From the NCBI GenBank assembly GCA_017462965.1, contig JAFTQC010000040.1, forward strand, positions 1-64,000: a stretch of 64,000 bases of DNA. Direction: 5' to 3'. Positions 1-64,000 of this stretch are shown piece after piece. The stretch comes from Clostridia bacterium (GTDB taxonomy: Bacteria; Bacillota; Clostridia; TANB77; UBA1234). The first letter of the stretch is position 1, and each line of letters opens with the position of its first letter. Below the pieces are notes generated by a model, which saw only the letters and a program-made list of their open reading frames with translations, was not told the DNA's origin and ran no database searches. The translations under genes and the position numbers were made by a program.

Positions 1-58
1 AGACAATTGCTATAAATATAACTATCAACATATCTAGTATGTAATCGTTTTTTATCAT
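1..58 (-). CDS. Partial small membrane protein, unknown (runs off left edge)
   Basis: Only the first 19 codons are visible; the rest lies outside the window. The ATG at 58 is preceded by AAAGGAGA at 67-74, a good ribosome binding site with 8 bases of spacing. The visible residues turn into an Ile/Leu/Val-rich run from about residue 9, which suggests a signal anchor or a small membrane protein. Too little is present to name a family. Confidence 0.55.
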   Translation of the reverse strand, partial: MIKNDYILDMLIVIFIAIV

Positions 59-142
59 AGCAACCATCTCCTTTCATTTCGGAGGATTTCCATTATGAAA
101 ATTGATGGTCAACCGCTCTGCTATTTCCTTTATCCGAAACGT

Positions 143-171
143 ATTATATAACAGTTACTTAAAGTATACAA
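143..171 (-). promoter_or_regulatory. Sigma-A-type promoter for the partial left-edge gene
   Basis: On the minus strand TTGTAT (166-171) and TATAAT (143-148) are separated by exactly 17 bases. The leader to the ATG at 58 is about 75-80 bases. I looked for a riboswitch in that leader and recognised none. Confidence 0.6.
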
Positions 172-183
172 GCGAACAAAATG

Positions 184-215
184 TAAAATAAAAAAGAGAA
201 GATGAAATCTTCTCT
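184..215 (-). terminator. Rho-independent terminator of the 241-2188 operon
   Basis: A 9-bp stem (195-203 with 207-215) and a 3-base loop are followed on the minus strand by a T-rich tract (184-194). It sits 25 bases after the stop codon of the stalk-domain gene. Confidence 0.8.
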
Positions 216-240
216 CCAAATTGTAATTTGTCGTTCAACA

Positions 241-1410
241 TTAATTTTTATTTGGAATTATAATATTAACTGTCTTGTTATCATAATCATATACTATTTC
301 TGCCCCAAAGAAATCTTTTAACATTGTCATAGTCCATGTATAAGAAAATCGATTTCCTTTTCTTTCCAAATATAAGTCTCCATCTAAATAATATGTTGAA
401 CCATTATAATTAAAATCAATTAAATATCCAGTAATTTTATTAGTAGTACACTCAATATTGTCTAACGATTTAAGTATTTTGTAAAGATTAACCCTATAAT
501 CCATTCTATTATAATCAAAATGTACATAGTCATCATATTCACTATTAATACTTATATGTTTCGATGGCATATCATTTATAAATATTTTTAATTCACTAGG
601 CTTGTAATATTTTTGAATATCATCTTTTGTAACATCGTTATCTGTTATATTATTATCAATCAAATAATTAATATATTCTACTTTTATTTTATTGAAAACA
701 GTTTCTTTTCCTAGTAGATTATATTCATAGTAATAAATTGGTACTGAATAATCGTTAAGATATACGTTTGTCTTAAATCCGATTGCTTCGAAATCAAAAT
801 CTTTTTTCGCTCTTTTTTCCATATATTTTATTAAACTTAAAACTTTATCATTTATCACTTGGTCTATATTAGCATAACTATCAAGCCTTATACCATAAGT
901 AAAAGAGAAAAAAGAGTTGCTATCCATATCATGTTCTTTACTTTCATAGATGATATTATCTACTGAATTTTTATTAATATAATCTAATACATACATTCGA
1001 TATAAATAATAATCATAGTCTGTTGAAATCTGTGTTTTTCTTTTACGAATCTTAAAAACAATGCCATTTTGATCTCTTACTGTATAATATCCATCTGGCA
1101 TAACATCCTGATTCACATCAATTGTTGGCGATAAAATTTCAAACTTTCCGTTAAAACGAAAATCTATTTTATCCATAACATTATATGTAAGATTTTCTTT
1201 AATAAAATCACGCATTATTTTAAAAAGTGGATGAATAACAAAAATAAAAATTAATAAGAAAATAAGCAATATAACTCCATTTTTTATCAGAAGTTTTTTA
1301 TTCCTATCTCTAATTTTTTTATTTCTTTCTTCCTCTCTTAAGATTTTATTGTATTCTTTTAGTTCTTTATATTGCTCTGTAATATCCCTATTATTTTCAT
1401 TAAAATTCAT
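241..1410 (-). CDS. Membrane-anchored protein with a C-terminal copper-amine-oxidase-like (stalk) domain
   Basis: The protein has 389 residues. It begins with a charged, probably coiled Glu/Lys/Arg-rich stretch and then one hydrophobic segment (about residues 38-58), so it is probably a single-pass protein with the bulk outside the cell. The last ~80 residues read as a Cu_amine_oxidN1-type stalk domain, ending in a DFFGAEIVYD-like strand pattern and NKTVNIII. The ATG at 1410 is preferred over the upstream in-frame ATG at 1416 because GGTGA lies just before it; a longer reading frame to 1539 has no ribosome binding site. It lies 100 bases downstream of the 1514-2188 gene and is likely co-transcribed under the same c-di-GMP riboswitch, although a weak hairpin lies between them. 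Function is unknown; surface location is inferred. Confidence 0.7.
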   Translation of the reverse strand: MNFNENNRDITEQYKELKEYNKILREEERNKKIRDRNKKLLIKNGVILLIFLLIFIFVIHPLFKIMRDFIKENLTYNVMDKIDFRFNGKFEILSPTIDVNQDVMPDGYYTVRDQNGIVFKIRKRKTQISTDYDYYLYRMYVLDYINKNSVDNIIYESKEHDMDSNSFFSFTYGIRLDSYANIDQVINDKVLSLIKYMEKRAKKDFDFEAIGFKTNVYLNDYSVPIYYYEYNLLGKETVFNKIKVEYINYLIDNNITDNDVTKDDIQKYYKPSELKIFINDMPSKHISINSEYDDYVHFDYNRMDYRVNLYKILKSLDNIECTTNKITGYLIDFNYNGSTYYLDGDLYLERKGNRFSYTWTMTMLKDFFGAEIVYDYDNKTVNIIIPNKN

Positions 1411-1481
1411 TGTCATCACCACTTTTCTTTTTATTATAGGACAATATAATTGAAGGATAATAATATGGTATAAAATAAGCC

Positions 1482-1502
1482 GAGTATGATTATTTACTCG
1501 AC
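1482..1502 (-). terminator. Weak intercistronic hairpin
   Basis: On the minus strand a CGAGTA/TACTCG stem is followed by a T-rich but interrupted tract, between the two riboswitch-controlled genes. It could be a leaky terminator that lowers expression of the second gene. Confidence 0.35.
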
Positions 1503-1513
1503 CTATTAATTTT

Positions 1514-2188
1514 TTATGAATTACTTTCCTTAATATCATATTCAGCGATATTTGGTTCTACAAACACTGAATCATCAACATTATTTATTTCAGTTAATCT
1601 TTCTTCTGTTCTATTAGCATTCCATTTCCTTGAAAGTTCTAATGCTGTTTCTTTATCTATAATAGATACTGTAGTTTCATCATCATATAGATAATTTGCC
1701 GACATAAAATTCGTTATTTCATAGCAATCTCTTTCATTGTATTTTACACTTCTTATTTTAGCAAGGAAACAACTTAATAATTTTTGACCAAAATTATCTG
1801 TCATAATTCCATTATCAATTCCCATATTTGGAGAAGATTCTATTCCTAAAAAAGCATTTTTTTCCTCAATTGTTTCTGTAAAGAAGTCAACTCTTTTCCC
1901 ACTATCATACGTTAATAATTTTACCACTTCGCCACTCAAATTTGTGTTTACTATAAAGAATGCTCTTTTTTCTCCCTTACGATAATAATTGGTTTCTGTA
2001 TGACCTGAACTTTCATCATCATATGCAACTTTTATGTGGTAATTATCAATATCCGCATACTGCTTAAAAGTATTTTGAAGTTTTGAAATTATAATGAAGT
2101 TTCTAATTGTATGAATTAAAATTCCAAATATAACAATTGCCAAAATAATTAAAATTATCTTACCTATTTTAAATTTTTTCTTTTCCAT
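1514..2188 (-). CDS. Membrane-anchored protein of unknown function behind a c-di-GMP riboswitch
   Basis: The protein has 224 residues: a Lys-rich N terminus, one transmembrane helix (about residues 8-27), then an outside domain of mixed alpha/beta character. That domain contains YYRKGEKRA and a DKETALEL-type segment resembling LolA/outer-lipoprotein-carrier-like folds of Firmicute lipoproteins; the fold suggestion is only an inference from pattern. The start is ATG 2188, 10 bases after AGGAG; the GTG at 2197 would sit directly against that site. It is the first gene after a c-di-GMP-I riboswitch, so its level probably follows cyclic di-GMP. I do not recognise the family. Confidence 0.75.
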   Translation of the reverse strand: MEKKKFKIGKIILIILAIVIFGILIHTIRNFIIISKLQNTFKQYADIDNYHIKVAYDDESSGHTETNYYRKGEKRAFFIVNTNLSGEVVKLLTYDSGKRVDFFTETIEEKNAFLGIESSPNMGIDNGIMTDNFGQKLLSCFLAKIRSVKYNERDCYEITNFMSANYLYDDETTVSIIDKETALELSRKWNANRTEERLTEINNVDDSVFVEPNIAEYDIKESNS

Positions 2189-2194
2189 TAAAAC

Positions 2195-2217
2195 CACACT
2201 CCTTTTGGGTTAGTGTG
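2195..2217 (-). promoter_or_regulatory. Hairpin over the ribosome binding site, abutting the riboswitch
   Basis: On the minus strand CACACT (2212-2217) can pair with AGTGTG (2195-2200). The loop and 3' stem contain the AGGAG of the gene starting at 2188. The 5' arm begins where the riboswitch core ends, so ligand binding could switch access to the ribosome binding site. Direction of control cannot be read from sequence. Confidence 0.55.
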
Positions 2218-2293
2218 CAACCAAGCTATCATGAGTTTTATCAACTTTTAGACCTTTAGCTTTGCGTCATAACCTTTCGATTACTTTGCCTTT
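2217..2293 (-). ncRNA. Cyclic-di-GMP-I (GEMM-I) riboswitch
   Basis: Read on the minus strand, the conserved GEMM-I elements occur in order: GGCAAA at 2285-2290, a CGAAAG tetraloop hairpin, GACGCAAAGCTA, a GGTCTAA segment, and a closing GCTTGGTTGC ending at 2217. This matches the class-I cyclic di-GMP aptamer consensus. It is followed by a ribosome-binding-site hairpin and the 1514-2188 gene, so translational control is likely. No strong intrinsic terminator lies between aptamer and gene. Confidence 0.9.
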
Positions 2294-2307
2294 TAACGTA
2301 TATTAAT

Positions 2308-2336
2308 ATTATAGCACAAATTTATGTAAATGTAAA
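2308..2336 (-). promoter_or_regulatory. Promoter of the c-di-GMP riboswitch transcript
   Basis: TTTACA (2331-2336) and TATAAT (2308-2313) on the minus strand have exactly 17 bases between them. The expected start point lies just upstream of the aptamer. Confidence 0.75.
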
Positions 2337-2730
2337 CTTTTTCCAAGCCTTTTGAACGATATTATGATATGCAACTGCCATATAAATTACTATTTTTAAA
2401 TATTATATCATAACCAATCTACACTTTCTGTATCTTCCGTATTTTCTGCACAGAAGACTGTCATTTGACTGTCAAATTGAGGTCGGGGGAGAAAAACAAA
2501 AAAGAGCCGACTTCTGAAAGTGGCTCTATGACTGCGTTATATGGATTACAATAATTCAAAAAATACAAATGAACCAACGACCTTGGTATTCGTAGGTAAA
2601 TGAAATTTTTTGATTTCTCGAAAATAATTTTAAAATTTAAAAATGCACTTGTATCAATGCTTTGCGAGTTTCAAGTTTGACTGTCAAAAGACTGTCAAAA
2701 TGCGAACGGTTGTGGTAAAATGAAAAAATA
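2337..2730. other. Gene-free stretch with relic features beside tRNA-Thr
   Basis: No intact gene is present. It contains a terminator-like hairpin (2496-2526), three copies of a GACTGTCAAA-like word (2468, 2677 and 2690 areas) and a 14-base copy (2570-2583) of the tRNA-Thr segment at 2792-2805. This combination is what remains after loss of an element that had integrated at a tRNA gene, but no integrase can be read, so this is only a suggestion. Confidence 0.35.
2496..2526 (-). terminator. Terminator-like hairpin in relic region
   Basis: On the minus strand an AGAGCC/GGCTCT stem with partial pairing inside is followed by a run of T. No gene directly upstream on that strand is visible, so it may belong to a lost gene. 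Confidence 0.6.
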
Positions 2731-2772
2731 AAAATCTCGTAACCCTTACTGCTGTAAGTTTTACGAGATTTT
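2731..2772 (-). terminator. Terminator of the tRNA-Lys/Glu/Thr operon
   Basis: An 11-bp stem (2732-2742 with 2761-2771) with T-rich flank on the minus strand directly follows the CCA end of tRNA-Thr. Confidence 0.85.
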
Positions 2773-2848
<76 letters not shown>

Positions 2849-2852
2849 AATT

Positions 2853-2927
2853 TGGTGACCCGTAGGAGAGTCGAACTCCTCACTCCGCCGTGAAAGGGCG
2901 ATGTCTTAACCGATTGACCAACGGGCC
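2853..2927 (-). tRNA. tRNA-Glu (anticodon TTC)
   Basis: A 75-base cloverleaf with acceptor GGCCCGT, anticodon loop CTTTCAC region giving TTC (reads GAA), T-loop GTTCGACTC and encoded CCA. It lies 4 bases from tRNA-Thr in the same operon. Confidence 0.97.
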
Positions 2928-2934
2928 GGTTATG

Positions 2935-3010
2935 TGGTGAGCCATCGCAGATTCGAACTGCGGACAACTTGATTAAAAGTCAAGTGCTCTGCCAACTGAG
3001 CTAATGGCCC
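2935..3010 (-). tRNA. tRNA-Lys (anticodon TTT)
   Basis: A 76-base cloverleaf with acceptor GGGCCAT, D-arm TTAGCTCAGTTGGCAGAGC, anticodon loop CTTTTAA (TTT, reads AAA), T-loop GTTCGAATC and encoded CCA. First gene of the operon. Confidence 0.97.
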
Positions 3011-3048
3011 ACATAACAAACAGTCGCTGTAATTTCGACTGCTTCTAC

Positions 3049-3077
3049 ATATTACTATAAATGATTGGTGATGTCAA
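3049..3077 (-). promoter_or_regulatory. Promoter of the tRNA-Lys-Glu-Thr operon
   Basis: TTGACA (3072-3077) and TAATAT (3049-3054) on the minus strand are separated by 17 bases, about 40 bases before tRNA-Lys. Confidence 0.8.
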
Positions 3078-3264
3078 CAATTTTTTTGATAAATTTTGAT
3101 AAATTTTTCATGATTTGTTAAAGTGCTTTAATATACGTGCTTTGAGGTTTTTTATTGATTGAAGATTTTAGATTTTTTTGTGAGTAAAGGGAATAGTTTT
3201 TTTCATTTTATTTATACTAATTTTATATATTTAAATTTAAGAATTTGAAAGGAGTTTATTGAAT

Positions 3265-3693
3265 ATGCGTGACGATGTAGAACTTTTGAAAGAATGCGAT
3301 TCTGGCGTAAAAATGGGGATACAGAGCATTGATGATGTAATGGATAAAGCTTACGGCGAAGATTTTAAAAATATGCTTAACAAATATAGAGGTGAGCATT
3401 CGAAAATATTAAGGGAAATCCATGAAAAGTTAGATGCAAGAGGTGCTAGTGATAAAGAGCCTAATATGTTTGCTACGGCCAACTCTAAGATTTCGACTGG
3501 AATGAAATTGATGATGAATGATACCGATGAGAAAATTGCTGATATTATGATGGATGGCTGCAATATGGGGATAAAATCGGTTAGCAGATACATGAATGAG
3601 TATGCTGGTGCATCTACTGAAGTTATGAATGTTGCAAATAATGTGGTTGTTTTGGAGCAAAATTTCATGAATGATTTGAGACAATTTCTATAA
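3265..3693 (+). CDS. Ferritin-like helical-bundle protein (DUF2383-like)
   Basis: The protein has 142 residues and is almost entirely helical. Acidic and Met-rich helices (about residues 4-30, 33-52, 68-95, 100-140) suggest a four-helix bundle. The pattern matches the DUF2383/PA2169 ferritin-like group common in sporulating clostridia; this family call is from overall pattern. The ATG at 3265 is 10 bases after GGAG; an in-frame TTG at 3259 is too close. No signal peptide is seen, so it is cytosolic. It stands alone with its own terminator. Biochemical role is unknown. Confidence 0.7.
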   Translation: MRDDVELLKECDSGVKMGIQSIDDVMDKAYGEDFKNMLNKYRGEHSKILREIHEKLDARGASDKEPNMFATANSKISTGMKLMMNDTDEKIADIMMDGCNMGIKSVSRYMNEYAGASTEVMNVANNVVVLEQNFMNDLRQFL

Positions 3694-3730
3694 TGCTTAA
3701 GGTATACTTGAAATAGAAATATTAGATATG

Positions 3731-3765
3731 AAAACTGTAAAGAATAATGTTCTTTGCAGTTTTTT
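3731..3765 (+). terminator. Terminator of the ferritin-like gene
   Basis: A 14-bp near-perfect stem (3731-3744 with 3750-3763) and a following T run, 38 bases after the stop codon. Confidence 0.85.
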
Positions 3766-3819
3766 GTGTTTGGTGTAATATATTAATATAGTTGACTATT
3801 GATGCGGAGGAGTATAAAT

Positions 3820-3924
3820 ATGGATGAACGTAAAGAGTTGCTTAGAGAAATAAATAAATTGGTTGTTGAAATCGAGTCACAGAGAATGCTGGCAGAGGAA
3901 GAAAATGATGTTAATATAGTTTAA
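3820..3924 (+). CDS. Small protein of 34 residues, unknown
   Basis: This short gene has ATG 3820, TAA 3922-3924 and a strong CGGAGGAG site at 3805-3812 with 7 bases of spacing. The product is acidic and helical (MDERKELLREI..., then Glu-rich), with no membrane segment, resembling a small helical hairpin or the short Spo0E-like/regulatory peptides only in size. A clear bidirectional terminator follows. The ribosome binding site and terminator make it likely to be real; the function is unknown. Confidence 0.6.
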   Translation: MDERKELLREINKLVVEIESQRMLAEEENDVNIV

Positions 3925-3932
3925 TTCAAAGT

Positions 3933-3971
3933 AAAAAGCTGTAAGGAATCTTGTAATCCTTACAGCTTTTT
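3933..3971. terminator. Bidirectional terminator
   Basis: A 15-bp stem (3933-3947 with 3957-3971) is flanked by A-runs on one side and T-runs on the other. It can end the 34-residue gene on the plus strand and tRNA-Lys on the minus strand. Confidence 0.85.
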
Positions 3972-3976
3972 GGTTT

Positions 3977-4052
3977 TGGTGCACCACCGGGGATTCGAAC
4001 CCCGGACCTGCCGATTAAGAGTCGGATGCTCTACCAACTGAGCTAGTGGTGC
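3977..4052 (-). tRNA. tRNA-Lys (anticodon CTT)
   Basis: A 76-base cloverleaf with acceptor GCACCAC, D-arm TAGCTCAGTTGGTAGAGC, anticodon loop CTCTTAA (CTT, reads AAG), T-loop GTTCGAATC and encoded CCA. A single-gene transcript. Confidence 0.97.
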
Positions 4053-4063
4053 GTACGAAATAT

Positions 4064-4091
4064 ATTATAGCATAATTCGATTTCATGTCAA
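4064..4091 (-). promoter_or_regulatory. Promoter of tRNA-Lys(CTT)
   Basis: TTGACA (4086-4091) and TATAAT (4064-4069) on the minus strand are separated by 16 bases, 12 bases before the tRNA. Confidence 0.8.
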
Positions 4092-4137
4092 TAACAAATT
4101 TTATATCTTAAATAGGGTGTGGAGTATGAAAAAGGTG

Positions 4138-4167
4138 TTGACATAAAATGTAAAATCGAGGTATAAT
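4138..4167 (+). promoter_or_regulatory. Promoter of the VanW-domain gene
   Basis: TTGACA (4138-4143) and TATAAT (4162-4167) are separated by 18 bases, 38 bases before the likely start codon. Confidence 0.75.
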
Positions 4168-4204
4168 ATAGCGTGAAATATATTTTGTAAAGGAGTGAGT
4201 GCCT

Positions 4205-5392
4205 GTGTTCCGGAGCATAAAAGGATTGCTTTCGAAACTGCTGATTGCGGCAATTGTTTTGGGAGTACTTTTTGTTTCCAGTGATGAATTTACAGCAAAA
4301 ACCGAAGTTGCAAGTGTGGTGTATGGCTATTGCGAAGCTCCTCTGAACGTACGAAAAGAGATGGACGTTGATTCGGATTGGGTTGCACAGTATCCGGCTG
4401 ATTCTACGATTGTTTTGCTCGAATATTTGGGCGATTGGTATCGTGTTGAAGGTGGGTATGTGAGTAGCCATTTTGTATTTGATTCTGCATCGATAGACAA
4501 ACTGGGCATTGTCATGTGCTGTGCGGATATCTATGGAGAAGCAAATACAGACAGCGGTGTAATCGGATATGTGACTGAAGAGGAAGTTTGTCGTTTTGTT
4601 CAGAAAAAGAACGGATTTGTGGAATTGGCCACTGGTGGCTGGATTCTCGAAAATACGATGACTTTCGATTTTATTCAGATATACGATTATCCTGAAACGG
4701 TTCTGACAGAAGCTGATATGACGTCGTGGAATATGCCGAACCTGCCGATTCAATATATCGGTACATTGACTGAACGAACTAAGGCGAAAGGTGTTACAAC
4801 GAAAGGCGGCTTGTACTTCAAAAATTCCATACCGGTTTATGACATCATTGATGGTTTCGCTTATTTCCCGAGTGGGCGGAACATCTATAAGATGGAAGTA
4901 GAGCGTTTTATGGGATTTGAAGAGGTTGGACCGCTAAACCAGACACTGGCTGCGTATCGCACGGTTTATTATACCTCTGGAAGGGGAAGAAAACATAACA
5001 TCGAGCTTGTTTCTTCTATTCTTGATGGTACGATAATTGAAAGCGGTGCGACGTTTAGCTACAACAATACGACTGGACCTCGCTCAGCGGGTATGGGATA
5101 CCAAATTGCTACTGTAATCGAAAACGGACAGTATGTTGAAGGCTATGGTGGTGGCGTGTGTCAAGTTTCGTCCACAATCTATGCTGCAATCATGCATGAC
5201 CCGAACATCAACGTTACGTCACGCAGAAAACACGGTCTGGAAGTGACATACCTTCCGTATGGAATGGATGCAACGGTTAGTTATGGCAGTATAGATTTGA
5301 AGTTTGTCAACAACTATCCATTTAGCGTTAAACTCAACGTCTTTGCAATGGACGGAGTTTGTATGGTTACACTCACGAAAGTTGAACAATGA
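4205..5392 (+). CDS. Exported SH3-like/VanW domain protein
   Basis: The protein has about 395 residues with an N-terminal hydrophobic signal segment (about residues 6-24). Residues ~45-95 read as an SH3-like domain (APLNVRKE, GDWYRVEGGYVSSHF). The C-terminal 150 residues are a VanW domain (RKHNIELVSSILDG, GATFSYNNTTGPRSAGMGY, GGGVCQVSSTIYAA). VanW proteins are cell-wall associated and their reaction is not established. GTG 4205 is 9 bases after AGGAG; an in-frame GTG at 4199 is only 3 bases away. Base composition is visibly richer in G+C than the neighbours, and codons often end in C or G, as in the 17.8-26 kb island. Confidence 0.85.
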   Translation: MFRSIKGLLSKLLIAAIVLGVLFVSSDEFTAKTEVASVVYGYCEAPLNVRKEMDVDSDWVAQYPADSTIVLLEYLGDWYRVEGGYVSSHFVFDSASIDKLGIVMCCADIYGEANTDSGVIGYVTEEEVCRFVQKKNGFVELATGGWILENTMTFDFIQIYDYPETVLTEADMTSWNMPNLPIQYIGTLTERTKAKGVTTKGGLYFKNSIPVYDIIDGFAYFPSGRNIYKMEVERFMGFEEVGPLNQTLAAYRTVYYTSGRGRKHNIELVSSILDGTIIESGATFSYNNTTGPRSAGMGYQIATVIENGQYVEGYGGGVCQVSSTIYAAIMHDPNINVTSRRKHGLEVTYLPYGMDATVSYGSIDLKFVNNYPFSVKLNVFAMDGVCMVTLTKVEQ

Positions 5393-5403
5393 ACAACAAA
5401 AAA

Positions 5404-5434
5404 CCCGGCGATCTTTTTCGCCGGGAATTTTTTT
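5404..5434 (+). terminator. Terminator of the VanW-domain gene
   Basis: An 8-bp GC-rich stem CCCGGCGA/TCGCCGGG (5404-5411 with 5418-5425) and a following T run. It sits between convergent genes. Confidence 0.9.
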
Positions 5435-6329
5435 AATGTATATTTTGAAGTTGTGTAATTCTATCTTCAACTGATGGGTGAGTAGAGAATAAGCTACTTG
5501 TTTTTCCTTTTTTATTTTTTATAGGGTTTGAAATGTACATGCACTCTGTAGCTTTATTTGCTTGCTCAAGAGGATCTGTGTCTGAAGATATTTTTCTTAG
5601 TGCACTAATTAATCCTTCAGGATTTCTTGTCAATTCAACTGCTGAAGAATCTGCTAAATATTCTCTGTTTCGTGAAAGAGCAAGTTTTAATAGATTTGCA
5701 AATATTGGTGAAAGAAGTAAAAAAATGAATCCTACAACTAACAATATTGCCTGAGCTCCGCCACCATTATCATCATCACGACTTCTTGAACTACGAACTC
5801 CTATTCTGAAAAATAAATCAGAAATGATAGTAACAAATCCTACGAAAACAGCAGCAACTGTTTGAAGTAAAATGTCATAATTTTTTATATGCGATAATTC
5901 ATGAGCAAGAACTCCTTCAAGTTCGTTAGAATCTAGCTTTTGCAAAAGTCCTGTTGTTACACAAATAACGGAGTGCTCGGGATTTCTACCTGTTGCGAAC
6001 GCATTTGGAGAACCATCATCCATTATATACAACTCAGGCATTGGTAATCCTGCAGCAATGCAAAGTCCCTCTAAATTTTCAACCATTCTTTGATGTTCTT
6101 CTTTTGTTGCTTTTCTAGCACCATTCAAACTTAAAACTATTTTATCAGAATTATAATAGCTGGCCCAAGAAACAATTATTGAAAAAATCATAGCAAAGAT
6201 GGCTACACCAATACTCGCTTCTTCAAACCAGTATATACCAACAAAATAAACGATTAAAGTAAGCAATAGTATGAAAACACCAATAATTCCATAAGTTTTT
6301 CGCTTATTAGACTTACTTATATCAAACAT
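5433..6329 (-). CDS. htpX: HtpX-family membrane zinc metalloprotease
   Basis: A 298-residue M48 peptidase that degrades damaged membrane proteins in the cytoplasmic membrane. Two N-terminal transmembrane helices (about residues 12-32 and 36-54) are followed by the zinc motif HELSH and, after two more hydrophobic segments, the third-ligand region SRNREYLAD. ATG 6329 follows AAAGGATG; in-frame codons upstream to 6485 overlap lemA and lack a ribosome binding site. It is downstream of lemA, a widespread pairing. A hairpin between the two genes may lower its expression. Confidence 0.93.
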   Translation of the reverse strand: MFDISKSNKRKTYGIIGVFILLLTLIVYFVGIYWFEEASIGVAIFAMIFSIIVSWASYYNSDKIVLSLNGARKATKEEHQRMVENLEGLCIAAGLPMPELYIMDDGSPNAFATGRNPEHSVICVTTGLLQKLDSNELEGVLAHELSHIKNYDILLQTVAAVFVGFVTIISDLFFRIGVRSSRSRDDDNGGGAQAILLVVGFIFLLLSPIFANLLKLALSRNREYLADSSAVELTRNPEGLISALRKISSDTDPLEQANKATECMYISNPIKNKKGKTSSLFSTHPSVEDRITQLQNIH

Positions 6330-6357
6330 AAAATCACATCCTTTGCATAAATTGTGG

Positions 6358-6388
6358 AAAAAGAAAAAGTCGCATTTGATTGCGACCT
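6358..6388 (-). terminator. Terminator or attenuator between lemA and htpX
   Basis: On the minus strand GTCGCA/TGCGAC (6369-6374 with 6381-6386) is followed by a T-rich tract. It lies in the lemA-htpX gap and probably permits partial read-through. Confidence 0.65.
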
Positions 6389-6402
6389 TTGTTTTTGTAA
6401 TA

Positions 6403-6951
6403 TTAGAATTGAACTTTTGGAGCAGTTTTTGCTGCTTCGTCAGTTTTGAACAATTCTTCTTCTTTAAATCCAAACATAGATCCAATTATATTTGTAGGGA
6501 AAACTTGTAGTTTGTCATTAAAGCGAGTAACTGTATCATTATAAAATTGTCTTGAAAAAGCAACTTTATCTTCAGTTCCTTTTAAATCATCTTGAAGCTT
6601 AGAAAAGTTTGCATTTGCCTTTAATTCAGGATAGTTTTCACTAACTGCAAATAATGTTTTTAAAGTAGAAGTTAATTGGTTATCAGCAGCCATTTTTTCT
6701 CCTGGTGTATGAGCATTCATATAACCAGATCTACTTGCTGTAACATTTTCTAATAATTCTTTTTCATGTGACGCATACCCTTTAACTGTTTCAACTAAAT
6801 TAGGTATTAAATCAAATCTTCTTTGTAATTGTGTATCGATTTGGGCGAAAGCATTTCTTACCTTATTTCTTGCTTGAACAAGACTATTATATGTTCCAAT
6901 TAACCAAATAGCGATTACGACAACTACAACTAAAGCAATAATCCATCCCAT
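6403..6951 (-). CDS. lemA: LemA-family membrane protein
   Basis: The protein has 182 residues with an N-terminal membrane helix (about residues 3-19) and a long helical-bundle domain. The family pattern is clear: [38 protein letters not shown], then [14 protein letters not shown] and [12 protein letters not shown]. LemA proteins commonly sit beside HtpX-type proteases; their molecular role is unsettled. ATG 6951 follows AAGGAGTG at a good distance. A repeat-rich stretch precedes it. Confidence 0.93.
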
Positions 6952-7009
6952 GAGTCAACACTCCTTTTCAATATAATCTGTTTTTAATTATATCAACTAT
7001 TTAAATTCT

Positions 7010-7285
7010 TATCAAGAGGGACGCCCCTTTTTGATAATTTTTTTATCAAGAGGGACACTCCTTAAAGATAATACAAAGATATCAAAAAATATTGTTCTCT
7101 AGCCTTTTAGCTTACATTTATATTTAGTACGTAATACAAATACATATTTGCAAAAAGTTATGTTTTTTTTATTTGTTAAAACAAGGAGTTACTCTAAATA
7201 ACCGTCTTTACGGATTAAATACTTTTATCAAAAAGGAGTGTCCCTCTTGATAAAAATTTTCACAAAAAGGAGCGTCCCTCTTGAG
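7010..7285. repeat. Two-by-two inverted family-A palindromes around a 150-bp core
   Basis: Two direct family-A units (7010-7038 and 7043-7070, core ATCAAGAGGGACGCC or ...GGGACACTCC) face two inverted units (7224-7255 and 7262-7285). The enclosed core (7071-7223) contains an imperfect inner hairpin and an AATATTGTT...AGCC motif like the left side of the structured module at 13237, so it may be a diverged copy. This fills the lemA-smc intergenic gap; no gene is seen in it. Confidence 0.75.
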
Positions 7286-7376
7286 GAGTCAAAACGCAAA
7301 TTTTTTTGTTGCTTATTCGAGGTTGTTGTTATAAGATAAATGTGGATTAAAACTTACGGGGGAGAGAACTTGAATT

Positions 7377-10300
7377 ATGTATCTAAAGAAAATTGAAATG
7401 CAAGGTTTTAAATCTTTTGCGGATAAAACAGTGTTGGAATTTGAGGATGGAATTACGGCTGTAATTGGACCGAATGGTAGTGGTAAAAGTAATATTTCTG
7501 ATGCAATTAGATGGGTTTTGGGTGAGCAAAGTGTAAAGACTCTTCGTGGAGCGAAGATGGAAGATGTTATTTTTGCTGGTACGGAAGCGAGAAAGTCCTT
7601 AGGATTTGCAGAAGTTGATATGACTATCGATAATTCTGATGGAAAGCTTCCGGTTGAATATTCGGAAGTTACGATTACCAGAAGAGTTTATAGAAGTGGT
7701 GAAAGCGAATTTTATATAAATAAAAATCAATGTAGGCTTAAAGATATTGTTGAATTGTTTATGGATACGGGTATTGGTCGTGATGGGTATTCGATAATTG
7801 GACAAGGTCGTATTGATGAAATTTTGAGCACGAAGTCTGAAGAAAGAAGAAATATTTTCGAAGAGGCTGCGGGTATTGTTAAGTATAGAAGCAGAAAAAA
7901 TGAAGCTGAAAAGAAGCTTGAGAATACAAGACAAAATTTGCTTAGAATAAATGATATTGTTACTGAAATTGAGAATCAATTGGGTCCTCTTGAAAATCAA
8001 GCTGAAAAGGCTAGAAAGTTTTTAGAAATTAGAGATAAATTAAGATATCTAGAAGTAGGTCTTTTGATTAGTAATATAAATAAGAATAAGCAAAAGCTTG
8101 AGGAAACTGCAAATCAAATTCAGGAAATTGTTGATCAAATTGAAGATGAAAATGAAAAAATTGAAAATTTTCAAAAACAAAAAGAAGAAATTAGAGCACA
8201 AGTTGAGGAAATTATTAATTTGATTGAAGCGGAACAAGCTAATGTTTATGAATTTCAAAATAATTTGGAAAAACAAAAAGCTGAAATTGGCGTTTTGAAA
8301 GAGCGTATTCAAAATAATACTGAAAAATATGAGCTTGGTGCAACTGAAATTCAGAGATTAAATGATAAAAAAGCTGAGCTTGAACAAGATAAAGAAGAAC
8401 GTAAAAATAGAAAAACTAGACTTTTTGAAGATAAAAAAAGATTTGAGGACGAGCTTAAGGAAAAAGAAGATGAACTTGCAAAATTATCTGAAAATTTTTC
8501 AAATGAACAAAAACAAGCTGAAGAGTTGAAAGCTAAAATCTTAAGCAATATGGATTTGAAATTTGAAAAAATGAGCGTGCTTACAGATATTTCAGCAAAT
8601 ATTGAAGCTAGTAATCGCAGAATAACTCAGATTGATAGTGAGGTTCGCGAAAATGTTCATGATTTAGATAAAGAGAGAATGGTTAAGGAAGATGCGAGTG
8701 TTCTTTTAAATGAAGTTACTTCAAAGAAAAATAAATTGTCTGAAAAGCTTCAAACACTTTCAAAAGACAGAGAAGAATGCGTTAAGAAAATTTCTGAATT
8801 TGAAGAAACTATTAAGAAAGCTGATGATATTTATAGAATTACAGAGTCTAGATATAAGTTCTTAGTGGAAACTGAGAATGAATTTGAAGGATATAATCGT
8901 GCGGTTAAAGAAGTTCTTGCTAAATGTCAAAAGGATGCGAACTTTGGGAAAAATATTTTTGGTGCTGTTGCAAACTTGATTGAAGTTCCTTCTAAATATG
9001 AAACTGCAATCGAAATGATTCTTGGGGCATCACTTCAAAATGTTGTTACAGAAAGAGAAGAGGATGCAAAAAGAGCAATCGAATTCTTAAAGACAAATAA
9101 TTTAGGAAGAGCATCGTTCTTACCAATTTCATCTGTTAAGTCTGGAAAGGTTACTCAAAATTTCAAAAATGATAAAGGCGTAATTGGTGTCGCGTGTGAC
9201 TTGATTTCTTATGATAAAAAGTATGAACCTATTGCTGAGAATCTACTTGGTAAAACAGTTGTTGTAGAAAATATGGAGAATGCAATTGAGCTTTCTAAAA
9301 AATATAAATATTCTTTTAGAGTTGTTACTTTAGATGGTGATGTTGTAAATCCTTCTGGACAAATGACTGGTGGTAGTGTTCAAAAGAAAACTACGAGTCT
9401 GCTTAGCCGTGGAAGAGAAATCAAAGAGCTTGAAGTTAAACTTAAAGAATTGAAAGCGCAAAAAGAAAGTGCAATTAAGGACTTAGAAAAATATAGAAAA
9501 GATTCGGAAAATACAATGAATGAATTTGCGGAAATTGAGAAGGAACTTCAAACTGTTGATGTTGATTATGCTCGTGAAGCACAAAAAATGAGTGAAATTG
9601 ATAATAACATTGAAAGAATCAAAAAGAAAATTGATTTGTTAAATGGTGAAAAAGAAAAAACAACTGAGGCGCTTACAACCGAAAAAGAAAATCAAAATGG
9701 ACTTAATACATTAATTGAAAATCTAGAAAAAGAAAATGTTGAACTTCAAACTAAGGTTAGTGAATTTACAAGTAAAAATGAAGAACAACAAAAAGTTATT
9801 GATGATTTAAATTCTGATATCGTTGATTTGAAAATTTCGGTTTCTTCATTTGATGAAAGTTCTGTTTCAATAGACGAAATGGTTGCGATGCTTGAACAAG
9901 AAATTAACAATTGTATTCAAAGTGTTGAAAACAAGACGAAAGAAAGAGAAAGTTTGCTTGCTGAAAATGAAAGTCTGGGAAATAAAATTGCTGAAATGCA
10001 AGGTGCTATAGACAATTCTGATGAGACAACGAAAGCAATTGAACAGAAAATTTCTGAACTTAAGTCTGATAGAGAGAATAAAAATAACGAGCTTTTGACA
10101 ATTGAAGAAAATATTACTAGTCAATTTAAAACTTTGGATATTTTGAAGGAGCAAAATACAAAGCTTGATTTTAAGAAGAGCAAGCTTGAACTTGATATTG
10201 AAGCTATTCAAAATAAAATGTGGGAAGATTATGAGACGACTCCAAATACTGCACAAAATTATGCTGAAGTTACTTCTTCTACTGCAAAAGATGTTGAAAA

Positions 10301-10913
10301 GTTGAAAACAGAAATGCGTGGTTTAGGAAATGTTAATATTAATGCGGTTGATGAGTATAAAACTTTGAAGGATAGATTTGATTTTCTTAATACTCAAAAG
10401 ACTGATTTGGAAGAGTCTGAGAAATCTCTTAATAAGATTATTGATGATATGACTAAACTTATGAAGATTCAATTTGCTGAGCAATTTAATTTGATTAATA
10501 AGAATTTTTCTGAAGTTTTTGCGGAACTTTTTGGTGGAGGAAAGGCTTTATTAAAGCTTGCCGATGAGAATAATATTCTAGAGTGCGGTATTGAAATTGA
10601 AGTTCAACCACCTGGAAAGAAGCTTCAAAACTTGATGCTTTTATCTGGTGGAGAAAGAGCGCTAACTGCAATTGCATTATTGTTTGCGATTTTAAAGCTT
10701 AATCCATCACCATTCTGTGTACTTGATGAGATTGAAGCGGCGCTTGATGATGTTAACGTTCATAGATACGCAGAGTATCTTAAAAAGTTTAGCGAAAAAA
10801 CGCAGTTCCTTATTATTACACATAGAAAAGGTACTATGGAGGCGGCAAACACGATGTATGGTGTAACGATGGAGGAGCACGGAATATCGAAATTATTATC
10901 GATAAGATTATAA
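7377..10913 (+). CDS. smc: Chromosome partition protein SMC
   Basis: A full-length 1178-residue SMC ATPase that folds and segregates the chromosome in the cytosol with ScpA/ScpB. It shows the N-terminal Walker A GPNGSGKSN (about residues 32-40), a first coiled coil, a hinge around residues 510-670 (NIFGAVANLIEV, GQMTGGSV), a second coiled coil, the signature LSGGERALTA near residue 1090 and Walker B CVLDEIEAALDD. ATG 7377 follows GGGGGAG. It precedes spoIIE; in many clostridia it precedes ftsY instead. Confidence 0.97.
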   Translation: MYLKKIEMQGFKSFADKTVLEFEDGITAVIGPNGSGKSNISDAIRWVLGEQSVKTLRGAKMEDVIFAGTEARKSLGFAEVDMTIDNSDGKLPVEYSEVTITRRVYRSGESEFYINKNQCRLKDIVELFMDTGIGRDGYSIIGQGRIDEILSTKSEERRNIFEEAAGIVKYRSRKNEAEKKLENTRQNLLRINDIVTEIENQLGPLENQAEKARKFLEIRDKLRYLEVGLLISNINKNKQKLEETANQIQEIVDQIEDENEKIENFQKQKEEIRAQVEEIINLIEAEQANVYEFQNNLEKQKAEIGVLKERIQNNTEKYELGATEIQRLNDKKAELEQDKEERKNRKTRLFEDKKRFEDELKEKEDELAKLSENFSNEQKQAEELKAKILSNMDLKFEKMSVLTDISANIEASNRRITQIDSEVRENVHDLDKERMVKEDASVLLNEVTSKKNKLSEKLQTLSKDREECVKKISEFEETIKKADDIYRITESRYKFLVETENEFEGYNRAVKEVLAKCQKDANFGKNIFGAVANLIEVPSKYETAIEMILGASLQNVVTEREEDAKRAIEFLKTNNLGRASFLPISSVKSGKVTQNFKNDKGVIGVACDLISYDKKYEPIAENLLGKTVVVENMENAIELSKKYKYSFRVVTLDGDVVNPSGQMTGGSVQKKTTSLLSRGREIKELEVKLKELKAQKESAIKDLEKYRKDSENTMNEFAEIEKELQTVDVDYAREAQKMSEIDNNIERIKKKIDLLNGEKEKTTEALTTEKENQNGLNTLIENLEKENVELQTKVSEFTSKNEEQQKVIDDLNSDIVDLKISVSSFDESSVSIDEMVAMLEQEINNCIQSVENKTKERESLLAENESLGNKIAEMQGAIDNSDETTKAIEQKISELKSDRENKNNELLTIEENITSQFKTLDILKEQNTKLDFKKSKLELDIEAIQNKMWEDYETTPNTAQNYAEVTSSTAKDVEKLKTEMRGLGNVNINAVDEYKTLKDRFDFLNTQKTDLEESEKSLNKIIDDMTKLMKIQFAEQFNLINKNFSEVFAELFGGGKALLKLADENNILECGIEIEVQPPGKKLQNLMLLSGGERALTAIALLFAILKLNPSPFCVLDEIEAALDDVNVHRYAEYLKKFSEKTQFLIITHRKGTMEAANTMYGVTMEEHGISKLLSIRL

Positions 10914-10946
10914 AAGCAGTTTTTAATGTAGTTTTTTGTAAAAAAC

Positions 10947-10969
10947 TTTTTCGAAAGATTAACTATAAT
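10947..10969 (+). promoter_or_regulatory. Possible Spo0A-linked promoter of spoIIE
   Basis: TTTTTCGAA (10947-10955) resembles a Spo0A box (TTTGTCGAA) with one mismatch, just upstream of a TATAAT at 10964-10969. spoIIE is under Spo0A-P in Bacillus, which makes the match plausible, but the word is short and AT-rich. Confidence 0.35.
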
Positions 10970-11000
10970 ACGACATTATATTTTTGAGCTTTTCATTATA

Positions 11001-13178
11001 ATGTTTAAAAAGTTTATGAAAAAGTTAAGAGGTGTAAGTGAAGTGTTTCAAGATTTAAAAAGTAAAATTAAATATGAAGATGCTCCAGAAGAAAGCGCTT
11101 TTTCTTTCATGGACAAGCTATTTTTTAGAGAGGTTTTTAGTAGTATAAAAAATGTGATTGTTTTGATAATTGGGTTGCTTGTGTCTTCTTGCAAAATGGC
11201 GTCTGGAGCAACGCCATTTGGTCTTGCAATTTTGGGTGCAACTAGTTTAATTAATATACCACTTATCATTCCTTTTCTTGCTATATCAGTGATTACAGGA
11301 TTGTTGCTTGGAAAGGTTGCGCTTTTAAAATTTGTAATATCAGGTCTTTTGTTTGTAGCGATTAAGGCGTTTATAAAAACAGAAAATACTAAAATAGGTA
11401 ATGCTGGCATTGTGATTTTTTCATGCATGATGTCGGAGATTGTTGGATTGTCGATAGAAGGCATGCTTCTTTATAATGCTTTGTTTGCCGTGTATAATTC
11501 GATTATGACTGGGGTGTTCTTTTTAATATTTTCTGAAGGCTTGCCGGTTATATATTCGTTTGATAAAGAAAGAGTTAATGCATCAGAATCTTTGATGTGC
11601 GCAGGAATTATTTTGGCGGTACTTGTGAGTAGCTTTGGAGATTTAGGTATTGCAGGAATTACTTTTAGAGGTGTTATGAGTATACTTGCTGTAATGCTTC
11701 TTGGTTGGAAATGTGGAGCTGCTGTTGGTGCAACGAGTGGTCTTTCGATTTCGTTAGTACTTGGAATTGTCGGATATGGAAGCGTTGCAACTGTTGCTAC
11801 ATATGCCTTTTGTGGGATGCTTTCTGGTATTCTTGCAAGGTATGGAAAAATTGGTGCTGTTATTGGTTTTGTAATTGGAAATATTGTACTTGTTTTCTTT
11901 GCTAATGGTTCAACGGAGGTTCTTATAAGTATTAAAGAAATTATTGTGGCGTCAGCTTTGCTATTTTTAATTCCTAAAAAACTAATAGTAGTAATTGATA
12001 ATTTGTTTGACTATAACCGTGTTTTAGCAGGAGAAGGCGTTGCTGGATACATTGAAGAAAATACGATTTATAAGCTTGGAGCGGTTTCTGATGTTATAAA
12101 TGATATGGCTGAAAATGTTTCGACGGCGAAAAATGTTGTTGCGACCACTGATGAAATTGGAAGTTTTATAAAGACGCTTAATGAAAATACTTGTAAGCGT
12201 TGCGAGAATTATAATAAGTGCTGGAAACAAAATTATCATAAAATGTATGAACAAACTTTTAATGCGATTGAAGTTTTGCAGGTTAGAGGCGAGATAGTGA
12301 GCGAGGATTTGCAAGATTCTATTTGCGAGAAAAAGGATTTATTTGCAGAGGGTTTGAATTTGAGCTATGAGATTTATAAGGTTAATAAGGATTGGCAAGA
12401 AAAGGTTAAGGAGCAACGAATTCAAATGGCTATGCAGCTTAAAGAGGTTTCAAAAGAACTTAATAAGGTGAAAGAAAACATTTCAAATTGTATTACTGTT
12501 GTCGAAGAAGATGAGGCAACTGTAAATGAACCATATACTTTAGAGCTTGGTATTGCTAGAACTAAGAAGTACAATAGTACGATTTCGGGTGATAGCAACA
12601 CGATTATTAAACTTAAAGATGGTAAAATTTTAGTAGCGATAAGTGACGGCATGGGTTCTGGAGATGTTGCTGCTAGAAATAGTAAAAAAGTAGTTTTGAA
12701 TTTGGAAAAACTTCTTAATACTGGGTTTGAAGAGGATAGAGCTGTTAAGTTAATTAATTCATACATGTTAGTTGGAAAAGAACCGGACAATTTTGCAACA
12801 ATTGATGCAATGGTTTTTGATCCACTAGTTGGTCTTACAGAGTTTATAAAAATAGGAGCATGTCCAACGTTTATCTGCAATAAAAATGGTAATGTTTGCA
12901 CGATAGATTCAAATAGTTTGCCGGTGGGATTGGTTGGAGACATTGAGATTGAGACAAAGACGAAGTTGCTTAAACGTGGAGATTTATTAGTAATGGTGAC
13001 AGACGGCATTCTAGATGCAAACTTTGATAAAAAAGATCAAGCAATTGTAGATTTGCTTAAAGCTGTGAAAACAACAAGTGCACAGCGCTTAGCTGATATA
13101 ATGCTACAAGAATCAATCGATTGCAATTTCGGAATGCCAAAAGATGATATGACAGTAATAGTAGCGAGAGTGCAGTAA
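11001..13178 (+). CDS. spoIIE: Stage II sporulation protein E, membrane PP2C phosphatase
   Basis: A 725-residue protein that dephosphorylates SpoIIAA to activate sigma-F in the forespore. The N-terminal half is a multi-pass membrane region with about ten hydrophobic segments (about residues 50-345), followed by a linker with a CKRCENYNKCWKQ cysteine cluster and a C-terminal PP2C domain (about 510-725) with ISDGMGSGDVAA, TIDAMVFD, MVTDGILDA and MPKDDMTVIVAR. The ATG at 11001 has no obvious ribosome binding site; a GTG at 11043 follows AGAGG and is an alternative start. Confidence 0.94.
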   Translation: MFKKFMKKLRGVSEVFQDLKSKIKYEDAPEESAFSFMDKLFFREVFSSIKNVIVLIIGLLVSSCKMASGATPFGLAILGATSLINIPLIIPFLAISVITGLLLGKVALLKFVISGLLFVAIKAFIKTENTKIGNAGIVIFSCMMSEIVGLSIEGMLLYNALFAVYNSIMTGVFFLIFSEGLPVIYSFDKERVNASESLMCAGIILAVLVSSFGDLGIAGITFRGVMSILAVMLLGWKCGAAVGATSGLSISLVLGIVGYGSVATVATYAFCGMLSGILARYGKIGAVIGFVIGNIVLVFFANGSTEVLISIKEIIVASALLFLIPKKLIVVIDNLFDYNRVLAGEGVAGYIEENTIYKLGAVSDVINDMAENVSTAKNVVATTDEIGSFIKTLNENTCKRCENYNKCWKQNYHKMYEQTFNAIEVLQVRGEIVSEDLQDSICEKKDLFAEGLNLSYEIYKVNKDWQEKVKEQRIQMAMQLKEVSKELNKVKENISNCITVVEEDEATVNEPYTLELGIARTKKYNSTISGDSNTIIKLKDGKILVAISDGMGSGDVAARNSKKVVLNLEKLLNTGFEEDRAVKLINSYMLVGKEPDNFATIDAMVFDPLVGLTEFIKIGACPTFICNKNGNVCTIDSNSLPVGLVGDIEIETKTKLLKRGDLLVMVTDGILDANFDKKDQAIVDLLKAVKTTSAQRLADIMLQESIDCNFGMPKDDMTVIVARVQ

Positions 13179-13189
13179 AAGACGAGGCG

Positions 13190-13396
13190 CATTTTTGGAA
13201 ATTGGGACGGTTCCTTTTTCCAAGTTTCTAATAATCGACAACAAAAAAGTATTGTTTTTAAGCCTCGGACAACTCATTATTCATTGCAAACACGATGCAA
13301 TGAAAATGAGAACTCGGCGACAAAAAACAATACTTTTTTTGTTGTCTAAAATATGTTGCATTTTTGGAAAAAGGAACCGTCCCAATTTCCAAAAAG
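13190..13396. repeat. Composite element 1: family-B inverted ends around the structured module
   Basis: Family-B palindromes (core TTGGGACGGTTCC) lie at 13190-13225 and, inverted, at 13361-13395. Between them a module has an outer 23-bp stem (13237-13259 with 13323-13346), inner stems CTCAT/ATGAG and CATTGCA/TGCAATG (13282-13288 with 13296-13302) and a CCTCGG/CTCGGC internal loop. The module is repeated almost identically at 55.15 kb. Open frames inside it are by-products. Confidence 0.85.
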
Positions 13397-13420
13397 TTAC
13401 TAAAGAAAAGGAGTATAGAT

Positions 13421-14251
13421 ATGTCAAATGGAACAATGAATTTTATTAGTAATTCGGATCTTGAGAAATATCTTAAAATGAGAAAAGATGCACATACGGA
13501 AGAAGAAATGAAAAAAATAATGGGAAGAATATATGGTTATATAGCTGAGTATTCGAAGCTTATTCATGCGTTCAGGTATACTATTCCTCCGATTGTAAAT
13601 GAGGATGGAACAAAATCGTTGCATCCTGATGCGATGGTGCAACTTGCACTTATATATTCTGATACAGAGGAAGCTTATTTGCCTGTGTATACAAGTGAAG
13701 AAGAGTCTAAAAATAGAGGAAACGTAAATGAGTTCCCGGAACTTTCGCAGTTATCAATTGAGGGCTTTTACGATATTGTGTTTAGCGAAAATTCGATTTT
13801 GCAAGGGATTGTAATTAATCCTTATACGGATAATTTGGTGCTTAGTAGATCTAAAATTGAGAATATGATGGCGATTAAAAGTAAGCGTATAATTGAGAAG
13901 CATCACATACTTGAACCTGATTTGAAAATTCCTAAAGTGGCTGCTTTTCCAAAGAATGCAATGAAAGAAGCTATATATTTTGCAAGAAAAAGAGCTGAGA
14001 TAGAGGCACTTTGGATTTTTGAAAAGCAATATCGTGACAAGACGGATAATACGGAGCATGTTGCGACTTTGATTGTAGTCCAGGATTCGCTTAATGGAGA
14101 CGATAGAGAAAATTTATATAATGATTTAAAATCGGTGATTAATGCATCGGGAGTATCTTTAGAGTTTCATGTTGAAGCTCTAGAAATGCAAAGAGAAGAT
14201 TTTGTTAGAAAAGATGGAGTTTATCCTTTCTATCAAAAAGTTAATGTTTAA
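13421..14251 (+). CDS. SseB-family protein
   Basis: A 276-residue soluble protein with an N-terminal SseB-like domain (DGTKSLHPDAMVQLALIYSDTEEAYLPVYTS, ELSQLSIEGFYDIV, GIVINPYTDNLVL shortened pattern) and a C-terminal domain resembling SseB_C. The family was named from enhanced serine sensitivity in E. coli and has no settled biochemical role. ATG 13421 follows AAAAGGAG with 8 bases of spacing. An in-frame extension to 13364 is coded by the adjoining palindromic repeat and is not genuine. Confidence 0.8.
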   Translation: MSNGTMNFISNSDLEKYLKMRKDAHTEEEMKKIMGRIYGYIAEYSKLIHAFRYTIPPIVNEDGTKSLHPDAMVQLALIYSDTEEAYLPVYTSEEESKNRGNVNEFPELSQLSIEGFYDIVFSENSILQGIVINPYTDNLVLSRSKIENMMAIKSKRIIEKHHILEPDLKIPKVAAFPKNAMKEAIYFARKRAEIEALWIFEKQYRDKTDNTEHVATLIVVQDSLNGDDRENLYNDLKSVINASGVSLEFHVEALEMQREDFVRKDGVYPFYQKVNV

Positions 14252-14260
14252 GATAAAGTA

Positions 14261-14292
14261 AAAACCTAGTCTATTGGAAGGCTAGGTTTTTT
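14261..14292 (+). terminator. Terminator of the SseB-family gene
   Basis: A 9-bp stem AAAACCTAG/CTAGGTTTT (14261-14269 with 14282-14290) plus T run. Confidence 0.85.
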
Positions 14293-14301
14293 GTTAAAAA
14301 G

Positions 14302-14337
14302 AAAAATCTCAGTAATTTTGTGATTACTGAGATTTTA
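14302..14337 (-). terminator. Terminator of tRNA-Arg
   Basis: A 14-bp stem (about 14303-14316 with 14323-14336) with a T-rich tract on the minus strand, 10 bases after the tRNA 3' end. Confidence 0.85.
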
Positions 14338-14346
14338 TATTGTAGA

Positions 14347-14423
<77 letters not shown>

Positions 14424-14441
14424 ATGCTTACAACACTTAGT

Positions 14442-14470
14442 ATATTAGCACAGTGAAAAAAGATTGTCAA
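14442..14470 (-). promoter_or_regulatory. Promoter of tRNA-Arg
   Basis: TTGACA (14465-14470) and TAATAT (14442-14447) on the minus strand are separated by 17 bases, 18 bases before the tRNA. Confidence 0.8.
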
Positions 14471-14614
14471 CTGAAAATTTAAATTATATTGATTTGTTTT
14501 TTATAGTTCGTGTAAAAATGACAGTTTTTGCTAAAATTTTATAGATTTGGTTTATAAATACCGAATTGTAATGATAGTATGAAGATATAATTAATAAAGA
14601 GTGGGAATTTACCA

Positions 14615-15099
14615 ATGAGAAGTAAAGAAATTAAATAAGCAGTAGCTGAAACTATCTGCGAAAACAAGATGGCACTTTTTGTACCAGTGTTTATACTCAC
14701 ACTACTTGGGACTTTGTCAGAAGTATTTGCAATATTAGCATTAGTATGTTTTATAATATTGCCACCACTTAGTTATGGTGCAACGAGTGTATTTATAAGA
14801 AAAAGAAACGGTGAAGATGTTCAACCTTTTGACTTGTTTAACGATGGATTTTCAAATTTTGGAAGAGCGTGGAAAGTTTCACTTCGTTTGTTTTTAAAAT
14901 ATTTAGTTCCAGTTGTTATTCTTGCATTTGCGCTTATAGCACCACTTGTGGTTGAAATGTCAACAACAATGGCTGCACCTAGCATTGATATGTCGCTTAT
15001 GCCTTCATATTCTGGTGCTACAGTGATGAATACTATGGTTTCATCAATTGTTTCAATGATAGCATTAGTTGCATATGTTATAAGTTTTATAATACTTTT
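14615..15099 (+). pseudogene. Broken membrane-protein gene (DUF975-like)
   Basis: An ATG at 14615 opens a frame that hits TAA at codon 8 (14636-14638) and then continues in the same frame for about 150 residues of a multi-pass membrane protein. It contains a LSYGATSVFIRKRNGED segment and three hydrophobic stretches typical of DUF975-like proteins. The frame then runs into a family-A palindrome at 15100, where the last residues are coded by repeat DNA, and no continuation is seen beyond the composite element. Either the stop or the truncation would suffice to inactivate it. The family call is tentative. Confidence 0.65.
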
Positions 15100-15330
15100 C
15101 ATCAAGAGGGACAGCCCTTTTTGAGAAATTGATATCGATTCTTGTGATAAATAAAGTATTGTTTTTAAGCCAAAAACAACTTATTTTTCATTGTACACAT
15201 GATACAATGAAGAGAAGAACTGGGTGGTAAAGAACAATACTTTTTTATTGCTAAAAATGAAATGAAATATGCTGAAAAATCAGCATTTCTTGTTAAATAA
15301 TTTTTATCAAAAAGGGGCGTCTCTCTTGCT
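15100..15330. repeat. Composite element 2: family-A ends around the structured module
   Basis: A family-A palindrome (15100-15126) and an inverted copy (15302-15330) bracket a module with the same plan as 13190-13396. It has AGTATTGTTTTTAAGCC on the left (15155-15171), AACAATACTTTTTT on the right, and an inner stem CATTGTA/TACAATG (15189-15195 with 15203-15209). Compared with the other copies, the C-G pair in that stem is a T-A pair, and the outer stem sequence also differs while remaining paired. A small GCTGA/TCAGC hairpin (about 15265-15290) lies on the right. Confidence 0.8.
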
Positions 15331-15391
15331 CACAAAAATTAAATATATGCATATTTTATATTATACCAATGAAATAGGAGGTAATATGCAT

Positions 15392-15673
15392 ATGAGAAAT
15401 AGGTATAATAATAGACGTTCGCACGGATGCAATTGTCGCAACTGTCAAAATAGATGCAGAGCAATGGAGTTTATGCCAAGTAATCCGATGCTTGCGAATG
15501 CTTATGTTCCATTTCAAGAAGCGGATGAATTATTTTGTCCACTTGAAGCATTGGAGAATGGAACTGCTTTCCCTGAACTTGTTTCACCATATTGTAAGAA
15601 TCAATCGCAAGAAGTGATTGAGTATTTAAGGAAAACTAGAACTTGTGAGGAGGTTGATTCAAATGAATTGTAA
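15392..15673 (+). CDS. cotJA: Spore coat-associated protein CotJA
   Basis: A 93-residue protein with a Cys-rich, Arg-rich start (CNCRNCQNRC) and the CotJA pattern NAYVPFQ...LEALENGTAFPELVSPY. CotJA is made in the mother cell and becomes part of the spore inner coat with CotJC. Two ATGs are possible; 15392 is chosen because AGGAGGT (15376-15382) is 9 bases away, while 15386 is only 3 bases away. First gene of cotJABC; sigma-E control is expected from other species, but I do not see a convincing promoter. Confidence 0.88.
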   Translation: MRNRYNNRRSHGCNCRNCQNRCRAMEFMPSNPMLANAYVPFQEADELFCPLEALENGTAFPELVSPYCKNQSQEVIEYLRKTRTCEEVDSNEL

Positions 15674-15914
15674 GGAAGAAAAACTTAAAGAGCTTATGGC
15701 TCTTGACTTTAAATTGTATGATATGCAATTGTATTTGAACACACATCCTTATGATGTCGATATGATTGAGAGTTATGAGGAGTTTGCTGAAGAAGCTGAA
15801 GCTGCCAGAAAGAAATATGAAGATGAATATGGTCCACTTAAGGCTATAAATGGTGCTAAAGATTGTGAGTGGAAGTGGATTAATAATCCATGGCCATGGG
15901 AAAGAGGGGTGTAA
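15663..15914 (+). CDS. cotJB: Spore coat protein CotJB
   Basis: An 83-residue protein with the CotJB pattern: LKELMALDFKLYDMQLYL, then HPYD and a C-terminal YGPL...WINNPWPWE. It acts with CotJA and CotJC in the spore coat. ATG 15663 overlaps the cotJA end by 11 bases and has GAGGAGG upstream within cotJA. This overlap indicates translational coupling. Confidence 0.92.
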   Translation: MNCKEEKLKELMALDFKLYDMQLYLNTHPYDVDMIESYEEFAEEAEAARKKYEDEYGPLKAINGAKDCEWKWINNPWPWERGV

Positions 15915-15917
15915 GCT

Positions 15918-16592
15918 ATGTGGGGATATGATAAAAAATTACAATACCCAATAAACATTAAGAATAGAAATCCGCAAATGGCTAAGTTCATCATCAGCCA
16001 GTACGGCGGTCCCGATGGAGAATTGGCGGCTTCTCTTAGATATTTAAGTCAAAGATTTAGCATGCCAACTGAGATTGCTAAAGCAACTTTGAATGATATA
16101 GGTACAGAGGAACTTGGACATTTAGAAATGGTTGGAACGCTTGTAAGCCAGCTTACAAAAGGTGCTTCGGCTGAAGAAATGAAGAAGGCAGGACTTGGCG
16201 ATTATTACACTGATCATGGAGTATCTGTATATCCGCAAAGTGCTGCAGGTAATCCGTTTACAGCATCATATATTGGTGTAAAAGGTGATCCACTAACTGA
16301 TCTTTATGAAGATTTGGCAGCAGAACAAAAAGCTCGTTCGACTTACGAATATTTGATTGATTTGTCGGATGATCCTGATGTGACAAATGTATTAAAATTC
16401 TTGAGAGAACGTGAAATTGTTCATTTTCAGCGCTTTGGCGAGGCACTTCGAACAGTGCAAGAAAAATTAGCGCAAAAGAAATTCTATATGAATAACGGAA
16501 TGAATAATCTAAACTCTAATACAAATGTGCATTTTTGTAATTTGAATGAGAGGATTATTGAAAATAATAATGATTGCGGTTGTGACAGATAA
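15918..16592 (+). CDS. cotJC: Spore coat protein CotJC, manganese-catalase family
   Basis: A 224-residue member of the Mn-catalase (ferritin-like) family. It starts WGYDKKLQYP and contains the metal-ligand helices (TEELGHLEMV near residue 70 and REREIVHFQRFGEAL near residue 168) plus GDPLTDLYEDLAAEQKAR. The C terminus is extended by an Asn-rich tail ending in NDCGCDR; the Cys residues may allow cross-linking in the coat. ATG 15918 is 4 bases after the cotJB stop, so the three genes form one operon. Confidence 0.94.
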   Translation: MWGYDKKLQYPINIKNRNPQMAKFIISQYGGPDGELAASLRYLSQRFSMPTEIAKATLNDIGTEELGHLEMVGTLVSQLTKGASAEEMKKAGLGDYYTDHGVSVYPQSAAGNPFTASYIGVKGDPLTDLYEDLAAEQKARSTYEYLIDLSDDPDVTNVLKFLREREIVHFQRFGEALRTVQEKLAQKKFYMNNGMNNLNSNTNVHFCNLNERIIENNNDCGCDR

Positions 16593-16631
16593 TTGGAAAT
16601 TAAGACAGAAAGTTTTGAGTAATTTTAAATA

Positions 16632-16694
16632 GAAAAGGGGACGCTCCTTTTTGATAAAATTTTTATCAAGAGGGACGCCCCTTTTTGATAAAAA
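16632..16694. repeat. Two direct family-A palindromes
   Basis: Units at 16632-16658 and 16661-16694 (core GGGGACGCTCC and GAGGGACGCCCC, ends TTGATAA). They lie between the convergent cotJC and unknown membrane gene and could act as the terminators of both. Confidence 0.8.
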
Positions 16695-16702
16695 TTTTAA
16701 GA

Positions 16703-17299
16703 TTAATCTTTTTTATAAAAATACACATTTTTTTGCCCTTTTACGCTGAAAAGCATAACTTCATCACCTATGTTTACTGATGAATAATTAAAGTCATCGA
16801 TAAATTGTAAATGTTTTTCATTAATTGAAATTATCAGATATTTAGTAATATTTTTAGACCATACTGTATATTTATCAACAATTTGGACATAATTGCAATG
16901 TTCTATTTCCCATGAAGGAATATCTACATATTCTTTAATACAACCATATAATGCAAGACATGGTATTAAAGTTAAAACTACTAAGGGCGAAATATAAAAT
17001 ATTATTGACCAAGAATGTATATTTAATATTAGAGAGACAACTGCAAAGATACATACAATAACTATAAAAAAATATTTACCAATTTCGTTAGATGTATCTT
17101 CACGTTTTTTCTTTTTCCATTCTTCAAATTTTTCTAAGTCATTTTGAGATGGTATACGAGGTTCTAATATTTCTTTACTATTTTGAACAAATGAATAATT
17201 CTTTCTGTTTTTATTTGCTTCGAAGATGTCTAATGTTCTTTCTTTAGTTGATGGTGTTTCAATAGGATTGTTATTTATATTTTTTTCTTCTTTATTCAT
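16703..17299 (-). CDS. Two-helix membrane protein, unknown
   Basis: A 198-residue protein with an Asn/Lys/Glu-rich cytosolic N-terminal region (about 75 residues), two transmembrane helices (about 76-95 and 97-118) and a C-terminal beta-rich domain (VQIVDKYTVWSKN, SVNIGDEVMLFSVKGQKNVYF). No family is recognised. ATG 17299 follows TAGGAGGT at 7-8 bases. Its promoter region holds a pentanucleotide repeat. Confidence 0.7.
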   Translation of the reverse strand: MNKEEKNINNNPIETPSTKERTLDIFEANKNRKNYSFVQNSKEILEPRIPSQNDLEKFEEWKKKKREDTSNEIGKYFFIVIVCIFAVVSLILNIHSWSIIFYISPLVVLTLIPCLALYGCIKEYVDIPSWEIEHCNYVQIVDKYTVWSKNITKYLIISINEKHLQFIDDFNYSSVNIGDEVMLFSVKGQKNVYFYKKD

Positions 17300-17325
17300 A
17301 AATATTACCTCCTAGTATTATGTAT

Positions 17326-17355
17326 ATTATATCATATCATATCATATCATGTTAG
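17326..17355 (-). promoter_or_regulatory. Promoter with pentanucleotide repeat spacer
   Basis: On the minus strand CTAACA (17350-17355) and TATAAT (17326-17331) are 18 bases apart. The spacer consists of about four ATGAT units. Gain or loss of a unit would move the -35 and -10 boxes by 5 bases. The -35 box matches TTGACA at only 4 of 6 positions. Confidence 0.45.
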
Positions 17356-17404
17356 TGGATGTTTGAGTAAATATTTCTAAGATTTTTGATGGATGTTTCT
17401 GAAA

Positions 17405-17506
17405 TTAATACTTTTTTGTTGTCTTAAAAAGGTTGATTTTTGGAAAAATGAACCGTCCCAATTTCCAAAAAAAAGGACAAAAGCCCCGTCCCTTTGTCCC
17501 GATTTT
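17405..17506. repeat. Truncated composite element joined to a family-C palindrome
   Basis: Bases 17405-17468 match the right end of composite element 1 (AATACTTTTTTGTTGTCT, then a family-B unit with AACCGTCCCAATTTCC), but the left half is missing. A family-C palindrome (17469-17506, GCCCCGTCCC core) follows directly. The rest of the 17300-17636 gap holds only a CCCGAT/ATCGGG hairpin at 17498-17523 and no gene. Confidence 0.7.
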
Positions 17507-17636
17507 TTGTTTGTGAGATCGGGTGAGTGCGGGCACGAAAAAGTGTGATTCGATTCATGCTGAAGTGGATATGAAGAGATTCGGTTAAATTCGGGTTTTA
17601 GACGGGTTAAACGGGCATATTTTTTGTTGACATAAC

Positions 17637-17665
17637 AACTAAAAGATGATAGAATGTCAGCGTTG
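17637..17665 (+). promoter_or_regulatory. Promoter of the ABC/OmpA/VWA operon
   Basis: TTGACA (17637-17642) and TAGAAT (17660-17665) are separated by 17 bases. The leader to the first start codon is about 125 bases; a short in-frame ATG at 17769 lies just upstream of the ribosome binding site. Confidence 0.75.
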
Positions 17666-17795
17666 GAAATAATTTTGTGCTAGCTCATATTCTAATTAGA
17701 GGAGGGTAGATAAAGATAAAAAAGTGCTGCACAAAACTAGTTACCCCTTTACCACTTGGAACGACAACATGAAAAATTGCGAGGAGGAACTTTTT

Positions 17796-19295
17796 ATGAA
17801 GCATTTGAAAACGTTCAAGGGAATCGTGCTTTCCATTCTGCTGGTATGCATGCTCGTGACGCTCACTGCCTGCGGTGGTGACAATGGTGGTTCTACGACT
17901 ACTACGACGACTGGGAATGCATATAAGGGCACGCCCAAGATTTCCATCGACGAATGGATCGGCTGGCAGTCTCTGCTGGATGCGAATGGCGGTCTCGTTA
18001 CTGCTCCTGACAGTTTGAACGCAAAGCGCGGAATTTCTGTCGAGTATGTCGTCATGAACGATGCGACAACTTCGTCTTCTGCGCTGATCAGCGGCGAACT
18101 TGTTGGCGCTGGCTATACCGTAAACCGGTATGCCTTCCTGCAGAACAAGTTTGATGAGGCGAAGCTTGAAGTTGTGATGCCCTACATCACTAACTTCAGT
18201 AACGGTGGCGATGGTATCATCGCTGAGGCAGATATCATGTCTGTTGAGGATCTGGTTGGCAAGAAAATTGCTGTTCCGAAGTTCTCAGAAGCCCAGACCT
18301 TGGTCGAGTGGCTGCTGAATAATTCCAGCCTCTCTGATGCACAGCGGAGCAAGATTCGTAGCGACATGGTTCTCTTTGAGACCCCTGACGACGCTGCGAA
18401 GGCATTCTTCTCTGGTCAGGTGAATGCTGCTGCCACGTGGGAACCCTATCTCACGCAGGCTGCTAACTCCACCGACTCTCGTATCCTGTTCGACACGAGC
18501 ATGAGCACCAACCTGATTCTGGATGGTATCGTGTTCCGGAAGGATTTCGTCGAGAATAATGGTGACTTCGTGACCAAGCTCATTGACGCGGCCCTTGAAG
18601 CTTCCAGCATGTACAAGGTTGAGTTTGCGAATATTCGCAAGCTTCCCATGTTTGAGCTTATGAGCGATGCGGAAATCATCGACATGGCAAACGGCGCCAA
18701 CCTTGCTACTTGGACTCAGAACATGCAGCTGCTCAGTGACGTTGCAGTGACCATGTATGCTGATATGGCGAATGTCTGGATTGGCCTTGGTGAAACTGCG
18801 CATCCTGCAAAGGCGAAGGCTGCTTTCACTGATGTGTATATGGCAAACCTGCGCGGCACCTATGAAGGAAAGGACACGGCTACTTCAGTTACGAATTTCA
18901 GTCAGGAAGAAAAGACTATGCTGATTGAATCTCCTGAAGCGCTGCTTTCCTACAATGCGGACATTAAGTTTGCACTCAACTCTGTTGAAATCCAGCAGAG
19001 TTCGTATGCGGAACTTGATGAGTTCGTAAAGGTTGCGAAGGTTCTTGATGGCGTGTACATCCAGATTGAAGGTAACGCTGCCCAGCGTGCGGATGGTGTA
19101 TCTGATGCTCAGATTATTGATTTCTCTGAGAATCGTGCACAGTCTGTTGCCAATTATTTCATGAGCCAGGGCATTTCGAGCGAACGAATCATCATCATCG
19201 GCAACGGTGACATGAAGCCCTTGAACTCTGAAAATCTGGCTGCTCCTGAAAACAGGCGTACTGAAATCTACTTCAAGACCAAGCTTGGCTATTAA
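17796..19295 (+). CDS. Lipoprotein: NitT/TauT-type substrate-binding domain fused to an OmpA-like domain
   Basis: The protein has 499 residues. The signal ends in the lipobox LTAC (Cys 26), so it is anchored to the outer face of the membrane. Residues ~45-385 read as an NMT1/SsuA-type binding domain (VVMNDATTSSSAL, LVGKKIAVPKFSEAQTLVEW, GQVNAAATWEPYL). Residues ~390-499 resemble an OmpA C-terminal peptidoglycan-binding domain (SENRAQSVANYF, GISSERIIIIGNGD, PENRRTEIYF), but the usual TD of the GHTD motif is replaced by EGNAA. ATG 17796 follows GAGGAGG. A hairpin after the gene may favour its expression over the permease. Substrate is unknown. A close paralog is at 21682. Confidence 0.85.
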   Translation: MKHLKTFKGIVLSILLVCMLVTLTACGGDNGGSTTTTTTGNAYKGTPKISIDEWIGWQSLLDANGGLVTAPDSLNAKRGISVEYVVMNDATTSSSALISGELVGAGYTVNRYAFLQNKFDEAKLEVVMPYITNFSNGGDGIIAEADIMSVEDLVGKKIAVPKFSEAQTLVEWLLNNSSLSDAQRSKIRSDMVLFETPDDAAKAFFSGQVNAAATWEPYLTQAANSTDSRILFDTSMSTNLILDGIVFRKDFVENNGDFVTKLIDAALEASSMYKVEFANIRKLPMFELMSDAEIIDMANGANLATWTQNMQLLSDVAVTMYADMANVWIGLGETAHPAKAKAAFTDVYMANLRGTYEGKDTATSVTNFSQEEKTMLIESPEALLSYNADIKFALNSVEIQQSSYAELDEFVKVAKVLDGVYIQIEGNAAQRADGVSDAQIIDFSENRAQSVANYFMSQGISSERIIIIGNGDMKPLNSENLAAPENRRTEIYFKTKLGY

Positions 19296-19314
19296 GCTAG
19301 GCAGAGAACTAATG

Positions 19315-19351
19315 AGAAGAGGGGCTGGGCTAAAAACTTGGCCCCTTTTCT
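19315..19351 (+). terminator. Intercistronic hairpin after the first binding protein
   Basis: An 11-bp stem (19315-19325 with 19341-19351) with a short T-rich 3' side, in the gap before the permease. It is a likely attenuator or mRNA-end stabiliser that gives more binding protein than permease. Confidence 0.6.
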
Positions 19352-19392
19352 TAGCAAATTCACAGGAAAATAAAGGTAGAAAGGAGCATAGG

Positions 19393-20157
19393 ATGCACAT
19401 GCGAAAGCATCTTTCGAAAGTTATGTTTCTTCTCGCTATCATCGCCATTTGGTGGGCTGGTAGCGTGATTGTAAACAAAAGCTTGTTTTTGCCGTCTCCT
19501 GCAGAAACGTTCGCGATGATTGCGGAACTTTTTAAGACAGGAGCATTCTTCAAGCATCTGGGATCTAGCTTTATCAGAGTGACTGGCGGTGTAGTTATTG
19601 CGGCTGCGATTTCGATTCCGTTGGGCATGCTGATTGCGTGGTATAAGCCGGTAAATCGCTTGCTTAAGCCTATCGTAGACTCGCTTCGGTATATTCCGGT
19701 AACTTGCTTTTCGCCAATGCTCGTTTTGCTTTTGGGTATTGATGAGAAAATGAAAGTCACTTTCCTTGTGATTGCGGCTCTTTTCTCTTTCTTGCCCACG
19801 GTAATTCAGACGTGTAGCGAACCGATTGATAAGCTCAAGGAAACCGCGTATACGATGGGATTTAGCTATAGCAGAATGCTTTGGAACTGCTTTATTCCTT
19901 ATGTAACACCGTCTTTGCTCCAGTCTCTGATTACTCTTTATGGTGTTGGCTGGACCTACGTGATTATTGCTGAGGTAAACAATACTCAGTATGGTCTGGG
20001 GCATCTGATGTATATCGGTTCTGCAAGAGGTAAGACGGCGATGGTATTTGCGGCAATCGTAATTATCATCGTGGTTAGTTTCCTTTTCGACAAGTTGGCG
20101 AACATGATTGTCAGGAAAACGTTTAAATGGAGGTTTAGAGATGAAGTCAAATCCTAA
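19393..20157 (+). CDS. ABC transporter permease, SsuC/TauC type
   Basis: A 254-residue integral membrane protein of the BPD_transp_1 family with about six helices. It has the PSPAETFAMIAELF start typical of nitrate/sulfonate/taurine-type permeases and the EAA-like loop (ETAYTMGFSYSRMLWNCFIPYVTPSLLQ). ATG 19393 is 6 bases after AAGGAG; an ATG at 19399 is an alternative. Its end overlaps the ATPase start by 17 bases. It probably dimerises and pairs with the ATPase and one or both OmpA-fused binding proteins. Confidence 0.9.
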   Translation: MHMRKHLSKVMFLLAIIAIWWAGSVIVNKSLFLPSPAETFAMIAELFKTGAFFKHLGSSFIRVTGGVVIAAAISIPLGMLIAWYKPVNRLLKPIVDSLRYIPVTCFSPMLVLLLGIDEKMKVTFLVIAALFSFLPTVIQTCSEPIDKLKETAYTMGFSYSRMLWNCFIPYVTPSLLQSLITLYGVGWTYVIIAEVNNTQYGLGHLMYIGSARGKTAMVFAAIVIIIVVSFLFDKLANMIVRKTFKWRFRDEVKS

Positions 20158-20929
20158 TGAAGAGCTGCTTAAGCAGGATGTTCTCGAGAAGGATCTTGCC
20201 GAAAAGTATCTTATCGAGCATAATCTTCTTGAGCTTCGCGACTTTGGTATGGCTTTTGGCGAAAATGTGCTTTTCTCGCACTTTGACTACACCTTTGAAC
20301 CGGGAATTTATGCATTTTCCGGACCTTCTGGTGTTGGTAAAAGTACGGTTATGCGTGTTATCGCGGGCCTTGAAACTCGGTATACTGGCGATGTTATCTT
20401 GAATGGTAGCAAGCTTACGACGTATACCCCGGAAATTCATATGGTGCATCAGCATTATACGAGTTTTCCTTGGCTCAATGTCATTAAAAATACGCTGATG
20501 GTGTATAAAGGGCATCAGAAAGAAATCACCGCTGCTGACATTGAGGAAGCAAAGGTACTTCTGGAGCGACTCGGTCTTGGCGAGCACATGTACAAGTTGC
20601 CTAGTCAGCTTTCTGGTGGTCAGGATCAGCGTCTCAGTCTTGCCAATGCTTTCATGAATAAGTGGAGCAAGGTGATTATGTATGATGAACCTACCTCTGC
20701 GCTTGACATTGCAAACGATATGCTTATTGTTGAGATGATCAAGGAACATCAGCGTAAGTATAACACCATCGAAATCATCATTACTCACGAGGACCATGTT
20801 GTCGAGGGCCTTGACGCCAAAATTCTGGAATTCACTCCTGAGTTTAGGCTTAAGCCCCCGAAGAAAAAAGAAGTCGAGAAGAAAGGAGCTGTAAATGATG
20901 AAGCGGTCGCTCAAACTGATTCTCATTGA
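20141..20929 (+). CDS. ABC transporter ATPase, SsuB/TauB type
   Basis: A 262-residue ATPase with an extra N-terminal helix of about 35 residues. It has Walker A GPSGVGKST, Q-loop HQHYTSFPWLNV, signature LSGGQDQR, Walker B VIMYDEPTSAL and the switch His in ITHEDH. The Pro/Lys-rich tail (KPPKKKEVEKK) is unusual. ATG 20141 follows TGGAGG. It overlaps both neighbours, showing coupled translation. Confidence 0.93.
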   Translation: MKSNPNEELLKQDVLEKDLAEKYLIEHNLLELRDFGMAFGENVLFSHFDYTFEPGIYAFSGPSGVGKSTVMRVIAGLETRYTGDVILNGSKLTTYTPEIHMVHQHYTSFPWLNVIKNTLMVYKGHQKEITAADIEEAKVLLERLGLGEHMYKLPSQLSGGQDQRLSLANAFMNKWSKVIMYDEPTSALDIANDMLIVEMIKEHQRKYNTIEIIITHEDHVVEGLDAKILEFTPEFRLKPPKKKEVEKKGAVNDEAVAQTDSH

Positions 20930-21638
20930 TGCTGCAATTGTTTGCATCAATATTGCATTCTTCACGAATGTCAAGCTTACGGGATTCTTTCAGTTCATTC
21001 TGGCGTTTATCGTTGTTGCTGGAAGTATCCTGACTCACTTCGGCATGTGGAGTAAGGCTGCACCTCAGGAAGATGAAAGCCTGGTGGAGCAGATGAACAG
21101 CATTCTTCAGAGCGAAGATTCTGGTTTTGGCACGTACATGGCCAAGCTTCGTGTGATGAAGAAAGGAAATCCTGAATTTGCGGAGGTTATCAATCAGTTC
21201 ATCAGACAGATTGATTCCTTCTCGAAGAAGGCAGAAGCTCTTATGAACCTTATCGATATTAATAACGGTAAGGCCAAGGAGTTCCTCATTGCCAGGAACA
21301 ATGATGTTCAGCTGTTCTTGATTCGGAATCTCAAGAAGTTCGTGAAGCGCCTGATTGTTTACAATGCTAAGACGAAGAAAAATCGTTCTGGTAGCATTGA
21401 AGAAGAGGCGACTGTCCAGGAAATCCTCCAGAACAACAACGAGTTGATTGACCTTTATGATCATCTGCTCGATGAAGTTGCAAGGATGGGCGATGATTTC
21501 AATCTTCAGGATCCTGGTCTTCAGAGTGTTATCGAAAGCTTGCAACAGCTTCGTGCGGGCTCTGATGATGTGGAGGATGATGATGGCGAAATCGAGCTTC
21601 AGGTCATGACTTCTTCTGGCAAGGCGACTTACAGGTAA
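20895..21638 (+). CDS. Two-helix membrane protein with helical cytosolic domain (possibly XpaC-like)
   Basis: A 247-residue protein. Two hydrophobic helices near the N terminus (about 7-22 and 28-47) are followed by an all-helical Glu/Lys-rich domain (FAEVINQFIRQIDSFSKKAE, LIRNLKKFVKRLIVYN) and an acidic tail (DDVEDDDGEIEL). The layout recalls the XpaC family, which often accompanies TelA proteins, and telA lies at the end of this island; the similarity is by layout only. ATG 20895 follows AAAGGAG inside the ATPase gene, so translation is coupled. Confidence 0.65.
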   Translation: MMKRSLKLILIDAAIVCINIAFFTNVKLTGFFQFILAFIVVAGSILTHFGMWSKAAPQEDESLVEQMNSILQSEDSGFGTYMAKLRVMKKGNPEFAEVINQFIRQIDSFSKKAEALMNLIDINNGKAKEFLIARNNDVQLFLIRNLKKFVKRLIVYNAKTKKNRSGSIEEEATVQEILQNNNELIDLYDHLLDEVARMGDDFNLQDPGLQSVIESLQQLRAGSDDVEDDDGEIELQVMTSSGKATYR

Positions 21639-21681
21639 CGTGTGTACACTTTGAAATAGTTGAAGAAGGAGGAATTTCTTC

Positions 21682-23190
21682 ATGAGGAATAAGCGCTCGA
21701 AGCATGTTCTTCAGATGGTCATCAGCGCGGTGGTCATGGTTGCTATCGTTGCTGGATACCTTGTCATTTCTGGCAATATTGGTGGCACGAAAACTCCTGC
21801 CCCTGGGCAGGACTATGTGAACGCCGATGTGCCGACTGTCCGTATTTCGCTTGATGAGTTCATTGGCTGGAAGCCGCTTATCTATGCGAACGGCGGTCTT
21901 ACGACCAAGGAAGGTAGTATCAATGCAAGAAACGGCATCAAAATCCAGTATGTTGTGACGAATGATGCAAATGTTTCCTCTGCGGCGCTTATCGATGGCG
22001 ACTTGCAGGGTGCGGGCTACACGGTTAATCGGTATGCCTTCCTGCAGTCCAAGTTTGATGAGGCTGGCGTTGAGGTGATCATGCCTTACATCAGCAATTA
22101 CAGCAACGGCGGCGATGGTATCATTGCTTCTGCTGATATTCTTTCTGTCGAAGATCTTGTTGGTAAGCGTATTGCAGTCCCGCGTTACTCCGAGGCTCAG
22201 ACCTTGGTCGAGTGGCTGATTCGCAATTCTTCGCTTACAGACGAGCAGGTTACTCAGATTCGAAAGGATATTGTCTACTTCGAGACTGCTGACGAAACTG
22301 CGAAAGCTTTCTTCTCTGGCCAGGTCGATGCGGCTGCTACGTGGGAGCCCTATCTCACGCAGGCGGCCAGCGCAACGGATTCCAGGATTTTGTTTGACAC
22401 GTCGATGGGTACTAACCTGATTCTTGATGGTTTGGTGTTCAGAACTGACTTCGTCGAACAGAATGAAGAATTCATCGTAAAGCTTATCGACGGTGCGCTT
22501 GAGGCAAATTCCATGTATACTCGTGAGTTTGATAGTATCAAGGTGATGCCGATGTTCGAGCTCATGACGTCGGAAGAAATTGCTGAGATGTGTGCTGGCG
22601 CTTCTGTTGCTACTTGGGCTGATAATGTAAGTTTGCTTGGCAACAATGCTGTCGAGATGTATAAGCAGATGGCTAACATCTGGATTAGCGTCGGCGAGCA
22701 GGCGAATCCCAAAAAGGCTGAAACTGCTTTTACCAATAAGTATGTAAATCAGCTGCTTGGCAAGTATCCGGCCAATGATGTCACGTCCTTCAAGTTCACC
22801 GAAGAGGGAAGGCAGACTGCCAATCAAATCTCGAACAATTCTGCATTGCTTAGCGTCACTTTGAACATTGAGTTTGATACGGACTCGTACAAAATTGCAA
22901 GGAGTTCCTACGAAGATCTCAATCAATTTGCACAGACGGCTCAAATCCTCAATGGCGTGTATATCCAAATTGAGGGTAACACCGCTAAAGTGCCTGGCGA
23001 TGACGGCGTTGACTTCTCCTACAAGCGTGCTCTCAGTGTTGCGAAATACCTGCAGGCGCTTGGGGTTGATTCGGAGCGTTTCATTATCATCGGTAACGGC
23101 GATACCAAGCCGATTGCCAGTAATGAAACTGAAGAGGGCAGAGCCGCAAATCGCCGCACTGAAGTGTACTTCAAGGTGATTGGTTACTAA
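21682..23190 (+). CDS. Second substrate-binding/OmpA-like fusion, membrane-anchored
   Basis: A 502-residue paralog of the 17796 gene with the same order: binding domain (VVTNDANVSSAAL, LVGKRIAVPRYSEAQTLVEW, GQVDAAATWEPYL) then OmpA-like domain (SYKRALSVAKYLQALGVDSE, FIIIGNGDTKPI, ANRRTEVYF). Unlike the first copy it has an uncleaved-looking N-terminal helix (about residues 10-30) and no lipobox Cys. ATG 21682 follows GAAGGAGGA. The two copies differ in their linkers and ends, so the duplication is not recent. Different anchoring suggests different positions relative to the wall. Confidence 0.85.
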   Translation: MRNKRSKHVLQMVISAVVMVAIVAGYLVISGNIGGTKTPAPGQDYVNADVPTVRISLDEFIGWKPLIYANGGLTTKEGSINARNGIKIQYVVTNDANVSSAALIDGDLQGAGYTVNRYAFLQSKFDEAGVEVIMPYISNYSNGGDGIIASADILSVEDLVGKRIAVPRYSEAQTLVEWLIRNSSLTDEQVTQIRKDIVYFETADETAKAFFSGQVDAAATWEPYLTQAASATDSRILFDTSMGTNLILDGLVFRTDFVEQNEEFIVKLIDGALEANSMYTREFDSIKVMPMFELMTSEEIAEMCAGASVATWADNVSLLGNNAVEMYKQMANIWISVGEQANPKKAETAFTNKYVNQLLGKYPANDVTSFKFTEEGRQTANQISNNSALLSVTLNIEFDTDSYKIARSSYEDLNQFAQTAQILNGVYIQIEGNTAKVPGDDGVDFSYKRALSVAKYLQALGVDSERFIIIGNGDTKPIASNETEEGRAANRRTEVYFKVIGY

Positions 23191-23199
23191 GGTTTCTTG

Positions 23200-23240
23200 G
23201 AAAGGGGAAGGAATTGCTTTAAAGTGATTCCTTCTCCTCC
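23200..23240 (+). other. Intercistronic hairpin
   Basis: A GGAAGGAAT/ATTCCTTC inverted repeat lies between the second OmpA fusion and the VWA gene, without a clean T run. It is probably an mRNA-processing or stabilising structure rather than a full terminator. Confidence 0.45.
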
Positions 23241-23279
23241 TATAAATTTATGTTTTAATTCAAGGAGGCGGAATCCATA

Positions 23280-24977
23280 ATGAAGCGGAAGTACTTCACA
23301 TTTCTCATGGTTATCTTTATGCTGTTCGTGTTTACCGGGTGCGAACTGATGGAGCCTGTTTATCAGCCTGGTACGGTGACTAAGGAGAACGCTGTTGAGA
23401 TTACCGATAAGCTCGGTATTTCTGTGCAGACGTCGAAGCCTGTCAAGGGAACGATTCCGGAGTTTGCGGCGGACAATGCAAATGCTGCGGAGCCTGTATT
23501 TATGTACGAGCTTCCTTCAATCTCGAATTATCCGCTCGATGTTGAGGGAAAAGGAGAGGTAAACATTGAGGTGTTTGTACCGCTTGAGAACAATGGGAGC
23601 TCTATCCGAGAATTCGTATCGTATGCTGCGGAAATGTTCAACACAGCAGGTCTTACTGTCGGTGATCCCGCGAAAACTGTGTCTGTATCAGTGCGTAGTC
23701 TCGAAGCGAGCCTCGCGGAAGAATATATCCTAAATGGGGTGTATTATCCCAAGGGATACGTCGCCGCGAATGAGCTTTACGGTGTCTTGATGCAGGAAAA
23801 TGGTATCGAAGTTTCTTTGATGCAACCGAAAACTGCTGGTAACACGATGGGTGTTGTTACAAGCAAAGCAAAGTATGACGAATTGTGTGCCAAGTATGGT
23901 GAAATGACCATCGCCACGCTTATCAAGGCGAATGAAGATGGTGCAATTTCGATCGGCTATACCAATCCGACGAATAATCCTACTGGTCTTAACTTCGTCA
24001 TTTCGATGCTGAGCTACTTCGATGCTAACAATCCGATGAGCATGGAGGCAACCACTGATTTCTCGAATTTCCAGAATACCGTTTCTGCGGTTTCGTTCTC
24101 GACGACTCAGATGAAGCAGGCTGTTTTGGATGGAGCTATTGATGCTTTCGTCCTTGAACATCAGGCTTTTGAGAGCGACGAATCGCTTAAGAATGATTTC
24201 GTGTTCATGCCTTTTGGTGTGCGCCATGACAATCCTCTTTATGCGGTCGGAACTCTTACTGACGAAGAAATGGCTGTTTTGAAGCTTTTCGGCGAGTATT
24301 TCGAGAATGATGCGGTGAAGGCACATGCAGCGCAGCTCGGCTTTGGCAAGAATGCTGAGTATGTAAGCACGGTTAAGAATTATTCTGGTGCGATGATTTC
24401 CACAATTCTTGATTTCTGGAAGGAAGAAAAGTCTTCTGGCAAGCAGATTGTGGCGGTATTCGTAGCGGATAGGTCTGGTAGCATGTCTTCGCGTGGAAAA
24501 CTTGATGCGCTCAAGGAGTCCTTGAAGAATGCGATGCAGTATGTCGGTGAGCAGCATAAGGTTGGCCTTATTAGCTACAGCGGCACGGTTTACATCGATT
24601 TGCCGATTAGCGAGTTCACAACTGAGCAGCAGGAATACTACGTTGGTGCGATTGATTCGTGGAGCGCAAATGGCGGAACTGCCACTAACAACGCGCTTCT
24701 CATCGCTCTGAAGCTTCTGCATGAAGAGCAGCAGGCGAATCCCAATATCAAGCCCATCGTATTCCTTCTCAGCGACGGTCACACCGAAAGCGGCTATTCG
24801 CTCAGCAGCACGAAGGAAATCATGGACGCTTACGATATCCCGATTTACACGATCGGCTATGAGGCAAACATCGACGAACTCAAGAAGATCGCCGAAATCA
24901 ATCAGGGCGCATTCATTAATGCGACCAGCGACGATGTTGGTTATATCTTGAAAACGCTCTTCGATGCGGAAATCTAA
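23280..24977 (+). CDS. Lipoprotein: substrate-binding-like domain fused to a VWA domain
   Basis: A 565-residue protein. The lipobox is FTGC (Cys 21). Residues ~90-380 resemble a periplasmic-binding-protein type II fold (VEVFVPL-type strands, GYTNPTNNPTGLNFV, DAFVLEHQAF, LGFGKNAEYV). Residues ~388-560 form a von Willebrand factor A domain with an intact MIDAS: DRSGS (397-401), a Thr in GGTATNN (~467) and Asp 499 in LLSDGHTESG. VWA domains bind partners through a metal ion. ATG 23280 follows AAGGAGGC. It is the last gene of the operon and a strong terminator follows. Confidence 0.85.
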   Translation: MKRKYFTFLMVIFMLFVFTGCELMEPVYQPGTVTKENAVEITDKLGISVQTSKPVKGTIPEFAADNANAAEPVFMYELPSISNYPLDVEGKGEVNIEVFVPLENNGSSIREFVSYAAEMFNTAGLTVGDPAKTVSVSVRSLEASLAEEYILNGVYYPKGYVAANELYGVLMQENGIEVSLMQPKTAGNTMGVVTSKAKYDELCAKYGEMTIATLIKANEDGAISIGYTNPTNNPTGLNFVISMLSYFDANNPMSMEATTDFSNFQNTVSAVSFSTTQMKQAVLDGAIDAFVLEHQAFESDESLKNDFVFMPFGVRHDNPLYAVGTLTDEEMAVLKLFGEYFENDAVKAHAAQLGFGKNAEYVSTVKNYSGAMISTILDFWKEEKSSGKQIVAVFVADRSGSMSSRGKLDALKESLKNAMQYVGEQHKVGLISYSGTVYIDLPISEFTTEQQEYYVGAIDSWSANGGTATNNALLIALKLLHEEQQANPNIKPIVFLLSDGHTESGYSLSSTKEIMDAYDIPIYTIGYEANIDELKKIAEINQGAFINATSDDVGYILKTLFDAEI

Positions 24978-24985
24978 CCATTGTG

Positions 24986-25022
24986 AAATCGTCCACGAGG
25001 GACGTCCGTCAAATGGACGAAA
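24986..25022. repeat. Family-D palindrome
   Basis: CGTCCACGAGGGACGTCC followed by GTCAAATGGACG; an inverted-orientation relative lies at 45079-45116. It shares the GGGACG core with the other families. Confidence 0.7.
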
Positions 25023-25032
25023 CTCAAAAAAA

Positions 25033-25060
25033 GAAAACCAGGAATTTCTTCCTGGTTTTC
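25033..25060. terminator. Bidirectional terminator between the VWA gene and telA
   Basis: A 12-bp stem GAAAACCAGGAA/TTCCTGGTTTTC (25033-25044 with 25049-25060), with T-rich tracts on both strands. It can end the operon and the convergent telA. Confidence 0.85.
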
Positions 25061-25065
25061 TTGCG

Positions 25066-25103
25066 TAAAAAAGGACAAAGGGACGGGGCTTTTGTCCTTT
25101 TTT
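25066..25103. repeat. Family-C palindrome
   Basis: AAAGGACAAAGGGACGGGG and its partner half CTTTTGTCCTTTTTT form a palindromic unit directly next to the terminator at the end of telA. Confidence 0.8.
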
Positions 25104-25106
25104 GTG

Positions 25107-26255
25107 TTACATCTGGAGAAGCTTGTTCTTGAGATCCCTTTCAAGGAGCTGAAGTTCGGCTTCGGCACTGTGACGCTTTTCGCGACCATCGGCCTGAATC
25201 TGCTGGACTTCCGTGATGGTGTCGATGAGCTTCTGGTTGGTCTCGACGAGAGTCTCGATGTCGATGATACCACGCTCTGCTTCGCGAGCAACATCGATAG
25301 TACCGGTCTTCAGATTCTCTGCATTCTTGCGGAGCAGATTGTTGGTCATGTTGGTAACACTCCTTTGTGCTCTCATGGCGTTCATCGAGTTGGCGAGGCC
25401 GAGAGCGATGACCATCTGACTCTTCCAAAGAGGAATAGTATTCACGACGGTCGACTGGATCTTGTCAATGAGCAACGAATCATTGCCCTGGAGGAGACGG
25501 ATCTGCGATGCCATTTGCATGGCGACGGTGCGGGAAAGCATAAGGTCATGAAGCTTCTTGTCGAAGCGCTCGAGTGCATCCGCAAAGTCCTTGTACTCCA
25601 TGGCTGCCTGATGGTCAGACGTGTTCTGCGCAGCGATACGAAGTTCTTCGAGGCGAGTTGTACGAAGTTCTTCGAGACGCTTCTTGCCGGCCAGGATGTA
25701 CATGGAGAGTTCCTTGAAGTAGTGCTGATTGTGCAGGTAAAGCTCGTCGAGCATCTTGAGGTCTTGCATCAGCGTGAGCTGGTGTTCTTCAAGATGACCA
25801 ACGATACGTTCAACGTTCGTGGAAACCTTGGAATACTGGGTACGCAGACCAGAAACCAATTTCTTCAGCTTTCGAAGGCTGGCATTGTTGAACTTGGCGG
25901 TATCGGGAGAGAAGTCCTCGAGTTCGCCAATCAGGTCAGTCAGCATACCACCGGCATCGCCGAGATCTCTTGTGCGAACCCGTTCCAAAGTGGTGTCAGA
26001 AAACGCAGCAATTTTCTTCTGCGCACCAGCACCATACTGGAGAACCAGGCCGCTGTCAGAGACGTCGATTTGCTTGGTGAAGGCTTCGATTTGGGCCAGT
26101 TCCTTCTCGGAAAACGCTGCTTCCATCTCAGTGATTTCGGTTCTGGAATTATCGGCAGGGGCAACAGGAGTCGTGGTGATTTCAGGCTCGGCCTGAGGGG
26201 CGAGTTCCAAAGTGATTTCGGGCATCGCCATGGCTTGAGAAGTAGTGTTGCTCAT
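25107..26255 (-). CDS. telA: TelA-family (toxic anion resistance) protein
   Basis: A 382-residue soluble, mostly helical protein of the TelA/KlaA family (pattern: ELEDFSPDTAKFNN, LDELYLHNQHYFKELSMYILAGKKRL, SQIRLLQGNDSLLIDKIQ, NTIPLWKSQMVIALGL, LVETNQKLIDTI). TelA was named from plasmid tellurite resistance and appears in many stress-linked gene clusters; its reaction is unknown. An acidic Pro/Thr-rich N-terminal 50 residues is extra. ATG 26255 follows TAGGAGG. It has its own promoter and faces the ABC/OmpA/VWA operon, with the same GC-rich codon style, so a shared origin and function is likely. Confidence 0.9.
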   Translation of the reverse strand: MSNTTSQAMAMPEITLELAPQAEPEITTTPVAPADNSRTEITEMEAAFSEKELAQIEAFTKQIDVSDSGLVLQYGAGAQKKIAAFSDTTLERVRTRDLGDAGGMLTDLIGELEDFSPDTAKFNNASLRKLKKLVSGLRTQYSKVSTNVERIVGHLEEHQLTLMQDLKMLDELYLHNQHYFKELSMYILAGKKRLEELRTTRLEELRIAAQNTSDHQAAMEYKDFADALERFDKKLHDLMLSRTVAMQMASQIRLLQGNDSLLIDKIQSTVVNTIPLWKSQMVIALGLANSMNAMRAQRSVTNMTNNLLRKNAENLKTGTIDVAREAERGIIDIETLVETNQKLIDTITEVQQIQADGREKRHSAEAELQLLERDLKNKLLQM

Positions 26256-26295
26256 GTAAAAAACCTCCTAAAAAATTTATGGATTTACCGCAAAC

Positions 26296-26324
26296 AATAT
26301 ATCACAGAACGCTAATTATGTCAA
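26296..26324 (-). promoter_or_regulatory. Promoter of telA
   Basis: TTGACA (26319-26324) and TATATT (26296-26301) on the minus strand are separated by 17 bases, about 40 bases before the start codon. Confidence 0.75.
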
Positions 26325-26330
26325 TTGATT

Positions 26331-26389
26331 AGCAAGAGGGATGCCCCTTTTTGATAAAAAAATTATCAAAAAGGGGCGTCCCTCTTGAT
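26331..26389. repeat. Family-A inverted pair
   Basis: GCAAGAGGGATGCCCC (26331-26356) faces AAAAGGGGCGTCCCTCTTGAT (26363-26389 area, arms of about 25 bases) with a 6-base gap, giving a long potential hairpin between telA and pyk. Confidence 0.8.
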
Positions 26390-26418
26390 GAACTCTTGAT
26401 GAATTTTTTGACAAAAAA

Positions 26419-26452
26419 GACAACTGGAAGAAATTTTTTGGTTCCAGTTGTC
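26419..26452 (-). terminator. Terminator of pyk
   Basis: An 11-bp stem GACAACTGGAA/TTCCAGTTGTC (26419-26429 with 26442-26452) with a T run on the minus strand. Confidence 0.9.
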
Positions 26453-26460
26453 ATATAATT

Positions 26461-27900
26461 TTAAACTATATAAATTCCGCCTACTTTTTTGCTTGTTGTA
26501 ACGCCAAGTCCGTTGTTTTTTGAATAAGTATCACTTTCTCCAATAATTATTGTGTCGCCAGCAGAAATGTATCCAGCCTCTTTAGCAAATTCAATTCCTT
26601 CTTTAATCATGTCAGTTTCATCGTTTGAGTCATTTACTAAGATTGGAGTTACATTCCAAACGGCATTAAGTCTTCTTGCAGTTGTTTCGTTAGGAGTAAG
26701 AGCAATTACAGGGCAACTAGGTTTGAAACTTGCAATTGCGCGAGGTGTATGTCCACCAGCAGAAACCGAAATGATCGCTTTAGCATTTGTTTGCATAGCA
26801 AGCTCGCAAAGAGAATGTCCAACAATCATATTTAAACGATTATTGATAAGAGAACTTTGATCAAGTTTAGAAAATCTCTTCCAATAATCAATTTCATTTT
26901 CAACAGCTTTTGTAATTCTGGCCATCATGGCAACGCATTCAACAGGATAATTTCCAGCGGCAACTTCTCCTGAAAGCATAACGCAAGTTGTACCATCATA
27001 AACAGCATTTGCAACGTCGTTAACTTCAGCTCTTGTAGGGCGAGGAGAAGAAGTCATTGATTCTAACATTTGAGTAGCAACGATAACAATTTTTCCTTTT
27101 TGATTACATTTTTCAATGAATTCCTTTTGAAGCGAAGGAACTTTTTCAACAGGAACCTCAACACCTAAATCACCACGTGCAACCATGATACCGTCAGCAA
27201 CATCAAGAATAGCATCAAAATTATTAACTCCCTCTTGGTTTTCGATTTTAGCAATGACATTAATATGAGGAGCATCAAGTTCCTTTAACAAATCTTTTAT
27301 TGCAATAACATCCTCAGCTTTTCTAATAAATGATGCAGCAATAATATCAAATCCCTTATGAACACCAAAAGTAATATCGTCTTTATCCTTTTCAGTTAAT
27401 AATGGAAAATTTAAAGCAAGACCGGGAACATTCACACTCTTCCTATTAGTTAATTTTCCTCCATGAAGAACGCGGCACTTAATGTCTTTACCAACAATCT
27501 CATCAACACATAATTCAATTAATCCATCATTGATAAGAATAATTGAACCTACAGAAACTTCTTCTGCAAGTGTAGGATAATTAACATGAACTCTTTCCTT
27601 TGAGCCATCGCACTCATCATGAGCCAATGTGAAAAATTGATCATCTTCCAAAAAAACAGATTCAGTTAAGAAAGTTCCAATTCTAATTTCTGGACCTTTA
27701 GTATCAAGCATCATTGCGATAGGTAAATTAAGTTCTTCGCGAACACTTTTAAATAATTCAATTCTTTTTTCTTGATCTGCATAATCACCATGCGAAAAAT
27801 TAAATCTTGCAACATCCATACCAGCAGCACAAACTCTTGAAAGAGTTCGTACATCATCAACCGCAGGACCAAGGGTGCAAACAATCTTAGTACGTTTCAT
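26461..27900 (-). CDS. pyk: Pyruvate kinase
   Basis: A 479-residue cytosolic enzyme that converts phosphoenolpyruvate and ADP to pyruvate and ATP. Clear motifs are RTKIVCTLGPA at the N terminus, NFSHGDY, MLDTKGPEIR, the active-site KIENQEGVNN, MVARGDLGVE and the ESMTSSPRPTRAEVNDVANAV segment, followed by the C-terminal allosteric domain. It lacks the extra C-terminal PEP-utiliser-like domain found in Bacillus PykA. ATG 27900 follows AAAGGAT; codons up to 27930 are not needed. Confidence 0.97.
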   Translation of the reverse strand: MKRTKIVCTLGPAVDDVRTLSRVCAAGMDVARFNFSHGDYADQEKRIELFKSVREELNLPIAMMLDTKGPEIRIGTFLTESVFLEDDQFFTLAHDECDGSKERVHVNYPTLAEEVSVGSIILINDGLIELCVDEIVGKDIKCRVLHGGKLTNRKSVNVPGLALNFPLLTEKDKDDITFGVHKGFDIIAASFIRKAEDVIAIKDLLKELDAPHINVIAKIENQEGVNNFDAILDVADGIMVARGDLGVEVPVEKVPSLQKEFIEKCNQKGKIVIVATQMLESMTSSPRPTRAEVNDVANAVYDGTTCVMLSGEVAAGNYPVECVAMMARITKAVENEIDYWKRFSKLDQSSLINNRLNMIVGHSLCELAMQTNAKAIISVSAGGHTPRAIASFKPSCPVIALTPNETTARRLNAVWNVTPILVNDSNDETDMIKEGIEFAKEAGYISAGDTIIIGESDTYSKNNGLGVTTSKKVGGIYIV

Positions 27901-27917
27901 AATATCAATCCTTTCAT

Positions 27918-27957
27918 AAAAAAAGGACAAAGGGACGGGGCTTTTGTCCTTTTTTAT
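27918..27957. repeat. Family-C palindrome (left of pair)
   Basis: AAAGGACAAAGGGACGGGG with partner half, upstream of pyk. It forms an inverted pair with the unit at 28066-28105 around 108 bases of pyk upstream DNA. Confidence 0.8.
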
Positions 27958-28065
27958 GTCTAAAAATTTGAATGTATGCTAAGTTTGAGTATAGAACATA
28001 GCATTTTTTACAATTATCCATTATCTATATTGTAGTAACGACTATTTTTATTTATATGATCTTTT

Positions 28066-28105
28066 TCAAAAAAGGACAAAAGCCCCGTCCCCTTGTCCTT
28101 TTTTA
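28066..28105. repeat. Family-C palindrome (right of pair)
   Basis: AAAGGACAAAAGCCCCGTCC and partner half, directly after the glgP stop codon. The hairpin with T-rich ends may serve as the glgP terminator, as no other is seen. Confidence 0.8.
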
Positions 28106-28112
28106 TAAATTC

Positions 28113-30674
28113 TTATTTAGTTAACCACTTGCATAGTGATAAATCGTGTTTGTTTATTAGTAAATCATGTTTTGGTAAGACTCTGAATGTGTAGCCGTAG
28201 TTACCGCCATCGTCGATTGATAAATCGGCAGAATATTCGTATTCAGATTCACCAACATTTTTATCTACTTTCATTTCTGTGTATAAGCTGTTTGTCATTT
28301 TACCTTGTTCATCGATGCGACCGCAATACACTTCAACAGTAACATCTTCGGGAGCAAGACCGTTTAAAGAAACGTTGCAGCACATTTTAATGTTGTTTCC
28401 AGCTTTTACAGAAAGTTCATCAAGTGGAGTAGAAGGATTAATTTTAATCATTGACCACTTTGATTTTAAATTGTGTTCCCAACCAAGATAGTTATTAACA
28501 GAATCAACATTTGAAGTAATCATGTTAGTTCTGTTAATTTGAGGAATATATAATTTGTTTAGGTAGTCAACTAACATTCTACCAGTATTATAAATTCCAC
28601 CAACAGTCTTGATTGAACATTTCATTTTCTTTACCCACTTAGAATTTAGTTCATCAGAATCTTTAGAGTAGTAAAGAGGAATAATTTCATTTTCTAATAT
28701 ATTGTAAATGCTTTGTGAATCAGCATTGTCTTGCAATTCATAGTTAGTATACTCAGTGTCATCGCCGATAGCCCAACCATTTGAACCATCATAGCCTTCG
28801 TACCACCAACCATCTAAAATACTAAAGTTTATAACACCGTTAACACCAGCTTTTTCACCACTAGTACCACTAGCTTCAAGTGGACGTCTTGGATTGTTAA
28901 GCCAAACATCAACACCGCTAACAAGATATCTTGCAACGTACATATTATAATTTTCAAGAATGAAAACTTTACCTTTAAATTGTGGCATTTCAGAAATTTC
29001 ATAAATACGTTTAACCAAATCTTGACCTTGAACGTCAGCAGGGTGAGGTTTTCCAGCAAAAACGATTTGAACAGGTTTAGTAGGATCATTCAAAAGTTTT
29101 GTGATTTTTTCTAAATCTTTAAAAATCAAATCGGCACGTTTATAAGTAGCAAAACGTCTAGCAAAACCAATTGTAAGAACGTTTGGATCAAACATCTTAT
29201 CGATTTCGTTCAATTCTTCTGGTGAAACACCGTGTCTCATTTTTTGAGTTCTAATATTTTTTCTAATAAGATTACCAAGTTTATTTTTTTGAATCATATG
29301 AGCATCCCAAAGAGCTTGATCTGGAATGTTGTCAATATCGTTCCAAACTTCAGCATCGTAAACTTGTTCTTGCCAGAATGGACGCATGTATGCGTTGTAT
29401 AATTCTTTTAAAGTAGGAGCAAGCCATGTGCAAGTATGAATTCCATTTGTAACGTAATCTATAGGTATCTCGTTAGAAGCAGTTTCTGGCCAAAGGTCCG
29501 AAAAAAGTTCTTGAGAAACTTCGCCATGAAGCTTACTAACACCATTTTTTGCACCTGCAATTTTAAGTGCAAGAACAGCCATGTTAAAGCCTTCGTGGAA
29601 AGCATTTTCACGCTTAGCGCCTAAATTCATGAAATCATTTTTTGAAAGTCCAAGATCTTGATAGTAATTGTAAAAATATCGATCTACTAAATCGATAGGG
29701 AAGATATCGTTACCAGCAGGAACAGGTGTATGAGTTGTGAAAATAGTGCAAGCAGAAGCCATTTTTCTTGCAACTTCAAAAGAAACCTGTTTTTCTTCCA
29801 TGAAATTTTTAATAACTTCAAGAGCAACGAAAGAAGAGTGACCTTCATTCATGTGATAAACAGTAGGATCAATACCTAAAGTTTTAAGAAGTTTCATACC
29901 ACCGATACCAAGAATAACTTCTTGAGAAATTCTCATTTCTTGGTTTCCACCATAAAGTTTCAAAGTTAGTTGCCTATCCATGTTAGAATTTAAATCAATA
30001 TCTGTATCAAGAAGATATAGTGTAACTCTACCAACAGCAATACTCCAAACTTTTAAGTATATAATTCTTCCAGGAAACTCTACAGAAATAATTAAATCAT
30101 TTCCATCTTTATCAAGAACAGGCGAAATCGGTAAATCCTCCATAACACTAGGAGAATAGTCGAAAAGTTCACTACCATCTCTGTTTATAAATTGATTAAA
30201 ATAACCTTGTTTGTATAAAAGTCCAATTGGAGTAAAAGGAATACCAAGATCACTAGCAGATTTACAATGGTCACCAGAAAGGATACCAAGACCACCAGCA
30301 TAAATTGGCAATACTTCATCTAAACCATATTCGGCAGAAAAATATGCAATTCTATCATTTTTATTATTTGGGAAAGTACGATTGTAGTAAGTATTATCAG
30401 TAGATAAATAATTCTTAAAATTATCGATAATCAAATCATAATCTTTTAAGAATTCACTATCATTTGCAACTTCCATTAATCTTTTTTGGCTAATTCGTGA
30501 AAGAAATTTTACAGGATTTTTTCCAACTTTCATGAATAAATCTGAATCAATATAATCATATAAACGAAGCGCATAAGAATTCCAAGACCACCATAGGTTA
30601 TTTGCCATAGTAGCAAGATCCGAAATTCGTTCTGGCAATTGTGGTTTTACAGTAATTTTTCCGAACAAGTACAC
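28113..30674 (-). CDS. glgP: Alpha-glucan (glycogen/maltodextrin) phosphorylase
   Basis: An 853-residue GT35 enzyme that releases glucose 1-phosphate from alpha-1,4-glucans using pyridoxal phosphate. It has the DUF3417 N-terminal region of the long bacterial/archaeal subtype (NNLWWSWNSYALRLYDYID), AEYGLDEVLPIYAGGLGILSG-type core (shortened), HMNEGHSSF, RRFATYKRADL, and the cofactor-lysine region EASGTSGEKAGVNG. A C-terminal domain of about 130 residues is beta-rich. The start is GTG 30674: AGGAGG lies 7 bases upstream, while upstream ATGs lack one. Confidence 0.94.
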   Translation of the reverse strand: MYLFGKITVKPQLPERISDLATMANNLWWSWNSYALRLYDYIDSDLFMKVGKNPVKFLSRISQKRLMEVANDSEFLKDYDLIIDNFKNYLSTDNTYYNRTFPNNKNDRIAYFSAEYGLDEVLPIYAGGLGILSGDHCKSASDLGIPFTPIGLLYKQGYFNQFINRDGSELFDYSPSVMEDLPISPVLDKDGNDLIISVEFPGRIIYLKVWSIAVGRVTLYLLDTDIDLNSNMDRQLTLKLYGGNQEMRISQEVILGIGGMKLLKTLGIDPTVYHMNEGHSSFVALEVIKNFMEEKQVSFEVARKMASACTIFTTHTPVPAGNDIFPIDLVDRYFYNYYQDLGLSKNDFMNLGAKRENAFHEGFNMAVLALKIAGAKNGVSKLHGEVSQELFSDLWPETASNEIPIDYVTNGIHTCTWLAPTLKELYNAYMRPFWQEQVYDAEVWNDIDNIPDQALWDAHMIQKNKLGNLIRKNIRTQKMRHGVSPEELNEIDKMFDPNVLTIGFARRFATYKRADLIFKDLEKITKLLNDPTKPVQIVFAGKPHPADVQGQDLVKRIYEISEMPQFKGKVFILENYNMYVARYLVSGVDVWLNNPRRPLEASGTSGEKAGVNGVINFSILDGWWYEGYDGSNGWAIGDDTEYTNYELQDNADSQSIYNILENEIIPLYYSKDSDELNSKWVKKMKCSIKTVGGIYNTGRMLVDYLNKLYIPQINRTNMITSNVDSVNNYLGWEHNLKSKWSMIKINPSTPLDELSVKAGNNIKMCCNVSLNGLAPEDVTVEVYCGRIDEQGKMTNSLYTEMKVDKNVGESEYEYSADLSIDDGGNYGYTFRVLPKHDLLINKHDLSLCKWLTK

Positions 30675-30716
30675 TTTGATTTCCTCCTTTGTAATCATAT
30701 GTTTACACACATCAAC

Positions 30717-30745
30717 ATTATCTCGTACTTGAAAATTTTTGTCAA
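30717..30745 (-). promoter_or_regulatory. Promoter of glgP
   Basis: TTGACA (30740-30745) and GATAAT (30717-30722) on the minus strand are separated by 17 bases. The -35 box overlaps the end of the upstream gene. Confidence 0.75.
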
Positions 30746-31416
30746 TATTTTGCACAGGTCTTTTCAACGATATTTTCGAGATGTTCCAAATAATTATCAA
30801 GTTTGAAATATACAAAATGCTCAGGATAAATATAATTACAATTTCTAAAATTCATTAGAAGCTTCGTAAGAATCAAATCTTTTCTATATAGGTATAGTTT
30901 CTTTGATTCGCTAGACGGAAAATTAGAATCCAACACAATTTGTAAAATATTCTTAAGTCTACTCATGCTATAAGGCGATAAATCTTTATGTTGTGATGAC
31001 AAAATTTGATGAGTTATTCTTAGCTCATAAAAATCAATAATTAATTCAGAGAGGATGATAGAAAGGTTGGTGTATAAGTAAATATAACTTTGATAAATAT
31101 TATTATATTTTTGTTTCTTCAAAACTTTATTGTAAAAACTTTCGCACTTTATGACTATGGTATAAATACCATTTATTTTTTTAGCAAAAAAATGAATTCT
31201 TTGGTATTCAGTTAGTTTCCTAATCAACAACCTATAAAAATTTCTAGATTGAATTTTAATTATAATAAATTTTGGACTCAAAAGTTCACGCTCCTTAGCA
31301 GGGGGGACGCCCCTTTTTGGTAAAAGTTTCATCAAGAGGGACAGCCCTTTTTGATAAAAAGGAATCTTTGTGTTTGCTGGTAATTCTTGATTTGCAATAT
31401 ATATTGTTTGTACCAT
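30742..31416 (-). CDS. Unknown protein, possibly YtxC-like, with palindrome-coded N-terminal segment
   Basis: The frame has 224 codons. Residues ~50-224 are Ile/Tyr/Lys-rich and helical, ending EHFVYFKLDNYLEHLENIVEKTC, a pattern reminiscent of the sporulation protein YtxC; this is a tentative similarity. Residues ~21-41 are coded by two family-A palindromes. The ATG at 31416 has no ribosome binding site; a TTG at 31281 lies 9 bases after AAGGAG and could be the actual start, giving about 179 residues. Either the repeats lie in the leader or they inserted in frame. It lies directly upstream of the glgP promoter. Confidence 0.5.
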   Translation of the reverse strand: MVQTIYIANQELPANTKIPFYQKGLSLLMKLLPKRGVPPAKERELLSPKFIIIKIQSRNFYRLLIRKLTEYQRIHFFAKKINGIYTIVIKCESFYNKVLKKQKYNNIYQSYIYLYTNLSIILSELIIDFYELRITHQILSSQHKDLSPYSMSRLKNILQIVLDSNFPSSESKKLYLYRKDLILTKLLMNFRNCNYIYPEHFVYFKLDNYLEHLENIVEKTCAKY

Positions 31417-31578
31417 AATAAAAACGTTATTAGAGATAAAAAATTTTATTAAAATGTATTTTTCTGTTATAACTATTGTGTATACTCATTTTAAAGGATT
31501 TATTTACTTGGCAAAAAGGAGTGTCCCTTTTGATGAATTTTTTCACAAAAAGGGGCGTCCCTCTTGATGAACTCTTGC
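31296..31578. repeat. Family-A pairs (two direct, two inverted) around a 150-bp core
   Basis: Units at 31296-31322 and 31329-31356 point one way; units at 31508-31533 and 31544-31578 point the other. The core between holds the 5' end of the 30742-31416 frame and no other gene. This is the same two-by-two plan as 7010-7285. The remaining DNA to 31740 has a TATAGTTATAGG stretch but no clear promoter. Confidence 0.75.
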
Positions 31579-31740
31579 TAATTTTGTTGCCTTACTGTTG
31601 CCGATGTTATTTTTTACAAAAAAGTTTTTTTTCATACTTCTTAGTACATAATATTCTTGAAAAAAAAGATGGTTAATGTATAATAGTTATAGGTATATAT
31701 TTTTGAAATTGGAAAGTAGATTCTGATTTGAGGTGAACAA

Positions 31741-34700
31741 ATGAAAACAGTATTAAATACGCTTAAAGAGAAGCTTAATACTTTAGGATACAATGAAACA
31801 ATTATTAACTCGACTTTATCAAAATTTGATTTGGCGTTGGTTGAAAATGCTGCTTCAGATTTTGAAAATGTGGACGAGCTTATAACTATTGAAGAATATG
31901 ATGAACCTAATGTTGAAATCATTAGGATGTTTTTGAATGTTAATAATGATATGTTGCAATGTGAAGTTTTGGAAGGGGATATTACTCTTTCTGCTACTGA
32001 ATCAGCGGTGGGGACTAGATTTGCGATTGCTGATTATACTCTTTCAAAAAGAAATGTAATAATGGGAATTACTACTAATTTTAAAGTGAAAATTATTGCA
32101 TACAAACCAACTCCTAAAACACAAAATTTGTATAACGGAATGACGTATGAACAGGCGTACAAAAAGGAAAGAGATGAAGTAACATTATCGTATTATGAAG
32201 CGTTTGTTGATAACGTTACTAGAAGCGGTAAGGCGACGGAACGTAAAGTTAAAGAGATTATTACTCTTCTTGTTTCTGATTTTGTGATTGATGAAATTGC
32301 AATAAAGGATTTAAATCCAAGATTTAAAATGTATGATAACGAGTATAAGTATGCGGAAAATATTTATTCATATTCGATTAGATATATAAATCTTAGAACA
32401 AATAGAGTTGAATTTTTTGAGAAAGATGCAAATATTAAAATGATTTCTAAAAATGTTCAACCAGGAATTATTAGTAATGATCCTTATATAAAAGTTGACA
32501 AACCACTTGTTGAAGCGGATTTTCCACTAAATACAGTTTCGTATTATTGGATTGGAGCAAGCAAAGGTGTTCAAGAACAAATTGCTATTTTTATTTCGCC
32601 AAGAGTTTATGAACAAGCGATGTTTTCTGAACTTAAGAAAGATGATCCAAGAATTGAAAATCTTGCTAGAGATCTTACAAGAAGATTTAAAAGAGAAACA
32701 AATCAAGAAGTTGACTTTGACGATATAAAAGATGTTTTAAGAAAATTAAATTTTGAACTTATGTGTCCATCTATTGATATAATACGTGCAAATATGCCAA
32801 ATAAAACTGATCCAATAGAGCCTATCAAATACAAATATAAAGTAATAACGGATCCAGCAGAATTTGAAGAAAAATTGTATATAACAATAGAAGACCACAT
32901 GGCAAAACGTTATAGATATAAACTTGTAGAAAATGTTTTAGAAGATTTAACTACAGTAGGAAATAAACTTGAATATACAGATGAAAAAGGTTCAATGGTT
33001 CGTAAGCAATCAGTAGCTGACTTTAATGTAAATACACCTGCGGTAGTAATTAGAAGAGAAACATTTATTGATGCTGAAGGTATTCCTGATTTGCTTGGAT
33101 ACATTTATCAAGATATGAAATATTATGGAACAGATGCATTACCAGTTCCAAATATTGAAGTTGTTTTTTACATGCCACCAATGGACTCAGATCGAGGATC
33201 GGTTGCAATGTATAATGGAACAAGCTTAGAATTTAGTTTGGCAAATATATCAAACCAAAACTTCTTTAATTCTGAACAAGTTTCGGGAAATAATTCATAT
33301 GTAATTGGTGGAGGAGCTATTTTACCTGGTTCAACAACAGTTACAGTAAGGTATATAAATTCGAAAGATGAAATACTTAAAGAAAATGTTATCGCAAATG
33401 TATTCCCAAAAACATCATATTTGCCAGATGTTATTCCTGTAATTAATGATAAGGATGGCAAAGAGTGGATACTTGAAAATAATAACATTATTCCAACAGT
33501 TTTATCATCAAAAGCGGATGAAAATGTTATACAGATTAAGTATATAGAAAAATATGCAAGAGTAAGTTTTTCATTCATCAATCGAGAAGGAAAAAAACTT
33601 GTTGATGACAAACAAGAACTTGTTCAAGTTGGAACAAATTACGATTTTTCAACAAAACAGATTTGTAGAGATAAAAACGGAGAAGATTGGAAACTTTTAA
33701 ACACAAGACCTTCAAAATTAATTGTTTCTGATGTTGAAGAAAAAAATAAAATTATTTTGATTTATGATATTGAACGTGCAGACATAACGATTAGATTCAT
33801 AAATAGGGCAGGCGAGCAAATTGCTGATGATAAGATTGTCCAAGGTGCGGTAGAAAAATTATATAAGGCAGATTCTGTTCCTTATATTGTTGATTCTAAT
33901 GGATTAGGTTGGAGTTATGTTGAAGGTTCGAACGCGACAGTACTTGTTAAAAATACAGAGCCAAATATAATTACTTTAGTTTATGAAGAAGCAAAACAAA
34001 AAGTTATTACTCGAATAAAAAATGAAGAGGGGCTTCCATTAATTGATGACGAAATTGTATTTTTACAAATTGGTAAGAAATATAAAGTGGACTTCGAAAG
34101 CATGGTATATGATTTAGAATGCAAGGAATGGAAACTTTCTAGAACAGTAGTTAGCGAGATTGTTGTAGATAGAGATGGAAATAAAAACTTATTAGAAGCG
34201 ATATATGAGCCAAGATTATCAAGAGTCGCTATAAAGTTTGTTGGTTTAGACGGTAGACAAATTCGTGAATCGGCAGTGGAACAAGCGCAAATTGGTGCTA
34301 GATTTAATGCTGAAAGTATGAGCGAAATTCCTGATAGTTTCGGAAAAGTATGGTCTTGCATTGAAGGTGGAACAGGAATAATAATTTCTGAAAATGAAAG
34401 AGAAAACGCTGTTACGCTTAAATATGAGCCACTTATGGCGAAAGTTACACTTAAATATTATGATGCAGAATCAAATGAACTTATAGCGCCTAAATATGAA
34501 ACATTGCAAGTTGGAACTGTTTATAAAAATAAACCAATGATGAAGATTACCGATGAATCAGGTAAACGCTGGATAATTGATGAAGCTAAGGTTCCTACTA
34601 TTACAGTTAATAAACATGAAGAGGAAAATATAGTTTCAATATATTATGATAAAGAAAATACTAAAGTTACAATCACTTTCTTTGATGCTTTTGGAAATAA

Positions 34701-37700
34701 ATTAAGAGAAGCACAAGACGTTGAATCACAAATAGGTGCATTGTATAATTCAGAGTTATTCCTTAAAATTAGTGATACTCAAGGCAATAGATGGATGCTT
34801 GAAAGTTCTGAGCCAAAGAACTTGATGGTTAGAGAAAACGGAAATAATTTCAAATTCATATATGGAGAAGTTAAGGCAAAAGTATTAGTAAAACATATTG
34901 ATATTGCTTCACAAAAAGCCATTGTTGAGGATGTTATTTCAACAATCAAATTAGGTGGAATTTTTATTCCTAACATTAGACAGAAAATATTAGACAAAAA
35001 TAAGTGGCAATGGAAATATATTGGTGATGAAAATATTTCAATTGTTACAAAAGAAAATGAGCAAGAAAACATTATCATATTAAATTATGAAGAGGATAGA
35101 AGCGATGTTGTTTTAAAATATCAAACACTTGACGGAACTACGATTAGAGCTGATGCTGTAAAGAAAGTACAGATAGGTAAGGAAATAAAGATTGATCATG
35201 TACTTAAGTTTAATGATAATGATGGACTTGGTTGGAAGTATGTTAAATCATCACTTGGCACACAAGTTGTAAAACCTGAAGAAAATATTATTATAGATTC
35301 GTATGAACCATTACTTGCAAAAGTTGTTACTAAGTATGTTTTCGAGGATAATATGGAAATCGTACAAGCTAAAGAAGAGAACATCCAAGTCGGTAAGAAG
35401 TTTGTTCCGGAAATACTTGAAAGAATTACTGACAAGGAACGTGCTTTGTGGTCATATGTTAGTGTTTCTGATGATGAAATAATTGTTAAAGAAGAAGTAA
35501 ATGTAGTTGAATGCAAGTATGAGAAAACGTTGGCTGAAACTACAGTTAGATATGTTGATGAGCAAGGCGAATTAATTGCTGATCCTATAGTTGGTAAATA
35601 TCAAATTGGTACAATTTTTGCTGCGACGATTGAGAAGAATTTTGAAGATAAAGAAGGCAAAGCTTGGATTTTTGGTAGTGTAGATTATGAAAAAATTACG
35701 GTTCAAGAAGAATCTGAGAAAAATATCATTAATGTGACGTATAAGAAAGAAATGGTTGATTTAAAACTTTGTTTCTTTGGTTCAGGTCTTCAAACTATTA
35801 AGACTGCGCAGATTGTTAAGGCACAAATTGGAAGTATATATATTGCTAAACCTATGAATGTCATAATTGATGAAAAATCTTTAGGTTGGGAACTTAGAGA
35901 AGATTTGATTCCTAAGTTTAAAGTAAACAGAAATCCGACTGAGAATATTGTAAATATAAGTTATGATAAGTACATGGTTGATGCAATTGTTCAATTTATC
36001 GATGATGAGAATAATGCTGTTATTGAACCAAGTGTGACGAAGCATCAAGTTGGAACAACGTTTATGCCTGAAATTGAAGATTATATTGAGGATAAGGAAG
36101 GCAAGGAATGGGTGTATGCAATAAAAGTTGAGAATAAGGTCTTCACAATGACTAAGAAAATTGAACCGATTGTTATTAGTGAAGCTGTTGGAAAGAACTT
36201 AATTAAACTGCATTACAAACCATCGATGAATAAAGTTACGATTAAATATAAGGATCCAATGGGCACAGATATAAAGATGCAAATGGTTACAGAAGCTCAA
36301 ATTGGTTCTAACTATACACCAGAAATTATTAAAAATATTGTTGGTGCTGGTAACATTAAATGGGTTTATAATCCTAATAGTAAATCGACTATTAAGATTA
36401 ACAGAGATCCTGGTAAGAATGTCATAAATCTTGCTTATGAAGAGCAAAAAGCTACGGTTATTTATAAATATTTTGATGAGGATAAAAATATTTTGAAAGA
36501 TGAAAAGAAACAACTTGCGCAGATTGGTAGTGTGCATAGGGTTGATCCTGAAAATATTGTTGAAAGTAGCGATGGTAGAGTTTGGGAATATAAAGCGAAG
36601 AGTCTTGATGAGGTTAAAGTCGATGATAATGAAGCTAACAACGTCGTTGAGATTGTGTACATGCCGCTTAAAGTTGATGTTGTTTTGAAATTTATAACAT
36701 TGAATGGAAATACAATTTTACCAAGCAAGATTGTTAAAGCGCAATTGGGTAGTGAATATAAAGCTCCTGTTGAGCAGACGATAACAGATGATGAGTCTAG
36801 GTTATATAAATTTGTTAAGGTTGAGCCTGCTTCAATAAAAGTTAAAGAAATTCCACTTGGTAAAGAGGATAATAATGATATAAATGTTTTTGAAATTACG
36901 TATGAATCTTCTTTCAGCGAAGCTAGAATTGTTTTCAAGGATATTGATGGCAATAAGTTAAGGGATGATGAAATTAAGCAAATGCAAGTTGGTACTATGT
37001 TTGCACCATCTCCAATTCAATATATTACAGATAGAAAAGGTATTCAGTGGGAGCTTATTAATGATAAGGTCGATCCAATTAGAGTTATGGAGGATGCTCG
37101 TCAAAACCAAATAACAATGGTTTATGAGGTTGCGAAAGCTGAGATTTCTGTTAGATTTAAAGATATGGATGGAAATGCGATTCGTGAGGCCAAGTTGTTC
37201 TATTTAGAAGTTGGCAGTGAATTCGTTCCTGAAGTTGAAGATGAGATAGTGGATTCTCAAAACAGAAAATGGATATATACGATGACCGATCCAGTAAAAC
37301 TAACGGTTGGAAGTATCAATAATATTATTAATATTGTGTATCAAGAAAAGAAAGCTATGACTGTTATTAAAATTCAAACGACTGATGGCAAGACGTTAAG
37401 GGATGATGTTAAGACAAAACAACAAGTCGGAAGTAAGTATGTTCCTGTTCCTGTTACTAAGGTTATTTATGACAATAACAATAATATTTGGAGATTTGCA
37501 TTTAACAGTCCAAGTGACATTATTGTTTCTGAAAATGTCGAGGAAAATGTGGTAATTCAGTATTTTACAACAGATGATTCTGTTAAGAAAGAAGATACAA
37601 ACAAGACATTTAATCCTGATATTTCTCGATTTATTGATAAGGATTTAGTTGCTGAAGCTGAAAAAGAAGAAGCTGAGAAGAAAAAACAAGAAGAAGAAAA

Positions 37701-38553
37701 AGCTCAGATGAAAGCTGCGATGCCAGAAGAAGAAAAAGTTAATTTCACTGATCCATATTTACAAAATTTAGAAAGAAATATGAATTTAACTAATAAACAA
37801 AAAGGTGTAATTAATCAATTAAATGATTACAATGCTAGTATTATAAAACTATTGCATGAGGCACTAAAGTATCCTGGCAACATAGATGATCTTAATTTGT
37901 CTGATAAGCTTGATAAGTTGATTCGCGAAGAGAAAGAACTTCTTAATACTGGTTTGAAAGACGTAATCGAAGAAGATAGAAGTGGTAACAAGATTAATAG
38001 AATACTTGAAGCTATAACAGCTTCTGAAACGACAGATAAGAATTTCAGTTTATTGCAGACTAAAAAAGCGGTTTCATTTGCAGAGTATTTTATAAAGAAG
38101 AATACAACTGACAAAGAAGATGCAAGATTCATTTTAGACAGAGGTAAAAATGATAAAGGTATAGAATGTGTTAACAAGAAGATTGCTGAATCTAAGCAAC
38201 CTGTACCTGAACTTATAACTTTGAAAGTTGCATTAATATATGAAAAAGCAATACTTGATAATTACGTTAGAGCGAGATCGTTAATTAAAGATGAATATTT
38301 CAAAAATGATGAAAGTAAAGAAAAATTGTCTCGTGAAGTTATTGTAGAGGTTACAAATACACTTCCAGATGAAGCCTTAAAACTTTTCAACAGATGTTTG
38401 AATCTTTCAGTAAGTCAAAGAAATGAATTAGATGCAATAATGAAATTATTAAGTTCTCAACAATTAACAACAGTACAAAATGGAATTAATAAGATTTCAG
38501 AAGGAAAGATAAGAAAAACAGCATTAAAGCTATATAAAGAAATCGTAGGGTAA
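31741..38553 (+). CDS. Giant MucBP-like repeat protein without signal peptide
   Basis: The protein has 2270 residues. Residues 1-530 form a unique region with no recognised family. Residues ~531-1942 hold about 19 repeats of ~74 residues with the plan KVTIKFID-x-G-x-L, then QIG-x-x-Y, an I-x-D-x-x-G-x-x-W core and an ENIINI-x-YE end, resembling MucBP-type beta domains. A Glu/Lys-rich linker (~1960-2000) leads to a helical C-terminal domain (~2000-2270). There is no signal peptide, no transmembrane helix, no LPXTG and no SH3/SLH anchor, so it appears cytosolic or exported by an unknown route. ATG 31741 follows GAGGTGA. It sits among glycogen genes; its role is unknown. Confidence 0.85.
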   Translation: MKTVLNTLKEKLNTLGYNETIINSTLSKFDLALVENAASDFENVDELITIEEYDEPNVEIIRMFLNVNNDMLQCEVLEGDITLSATESAVGTRFAIADYTLSKRNVIMGITTNFKVKIIAYKPTPKTQNLYNGMTYEQAYKKERDEVTLSYYEAFVDNVTRSGKATERKVKEIITLLVSDFVIDEIAIKDLNPRFKMYDNEYKYAENIYSYSIRYINLRTNRVEFFEKDANIKMISKNVQPGIISNDPYIKVDKPLVEADFPLNTVSYYWIGASKGVQEQIAIFISPRVYEQAMFSELKKDDPRIENLARDLTRRFKRETNQEVDFDDIKDVLRKLNFELMCPSIDIIRANMPNKTDPIEPIKYKYKVITDPAEFEEKLYITIEDHMAKRYRYKLVENVLEDLTTVGNKLEYTDEKGSMVRKQSVADFNVNTPAVVIRRETFIDAEGIPDLLGYIYQDMKYYGTDALPVPNIEVVFYMPPMDSDRGSVAMYNGTSLEFSLANISNQNFFNSEQVSGNNSYVIGGGAILPGSTTVTVRYINSKDEILKENVIANVFPKTSYLPDVIPVINDKDGKEWILENNNIIPTVLSSKADENVIQIKYIEKYARVSFSFINREGKKLVDDKQELVQVGTNYDFSTKQICRDKNGEDWKLLNTRPSKLIVSDVEEKNKIILIYDIERADITIRFINRAGEQIADDKIVQGAVEKLYKADSVPYIVDSNGLGWSYVEGSNATVLVKNTEPNIITLVYEEAKQKVITRIKNEEGLPLIDDEIVFLQIGKKYKVDFESMVYDLECKEWKLSRTVVSEIVVDRDGNKNLLEAIYEPRLSRVAIKFVGLDGRQIRESAVEQAQIGARFNAESMSEIPDSFGKVWSCIEGGTGIIISENERENAVTLKYEPLMAKVTLKYYDAESNELIAPKYETLQVGTVYKNKPMMKITDESGKRWIIDEAKVPTITVNKHEEENIVSIYYDKENTKVTITFFDAFGNKLREAQDVESQIGALYNSELFLKISDTQGNRWMLESSEPKNLMVRENGNNFKFIYGEVKAKVLVKHIDIASQKAIVEDVISTIKLGGIFIPNIRQKILDKNKWQWKYIGDENISIVTKENEQENIIILNYEEDRSDVVLKYQTLDGTTIRADAVKKVQIGKEIKIDHVLKFNDNDGLGWKYVKSSLGTQVVKPEENIIIDSYEPLLAKVVTKYVFEDNMEIVQAKEENIQVGKKFVPEILERITDKERALWSYVSVSDDEIIVKEEVNVVECKYEKTLAETTVRYVDEQGELIADPIVGKYQIGTIFAATIEKNFEDKEGKAWIFGSVDYEKITVQEESEKNIINVTYKKEMVDLKLCFFGSGLQTIKTAQIVKAQIGSIYIAKPMNVIIDEKSLGWELREDLIPKFKVNRNPTENIVNISYDKYMVDAIVQFIDDENNAVIEPSVTKHQVGTTFMPEIEDYIEDKEGKEWVYAIKVENKVFTMTKKIEPIVISEAVGKNLIKLHYKPSMNKVTIKYKDPMGTDIKMQMVTEAQIGSNYTPEIIKNIVGAGNIKWVYNPNSKSTIKINRDPGKNVINLAYEEQKATVIYKYFDEDKNILKDEKKQLAQIGSVHRVDPENIVESSDGRVWEYKAKSLDEVKVDDNEANNVVEIVYMPLKVDVVLKFITLNGNTILPSKIVKAQLGSEYKAPVEQTITDDESRLYKFVKVEPASIKVKEIPLGKEDNNDINVFEITYESSFSEARIVFKDIDGNKLRDDEIKQMQVGTMFAPSPIQYITDRKGIQWELINDKVDPIRVMEDARQNQITMVYEVAKAEISVRFKDMDGNAIREAKLFYLEVGSEFVPEVEDEIVDSQNRKWIYTMTDPVKLTVGSINNIINIVYQEKKAMTVIKIQTTDGKTLRDDVKTKQQVGSKYVPVPVTKVIYDNNNNIWRFAFNSPSDIIVSENVEENVVIQYFTTDDSVKKEDTNKTFNPDISRFIDKDLVAEAEKEEAEKKKQEEEKAQMKAAMPEEEKVNFTDPYLQNLERNMNLTNKQKGVINQLNDYNASIIKLLHEALKYPGNIDDLNLSDKLDKLIREEKELLNTGLKDVIEEDRSGNKINRILEAITASETTDKNFSLLQTKKAVSFAEYFIKKNTTDKEDARFILDRGKNDKGIECVNKKIAESKQPVPELITLKVALIYEKAILDNYVRARSLIKDEYFKNDESKEKLSREVIVEVTNTLPDEALKLFNRCLNLSVSQRNELDAIMKLLSSQQLTTVQNGINKISEGKIRKTALKLYKEIVG

Positions 38554-38561
38554 AATAAAAG

Positions 38562-38692
38562 GGAATCGTTCTTTTTGGAAATTGGGACGGTTCTCTTTTC
38601 CAAATTTGTAGTAGTTATATTTGAATTTATAACTTGTTTAACAAATTTGGAAAAGAGAACCGTCCCAATTTCCAAAAAAGAACGATTCCGGT
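38562..38692. repeat. Long inverted repeat from a family-B pair
   Basis: Two family-B units face each other with arms of about 46 bases (near 38563-38609 and 38645-38692), including flanks beyond the 25-base core. The 30-base spacer is AT-rich. It separates the convergent giant gene and the GH57 gene and could work as a terminator for both. Open frames across it are repeat artefacts. Confidence 0.85.
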
Positions 38693-38698
38693 TTGTTT

Positions 38699-40282
38699 TT
38701 AAATATATATTTTATAATCGATGTCTGGGAAGATTAAGTCTTTATATTCGATGTCTTCTAGGTATGGTTCATCGATTTCGTTTTTGTCTATCATGTCGGC
38801 TAAGGCATTGAATCTGCCGACGTGGTCGCGTACACGTTTGTGAGCATAGTCGACCATTGTGTTTGAGGTTATGATGAATGGCCAATCGCTGCTTTGTGCA
38901 AGAAGTAGCTCGCGTGCACATTGATTAAGCGCACGTTTTTGAAGTGGATGTGGATCTTGATAGATTGTGGCTAAGTAGTGCATTCTTTCAGCGATGTTGT
39001 TAAGATGTCTATACATATAGTCATTTCCAGGGTTTAGCCAAACTTCGTTGTATCCGTGTGCACCCCATGTTGAAATTGCTGGTGCGCATTCTTGTATATC
39101 AGGATATTTTTCTAAGTACTCACTTGGTGTAATTAGTTTAAAAGTATCTTGATTGTAATGTATTTTTTTAAATAAAACGTATAACCAATATGGTCCTTCA
39201 TACCACCAATGCCCATAAAGTTCTGCGTCGTAAGGACATGTAATTACAGGTGGATTTTTCATATTAGGAGCAACGCTATTTATCTGCGCTATTCTTGATG
39301 CAACAAAGTGATCTGCTTGCATTTCTGCAACAGCTTTCGCGTTGCTGTCGTTATAATATTCTTTGTTGCAATTTTTGCCCGTGATTTTGTGATACTTAAT
39401 TCCTGTATCAACACGATGCCCTGACTTAGATATGTAAGGTTTGATGTAATCCCAATCAGCTTCATAACCTATATCTTTATAAAATTCTCTATAGTTTGGA
39501 TCGCCAGGGTATCCGCAAATCGAGCTCCAAACTTGTTTTGAACTTTCCATATCACGGCCAAAAGCAACAAGGCCGTTAGGCGAGATGATAGGAGCAACAG
39601 TTCCGTGAAGAGGTTTTGGATTTGCATATGTAATTCCGTGAGTTTCAAGAAGAACGTATTTGATTCCAAACTCTCTAAGATAAGGTTCGACTTCTGGAAC
39701 GTAAGCACATTCAGAAAGCCACATGCCACGAGGTTGTCTTCCAAAATGTTTTTTATACATTTCAACGCCAACTGCGATTTGAGCGCGAGCTGCTGAAGGA
39801 ACAACATTTAAAAGTGGAAGAAAACCATGCGTTGCAGGACAAGCGATGATTTCTAAAACACCGATGTCTTGGAAATGTTTAAAAGCTTCAACTAAATTAC
39901 AATTATATTTGCGTTTATATACTTTATAAAATTCTTTGAATTGATAAAAATACATTTTAGCCAAATCATTTAAAGGTTTATCATGCTTAGTTCTTTTAAT
40001 TTCTTTGCCTGCAAGTCTAATTCTTTCAAGAAGATATCTTAAATATCTTTGCTGCAATAATTTATCTGTAAGCATTGTTATAAGAGGAGCGGTGATATTC
40101 ATTGTAACTCTGAAGTCAACGCCTTCGTTAACAAGTTTTTCATAATTAATTAAAAGTGGTAGATATGTCTCGGAAATTGCTTCGAATAGCCATCTTTCTT
40201 CTATATAAGTATCTGCTTCTGGATGTCTAACGTATGGTAGGTGTGCATGCAAAACGAGATTTAGATAACCTTTTTCTTTCAT
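38699..40282 (-). CDS. GH57 1,4-alpha-glucan branching enzyme
   Basis: A 527-residue GH57 protein with a DUF1957 C-terminal domain. Motifs in order are LNLVLHAHLPYVRHPE, CPATHGFLP, WLSECAYVPEVEPYL (nucleophile Glu), CPYDAELYGHWWYEGP (acid Asp) and the DWPFIITSNTMVDYAH segment. It makes alpha-1,6 branches in glycogen-type glucan. ATG 40282 follows AAAGGAT at 8 bases. The DUF4912 gene is just upstream; in thermophilic clostridia GH57, DUF4912 and GT4 genes also cluster. Confidence 0.92.
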   Translation of the reverse strand: MKEKGYLNLVLHAHLPYVRHPEADTYIEERWLFEAISETYLPLLINYEKLVNEGVDFRVTMNITAPLITMLTDKLLQQRYLRYLLERIRLAGKEIKRTKHDKPLNDLAKMYFYQFKEFYKVYKRKYNCNLVEAFKHFQDIGVLEIIACPATHGFLPLLNVVPSAARAQIAVGVEMYKKHFGRQPRGMWLSECAYVPEVEPYLREFGIKYVLLETHGITYANPKPLHGTVAPIISPNGLVAFGRDMESSKQVWSSICGYPGDPNYREFYKDIGYEADWDYIKPYISKSGHRVDTGIKYHKITGKNCNKEYYNDSNAKAVAEMQADHFVASRIAQINSVAPNMKNPPVITCPYDAELYGHWWYEGPYWLYVLFKKIHYNQDTFKLITPSEYLEKYPDIQECAPAISTWGAHGYNEVWLNPGNDYMYRHLNNIAERMHYLATIYQDPHPLQKRALNQCARELLLAQSSDWPFIITSNTMVDYAHKRVRDHVGRFNALADMIDKNEIDEPYLEDIEYKDLIFPDIDYKIYI

Positions 40283-40375
40283 TAAATACAATCCTTTCTA
40301 TAAAAACCTATATATAATAGTAGATTTTGAATACATGTTAAAAAAATGACGTGAGAATAATAGTCACTCACGTCT

Positions 40376-41035
40376 TTACTTAGTTTCGTCATATCTCGAA
40401 TATGATGAAATATTATCTTCGTATTTATTAAATGAACTGATATTTTCCATAGAACTAATGCCATTCTCATATCGCGAAAATGACCCTTCGTTAATAACAG
40501 CCCCTTGTCCATTTGCGCCGGTGAAGAAATCTGTAGACAAAGACAAATTCGTATAATCTTGAGGGTTTGAACCATCGATATTGTATCTTCTTTTGTTATA
40601 GTAAACAGTGAACTTGTCTGTCATATCAAGTTTAATGTAATTTCTATAAATTACTTCTTCCGAGTCACCGACATACACAGGATTGCTACGTGGTATCTTA
40701 GCTGAATTAGAAGTATACAAATTTACAAATTCATCATTTTGAATTCTTCCAAGTTCAACTTGATATTCGCAATCAGGATCTTTTACTTCAATGTAATAAT
40801 TTGTAGTAAAAGGATCGATAGGGATGTCGTAGGAATAGTTCATCGTAATGTTTTTTATTTTTAAGACTGGACGTGCAGAAGAGTAATCTAAATTTTTAGA
40901 TTCAAAATTTTTAATTGAATCTTCATCGACTTCCCAATACACATACATTCTTGTTGGTGACTGAACAAGAAGGCGCACGATAGTTTTATTATATTTATTT
41001 GGCAATTCATAATATTCTGTCTTTGGTAAATACAC
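40376..41035 (-). CDS. DUF4912 protein
   Basis: A 219-residue protein with a DUF4912 domain over about residues 15-150: RLLVQSPTRMYVYWEVDED, then RPVLKIKNI, NYYIEVKD and YQVELGRI. The fold is probably a beta-sandwich related to carbohydrate-binding/CARDB-like domains. The C-terminal 60 residues are Ser/Asn/Tyr-rich and probably disordered. GTG 41035 is 9 bases after AGGAGG. It is co-oriented with, and probably co-transcribed with, the GH57 gene. Confidence 0.85.
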   Translation of the reverse strand: MYLPKTEYYELPNKYNKTIVRLLVQSPTRMYVYWEVDEDSIKNFESKNLDYSSARPVLKIKNITMNYSYDIPIDPFTTNYYIEVKDPDCEYQVELGRIQNDEFVNLYTSNSAKIPRSNPVYVGDSEEVIYRNYIKLDMTDKFTVYYNKRRYNIDGSNPQDYTNLSLSTDFFTGANGQGAVINEGSFSRYENGISSMENISSFNKYEDNISSYSRYDETK

Positions 41036-41197
41036 CCTTTACAGCCTCCTTAATAATCTTAATGAATGAAAAGTGCAACATTCATTAGAATTTTATCTTA
41101 TGCAAAAGTCAAAAAGTGCAATATAAAATTACTACTAATAAATGATATATTAAAAAAGAATAAATAGCAAGATAAAGAAAAAAATTTTTAGAAAAAG

Positions 41198-41402
41198 TTA
41201 ACAAGAGGGACAGTCCTTTTTGAGAGAGAACATCATCAACGGGGACAGCCCTTTTTGATAAAAATAATATTTTAATCTTATATTACTTTATATATTTGTT
41301 TATCAAAAAGGGCTGTCCCCGTTGATGATGTTCTCTCTCAAAAAGGGCTGTCCCCGTTGATGACGTTCCCTCTCAAAAAGGGCTGTCCCTCTTGCTAACT
41401 TT
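41198..41402. repeat. Family-A array: two units facing three inverted units
   Basis: Left arm units lie at 41198-41226 and 41231-41262 (GGGACAGTCC and GGGGACAGCCC cores). Right arm units lie at 41299-41330, 41336-41363 and 41371-41402. The arms pair over more than 60 bases, and the right arm carries one extra unit, apparently by tandem duplication. The gap between divergent DUF4912 and GT4 genes (41036-41520) holds this array and no gene. Confidence 0.85.
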
Positions 41403-41520
41403 TTTAAAAAAACATTTACTTTTTTAGGGCGTTCATATACAATAATTTTGAATTAATGACACAAAAAAAGATGAAACAAAAAAATGAAGAAACAAGCGAA
41501 AAATGAAAGGGGATTTTGCA

Positions 41521-42864
41521 ATGAAAATAATGATGCTTTCATGGGAATATCCACCAAGAATTGTTGGTGGTATTGCAAGAGTTGTACATGACTTATCACA
41601 TACTTTTACAAAACAAGGTCATGAAGTTCATGTAATAACTTATCAAGAGGGTGATACAAAAGAATTTGAGAGAGATGGAGATGTGTATGTACACAGAGTA
41701 ACGAATTATCCAATCAATGCTAATAACTTTATTGATTGGGTTATGCAACTTAACTTTTGCATGATGGAGAAAGCAGCAGATGTAATTAAAGAGTACGGGA
41801 AATTCAATGTTTTACATGCGCATGATTGGCTAGTTGCTTATGCGGCTCGTGCAATTAAGAAGACTTATAAATTGCCACTTGTTGCTACAATTCATGCTAC
41901 AGAGAGTGGAAGAAATAGAGGTATTCATAATCAATCACAAGGATATGTAAATGATGTTGAGTGGATGCTTACTTATGAAGCTTCAAACGTAATTTGTAAC
42001 AGCATGTACATGAAAAATGAAATAAAAAATTTGTTTGGAAAACCAGTTGAGAATATTCATGTTGTTCCAAATGGAATAAATGTAAATAAGTTTGATGGAA
42101 AAGAAAGAGATTGGGAATTTAGAAGAAATTATGCTGCTGATTATGAAAAAATTATTTTCTTTGCAGGTAGAATTGTTAATGAAAAAGGAATTCAAGTTCT
42201 TTTAAATGCAGCTCCAAAGATTTTAGCTAATTATCCAAATGTTAAGTTTGTTATTGCTGGTAGAGGTCCTTGTATGGATGAACTAAAAGGTTTAACGAGC
42301 TATTTAGGTTTGGAACAAAAAGTATATTTCACAGGTTATTTGAATGATGTCCAAATAACGAAGATGTATAAGGCGATTGATATTGCTACATTCCCAAGTT
42401 TATATGAGCCATTCGGAATAGTTGCATTAGAAGGTATGCTTGCAGGAGCAGCAACAGTTGTTTCTGATGCTGGTGGTTTAAATGAAATCGTTTCTCATAG
42501 AATTGATGGAATGAAAGCATATGCTGGAAATCCAAATTCGCTTGCTGATTCAATTTTAGAATGTTTATATGATGAGTCTTTATGTGCTCAAATGGCAGCA
42601 AAGGCGCATGAAAAAGTTGTTAAAGAATTTAATTGGGAAACAATTAGTCAAAAAACAATGGATGTTTACAAAGATTCAATTAAGCTTGCGAAAGCGGCTG
42701 AAAAATCAAGAGTTAAACTTGAGTCTCTTGCTACAGCTGAAAGCTTAGGAACAGCTACTATGGTAAATGGAAAGGATACAACAATTACACCATATACAAC
42801 AGATAAGGAAATTAACGCGATTCACAATCCATTAAAACAAAAACTTGCAAAAGGTAATGCGTAA
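41521..42864 (+). CDS. GT4-family glycosyltransferase, probable glycogen/alpha-glucan synthase
   Basis: A 447-residue GT-B enzyme. The N-terminal half has MLSWEYPPRIVGGIARVVHDL and HAHDWLVAYAA, as in bacterial glycogen-synthase-like GT4 enzymes. The C-terminal half has FFAGRIVNEKGIQVLL, GRGPCMDEL and the donor-binding SLYEPFGIVALEGM. ATG 41521 follows GAAAGGGGA. The context (branching enzyme, DUF4912, phosphorylase) supports alpha-glucan synthesis. The last ~60 residues are a Thr/Ala-rich tail. Confidence 0.88.
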   Translation: MKIMMLSWEYPPRIVGGIARVVHDLSHTFTKQGHEVHVITYQEGDTKEFERDGDVYVHRVTNYPINANNFIDWVMQLNFCMMEKAADVIKEYGKFNVLHAHDWLVAYAARAIKKTYKLPLVATIHATESGRNRGIHNQSQGYVNDVEWMLTYEASNVICNSMYMKNEIKNLFGKPVENIHVVPNGINVNKFDGKERDWEFRRNYAADYEKIIFFAGRIVNEKGIQVLLNAAPKILANYPNVKFVIAGRGPCMDELKGLTSYLGLEQKVYFTGYLNDVQITKMYKAIDIATFPSLYEPFGIVALEGMLAGAATVVSDAGGLNEIVSHRIDGMKAYAGNPNSLADSILECLYDESLCAQMAAKAHEKVVKEFNWETISQKTMDVYKDSIKLAKAAEKSRVKLESLATAESLGTATMVNGKDTTITPYTTDKEINAIHNPLKQKLAKGNA

Positions 42865-42906
42865 ATTTTTTGGGACAAAAGCCCCGTCCCTTTGTCCCGA
42901 AAAAAA
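42865..42906. repeat. Family-C palindrome
   Basis: GGGACAAAAGCCCCGTCCC with partner half, directly after the GT4 stop codon. Confidence 0.8.
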
Positions 42907-42940
42907 CACCCAGGCAGATTGCTCTGTCTGGGTGTTTTTT
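42901..42940. terminator. Bidirectional terminator between GT4 and WG-repeat genes
   Basis: An AACACCCAGGCAGA/TCTGTCTGGGTGTT stem with T runs on both strands. It ends the GT4 gene and the convergent WG gene. Confidence 0.9.
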
Positions 42941-43367
42941 AGTAGATTCGCTTGTCGCGAGGGGCGAGCCACATTTTTTTGGCATAGGGCAAGACGTGCT
43001 CTGTGCCGATGCGGTCGATATAGTAGATGGTGTTATCGCGCATTACACGAGCGTAGCCGTTGTTGTACCACCAAACTTTCTCGTAGATGCATTTGCAGGT
43101 TTCAACGCCACCGCGGTTGATGAAGCCGTAGCCGGTTTCCCGTCGGACGGTAGCGTGAAGGCTTACATCGAAGTTACTGACGGATAGATAGACGGGTCCG
43201 CAAATAAGCGAGCCATCTTCATCCATAAATCCGTACTTGCCGTTTTGTTTATACCAGAAGTATCCCCAACAGATGGGACCGACAGCTTCAAAATGGCTCA
43301 GATTGATTTTCCGGCCATTTGTGCGCTCCAAAATGATAGACGTGGGCGTGACGTGCAGTTTAGCCAT
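42939..43367 (-). CDS. WG-repeat (KWG-like) protein
   Basis: A 142-residue protein built of WG beta-repeats: YFWYKQNGKYGFMDEDGSLI, ETGYGFINRGGVETC and NGYARVMRDNTIYYID. Such repeats form extended or propeller-like beta structures; function is unknown. No signal peptide is seen. ATG 43367 is 7 bases after AGGAGG; the longer frame to 43433 is not needed. The coding DNA is clearly more GC-rich than its neighbours, as in the 17.8-26 kb island. Confidence 0.8.
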   Translation of the reverse strand: MAKLHVTPTSIILERTNGRKINLSHFEAVGPICWGYFWYKQNGKYGFMDEDGSLICGPVYLSVSNFDVSLHATVRRETGYGFINRGGVETCKCIYEKVWWYNNGYARVMRDNTIYYIDRIGTEHVLPYAKKMWLAPRDKRIY

Positions 43368-43461
43368 AGCATACCCTCCTTTGATAGCAGGTGGAAATGA
43401 TAAAAACGTCAATTTAACACGGATAGTATACAAAAAATAGTAAAAAAAGTCAATTATATCA

Positions 43462-43491
43462 GGAATATTCTTGGTGTTTCCACATATAGAT
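43462..43491 (+). promoter_or_regulatory. Sigma-E-type promoter of spoIVA
   Basis: GAATATT (43463-43469) is followed after 13 bases by CATATAGAT (43483-43491), close to the sigma-E consensus (ATATT with 13-14 bases to CATACA-T). spoIVA is a known mother-cell sigma-E gene. Confidence 0.65.
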
Positions 43492-43530
43492 TAACTAAGT
43501 TTGGCGTGAAAAAGTTAAAGGAGGATTTAT

Positions 43531-45006
43531 ATGGATAATTATGGTATATATCAAGATATTGCTACAAGAACGAATGGGGACATATATATAGGAGTTGTTG
43601 GCCCTGTAAGAACAGGAAAGTCTACATTTATAAAAAATTTTATGAATATGGCCGTGTTACCAAATATTAGCAATGAATATAAAAGAGAAAGAGCGAAAGA
43701 TGAATTACCACAAAGTTCGAATGGTAGGATGATAATGACGACGGAGCCTAAGTTTGTTCCGAATGAAGCTGTGGAAGTTTTGCTTGATAACGTACGATTT
43801 AATATGCGCATGATTGATTGCGTTGGATATTTGGTGAACAACGCTTTGGGACATATTGAGGGGAATGTTCCGAGAATGGTGAATACGCCATGGAGTGAAA
43901 AGCAAATTCCGTTTGAGGAGGCTGCTGAAATTGGTACTAGAAAAGTAATTGAGGAGCATTCAACAATAGGAATTTTGGTTACAACAGATGGAAGTGTAAC
44001 GGAGCTTTCGCGTGAAGACTATATTAATGCGGAAGAAAGGGTGGCTGATGAATTAAAAAAGAAAAACAAACCATACATAGTTATTTTGAACACAAGTAAT
44101 CCGACGTCTGAAAATTCAATTAAATTATGCAAAGAATTGGAAGAAAAATATGATGCACCAGTTATGCCACTAGATTGTGCGCATATGAATGAAAATAATA
44201 TAAGTGAAATAATGAGCAGATTATTATATGAATTTCCGGTTAATGAAATTGATATTATGCTTCCAAAGTGGGTTGAAGAGCTAGACAAAGAGCATCCACT
44301 AAAAACAAATTTAATAAAAATGTTTAGAGAGAAATTTGCATCGATAAAAAATTTAAGACAAATAAAAAATATTGGTTCCGAGATGGAAACGGAAGAGATA
44401 ATTGACAGGATTAGATTTGATGCGATTGAACTTGGTGCTGGGAAAACATCTGCAAATGTTGAAATTGATAAGAAGTTGTTTTATGAAATTCTTAGTGAAA
44501 TGTCTGGAGTTTCCGTGAAAGAAGAGGGGGATTTATTTTCGATTGTAACTTCGCTTGCTCAAAAGAAAAAGAGTTATGACAAAATCGAAATGGCATTAAA
44601 TGATGTCAAAAGGAAAGGTTATGGAATTGTGACGCCTGATATAGACGACTTAACTTTAGAGGAACCAGAGATTGTAAAGCAAGGTTCAAAATTTGGTGTG
44701 AGATTACGTGCGAAAGCGCCAAGTCTTCACATAGTAAAAGCTGATATTGAAACGGAAGTTTCACCTGTGGTTGGAAGTGAAAAGCAATCAGAGGAATTGA
44801 TAAATTATTTAATGAAAGAATTTGAAGATGATCCAAAGCAAATTTGGAATTCAAATATTTTTGGAAAGTCACTACACGAACTTGTAAATGAAGGTTTGCA
44901 AACGAAACTTCATAAGATGCCGGAAGATGCACAATGTAAGCTGCAAGAAACGTTAGAGAAAATAATAAACGAAGGTAGTGGCGGATTAATTTGTATAATT
45001 TTATAG
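43531..45006 (+). CDS. spoIVA: Stage IV sporulation protein A
   Basis: A 491-residue ATPase that polymerises on the forespore surface as the base of the coat. It has the Walker A variant GPVRTGKST (about residues 24-32), MIDCVGYLV (Walker B region), TTDGSVTELSREDYINAEERV, and the C-terminal end GGLICIIL typical of the membrane-targeting tail. Full length against Bacillus SpoIVA (492). ATG 43531 follows AAAGGAGGA. Confidence 0.97.
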   Translation: MDNYGIYQDIATRTNGDIYIGVVGPVRTGKSTFIKNFMNMAVLPNISNEYKRERAKDELPQSSNGRMIMTTEPKFVPNEAVEVLLDNVRFNMRMIDCVGYLVNNALGHIEGNVPRMVNTPWSEKQIPFEEAAEIGTRKVIEEHSTIGILVTTDGSVTELSREDYINAEERVADELKKKNKPYIVILNTSNPTSENSIKLCKELEEKYDAPVMPLDCAHMNENNISEIMSRLLYEFPVNEIDIMLPKWVEELDKEHPLKTNLIKMFREKFASIKNLRQIKNIGSEMETEEIIDRIRFDAIELGAGKTSANVEIDKKLFYEILSEMSGVSVKEEGDLFSIVTSLAQKKKSYDKIEMALNDVKRKGYGIVTPDIDDLTLEEPEIVKQGSKFGVRLRAKAPSLHIVKADIETEVSPVVGSEKQSEELINYLMKEFEDDPKQIWNSNIFGKSLHELVNEGLQTKLHKMPEDAQCKLQETLEKIINEGSGGLICIIL

Positions 45007-45010
45007 CTCG

Positions 45011-45060
45011 AAACCGCACCGCACACGAGGGAGAGCCCTCGTGTGCGGTGCGGTTTTGGT
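45011..45060 (+). terminator. Long perfect GC-rich terminator hairpin of spoIVA
   Basis: A perfect 21-bp stem (45011-45031 with 45036-45056), loop AGAG, then a short T-rich tract. It is much longer and richer in GC than other terminators in the window. Confidence 0.8.
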
Positions 45061-45078
45061 TGGTTTGTTTTTTCGGAA

Positions 45079-45116
45079 GAAATCGTCCAATTAACGGACG
45101 TCCCCCGTGGACGAAA
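45079..45116. repeat. Family-D palindrome
   Basis: CGTCCAATTAACGGACGTCC followed by CCCGTGGACG; the opposite orientation of 24986-25022. Both lie downstream of operons ending in strong terminators. Confidence 0.7.
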
Positions 45117-45197
45117 AAGGCGATAAAGAAAATGCTATAAATTTAGCTTACAATATGGTACAATAAGTTTTAGTTTGGAATGAAGGGAGTTTAACAA

Positions 45198-45914
45198 TTG
45201 GTTTTTGAACATAAATATAGAGTTGAAATTGAAGATGTGGATAAAGATAATTTGTTAAGTAATAGAGCACTGCTTGGGATTCTTGAAGATATTGCATGTT
45301 TTCATGCGGCTAGTTTAGGGCAAGGTCCGCTTGAAGTTACAAAGAATGGATTTGCTTGGCTTTTGCTTAATTGGAGACTTAAAGTTATAAAGAGAAGTAC
45401 GTATGGTGATGTTCTTACTGTGAAAACTTGGCCAAGACAATTTGATAGAGTAAGTTCTTACAGAGATTTTGAAATTTCTGATGAAAATGGACAAACAGTT
45501 GCAATCGGAAGTTCGAAATGGTTTGTGATGAATTTAAGTTCAAGAAGACCGATTAGGCTTACTGAAGAATACACAAATCCATATTGTCCAATTTCTGATG
45601 TAAGTGTTTTTGAAGAGGAAATGCCAAAATTAAATGAAACGGGTGAATATGAGTATAAGACAGAATATACAGTTGGTCGCAGAGATATTGATTCAAATAA
45701 ACATATGCATAATATAAATTATTTAGACTTAGCGTACGAGGTTTTACCTGAAGAAGTTTATGAAAATAATGAATTTAATAATGTAGAAATAGAATACAAA
45801 AAAGAAGTTATGTATAAAGATAAAATAGAATGCTATTATTCAAAAAATGAAGAAAAGCATGTTGTTACAATAAAAACAGGCGATAAGGTTAATGCTATAG
45901 TTGTATTATCATAG
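45198..45914 (+). CDS. Acyl-ACP thioesterase
   Basis: A 238-residue double hot-dog enzyme that hydrolyses acyl-ACP to free fatty acid in the cytosol. It has NRALLGILEDIACFHA, the strand GFAWLLLNWRLKVIKR, TWPRQFDRVSSYRDFEI and the second-domain active site DIDSNKHMHNINYLDLA (Asp/Asn-His pattern). The only reasonable start is TTG 45198, preceded by GGGAG. It is likely co-transcribed with the transglycosylase 28 bases downstream. Confidence 0.9.
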   Translation: MVFEHKYRVEIEDVDKDNLLSNRALLGILEDIACFHAASLGQGPLEVTKNGFAWLLLNWRLKVIKRSTYGDVLTVKTWPRQFDRVSSYRDFEISDENGQTVAIGSSKWFVMNLSSRRPIRLTEEYTNPYCPISDVSVFEEEMPKLNETGEYEYKTEYTVGRRDIDSNKHMHNINYLDLAYEVLPEEVYENNEFNNVEIEYKKEVMYKDKIECYYSKNEEKHVVTIKTGDKVNAIVVLS

Positions 45915-45941
45915 TTTTTGAAAAGGAGATAATTAATCTAA

Positions 45942-46655
45942 ATGTTAAAATTACTAAAGAGAATTTTTTTGACATTATTTGTTTTAATTGCAGTTGTTTG
46001 TTCTTATGAAATATACAAGGGTTATGAAATGTATGAAGCGGCAATTTCTGAAATGTCGGTAAAAGAAATGGCAAGTTCTATAAAGGAGAAAGATAATTAT
46101 ACATTGCTTTCAGAAATGCCTGATATATACAAAAATGCTGTTGTATCGGTTGAAGATCATAGATTCTATAAGCATGGAGGAATTGATATTATTTCAATTG
46201 GACGAGCTATTGTAAGTGATATAAAAGCAAGAGAATTTGTTGCTGGTGGAAGTACAATAACACAGCAACTTGCTAAAAACACGTATTTCACGCAAGAAAA
46301 GAAAATTGAAAGAAAAATTGCAGAAATTTTTATGGCATTCGAAATTGAAGATGAACTTTCAAAAGAAGAAATATTAGAACTATATTTAAATACAAGTTAT
46401 TTTGGAGAGGGTTGTTATACAGTTTCTGAAGCTAGTGATTTTTATTTTGATAAAGAACCTTTGATGATGGATGAATATGAATCTACATTACTTGCAGGAA
46501 TACCAAACGCACCAAGTGTGTATGCACCAACAAAAAATCCAGATCTTGCAAAACAACGACAAAGACAGGTTTTGGATAAAATGATAGAACATGATAAAAT
46601 TTCAAGAGAAGAAGCAAGTGAAATATTAAAAATAGAGTATAAAGGAGCTAACTAA
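45942..46655 (+). CDS. mtgA: Monofunctional peptidoglycan glycosyltransferase (GT51)
   Basis: A 237-residue membrane-anchored glycosyltransferase that polymerises lipid II. An N-terminal helix (about 7-24) is followed by the GT51 motifs VSVEDHRFYKHGGID (catalytic Glu), GGSTITQQLAKN, RKIAEIFMAFEIE and ELYLNTSYFGEG. No transpeptidase domain follows. ATG 45942 follows AAAAGGAG. A family-B repeat begins right after its stop codon. Confidence 0.92.
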   Translation: MLKLLKRIFLTLFVLIAVVCSYEIYKGYEMYEAAISEMSVKEMASSIKEKDNYTLLSEMPDIYKNAVVSVEDHRFYKHGGIDIISIGRAIVSDIKAREFVAGGSTITQQLAKNTYFTQEKKIERKIAEIFMAFEIEDELSKEEILELYLNTSYFGEGCYTVSEASDFYFDKEPLMMDEYESTLLAGIPNAPSVYAPTKNPDLAKQRQRQVLDKMIEHDKISREEASEILKIEYKGAN

Positions 46656-46692
46656 TTTTTTGGAAATTGGGACGGTTCCTTTTTCCAAATTT
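46656..46692. repeat. Single family-B palindrome
   Basis: TTGGAAATTGGGACGGTTCC and TTTTTCCAAATTT, immediately after the transglycosylase stop. Confidence 0.8.
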
Positions 46693-46781
46693 AATACAAA
46701 ATCGTTTCTAAAAGGTTTACACTATTTAAAAATTGATATAAAATAATCATGAAATAATATATCAAAAGGGGTTTTATTTTT

Positions 46782-47267
46782 ATGTGTAATGTTATTTCGA
46801 GTTCGGCTGCAGAAACGCTTGCTCTTGGCGCAAAAATTGCACCACTTCTAAAAAAAGGAGATGTTGTAGTTTTATCTGGCGACCTTGGAGCTGGAAAAAC
46901 ATTGTTTGTTTCTGGTTTGCTAAACTTTTTTGATATGAAAGATGAAGTTTCGAGTCCGACGTTCACGATAGTGAATGAATATAATGTAAGGTCTGATTTG
47001 AAACTTTTTCATTTTGATGTTTATAGGTTAGATTCACCAGATGAATTTCTTGCTATTGGTGGAGATGAGTTCTTTTATAACGGAATTTGTCTTATTGAAT
47101 GGGGAGAAAAAATTGATGAATTACTTCCAAAAGATTGCTTAAGAATAAAGATTGAAAAAGATGCAGAAAATAATGAAAAAAGAAAGATTTCTTTTTATTC
47201 AAGCAGTAACAAATTTGATGATTTAATTAAGGAGGTAACGAACAACGGTGAGAGTTCTAGCGATTGA
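46782..47267 (+). CDS. tsaE: tRNA t6A biosynthesis ATPase TsaE
   Basis: A 161-residue P-loop protein needed with TsaB and TsaD to make N6-threonylcarbamoyladenosine in tRNAs that read ANN codons. It has Walker A SGDLGAGKT, SSPTFTIVNEY and LFHFDVYRL, and CLIEWGEK near the C-terminal part. ATG 46782 follows AAAAGGGG. Its end overlaps tsaB by 20 bases. Confidence 0.95.
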   Translation: MCNVISSSAAETLALGAKIAPLLKKGDVVVLSGDLGAGKTLFVSGLLNFFDMKDEVSSPTFTIVNEYNVRSDLKLFHFDVYRLDSPDEFLAIGGDEFFYNGICLIEWGEKIDELLPKDCLRIKIEKDAENNEKRKISFYSSSNKFDDLIKEVTNNGESSSD

Positions 47268-47943
47268 TACTTCTGGATCTAATTGCAGTGTATGTATATT
47301 GGATGAAGAAAAAGTAATATGTGATTTCAATTTAAATATTGGTACAACTCATTCAGAAACACTTATGCCAATGATTGACGAGGTTTGCAAATTTTCTAAA
47401 ATTGATTTATCTGAAATAGATGTGTTTGCTTGTTCGATTGGTCCTGGTTCTTTTACAGGACTTAGAATTGGTCTTGCTACAATAAAAGGGTTTGCACTTA
47501 GTTTAAATAAAAAAGTTGTTGGTGTTCCAACACTTGAAGCGCTTGCTTATAATACTTCAAATTTTGATGGAATTGTTTGTAGCGTTTTGGATGCTAGAAA
47601 TAACAATGTTTATGCGGGATTGTATAAACATGAAAATGAAAAACTAGTACATATAGGTGATTATATAACTGAAGATTTGGGTACACTAATTGAAACTTTA
47701 AAAAAACAAGATTCAAAAATTTTATTTGTCGGTGATGGAAGTGTTAGTTTCAAAAATGAGTTTAAAGATGCTTTAAACGAAAATGCATTTTTTGCACCAA
47801 TACATTTAAATAATCAACTATCATCTTCTGTTGCAAAAGCTGCATTAAATAAGGCTTTAAACGGAGAATACGATGACAATGATACACTTAGTCCTCTATA
47901 TTTGAAAAAATCTCAAGCTGAAAGAACGCTTGAAGGAAACTAG
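47248..47943 (+). CDS. tsaB: tRNA t6A biosynthesis protein TsaB
   Basis: A 231-residue ASKHA-fold scaffold protein that binds TsaD. It begins VLAIDTSGSNCSVCILD and contains HSETLMPMID, GPGSFTGLRIGLATIKGFA and SVLDARNNNVYAG. The start is GTG 47248, 8-9 bases after AAGGAGGT inside tsaE. It is followed by rimI, the usual order in Firmicutes. Confidence 0.95.
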   Translation: MRVLAIDTSGSNCSVCILDEEKVICDFNLNIGTTHSETLMPMIDEVCKFSKIDLSEIDVFACSIGPGSFTGLRIGLATIKGFALSLNKKVVGVPTLEALAYNTSNFDGIVCSVLDARNNNVYAGLYKHENEKLVHIGDYITEDLGTLIETLKKQDSKILFVGDGSVSFKNEFKDALNENAFFAPIHLNNQLSSSVAKAALNKALNGEYDDNDTLSPLYLKKSQAERTLEGN

Positions 47944-47979
47944 ACTCTTAATGAAAGTTAGGAAAAAGGAGTTTTGAAT

Positions 47980-48432
47980 ATGGAGAACATAGAAATTAAA
48001 AGAATGACAGCTGAGGATTTAGAAGGAGTTTTTGAGGTTGAGAAAACTGCGTTCCCGATTCCTTGGCCAATATCCTCTTTTGAAGAAGAATTAAGAAATA
48101 TATTGGCAACATATCTTATAGCAAAACAAGGTGATAAAATTGTTGGCTATATAGGTTTATGGTTTATTATGGATGAATGTCATATAACAAATGTGGCGGT
48201 TCATGCTGATTATAGAAAACAAAAGATTGCAACAAAACTTGTGAAGGAAATGCTGAAGCTTTGTAAAGAGCATTTTACTACATATGTAACATTAGAAGTA
48301 CGAAAAAACAATATACCGGCTCAGTGCTTATATAAAAAATTTGGATTTAAAGAAGAAGCTATACGAAAAGAATATTATAAAAATCCAGATAATACTAGAG
48401 AAGATGCAATAATAATGTCGCTTGAGTTGTAG
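47980..48432 (+). CDS. rimI: Ribosomal-protein-alanine N-acetyltransferase RimI
   Basis: A 150-residue GNAT enzyme: FEVEKTAFPIPWPISSFEEEL, the strand ECHITNVAVHADYRKQKIATKLV with the acetyl-CoA loop, and LEVRKNNIPAQCLYKKFGF. RimI acetylates the N-terminal Ala of ribosomal protein S18. ATG 47980 is 8 bases after AGGAG; a TTG at 47974 is less likely. Confidence 0.9.
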   Translation: MENIEIKRMTAEDLEGVFEVEKTAFPIPWPISSFEEELRNILATYLIAKQGDKIVGYIGLWFIMDECHITNVAVHADYRKQKIATKLVKEMLKLCKEHFTTYVTLEVRKNNIPAQCLYKKFGFKEEAIRKEYYKNPDNTREDAIIMSLEL

Positions 48433-48474
48433 AAGTTTTAAGATAAATATTTAAGATACAAAGGAGAAAAAATC

Positions 48475-50868
48475 ATGGCGAAAATTAAAGAACTTAGCTA
48501 TACGCAATTGAAAAAAACTTGTGATCCAGCTATTTTTAAGTTTAAAACAACGAAAGAGTTGGAGCCTTTTGTTGGTACGATTGGTCAAGCAAGAGGAATT
48601 AAGGCTATGGAATTTGGTCTTAATATTGATATAAAAGGATATAATCTATATCTTGAAGGACCAACAGGAATTGGTAAAACAATTTATGCTAGAGATAAAT
48701 TAAGTGCAATGGCGAAAACAAGACCTGTTCCAGATGATTGGTGCTATGTTTATAATTTTGCAGATCCAAATGAACCAGTTGCGATTTCTTTGCCGGCTAA
48801 AATGGGTAGAGAATTCACAAATGATATGAATCAATTTATTGAAAACATGAAAGTTGAAATAAAATCTGCTTTCAATAATCAAGACTTCAATGCTGAAAAA
48901 GCTAATATTGAAAAAAGTGTTGAAGAAAAGAAAATTAAATTGATTGAGAAATTGAATAAGGATGCTGCTCGTCAAGGTTTTGAAATTAAGAACACTCCGT
49001 CTGGTATTTATTTCTTACCAATGGTAAATGGAAAAACATTATCTGAGGAAGAGTTTAATGCGTTAGATGAAGCGACTAGAAATGATTTTGAAAGACGTTC
49101 TGTAGATATACAAAAACAAACTATAGATACGATGACTAAAATCAAAGAATTAGAGAAAAAAGCTTTAGAAAAAATGAATTCATGGCAAAATAATATTGCG
49201 TTGTTTGCCGTTAGTATTCAAATAAATGAGCTTAGAAATAAATACAAAAAATTCCCTAAAATTCAAACGTTTTTGAAAGCTGTTCAAAAAGATATTTTAG
49301 CGAATTTGAACGAGTTTATTGCAGAACCACAAACGCAAACTCCAATGGGTAAAATTGATGCGCCAAAGCCATGGCAAAAATATCAAGTTAATTTGTTTAT
49401 TGATAATTCAGAGCTTGACGGTGCGCCTGTTGTAATTGATTCAAATCCTTCATTTTATAATTTGTTTGGAAAATTAGAATATGAAAATAGTTTTGGTACT
49501 TTAAAAACAGATTTTACATTGATAAAACCTGGTTTGATTCATAAAGCAAATGGCGGTTACATTGTATTACAAATAAGAGATCTTCTTACAAATCCAGTGA
49601 TTTGGGATTCTTTCAAGAGAGTTCTTCGTACAAAGTTAATTTACGTTGATACTTTAAAAGATTACCAAATGAATACAGTTGCAATTGCGTCTCTAAAACC
49701 AGAGCCAATTCCAGTTAATATTAAAGTTATATTAGTTGGACCTGCAAGTATTTATTACCAATTATTAGATTACGATGAGGATTTCAGAAAATTATTTAAA
49801 GTTAAAGTTGAATTTGATGAAGAGGCACAAAGAACAGAAGCTAACATGTTTAAGATCGCTCAATTTATTCATAATTTCTGTGAAAAAGAGAAAGCCCCAC
49901 ATTTCAATAGTGGTGCGGTTGCTGAGGTTATTGAATATTGTTCACGTGCTGTTGAAAATCAAAATAAATTGTCTACTCAACTTAATGATATTACTGAATT
50001 GCTTGGTGAGGCTTGTACTTGGGCGAAAATGGAAGGCGCTAAAGTTGTTACAGCTGCATATGTAAAGAAAGCTGTTGCAGAAAGAATTGAAAGAATAAAT
50101 AAATATGATCAAAGATTAGTTGAGATGATTCAAAATGGTACAATAATGATTGATACTGATGGCAAGAAGGTTGGACAAATAAATGGGCTTTCTGTTATGC
50201 ACATCGGTGAATATTCATTTGGTAAACCTGCTAAAATCACTGCAAACACATATGTTGGTAAAGAAGGTATTGTAAACGTTGAACGTGAAGTTGAACTTAG
50301 TGGAACATCACATTCAAAAGGTGTAATGATTTTATCAGCATACATCGGAGAAAAGTTTGCACAAGAAAGACCTTTATCACTTTCAGCAAGTTTATGTTTT
50401 GAACAAATGTATAATGGCGTTGATGGCGATAGTGCATCAAGTACAGAACTTTATGCAATTCTTTCAAGTTTATCAGACTTACCAATTAAGCAAAATATTG
50501 CAGTTACAGGTTCAGTAAACCAAAAAGGTGAAATTCAGCCAATCGGTGGAGTTACAGATAAAATTGAAGGATTCTTCAGTATTTGTAAGCTTAGAGGCTT
50601 AACAGGTGATCAAGGTGTTATGATACCTCACCAAAATATAAAAAATCTAAACTTAAATGATGAAGTAATAAAAGCTGTAAAAGATGGTGTGTTCCATATC
50701 TATGCAATCAAAACAATAGACGATGGAATCGAATTATTAACAGGAGTTCCAGCAGGAAAGAAAAATAAAAACGGAGACTATACAGTTGGAACAGTCAACT
50801 ATCTAGTAAACGAAAAACTAAAAAACTACTCAAAAAATGCAAGTGCACATGCACGTGAATGTAAATAA
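48475..50868 (+). CDS. Lon-related AAA+ protease (LonC/LonB-like)
   Basis: A 797-residue ATP-dependent protease. Walker A GPTGIGKT lies near residue 64, with a long helical insertion (about 115-250) between Walker A and B, VILVGPASIYYQLLDYDEDFRKLF in the sensor region, and a C-terminal Lon protease domain with catalytic Ser in GDSASS and Lys in GGVTDKIEGF. It lacks the N-terminal substrate domain of LonA. This subtype is common in clostridia. ATG 48475 follows AAAGGAG. It is monocistronic or the last gene of the tsa operon. Confidence 0.9.
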   Translation: MAKIKELSYTQLKKTCDPAIFKFKTTKELEPFVGTIGQARGIKAMEFGLNIDIKGYNLYLEGPTGIGKTIYARDKLSAMAKTRPVPDDWCYVYNFADPNEPVAISLPAKMGREFTNDMNQFIENMKVEIKSAFNNQDFNAEKANIEKSVEEKKIKLIEKLNKDAARQGFEIKNTPSGIYFLPMVNGKTLSEEEFNALDEATRNDFERRSVDIQKQTIDTMTKIKELEKKALEKMNSWQNNIALFAVSIQINELRNKYKKFPKIQTFLKAVQKDILANLNEFIAEPQTQTPMGKIDAPKPWQKYQVNLFIDNSELDGAPVVIDSNPSFYNLFGKLEYENSFGTLKTDFTLIKPGLIHKANGGYIVLQIRDLLTNPVIWDSFKRVLRTKLIYVDTLKDYQMNTVAIASLKPEPIPVNIKVILVGPASIYYQLLDYDEDFRKLFKVKVEFDEEAQRTEANMFKIAQFIHNFCEKEKAPHFNSGAVAEVIEYCSRAVENQNKLSTQLNDITELLGEACTWAKMEGAKVVTAAYVKKAVAERIERINKYDQRLVEMIQNGTIMIDTDGKKVGQINGLSVMHIGEYSFGKPAKITANTYVGKEGIVNVEREVELSGTSHSKGVMILSAYIGEKFAQERPLSLSASLCFEQMYNGVDGDSASSTELYAILSSLSDLPIKQNIAVTGSVNQKGEIQPIGGVTDKIEGFFSICKLRGLTGDQGVMIPHQNIKNLNLNDEVIKAVKDGVFHIYAIKTIDDGIELLTGVPAGKKNKNGDYTVGTVNYLVNEKLKNYSKNASAHARECK

Positions 50869-50928
50869 AAAAAGTGGACAAGTGGGACGGGGCTTAGGAA
50901 GGAGCTTTGTCCCACTTGTCCTTTTTGT
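50866..50928. repeat. Long variant family-C palindrome
   Basis: AAGTGGACAAGTGGGACGGG and GTCCCACTTGTCC pair across a longer loop than other copies. It follows the Lon-like gene directly and may end its transcript. Confidence 0.75.
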
Positions 50929-50987
50929 AACCAAAAGTATCCTCGCTTCATAAAATCTAGTAAAGATATGATTGGGGATGTGAAGAT

Positions 50988-51224
50988 ATGACTTTAGAGT
51001 TGCTTAAAGTGGGTGAAAGAGCCAGAGTTATTGATGTGGATGAAGATTCGAGTTTGTATCAAAGATTTTTGGATATTGGAATTACTAGAAATTCAAAAAT
51101 TGAGTGTGTACTTATAAGCCCTTGGAATAATCCAAAAGCGTATTTGATTCGTGGTGCAGTGATTGCTATACGAAACGAAGATGCTAAGTATATAAAGGTT
51201 ATTCGCGAAGAGGGGGAAGATTAA
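50988..51224 (+). CDS. feoA: Ferrous iron transport protein A
   Basis: A 78-residue SH3-like cytosolic protein that supports FeoB. Pattern: LLKVGERARVIDVDED, QRFLDIGITRNSKIE and RGAVIAIRNEDAKYI. ATG 50988 follows GGGGATG, a weak site. Its stop codon overlaps the feoB start (ATG at 51224), so translation is coupled. Confidence 0.93.
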   Translation: MTLELLKVGERARVIDVDEDSSLYQRFLDIGITRNSKIECVLISPWNNPKAYLIRGAVIAIRNEDAKYIKVIREEGED

Positions 51225-53089
51225 TGGATAGTAAAAATATTAGAGTGGGTCTTGTTGGCAATCCGAATGTTGGGAAAAGTACGGTTTTTAATGCGCTTAC
51301 TAAAATGAATCAACATACTGGAAACTGGCCTGGCAAAACGGTTGAGAGTGCTTTTGGCAGTTTGAAATATAAAGACTTTTTGATTGAAATAGTTGATTTG
51401 CCGGGAACATATTCACTGATTTCTCATTCGAAGGAAGAAGAGGTTACGAGAGATTTTATTTGTCATGAAAAGTATGATGCAATTATTGTTGTGTGCGATG
51501 CGGTATGCCTTGAGAGAAATCTTAATTTAGTTATGCAAGTGCTTGCAATGACTTCAAATGTAATTGTTGCGGTTAATCTTATTGATGAAGCAAAGAAAAA
51601 ACATATTGAGATAAATTTTGAAAAATTGTCAGATATGTTGGAAACTCCAGTTGTACCAATATGTGCACGTGATAAAAAGGGGTTAGATAATTTGGTTTGT
51701 ACAGTTTGCGAAATGTCGCAAAGAGTTACATCTATAAAAAATAGTTTTTTGTGCCATGAAGAATTTGATGAAAAAATTATGGATAAAAAAACAGAAGAGT
51801 ATGTAGAAAAGGCAGAAAAGATTGCGGCTGAGGTTGTTGAGTATAAAAGCGATAAACATAGAGAGTTTGATAAGAAAATAGACAAAATACTTACAAATAA
51901 AATAACAGGAATTCCAATAATGGTTGGCATGCTTATGCTGATTTTCTGGATTACAATTGTTGGAGCAAATTATCCTTCGGAATTGCTTTTTTCTTTTTTT
52001 CAAAATCTTGGGATGCAGTTATATGAATTGTTTGAAGCTATTAATGTTCCTACCATACTTGCAAATGTATTACTTGGTGGAGGATATAAAGTTTTAACCT
52101 GGGTTGTTGCTGTAATGCTTCCTCCGATGGCAATATTTTTCCCTTTATTTACAATTCTAGAAGATTTGGGAGTTCTACCTAGAATCGCATTTAATCTAGA
52201 TAATACTTTTAGAAAATGCAATGCTTGTGGTAAGCAGGCACTTACGATGTGTATGGGTTTTGGATGTAATGCTTGCGGTGTCTCAGGTGCGAGAATAATT
52301 GACTCTGCTAGAGAAAGATTAATTGCTATTCTTACAAATAGTTTTGTACCGTGCAATGGTAGATTTCCAACAATAATTTCAATAATAACAATGTTTTTCG
52401 TTGGAACATCTGCAGGTGTTTTTTCATCGTTTTATGGGGTTTTAATTTTTGCTATAATAATTCTTTTTTCAATTTTTATGACGTTTATAACTTCGAAATT
52501 TTTATCGAAAACCGTATTGAAAGGTGAAGCTTCAGCATTTACATTAGAACTTCCACCATATAGAACCCCGAAATGGGGAAGCGTAATAGTTCGTTCGATT
52601 TTTGACAGAACATTGCATGTATTGTGGAGAGCGGTAATAATAGCATTACCAGCCGGAATTCTTATATGGATTCTTGCAAATGTGAATATTCAGGGATTAT
52701 CTATATTAGAATACTGCACAAATTTTGTGGATCCATTAGCAAAATTAATCGGTCTTGATGGTGTAATTTTGATGGCGTTTGTGCTTGGATTTCCTGCTAA
52801 CGAGATAGTGTTACCAATTGCATTAATGATATATATGTCAACAGGTGAACTTGTAGATTCTAATGATTTAAATAATATAAGAGAAATTCTAGTTTTGAAT
52901 GGATGGACGATTAAAACTGCAATCTGTACGATTATATTTTCTCTAATGCATTGGCCATGTTCGACTACATGCTTAACAATTTTTAAAGAAACAAAAAGTG
53001 TGAAATGGACGATGCTATCAATTGTTTTACCAACACTTTGCGGAATCTGTATATGTGCAATAGTGAATGCAATCTTTATGGTTTTGTAG
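51224..53089 (+). CDS. feoB: Ferrous iron transporter FeoB
   Basis: A 621-residue GTP-gated membrane transporter for Fe2+. The N-terminal G domain has [30 protein letters not shown] and NLIDEAKK; the membrane part has two Gate motifs ([20 protein letters not shown]-type region shortened, [12 protein letters not shown] and [10 protein letters not shown]). CNACG and CTTC-like Cys pairs are present. It is close to the usual clostridial length. Confidence 0.95.
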
Positions 53090-53092
53090 AAT

Positions 53093-53132
53093 AAAAAAAG
53101 GACAAAAGCTCCGTCCCTTTGTCCTTTTTTAC
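53093..53132. repeat. Family-C palindrome, likely shared terminator
   Basis: AAAGGACAAAAGCTCCGTCC and partner half, between convergent feoB and sua5. T-rich on both strands. Confidence 0.8.
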
Positions 53133-54166
53133 ATTTTTATATAATTATATTCACACGCTCGAATTAATCTATTCATTATGGCAAGTCCAATTCCTTCTTC
53201 TTTGACGCCTTCAATTATGACTATGTCTGGATTGTAGCTATCTACTTTTCTAAGTAGTCTGAAAATATTTTGAGCGATTTCTTGTGGCCTTTTTGATGAA
53301 CCTGAATTTAAAACATGGGGAACATCGTATTTTGAAATATTCTCCGTTGATGAAATAATTAAAGGATTTTTATTTTCACTCACTAATTCCTGAATTTTCG
53401 AAGTTAATTTTTGGTTATCGTCGCTGTAAACCAAGACGCATTTGCTATTTGGTGCGTAATGTCTATACTTCATACCGGGAGATAAAACTTTTTCAGTATT
53501 TTCAAGCTTTGCAAGAACGTGTTTATCTATTTTTACATCTCCAGCAACTCTTTTTAAATCTTCAGCTGTTACTCCACCAGGTCTTAAAATTACAGGAACA
53601 TTGTCAATCACTCTTACAACAGTAGATTCGACACCAACCTCAGTGTTTCCACCGTCTATAATGAAATCCATTTTATCACATAATTCATCGAATATGTCTT
53701 GAACGTTAGTACCACTTGGCTTCCCAGAAATGTTAGCACTAGGTGCGGCAATTGGAGTGTTAGCTTGTTTTATTAGTTCAAAAGCTATTTTGTTTGATGG
53801 CATACGAACACCAACTGTATCAAGGCCACCTGTTACAACATCTGGGACGATATTAGTTTTATTTAAAATAATAGTAAAAGGACCAGGCCAAAAAGCATTC
53901 ATAAGTTTCAATTCCATATCTGTTATGTCTTTAGCGATTAAATTTAACATTTCGAATGATGAAATATGGAGGATAAGAGGGTTATCTTGTTTACGTCCCT
54001 TAGCTATAAAAATATTTTTTACCGCATCTGAATTAAGCCCATTTGCTCCTATACCGTAGACTGTTTCAGTAGGGAATAGGACAAGTCCACCTTTTTTTAT
54101 TACGTTGGCGGGTTTATCAATTTCAGAAAAATTTTTTGTGTTTTTTAAATCTAAATAATTATTCAT
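53129..54166 (-). CDS. sua5: L-threonylcarbamoyladenylate synthase (TsaC/Sua5 type)
   Basis: A 345-residue enzyme that makes threonylcarbamoyl-AMP for tRNA t6A. The YrdC-type domain has KKGGLVLFPTETVYGIG, KGRKQDNPLILH, FWPGPFTIIL and APSANISGKPSGT; the C-terminal Sua5 domain covers the last ~130 residues (SPGMKYRHYAP). ATG 54166 follows AAAGGAGGT. In Bacillus its relative ywlC precedes ywlE and rpiB, as here in wider context. Confidence 0.95.
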   Translation of the reverse strand: MNNYLDLKNTKNFSEIDKPANVIKKGGLVLFPTETVYGIGANGLNSDAVKNIFIAKGRKQDNPLILHISSFEMLNLIAKDITDMELKLMNAFWPGPFTIILNKTNIVPDVVTGGLDTVGVRMPSNKIAFELIKQANTPIAAPSANISGKPSGTNVQDIFDELCDKMDFIIDGGNTEVGVESTVVRVIDNVPVILRPGGVTAEDLKRVAGDVKIDKHVLAKLENTEKVLSPGMKYRHYAPNSKCVLVYSDDNQKLTSKIQELVSENKNPLIISSTENISKYDVPHVLNSGSSKRPQEIAQNIFRLLRKVDSYNPDIVIIEGVKEEGIGLAIMNRLIRACEYNYIKM

Positions 54167-54300
54167 TTTGGCACCTCCTTTTAAAATTATGTGGTTACAA
54201 GTTTTAGCCTTTATAAAGATACCACTTTTGGGATATTATGTCAATTAGACAAATGTTAAAAATTTGCTATAATGTAAGTATAAAAAGGGGTTGATGAGAA

Positions 54301-55095
54301 ATGTATAAAGCGATATTTGTTGATATAGATGGAACTTTGCGTGATGATAACAGAAATATATCCCAAAGGACAAAAGATGTTATAAAAAAAATATCTGAAA
54401 ATGGAACTTATGTCGTTATTACATCTGGTAGACCAAAAAAATATACAGAGAATATTAGTAGAATGTGCAATGCTAGCAAATATATTATTTCCTCTGGTGG
54501 TGCTAGTATAGATGATTATGAAGGAAACCTTAATTTAAAAAGAGATGTAATTTCAAAGAAAACATGTGAAAAAATATATAAAATGGCTCAAGAGCTTGGA
54601 ATAAGAGTAGTAATGAATATGGGTGAAAAAAGATATGCTAACAGGTTGGTCGGCAAAAAAGATGAATTGTTGATTGAAAATTTAGACGAATTATTAAAAA
54701 ATTCATTGCCTGAACAATGTGTAATTTTGGATGAAAATTATGAGAAAATAAAAGAAATAAGAGAAAAAGTCTTGCTTATGACGGATGTAGTTATAAATAA
54801 TCAGCATAAATGTTTTACGAATCCAGATGTACCAAAGAACGGAATAATTTATATAGATATTACAAATTCAACTATCTCAAAAGGGAAGGCAATTAAGTCT
54901 TTTTGTAAATATCTTAATATTGATCTTAAGGACACATTATCAATTGGAGATGAGTATAATGACATTTCTATGTTTGAAACAACCGGAAAAAGTATGGCAA
55001 TGGGAAATGCACCTGATGCAGTTAAACAGAAAGCTAGTTTTGTGGGACTTACAAACAATGAAGACGGAGTTGCTGTATATTTAGAAAATATATAA
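54301..55095 (+). CDS. Cof-type HAD phosphatase
   Basis: A 264-residue HAD hydrolase with motif I DIDGTLRDDN, motif II TSGRP, a C2 cap domain (about 80-190), Lys in ISKGKAI and motif IV SIGDEYNDISMF. Members dephosphorylate sugar phosphates or flavin/pyridoxal phosphates; the substrate cannot be inferred. ATG 54301 follows AAAGGGG. A composite repeat element follows the gene. Confidence 0.92.
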   Translation: MYKAIFVDIDGTLRDDNRNISQRTKDVIKKISENGTYVVITSGRPKKYTENISRMCNASKYIISSGGASIDDYEGNLNLKRDVISKKTCEKIYKMAQELGIRVVMNMGEKRYANRLVGKKDELLIENLDELLKNSLPEQCVILDENYEKIKEIREKVLLMTDVVINNQHKCFTNPDVPKNGIIYIDITNSTISKGKAIKSFCKYLNIDLKDTLSIGDEYNDISMFETTGKSMAMGNAPDAVKQKASFVGLTNNEDGVAVYLENI

Positions 55096-55099
55096 TTGA

Positions 55100-55300
55100 A
55101 ACTTGGAAATTGGGACGGTTCTTTTTTCCAAATTTTATGAAAGTCAGACGAAAAGAGTATTGTTTTTAAGCCTCAGACAACTCATTATTCATTGCAAACA
55201 CGATGCAATGAAAATGAGAACTCGGCGACAAAAAACAATACTTTTTTCGTTTAATTAAATGATTCGTTTTTTTGAAAAAGGAACAGTCCCAATTTCCAAG
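55100..55300. repeat. Composite element 3: family-B ends around the structured module
   Basis: Family-B units lie at 55100-55135 and, inverted, 55270-55300. The module (about 55147-55252) matches element 1 over ~88 bases with a single base difference that I can find (CTCGG to CTCAG). Its outer stem flanks differ (ACGAAAAGAG with CTTTTTTCGT) yet still pair. All three copies have the same plus-strand orientation. Confidence 0.85.
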
Positions 55301-55305
55301 TTTTT

Positions 55306-56031
55306 TCAGCCTTTTTTTGATTTTTTTACTTCCTTTACGAATTGAGGCAAAACCATCATCCTTTTAAGTCTAGTAGGTTGTTTTAATAGTCTGTAAAACC
55401 ATTCTAAATGAAGCTTTATAAATAGCTTTGGAGCACGTTTTACTTCGCCAGCCAATACGTCAATGCTACCACCGCAACCAATTCCAATCTTGAAAATATT
55501 GTCATTTATATATTTGTTAATTGTGATTTCTTGTTTTGGAGCTCCTAAACCTACAAGTAACACGTCAGGTTTTAATTCTTTAATTTCTTCTACAATTTTT
55601 TCTTCTTCTTCAGGAGAAAAATAGCCAGTGTGAGCACCTAGAATTTTGATATTAGGATATTTTTCTTTTACTTTTTGCATTGCTGTATCAGCAATTCCTG
55701 GTTTACTTCCCCAAAAATAAAATGAAATTGAACCATCTTTACCTTCTTCAAGTAAATTGCAAATCAAATCAAAGCCTGCAACACGCTCTTTTAAAGGTGT
55801 TCCTAAGATTTTACCAGCCTTGATAATTCCGATACCATCTGGAATAACAAGAGCAGCATTATTAATAATATTTTTAAACTCTTCGTTATCTTTTGCTCTC
55901 ATAACAATTTCAGGATTAGGGGTAACTATCAAATTTCCTTTATCTCCTTTTAAGAATTCTCTACATCTATCTACAGCTTCGGACATATTAACATTGTCAA
56001 AATTTACACCTAAAACACTTATTTTATTCAT
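55306..56031 (-). CDS. tagA: WecG/TagA/CpsF-family glycosyltransferase, probable ManNAc transferase
   Basis: A 241-residue GT26 enzyme. Motifs: ILGVNFD-like start (SVLGVNFDNV), TPNPEIVMRAKDN, IPDGIGIIKAGKILG, FYFWGSKPGIADTA, LVGLGAPKQE and GCGGSIDVLAGEVKRAP. TagA transfers ManNAc to undecaprenyl-PP-GlcNAc in the linkage unit of wall teichoic acid. The tagO-mnaA fusion 1.2 kb away supplies both substrates. ATG 56031 follows GAGGAAA. Confidence 0.92.
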   Translation of the reverse strand: MNKISVLGVNFDNVNMSEAVDRCREFLKGDKGNLIVTPNPEIVMRAKDNEEFKNIINNAALVIPDGIGIIKAGKILGTPLKERVAGFDLICNLLEEGKDGSISFYFWGSKPGIADTAMQKVKEKYPNIKILGAHTGYFSPEEEEKIVEEIKELKPDVLLVGLGAPKQEITINKYINDNIFKIGIGCGGSIDVLAGEVKRAPKLFIKLHLEWFYRLLKQPTRLKRMMVLPQFVKEVKKSKKG

Positions 56032-56079
56032 AAAAATTTCCTCCTCGCAAATAATAATATTGGAAATAGTGACGTTTCT

Positions 56080-56187
56080 TTTTTGGACAAGGGGACGGGG
56101 CTTTTGTCCATTTTTTATAATATATCATACTTAATATAAGATTTCAAAAAAAATGGACAAAAGCCCCGTCCCCTTGTCCAAAAAAGA
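56080..56187. repeat. Family-C inverted pair
   Basis: GGACAAGGGGACGGGG (56080-56118 unit) faces the inverted unit at 56146-56187 across 27 bases. It lies between divergent tagA and the ywlE-like gene. Confidence 0.85.
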
Positions 56188-56282
56188 AGCTACCAAAAAA
56201 TGACATTTTACGACATGTTGGGGATTGAAAATTTTTGGATTTGTTGTATAATTAGGGGAGTATGAATTTGAGGTGATTTTGG

Positions 56283-56756
56283 GTGAAGAGAATTCTTTTT
56301 GTTTGTGCTGGAAATACATGCAGAAGTCCGATGGCGGAGTATCTTTTAAAAGACAAAATTGAAAAAAGAAATTTAAAAGAAAAATTAGATGCTAAATCGG
56401 TAGGTATGTTTGTATCGGAAAACTCTAAAAGTCCTTCTGCCCTAGCGGTTAAAGTGCTAATGGATGAATATCAAATTGATATGTCTATGCATCATCCTCA
56501 AATGATTAACATAGATTTTATAATGGAGTCGGATTTGATTTTATGCATGGAAGAGTCGATGGCCGTATATTTGAAAGCCAACTTGCATAATGTAGATGAA
56601 GATTCGATTATGTTGGTAGATTCGCTTAAGTCATATTTAGGAAAAAATGGAGATGTTTCAGATCCATATGGCGGCGATGAAGATACCTACAAAAATTCTG
56701 CTAGTGAAATAAATGAATTAATTGAGTTATTGATTCAAAAAGAAGTTTCACTTTAA
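56283..56756 (+). CDS. ywlE: Low-molecular-weight phosphatase, YwlE-like (probable protein-arginine phosphatase)
   Basis: A 157-residue LMW-PTP fold protein with the P-loop CAGNTCRSPMAE and the general-acid region SDPYGGDEDTY. The Thr in GNTCR is the residue that marks protein-arginine phosphatase YwlE in Bacillus; tyrosine phosphatases usually carry Ile or Leu there. The start is GTG 56283 after GAGGTGA. It is followed by rpiB at 18 bases, the same neighbour as ywlE in Bacillus. Confidence 0.88.
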   Translation: MKRILFVCAGNTCRSPMAEYLLKDKIEKRNLKEKLDAKSVGMFVSENSKSPSALAVKVLMDEYQIDMSMHHPQMINIDFIMESDLILCMEESMAVYLKANLHNVDEDSIMLVDSLKSYLGKNGDVSDPYGGDEDTYKNSASEINELIELLIQKEVSL

Positions 56757-56774
56757 TAAAGGGAGGAAAAACGA

Positions 56775-57212
56775 ATGATAGCAATTGGCTCTGACCATGG
56801 TGGGTTTTATTTAAAAAAAGAGCTTTTAACACATTATGGTGATGAATTTAAAGATTATGGAGCATATAACGATGTAAGAGGTCTTGATGAACCTATAGTT
56901 GCATTAGCTGTTGCAGAAGCTGTTGCAAGAGGTGAATGTGAGGCTGGAATTTTAATTTGTCGCTCAGGTATTGGAATGAGCATTACAGCAAATAAGGTAA
57001 ATGGTGTTAAATGTGCACTTTGCTACAATAATGATACTGCAAAATCTGCAAAAGAGCATAACAATGCTAATGTAATTGCTTTAGGAGCTGATTATATAGA
57101 TTTAGAAAAAGCAATAGAAATGATTGAAATTTGGAAAAATTCACAATTCTTAGGAGATATTTATGCTGAAAGATTAGGAATTGTAGAAAAATATGAACTT
57201 GAAAGGAAGTAA
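56775..57212 (+). CDS. rpiB: Ribose-5-phosphate isomerase B
   Basis: A 145-residue RpiB/LacAB-family sugar-phosphate isomerase: IAIGSDHGGFYLKKEL, CRSGIGMSITANKVNGVKCA (catalytic Cys in ILICRSG) and HNNANVIALGAD. It interconverts ribose 5-phosphate and ribulose 5-phosphate. ATG 56775 follows GGGAGG. Only 7 bases separate it from the tagO-mnaA fusion, so they are co-transcribed. Confidence 0.95.
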   Translation: MIAIGSDHGGFYLKKELLTHYGDEFKDYGAYNDVRGLDEPIVALAVAEAVARGECEAGILICRSGIGMSITANKVNGVKCALCYNNDTAKSAKEHNNANVIALGADYIDLEKAIEMIEIWKNSQFLGDIYAERLGIVEKYELERK

Positions 57213-57219
57213 ATAAGAA

Positions 57220-59460
57220 ATGATTATAAACATGTTAATAGCGTTTTTTCTAGCGGCGATAACAGCAGCAATTGTTACACCATTATCAATAAAACTCGCG
57301 CATAGAGTAGGGGCGGTTGACGAACCAAAAGATGCCAGAAAAATTCACACAAAAGCTATGCCACGAATGGGTGGTTTTTCATTTATAGTAGGTTTTTTTG
57401 TAGCGATTATTTATACTTTATTAACTGCCGAAGTTGCAGTTAATGTTAATTTATGGGGATTCTTTTTAGGACTTGCAATAGTTACATCGATTGGGTTCCT
57501 TGATGATGTTTATCATATAAAACCATGGCAAAAGTTGTTAGGACAAGTTATTGCCGCGGTTTTGGTAATAATTAGCGGACTTAGAATTTGTTATATCAAC
57601 ATTCCATTTTTATCAATATATGGTTTAAATGATGTATTGTCAGTTATTCTTACTTTCTTTTGGATTATTGGTGTTACTAACGCACTTAATTTGATTGACG
57701 GTTTGGATGGCCTTGCAGGTGGCGTTTCAGCTATTTCGGCCTTATCATTAACAGTAGTTTTTATATTAAATGGTGCTAGTGAACTTGCAATTCTTTTAGT
57801 AGTTGCACTTCTAGGTGGAATTATGGGATTTTTACCATTTAATTTCAATCCGGCCAAAACATTTATGGGTGATATGGGATCTAATTTCTTAGGTTTCATG
57901 CTTGCTACTCTTTCTATGCTTGGAATGGCAAAAACATATACATTTATGACGATAATAGTTCCAGTAGTAATACTTGGACTTCCAATATTCGATACATTAT
58001 TTGCAATGACAAGAAGAATTTTAAAACATCAATCAATAATGCAAGCAGATAGAGGACATATACACCATAGACTTATAGATGCTGGATTATCACAAAGACA
58101 AGCAGTGATAGTCTTATATGGTGTTACGGCGTTACTTGGAATTCTTGCAGTAATAATACTTGAAAGCAGCATTTGGAAAATTCTAATATTGGTAGCTATT
58201 TTAGCAATTCTTTCAGTTATAGGATCAAGAAGTGTTAACGATATAATTGTATATATAGCTGGCGGAAAGAAAAGAAAAACGGTAGTTGCAGATAAGAGAC
58301 ATACAGAAAAGAAAGATAAGATAAAAGTTATGGTTGTGTTTGGAACAAGGCCAGAAGCCATCAAGATGTGTCCACTTATTTTAAAATTAAGAGAAAAAGA
58401 AAATATCGAGACAGTTGTATGCTTGACAGCACAACATAGACAAATGTTAGACCAAGTTATGAACGCGTTCAAAATTAAAGCAGAATATGACTTAAACATA
58501 ATGAAGGATAAGCAGACACTTGCACACATAACGTCAGATATTTTAGAAAAATTATATGAAGTATTACAAACAGAAAAGCCTGATATAGTGCTTGTGCATG
58601 GAGATACATCAACAACATTTTCAGCGGCACTTGCAGCTTTTTATACAAAAACAAAAGTTGGTCATGTTGAAGCTGGACTTAGAACTTACGACAAATATTC
58701 TCCATATCCAGAAGAGATGAACAGACAACTTGTTACAAATATTGCTGACATTTATTTTGCACCAACAGAAAATAATAAAGCAAACTTAGTTAGAGAATTA
58801 GTAGATGAAAGTTTGATATATACGACAGGAAATACAGTAATAGATGCTTTGAAAACGACAGTTAAAGAAGATTACAAATTTACACACCCTGTACTTTCAA
58901 AGATTGATTTTGATAAAAAGGTTATTTTCATGACTGCACATAGAAGAGAAAATTTAGGAGAACCACTACAAAACATTTGTAATGCAGTGAAAGAAATTGC
59001 GAAGAAAAATAAAGATCTTGAAATTATATATCCAGTTCATTTAAATCCAGCGGTTCAAGATGTTGCGACAAAAACATTGGGAGAAGTAAAAAATGTTCAC
59101 TTAATTGAACCACTTGATGTAATAACAACACATAATTTAATAAATAGATCATATATGGTATTAACAGATTCAGGTGGAATTCAAGAAGAAGCTCCATCAC
59201 TTGGAAAACCGGTTCTTGTATTAAGAGGAGAAACGGAAAGACCAGAAGCTGTTATTGCTGGAACTGTTAAGATTGTAGGTACTGATAAGCAAACAATTAT
59301 TGATGAAACAATGAAATTGTTGAATGACAAAGAAGAATATAAAAAGATGAGCAGAGCCATGAATCCATATGGAGATGGAAATGCTTGTGAGAGAATTGTT
59401 GATGCAATAATGTATTACTTTGGTATGATTGAAAAAAGACCGGAAGATTTAAAAAATTAA
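57220..59460 (+). CDS. Fusion: undecaprenyl-P GlcNAc-1-P transferase (TagO/WecA) + UDP-GlcNAc 2-epimerase (MnaA/WecB)
   Basis: A 746-residue two-enzyme protein. Residues 1-~345 are a MraY/WecA-type membrane transferase with about ten helices (GAVDEPKDARKIH, PRMGGFSF, FLDDVYHIKPWQKLLGQ, NLIDGLDGLAGG, FMGDMGSNFLGF, DRGHIHHRL). Residues ~370-746 are a UDP-GlcNAc 2-epimerase (VVFGTRPEAIKM, HGDTSTTFSAALAAF, HVEAGLRT, TAHRRENLG, TDSGGIQEEAPSLG). Together they make undecaprenyl-PP-GlcNAc and UDP-ManNAc, the two substrates of TagA. The frame is continuous without a weak junction. ATG 57220 follows GAAAGGAAG. Confidence 0.95.
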   Translation: MIINMLIAFFLAAITAAIVTPLSIKLAHRVGAVDEPKDARKIHTKAMPRMGGFSFIVGFFVAIIYTLLTAEVAVNVNLWGFFLGLAIVTSIGFLDDVYHIKPWQKLLGQVIAAVLVIISGLRICYINIPFLSIYGLNDVLSVILTFFWIIGVTNALNLIDGLDGLAGGVSAISALSLTVVFILNGASELAILLVVALLGGIMGFLPFNFNPAKTFMGDMGSNFLGFMLATLSMLGMAKTYTFMTIIVPVVILGLPIFDTLFAMTRRILKHQSIMQADRGHIHHRLIDAGLSQRQAVIVLYGVTALLGILAVIILESSIWKILILVAILAILSVIGSRSVNDIIVYIAGGKKRKTVVADKRHTEKKDKIKVMVVFGTRPEAIKMCPLILKLREKENIETVVCLTAQHRQMLDQVMNAFKIKAEYDLNIMKDKQTLAHITSDILEKLYEVLQTEKPDIVLVHGDTSTTFSAALAAFYTKTKVGHVEAGLRTYDKYSPYPEEMNRQLVTNIADIYFAPTENNKANLVRELVDESLIYTTGNTVIDALKTTVKEDYKFTHPVLSKIDFDKKVIFMTAHRRENLGEPLQNICNAVKEIAKKNKDLEIIYPVHLNPAVQDVATKTLGEVKNVHLIEPLDVITTHNLINRSYMVLTDSGGIQEEAPSLGKPVLVLRGETERPEAVIAGTVKIVGTDKQTIIDETMKLLNDKEEYKKMSRAMNPYGDGNACERIVDAIMYYFGMIEKRPEDLKN

Positions 59461-59516
59461 GCTGAGGGGACACCCTTTTTCAGCAAGAGGGACGCCCCTT
59501 TTTGCTGAAAAGGGCT
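59461..59516. repeat. Family-A variants with changed but paired flanks
   Basis: Units read GCTGAGGGGACACCC and CAGCAAGAGGGACGCCCC followed by TTTTTGCTGAAAAGGG. The flanking ATCAA/TTGAT of normal copies is replaced by CAGCAA/TTGCTG, which keeps base pairing. It lies after the fusion gene. Confidence 0.75.
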
Positions 59517-59580
59517 CTTCCTCTACACAAATGAGAAAGGTTATGAGTGTTAAGGTGAAACTACCGGAAAGGATAAATTG

Positions 59581-60861
59581 ATGAATGCTAGAGAATTAGC
59601 GATAAATGTATTATATAAAGTAGAGTTCGGTGAGGGCTATTCAAATGTCGCACTTGATAAAGAACTTAATAAATCAGATTTAGATAGTGTTGATAAAGCT
59701 TTAGCTTCAGAAATAGTTTATGGAGTATTAACTTGGAAAATTACTTTAGATGAAATTATAAAAAGATATTCTAGTATACGTTTGAAGAAAATATCGCCAT
59801 GGATTTTAAATATTTTAAGAATTGGTATTTATCAGATAGTATTTTTAGATAGAATTCCAGAAAGCGCTGCGGTAAATGAAAGCGTAAATCTTGCTAAAAA
59901 ATATGGGCATGAAGCTTCGGCAAGGTTTACAAATGCGATTCTTAGAAAAATAGATAAAAATGAAATGGAAAAGCTTTTAGAATATTTATGGACGAAGCCA
60001 CAAATGATGGAAGAAGAATTGATATCGATTGCTACTTCGCATCCAATTTGGATAGTTCAAGAGCTTTTAAAACAATATGATAAAAAATTTGTTACAGAAG
60101 TTTTAAATGCTAATAATATAACTCCAGATATAACATTAAGAGCAAATATATTGAAAACTAGTCGTGATGAGTTATTTAAGTTACTTATGCTTAAAAATAT
60201 TGATTGCAAAAAAGGAAAATTAAGAGACGGTATAAAAGTAAAAAAACTTTGTGATTTTGGAACGGCTTTGTACACTGTTCAAGATGAGGCGGCACAACTT
60301 GCTTGTTTAAAGCTTGATCCGAAACCTGGAGATAGAGTATTAGATGCGTGTAGTGCTCCTGGAGGAAAGACAACATATTTGGCAGAACTTATGAATAATC
60401 AAGGTAAAGTTGATGCGTGGGATATTCATCCACATAGAGTTAAATTGGTTGAAGAGGCTGCAAAGAAACAAGGGATTTCAATAATTAGCGCGTCGGTAAA
60501 AGATGCAATGGATTATTCGACTGGATTAAATGGTAAATACGATAAGGTGTTACTTGATGTTCCTTGCAGTGGTCTTGGGGTAATTCGCAAGAAGCCTGAT
60601 ATAAAATGGACGAGACAGCCAGAAGATTTAGAGAGTTTAGTTGAAGTACAGGCTAGAATTTTGGATACATGTAGTGAATATGTTAGAACTGGTGGAAGAC
60701 TAGTATATAGTACGTGCACAATATTAAAACAAGAAAATGAAGAACAAGTAGAAAGATTTTTGAAAAAACATATGGAATTTAATTTGGTAGAAAAAATTAA
60801 TTTATTTCCAAATGTTGATGAAACAGACGGTTTTTTCATAGCTGTATTTGAAAGAAAATAG
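59581..60861 (+). CDS. rsmB: 16S rRNA m5C967 methyltransferase RsmB
   Basis: A 426-residue enzyme. The N-terminal NusB-like RNA-binding domain (about 1-130: RELAINVLYKVEFGEGYSNVALD, ILRIGIYQIVFLDRIPESAAVNE) is followed by a SAM-dependent methylase domain with CSAPGGKTTYLAEL, DVPCSGLGVIRKKPDIKW and catalytic Cys in YSTCTI. ATG 59581 is chosen over TTG 59578; GGAAAGGAT lies upstream. Confidence 0.95.
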   Translation: MNARELAINVLYKVEFGEGYSNVALDKELNKSDLDSVDKALASEIVYGVLTWKITLDEIIKRYSSIRLKKISPWILNILRIGIYQIVFLDRIPESAAVNESVNLAKKYGHEASARFTNAILRKIDKNEMEKLLEYLWTKPQMMEEELISIATSHPIWIVQELLKQYDKKFVTEVLNANNITPDITLRANILKTSRDELFKLLMLKNIDCKKGKLRDGIKVKKLCDFGTALYTVQDEAAQLACLKLDPKPGDRVLDACSAPGGKTTYLAELMNNQGKVDAWDIHPHRVKLVEEAAKKQGISIISASVKDAMDYSTGLNGKYDKVLLDVPCSGLGVIRKKPDIKWTRQPEDLESLVEVQARILDTCSEYVRTGGRLVYSTCTILKQENEEQVERFLKKHMEFNLVEKINLFPNVDETDGFFIAVFERK

Positions 60862-60880
60862 AATAAAGTGAGAAAATATT

Positions 60881-61909
60881 ATGAAAAATATTAGAGATTA
60901 TACTTTGGAAGAACTAGAAAATGAATTATTAAGTTTAGGCGAGAAAAAGTTCAGAGCTAAACAGATTTTTGCTTGGATATATAGAGGTGTTACGTCTTTT
61001 GAAGAAATGACAGACCTTTCTAAAGATCTTATAGAAAAATTGAAACAAAATTATATAATAGATTGTATTTTTTTAGACAATTTCCAAAAATCGAAAGATG
61101 GCACAATTAAATATTTGTTTAAACTGACTGATGAACACAAAATCGAAAGTGTTCTTATGAAATACAAATATGGTTATACGGCTTGTGTTTCAAATCAAAT
61201 TGGATGTAAGATGGGATGCAATTTTTGTGCATCTGCGAAGATTGGATTTGTAAGAAATTTAACACCAGGAGAAATTGTGGGACAAATTCTAAAAATGGAA
61301 GAACAATCAGGTGAAAAAATTTCAAATGTTGTATTCATGGGGATTGGTGAGCCTTTTGATAATTATGAAAATGTGATGAAGGCAGTGAGATTAATTAATG
61401 ATCCAAAAGGTTTAAATATCGGTGCAAGGCATATAAGTATTTCTACATGTGGCCTAGTTGATGGAATTGAGCGTTTCTCGAATGAAAATATTCAATGTAA
61501 TTTATGTATTTCGCTTCATAGTAGTAGGGATGAAGTTCGTAGTGACATGATGCCTATCAATAAGAAATATAACATAGCAGAAGTGATTGATGCTTGTAAA
61601 AAATATATTGATAAAACGAATAGAAGAATAACTTTTGAATATGCTTTAGTTGATGGCGTAAATGATAGTAAGGAAGATGCTCTTCATCTTGCAAAATTAC
61701 TTCATGGAATGTTATGTCATGTAAACTTGATTCCTGTAAATAAAATAAAAGACGGAAAATACGAAAAAAGCAGTGTTGAGAAGATGATGGCTTTTAGAGA
61801 TTTGTTAAATGATAAAGGGATAGTTGCTACAATTAGAAGAGAGCTTGGTTCAGATATTTCTGCTGCTTGTGGACAACTTGTTAGAGATGAAAAGTCTAGG
61901 CTAAATTGA
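60881..61909 (+). CDS. rlmN: Dual-specificity 23S rRNA/tRNA A2-methyltransferase RlmN
   Basis: A 342-residue radical-SAM methylsynthase. The iron-sulfur motif is CKMGCNFC (about residues 107-114), with the accessory Cys near the C terminus in SDISAACGQL and GEPFDNYENVMKA in the core. It methylates C2 of A2503 in 23S rRNA and A37 in some tRNAs. ATG 60881 lies 19 bases after rsmB and has only a weak ribosome binding site (GTGAG), so coupling is probable. Confidence 0.95.
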   Translation: MKNIRDYTLEELENELLSLGEKKFRAKQIFAWIYRGVTSFEEMTDLSKDLIEKLKQNYIIDCIFLDNFQKSKDGTIKYLFKLTDEHKIESVLMKYKYGYTACVSNQIGCKMGCNFCASAKIGFVRNLTPGEIVGQILKMEEQSGEKISNVVFMGIGEPFDNYENVMKAVRLINDPKGLNIGARHISISTCGLVDGIERFSNENIQCNLCISLHSSRDEVRSDMMPINKKYNIAEVIDACKKYIDKTNRRITFEYALVDGVNDSKEDALHLAKLLHGMLCHVNLIPVNKIKDGKYEKSSVEKMMAFRDLLNDKGIVATIRRELGSDISAACGQLVRDEKSRLN

Positions 61910-61996
61910 GACTAGACTATTTTCTATATAATATAGTATAATATTTTCGAGTATGAACACCTAGTTAAAACGCAAAAGGACGGTAATTTTGTGTTA

Positions 61997-62015
61997 CTAA
62001 TGTTTCATTAGGAGG
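61997..62015 (+). promoter_or_regulatory. Hairpin next to the ribosome binding site of the PP2C gene
   Basis: CTAATG (61997-62002) pairs with CATTAG (62006-62011), whose last G is the first base of GGAGG. Upstream an AACAC/GTGTT arm (about 61956-61995) can form another stem. The leader from a TATAAT at 61937 to the ATG is about 85 bases. It may be a regulated leader, but no known class is recognised. Confidence 0.35.
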
Positions 62016-62027
62016 TGAAATGATTTT

Positions 62028-62768
62028 ATGCAATACTATGGTATGACAGATACTGGAATGCAACGAAAAGAAAATCAAGATAGAATAGAAGTTCCACTGA
62101 AAGAAAAGGATGCAAAACTTTTTATAGTTGCTGATGGAATGGGTGGAGCTAATGCTGGTGGAGTTGCCAGCAAAATGGCAATTGAATATGTGAAAAATGC
62201 AATTGTTGACGGTATTGAAGAAACAAATTATGAGAAAGAAAATCTAGAGCAATTGATAAGAAAAGCAATTGTTGATGCGAACAGATACGTGTATAACAAA
62301 TCAAAAGAAAATAAAGAGTATTCAGGAATGGGGACAACTATAAGTGTAGCATTGATCATAAAGAATAAGGTGTATATAGGACACATTGGAGATAGTCGTA
62401 TATATAGAATCAGAAAACATATTATGAGACAATTGACACGTGACCATTCGTATGTCCAAGAGTTGGTTAGAAACGGGACGATAACGAAGAAAGATGCCGA
62501 GAATCATCCACAAAAAAATATATTATTGAAAGTTTTAGGATGTGAGCCAAATGTGGAGCCAGATGTTATGGTAAAAGGCTTTATTAAAGATGATATATTG
62601 CTACTATGCTCAGACGGCTTAACTAATATGGTTGATAAAGATGAAATATATGATGTTGTTACTAATGAAAAAAATAAATTAGAAAAAGCTTGTAACACGC
62701 TAGTTAACCAGGCTAAGAAAAATGGTGGCTATGATAATATAAGCGTAATACTAATTTTTAATGATTAG
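62028..62768 (+). CDS. stp: PP2C-type Ser/Thr protein phosphatase (Stp/PrpC)
   Basis: A 246-residue metal-dependent phosphatase with TDTGMQRKENQDR, VADGMGGANAGG, GMGTTISVALI, HIGDSRIYRI, TRDHSYVQELV and LLCSDGLTNMV; the last metal ligand is in GGYDNISVIL. It reverses the kinase encoded 16 bases downstream. ATG 62028 follows AGGAGGTG. Confidence 0.95.
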   Translation: MQYYGMTDTGMQRKENQDRIEVPLKEKDAKLFIVADGMGGANAGGVASKMAIEYVKNAIVDGIEETNYEKENLEQLIRKAIVDANRYVYNKSKENKEYSGMGTTISVALIIKNKVYIGHIGDSRIYRIRKHIMRQLTRDHSYVQELVRNGTITKKDAENHPQKNILLKVLGCEPNVEPDVMVKGFIKDDILLLCSDGLTNMVDKDEIYDVVTNEKNKLEKACNTLVNQAKKNGGYDNISVILIFND

Positions 62769-62784
62769 TGGAGGTTAATTTAAA

Positions 62785-64000
62785 ATGGATATGGTTGGAA
62801 AAGTTCTAGGAAATAGATACGAGATAATTGAAAAGATAGGTTCTGGCGGAATGGCAACAGTTTACAAGGCAAAATGTAGAGTCTTAAATAGAAATGTTGC
62901 CATAAAAATATTGAAAGATGAATTTGCAAATGATGCCGAGTTTATTAAACGTTTTCAAGTAGAGGCTCAGTCAGCTGCAAGTTTATCTCATCAAAATATT
63001 GTTTCAATATTTGACGTTGGTAAAGATGATTCAATGCATTATATTGTAATGGAACTTATAGAAGGAAAAACATTAAAGGAAATAATTGTTGAAAATGGTA
63101 AAGTGCCATGGAAAGATGCTGTGAAAATAGCGGCACAAATAGCATCGGGACTTAATCAAGCTCATAATCATCACATTGTACATAGAGATATAAAACCTCA
63201 TAATATAATAATTACAAAAGATGGCGTGGCTAAGGTTACAGACTTTGGTATTGCTAAGGCTGTTTCTAATTCTACAATAAATGCTTTTGGTAGTACGATA
63301 GGTAGTGTGCATTATTTTTCACCTGAACATGCAAGAGGTGGATATACTGATGAAAAATCAGATATTTATTCGCTTGGTGTAGTTTTATATGAAATGTGCA
63401 CAGGAAAGTTGCCTTTTGATGCCGAAACTCCTGTGTCTGTGGCGTTAAAACATTTACAAGAACAACCTGAAGAACCTAAAAATATAAATTCGGAAATACC
63501 AGATGCTTTAAATTCAATAATTTTAAAAGCAATGCAAAAAGAAATTGCAAATCGTTATGTGTCAGCTAAAGCTTTTTATGATGATTTGACAAAGATATTG
63601 AAAAATCCAGATGATGCTACGTTGATAAAGAATGTTAGTTTTTCAAATACTGAATTCCCAACGCAAAGAATTCCAGTTGTAGGAATAAATACACAAGATA
63701 AAAACGAAAAAAGTGATGTTAAAAATACTATAGAACAGGATGATGATGAAATGGGAAGAAAAAAGAAAGTTACTAAAAAACAAGGAATAATAAGATTAAT
63801 AGTTTTCTTACTAATTGCAGTAGTATTATTTTTCTCATGTGTGTATTTAGGAACAATGATTAGTGAAAAGATTTTGGGTTCAAATACAACTGTTGAAATG
63901 ATTAAGATTGTTGGATATAGCAAAGAAGAAGCCGAAAGAATGTTAGAAGCGATCGGCTTAAATATGAATGTTACAGGTTATGTTACAGATCCTGAGTATC
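62785..64000 (+). CDS. prkC: PASTA-domain Ser/Thr protein kinase PrkC (cut by right edge)
   Basis: The first 405 codons are visible. The kinase domain (about 10-270) has the P-loop GSGGMATVYKAK, VAIKIL, the catalytic HRDIKPHN, DFGIAK and the APE-like SPEHARGG. A basic linker leads to one transmembrane helix (about residues 330-355), and the first extracellular PASTA domain starts at VGYSKEEAERML. It senses muropeptides/lipid II in related species and controls growth and spore revival. ATG 62785 follows GTGGAGGT. It is expected to be followed by more PASTA repeats and rsgA. Confidence 0.96.
   Translation, partial: MDMVGKVLGNRYEIIEKIGSGGMATVYKAKCRVLNRNVAIKILKDEFANDAEFIKRFQVEAQSAASLSHQNIVSIFDVGKDDSMHYIVMELIEGKTLKEIIVENGKVPWKDAVKIAAQIASGLNQAHNHHIVHRDIKPHNIIITKDGVAKVTDFGIAKAVSNSTINAFGSTIGSVHYFSPEHARGGYTDEKSDIYSLGVVLYEMCTGKLPFDAETPVSVALKHLQEQPEEPKNINSEIPDALNSIILKAMQKEIANRYVSAKAFYDDLTKILKNPDDATLIKNVSFSNTEFPTQRIPVVGINTQDKNEKSDVKNTIEQDDDEMGRKKKVTKKQGIIRLIVFLLIAVVLFFSCVYLGTMISEKILGSNTTVEMIKIVGYSKEEAERMLEAIGLNMNVTGYVTDPEY

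Follow-up and report, generated by a model that had tools for sequence, protein, structure and literature searches.

A candidate envelope-stress locus of gut Clostridia combines a TelA module with an ABC transporter core found mainly in large phages

Introduction

The closest described counterparts of the locus reported here are bacterial operons that encode a PspA/Snf7-TM protein, an AAA+ ATPase, an ABC ATPase, a permease and a PBPB-OmpA protein (Ravi et al. 2024, PMC11237479). As presented there, OmpA is proposed to bind peptidoglycan and PBPB to bind a solute, and the PspA-ABC-PBPB-OmpA operons are proposed to couple membrane remodelling with transport. The PspA-type ABC and PBPB-OmpA operon of bacteria is, from that 2024 account, already known; in its main text, neither phages nor TelA or VWA proteins are brought up in connection with such operons. 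TelA itself has been linked to the cell envelope: L. lactis raises the expression of telA1 and of an XpaC-like gene when it responds to membrane-protein stress (PMC3139573), and TelA affects the resistance of Listeria to nisin and wall antibiotics, according to work cited in PMC12791056.

Here we analyze a seven-gene locus in a 64,000-nucleotide stretch of DNA (the window) from a gut Clostridia bacterium, whose genome (G000) comprises 2.07 Mb in 76 contigs. The locus shares with the operons described in PMC11237479 an ABC ATPase, a permease, a binding protein-OmpA fusion and the link to a membrane-stress protein. It differs from those operons, as described there, by a triad of TelA, VWA and two-helix proteins, by two binding proteins instead of one, and by the lack of PspA and AAA+ proteins; none of the seven genes in the window encodes an AAA+ ATPase. 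Within the literature searched, the spread of the transporter module in large phages, its probable transfer to a chromosome and the exchange of PspA for the TelA triad are new; a full-text literature search returned no published description of the phage module.

Results

Six co-directional genes (17796-24977) are followed by a convergent telA, in the order and with the domains given in a preliminary description based on the sequence, as borne out by Pfam matches and by a Shine-Dalgarno-like sequence at the likely start of each of the seven genes. With gene starts refined, the first gene, on the forward strand at 17796-19295 (starting at 17796 rather than 17724), encodes a lipoprotein with lipobox LTAC, an NMT1 (SsuA/TauA-like) domain (Pfam, E = 2e-7) and an OmpA domain (PF00691, 4e-14). 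It is followed by an ABC permease of the BPD_transp_1 family, TauC/SsuC-like by Pfam (9e-15) and by the permease tree (19393-20157), an ABC ATPase with Walker A, Walker B, LSGGQ and H-loop motifs (20141-20929; 1e-22), a two-helix membrane protein with a long coiled coil (20895-21638), a second, membrane-anchored binding protein-OmpA fusion (21682-23190; OmpA 5e-16) and a lipoprotein with SBP_bac_11-like and VWA domains (23280-24977; VWA 3e-19), all on the forward strand. The reverse-strand telA, of the toxic anion resistance family (PF05816, 3e-110), occupies 25107-26255, starting at 26255.

In a consensus scan, the two top-scoring promoter-like sites precede the first gene of the operon and telA. 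Both are putative and match the consensus at 11 of 12 positions, with a TG before the -10 element: TTGACA-17-TAGAAT on the forward strand at 17627-17655, and TTGACA-17-TATATT on the reverse strand at 26296-26324. Terminator-like hairpins lie between the convergent units (25031-25101, one of them at 25031-25062). Because telA has its own promoter-like site and such a hairpin separates it from the operon, it is probably a separate, convergent transcript.

Two further elements were observed in the window. A partly palindromic repeat, about 190 bases long and with matching ends of 25-29 bases, is present at 13199-13388 and 55107-55295; partial copies lie at 15150-15256 and 17407-17464, one of them just upstream of the cluster. 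With about 12 near-full copies and many short end fragments genome-wide, the repeat looks like a MITE. At 31741-38553, downstream of a glycogen phosphorylase-like gene, a 2270-residue protein with many degenerate repeats, MucBP-like by eye, is encoded, and it occupies the same place in sister genomes.

The Pfam matches in the window cluster (NMT1/NMT1_2 plus OmpA in two proteins, BPD_transp_1, ABC_tran, VWA and TelA) resemble those of the SsuABC/TauABC importers in the NMT1 binding fold, the permease and ATPase families and the intact ATPase motifs, which a motif scan found in all members checked. The cluster departs from these importers in the OmpA domain on its binding proteins, in the presence of two binding-protein paralogues and in its permeases, which fall in a clade apart from those of ordinary importers. 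In both fusions the N terminus bears a membrane or lipid anchor, and the OmpA domain lies at the C terminus. In PDB fold matching the binding-protein fold was nearest to TauA and SsuA; for the second fusion (AF2 model, pLDDT 77) the best match was TauA (6ssy, E = 2e-15, TM-score on the target 0.74).

The usual peptidoglycan-binding pair of an OmpA domain consists of an Asp and an Arg that hold diaminopimelate. The invariant Arg is kept in all copies; the Asp is replaced in the window, in the chromosomal copies and in most G-type phage copies, and is kept in Lak-type phages. With one residue of the pair present and the other lost, binding of the wall by this domain is uncertain. In the VWA domain, the MIDAS residues (DxSGS, T and D) are present in the alignment. 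The VWA lipoprotein had been described as a fusion with a binding protein, which corresponds to an SBP_bac_11 domain in its N-terminal half; the window copy itself gave no SBP_bac_11 match, and the assignment holds through its orthologues (4e-9 and 6e-5).

The two-helix protein (AF2 model, pLDDT 70.6) yielded no PDB fold match at E <= 0.001. Its earlier labelling as XpaC was not borne out: the protein itself had no Pfam match above chance, and neither the five members of its family nor the related triad members matched XpaC in Pfam. Homology to the PspA-like protein of the phage modules described below was likewise rejected, with an hhalign probability of 2.9% in direct comparison and, when the triad family served as intermediate, of 50% across 66 columns. 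The protein is homologous along its length to the first protein of a triad found elsewhere in Bacillota (hhalign 97.4%, E = 9e-12).

Among 385 genomes of the window's order, the binding protein-OmpA family was found in 12. The full seven-gene set (variant A), in the same order and with convergent telA, is present in five of them (G000, G006, G008, G012 and G344), which represent four genera, and named records L025-L028 hold the same set. Each of the five clusters retains all seven genes, with identities to the window of about 20-74%. The fusions with OmpA and with VWA, and a neighbouring telA in convergent orientation, recur in all five clusters of this type; their restriction to this strain would have spoken against a single system. 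The telA copies have diverged to as little as 23% identity and to lengths as short as 231 residues, marking telA as a long-standing companion of the cluster. TelA scored above the cut-off in 96 of the 385 genomes, that is, in 5/5 carriers and in 91/380 others (Fisher p = 0.0009, with kinship ignored). Since all seven genes co-occur in every genome with variant A (5/5), the set is, by gene content, one inherited unit.

The locus is not fixed at its site. In the sister genome G005, whose pyruvate kinase is 94% identical, the operon is missing and a telA remnant sits at the same site, between spore-coat genes and pyruvate kinase; in G003 these flanks adjoin directly, leaving an empty site. From the remnant in G005 and the joined flanks in G003, we read the site as variable and the operon as deleted in G005. 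None of 397 other sampled Bacillota genomes carries the transporter core, so it is rare in chromosomes, and a plasmid search gave weak matches only, none spanning 80% of the query.

By tblastn, the binding protein-OmpA fusion matched Bacillus phage G, with 52% identity across 89%, and further Lak megaphages, a phage of 735 kb and a phage record from faeces. Genes gp243-gp250 of phage G include a permease, an ATPase and two binding protein-OmpA genes. Among IMG/VR viral contigs, a single-protein scan gave no match, but an alignment query revealed 51 loci that carry the module, on contigs of up to 497 kb; these loci represent 41 distinct binding-protein sequences and are not all independent. The module consists of a small coiled-coil protein, a PspA/IM30-like membrane protein, a binding protein-OmpA fusion, a permease and an ATPase; all five genes are present on a single strand in 46 of the 51 loci, and at least four in 49. 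It occurs in two gene orders, G-like and Lak-like, whose coiled-coil and PspA-like proteins belong to the same families (profile comparison, 96% and 98% probability). The PspA-like partner scored above the PF04012 cut-off for L022 and L078, the family matched 10 of 22 members, and the top PDB matches were Vipp1 and PspA. In four records that are possibly fragmentary, namely three phage contigs and one short record (L022, L076, L078 and L093), the ATPase is absent beside the module and no ABC_tran match exceeded the cut-off. In Clostridium sp. 12(A) and [Clostridium] citroniae, the module lies in regions with phage replication genes. The core of the transporter, made up of binding protein-OmpA, permease and ATPase, is syntenic in phage G, Lak, the 735-kb phage and the 51 viral loci. 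On this distribution, it belongs chiefly to large phages.

The window thus shares with phage G and Lak the permease, the ATPase and the binding protein-OmpA fusion, for which identity in phage G is 49-52%; phage G, like the window, encodes two copies of the fusion. The partners differ: the phage modules carry PspA/IM30-like and small coiled-coil proteins, with no TelA nearby and no VWA protein. VWA gave no match in the phage collection, and TelA was found inside none of the phage modules and in one of eight phage records, W03 (Lak-B5), at 169860-170831, about 108 kb from the ABC-OmpA module. Sinorhizobium phage Phosso and another phage, of 636 kb, also encode TelA. The second fusion of phage G, gp250 (L021, 13464-15020), has lost an ATWEP-like motif that is kept in its phage G paralogue (ATWQP) and in both window copies, and therefore may have lost ligand binding.

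In both phage lineages, some loci have NAD-salvage genes (pncA and those for NAMPT, NadE, NadR and PnuC) close to the module (L032, 2647-6175; L054; L089, 679-5423; L052, 11833-14364; L074, 7284-7775), and in L074 nadR and pnuC are placed inside it, between the ATPase and coiled-coil genes. Most phage loci have none within reach, and none were seen beside the chromosomal clusters. Import of NAD precursors was rejected as the function, given that these genes accompany a minority of phage loci and are absent near the chromosomal clusters; we keep it as a lead.

In two genomes of the same order (G023 and G055), a chromosomal core is accompanied by coiled-coil and PspA-like genes (variant B) and lies beside housekeeping genes. 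In variant A these two genes are absent and the two-helix, VWA and telA genes stand in their stead; PspA_IM30 (PF04012) had no match anywhere in the five variant-A genomes. Conversely, TelA, SBP_bac_11-VWA and two-helix proteins homologous to those of the window form a triad in other Bacillota (L164, L166-L168 and L170; two-gene forms in L165, L169 and L171) and in one genome from the same genus as the window (L176), there without a transporter, whereas in the window the triad is interleaved with one. Since the core occurs elsewhere with the PspA pair and the triad elsewhere without a transporter, the window cluster is, by gene content, a merger of two modules found apart. The exchange of the PspA pair for the triad is positional, because the two-helix protein has no detectable PspA homology; from the shared position we infer functional equivalence.

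Other arrangements were observed in the same order. In another of its families, a binding protein-OmpA fusion is encoded alongside an unnamed protein about 385 residues long, and a nearby ABC protein has an FtsX domain in place of an importer permease (L118, 4281-11354; L119, 60-5684; L120, 5088-10974). In the order's usual telA operon (L172 and L175), the genes beside telA encode a lipoprotein that resembles binding proteins and a protein about 580 residues long.

A permease tree, built by a quick method and rooted on ordinary importers, separated these importers as outgroup (SH-aLRT 99). Within the ingroup, Lak-type phages branch off. Variant A forms a chromosomal Clostridia clade together with L029 and L031 (support 100), and G-type phages surround this clade, with support of 93-99 for the enclosing forks. 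A tree of the binding protein-OmpA fusions, rooted at the midpoint, has the same shape, with support of 100/100 for the chromosomal clade and the duplication that gave rise to the two fusions at the base of variant A. Because the chromosomal copies nest among phage copies, the trees favour a single transfer of the core from phage to chromosome; the deep placement of the long branches is unsure.

Discussion

Based on these results, we suggest, with a probability of roughly 0.45, that the locus encodes a wall-tethered ABC transporter of the SsuABC/TauABC kind that derives from large phages and has been recoupled to a TelA-type envelope-stress module. The binding proteins would bridge the membrane and peptidoglycan and supply the permease with a small ligand that is probably anionic. 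Together with cytosolic TelA, the VWA lipoprotein and the two-helix protein would fill the role of PspA, preserving the membrane against membrane- or wall-acting agents, and transporter and stress module would act as one complex. In phages, the corresponding machine would preserve the envelope of the infected cell, or feed that cell, through a long infection. The initial guess of a membrane- or wall-stress system that uses ABC parts appears to fit, since both TelA/VWA, as found here, and the PspA/IM30-like partners found elsewhere are tied to envelope stress in the literature. The affiliation with Ter-type systems held in part: TelA (PF05816) is present, but TerD (PF02342) had no match in the five carrier genomes, in a search whose positive controls matched, and a Ter system was rejected. 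Against our proposal count the loss of the Asp in the OmpA domain, the lack of detectable PspA homology in the two-helix protein, the probable transcription of telA apart from the operon, the NAD-salvage genes near some phage modules and the loci lacking an adjacent ATPase, though these last may be fragments.

The proposal competes with simpler readings. That the seven genes are neighbours by chance is highly improbable: telA does lie on the opposite strand with a promoter-like site of its own, but synteny of seven genes across five genomes and four genera, the excess of telA among carriers and the telA remnant at the G005 deletion site led us to discard this explanation. A more serious contender, which we still consider rather unlikely, is an ordinary importer of a small nutrient (a sulfonate, phosphonate, pyrimidine or NAD precursor), in which OmpA would only position the binding proteins and TelA and VWA would be separate fellow travellers. 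Every importer part has intact motifs, the binding fold is nearest to TauA and SsuA, and the NAD-salvage genes near some phage modules, with pnuC-nadR inside that of L074, could reflect plain nutrient uptake. Yet the TelA, VWA and two-helix genes are intermingled with those of the transporter, all five clusters retain them, the core is elsewhere equally tightly bound to a PspA-like protein, and the NAD genes are confined to a minority of phage loci.

The third reading, a captured phage device that protects against phages, strikes us as improbable. It holds that the phage module guards the envelope against superinfection or early lysis and that the chromosomal copy shields the bacterium. The phage origin of the core indicated by the trees would agree with it. 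So would the patchy distribution and dispensability of the locus: 12 of the 385 genomes have the binding protein-OmpA family, the site is empty in G003, and G005 shows the scar of a deletion. Equal patchiness would, however, be expected of any accessory stress gene. PADLOC matched no whole system model and returned generic ABC and OmpA/MotB matches only, which also led us to reject a known defence system, and defence genes were not seen beside the cluster.

Alongside the proposed transporter coupled to a stress module, we tentatively entertain a broader scheme: large phages that infect Gram-positive hosts and, if Lak is a guide, Gram-negative ones may encode a complete wall-tethered ABC machine for envelope maintenance during infection with a PspA-like partner of its own, and Clostridia may have swapped the PspA pair for the triad, with TelA as the functional counterpart of PspA.

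Complete ABC importers are not standard phage cargo. That two distant groups of very large phages share this one, with its gene order preserved, points to a real job during infection; the phage G version is amenable to study in a laboratory host. TelA has been known for decades as a tellurite- or antibiotic-resistance protein without a mechanism. A TelA module that takes the place of PspA on the same transporter provides a testable idea, namely that TelA and PspA may be equivalent at the membrane.
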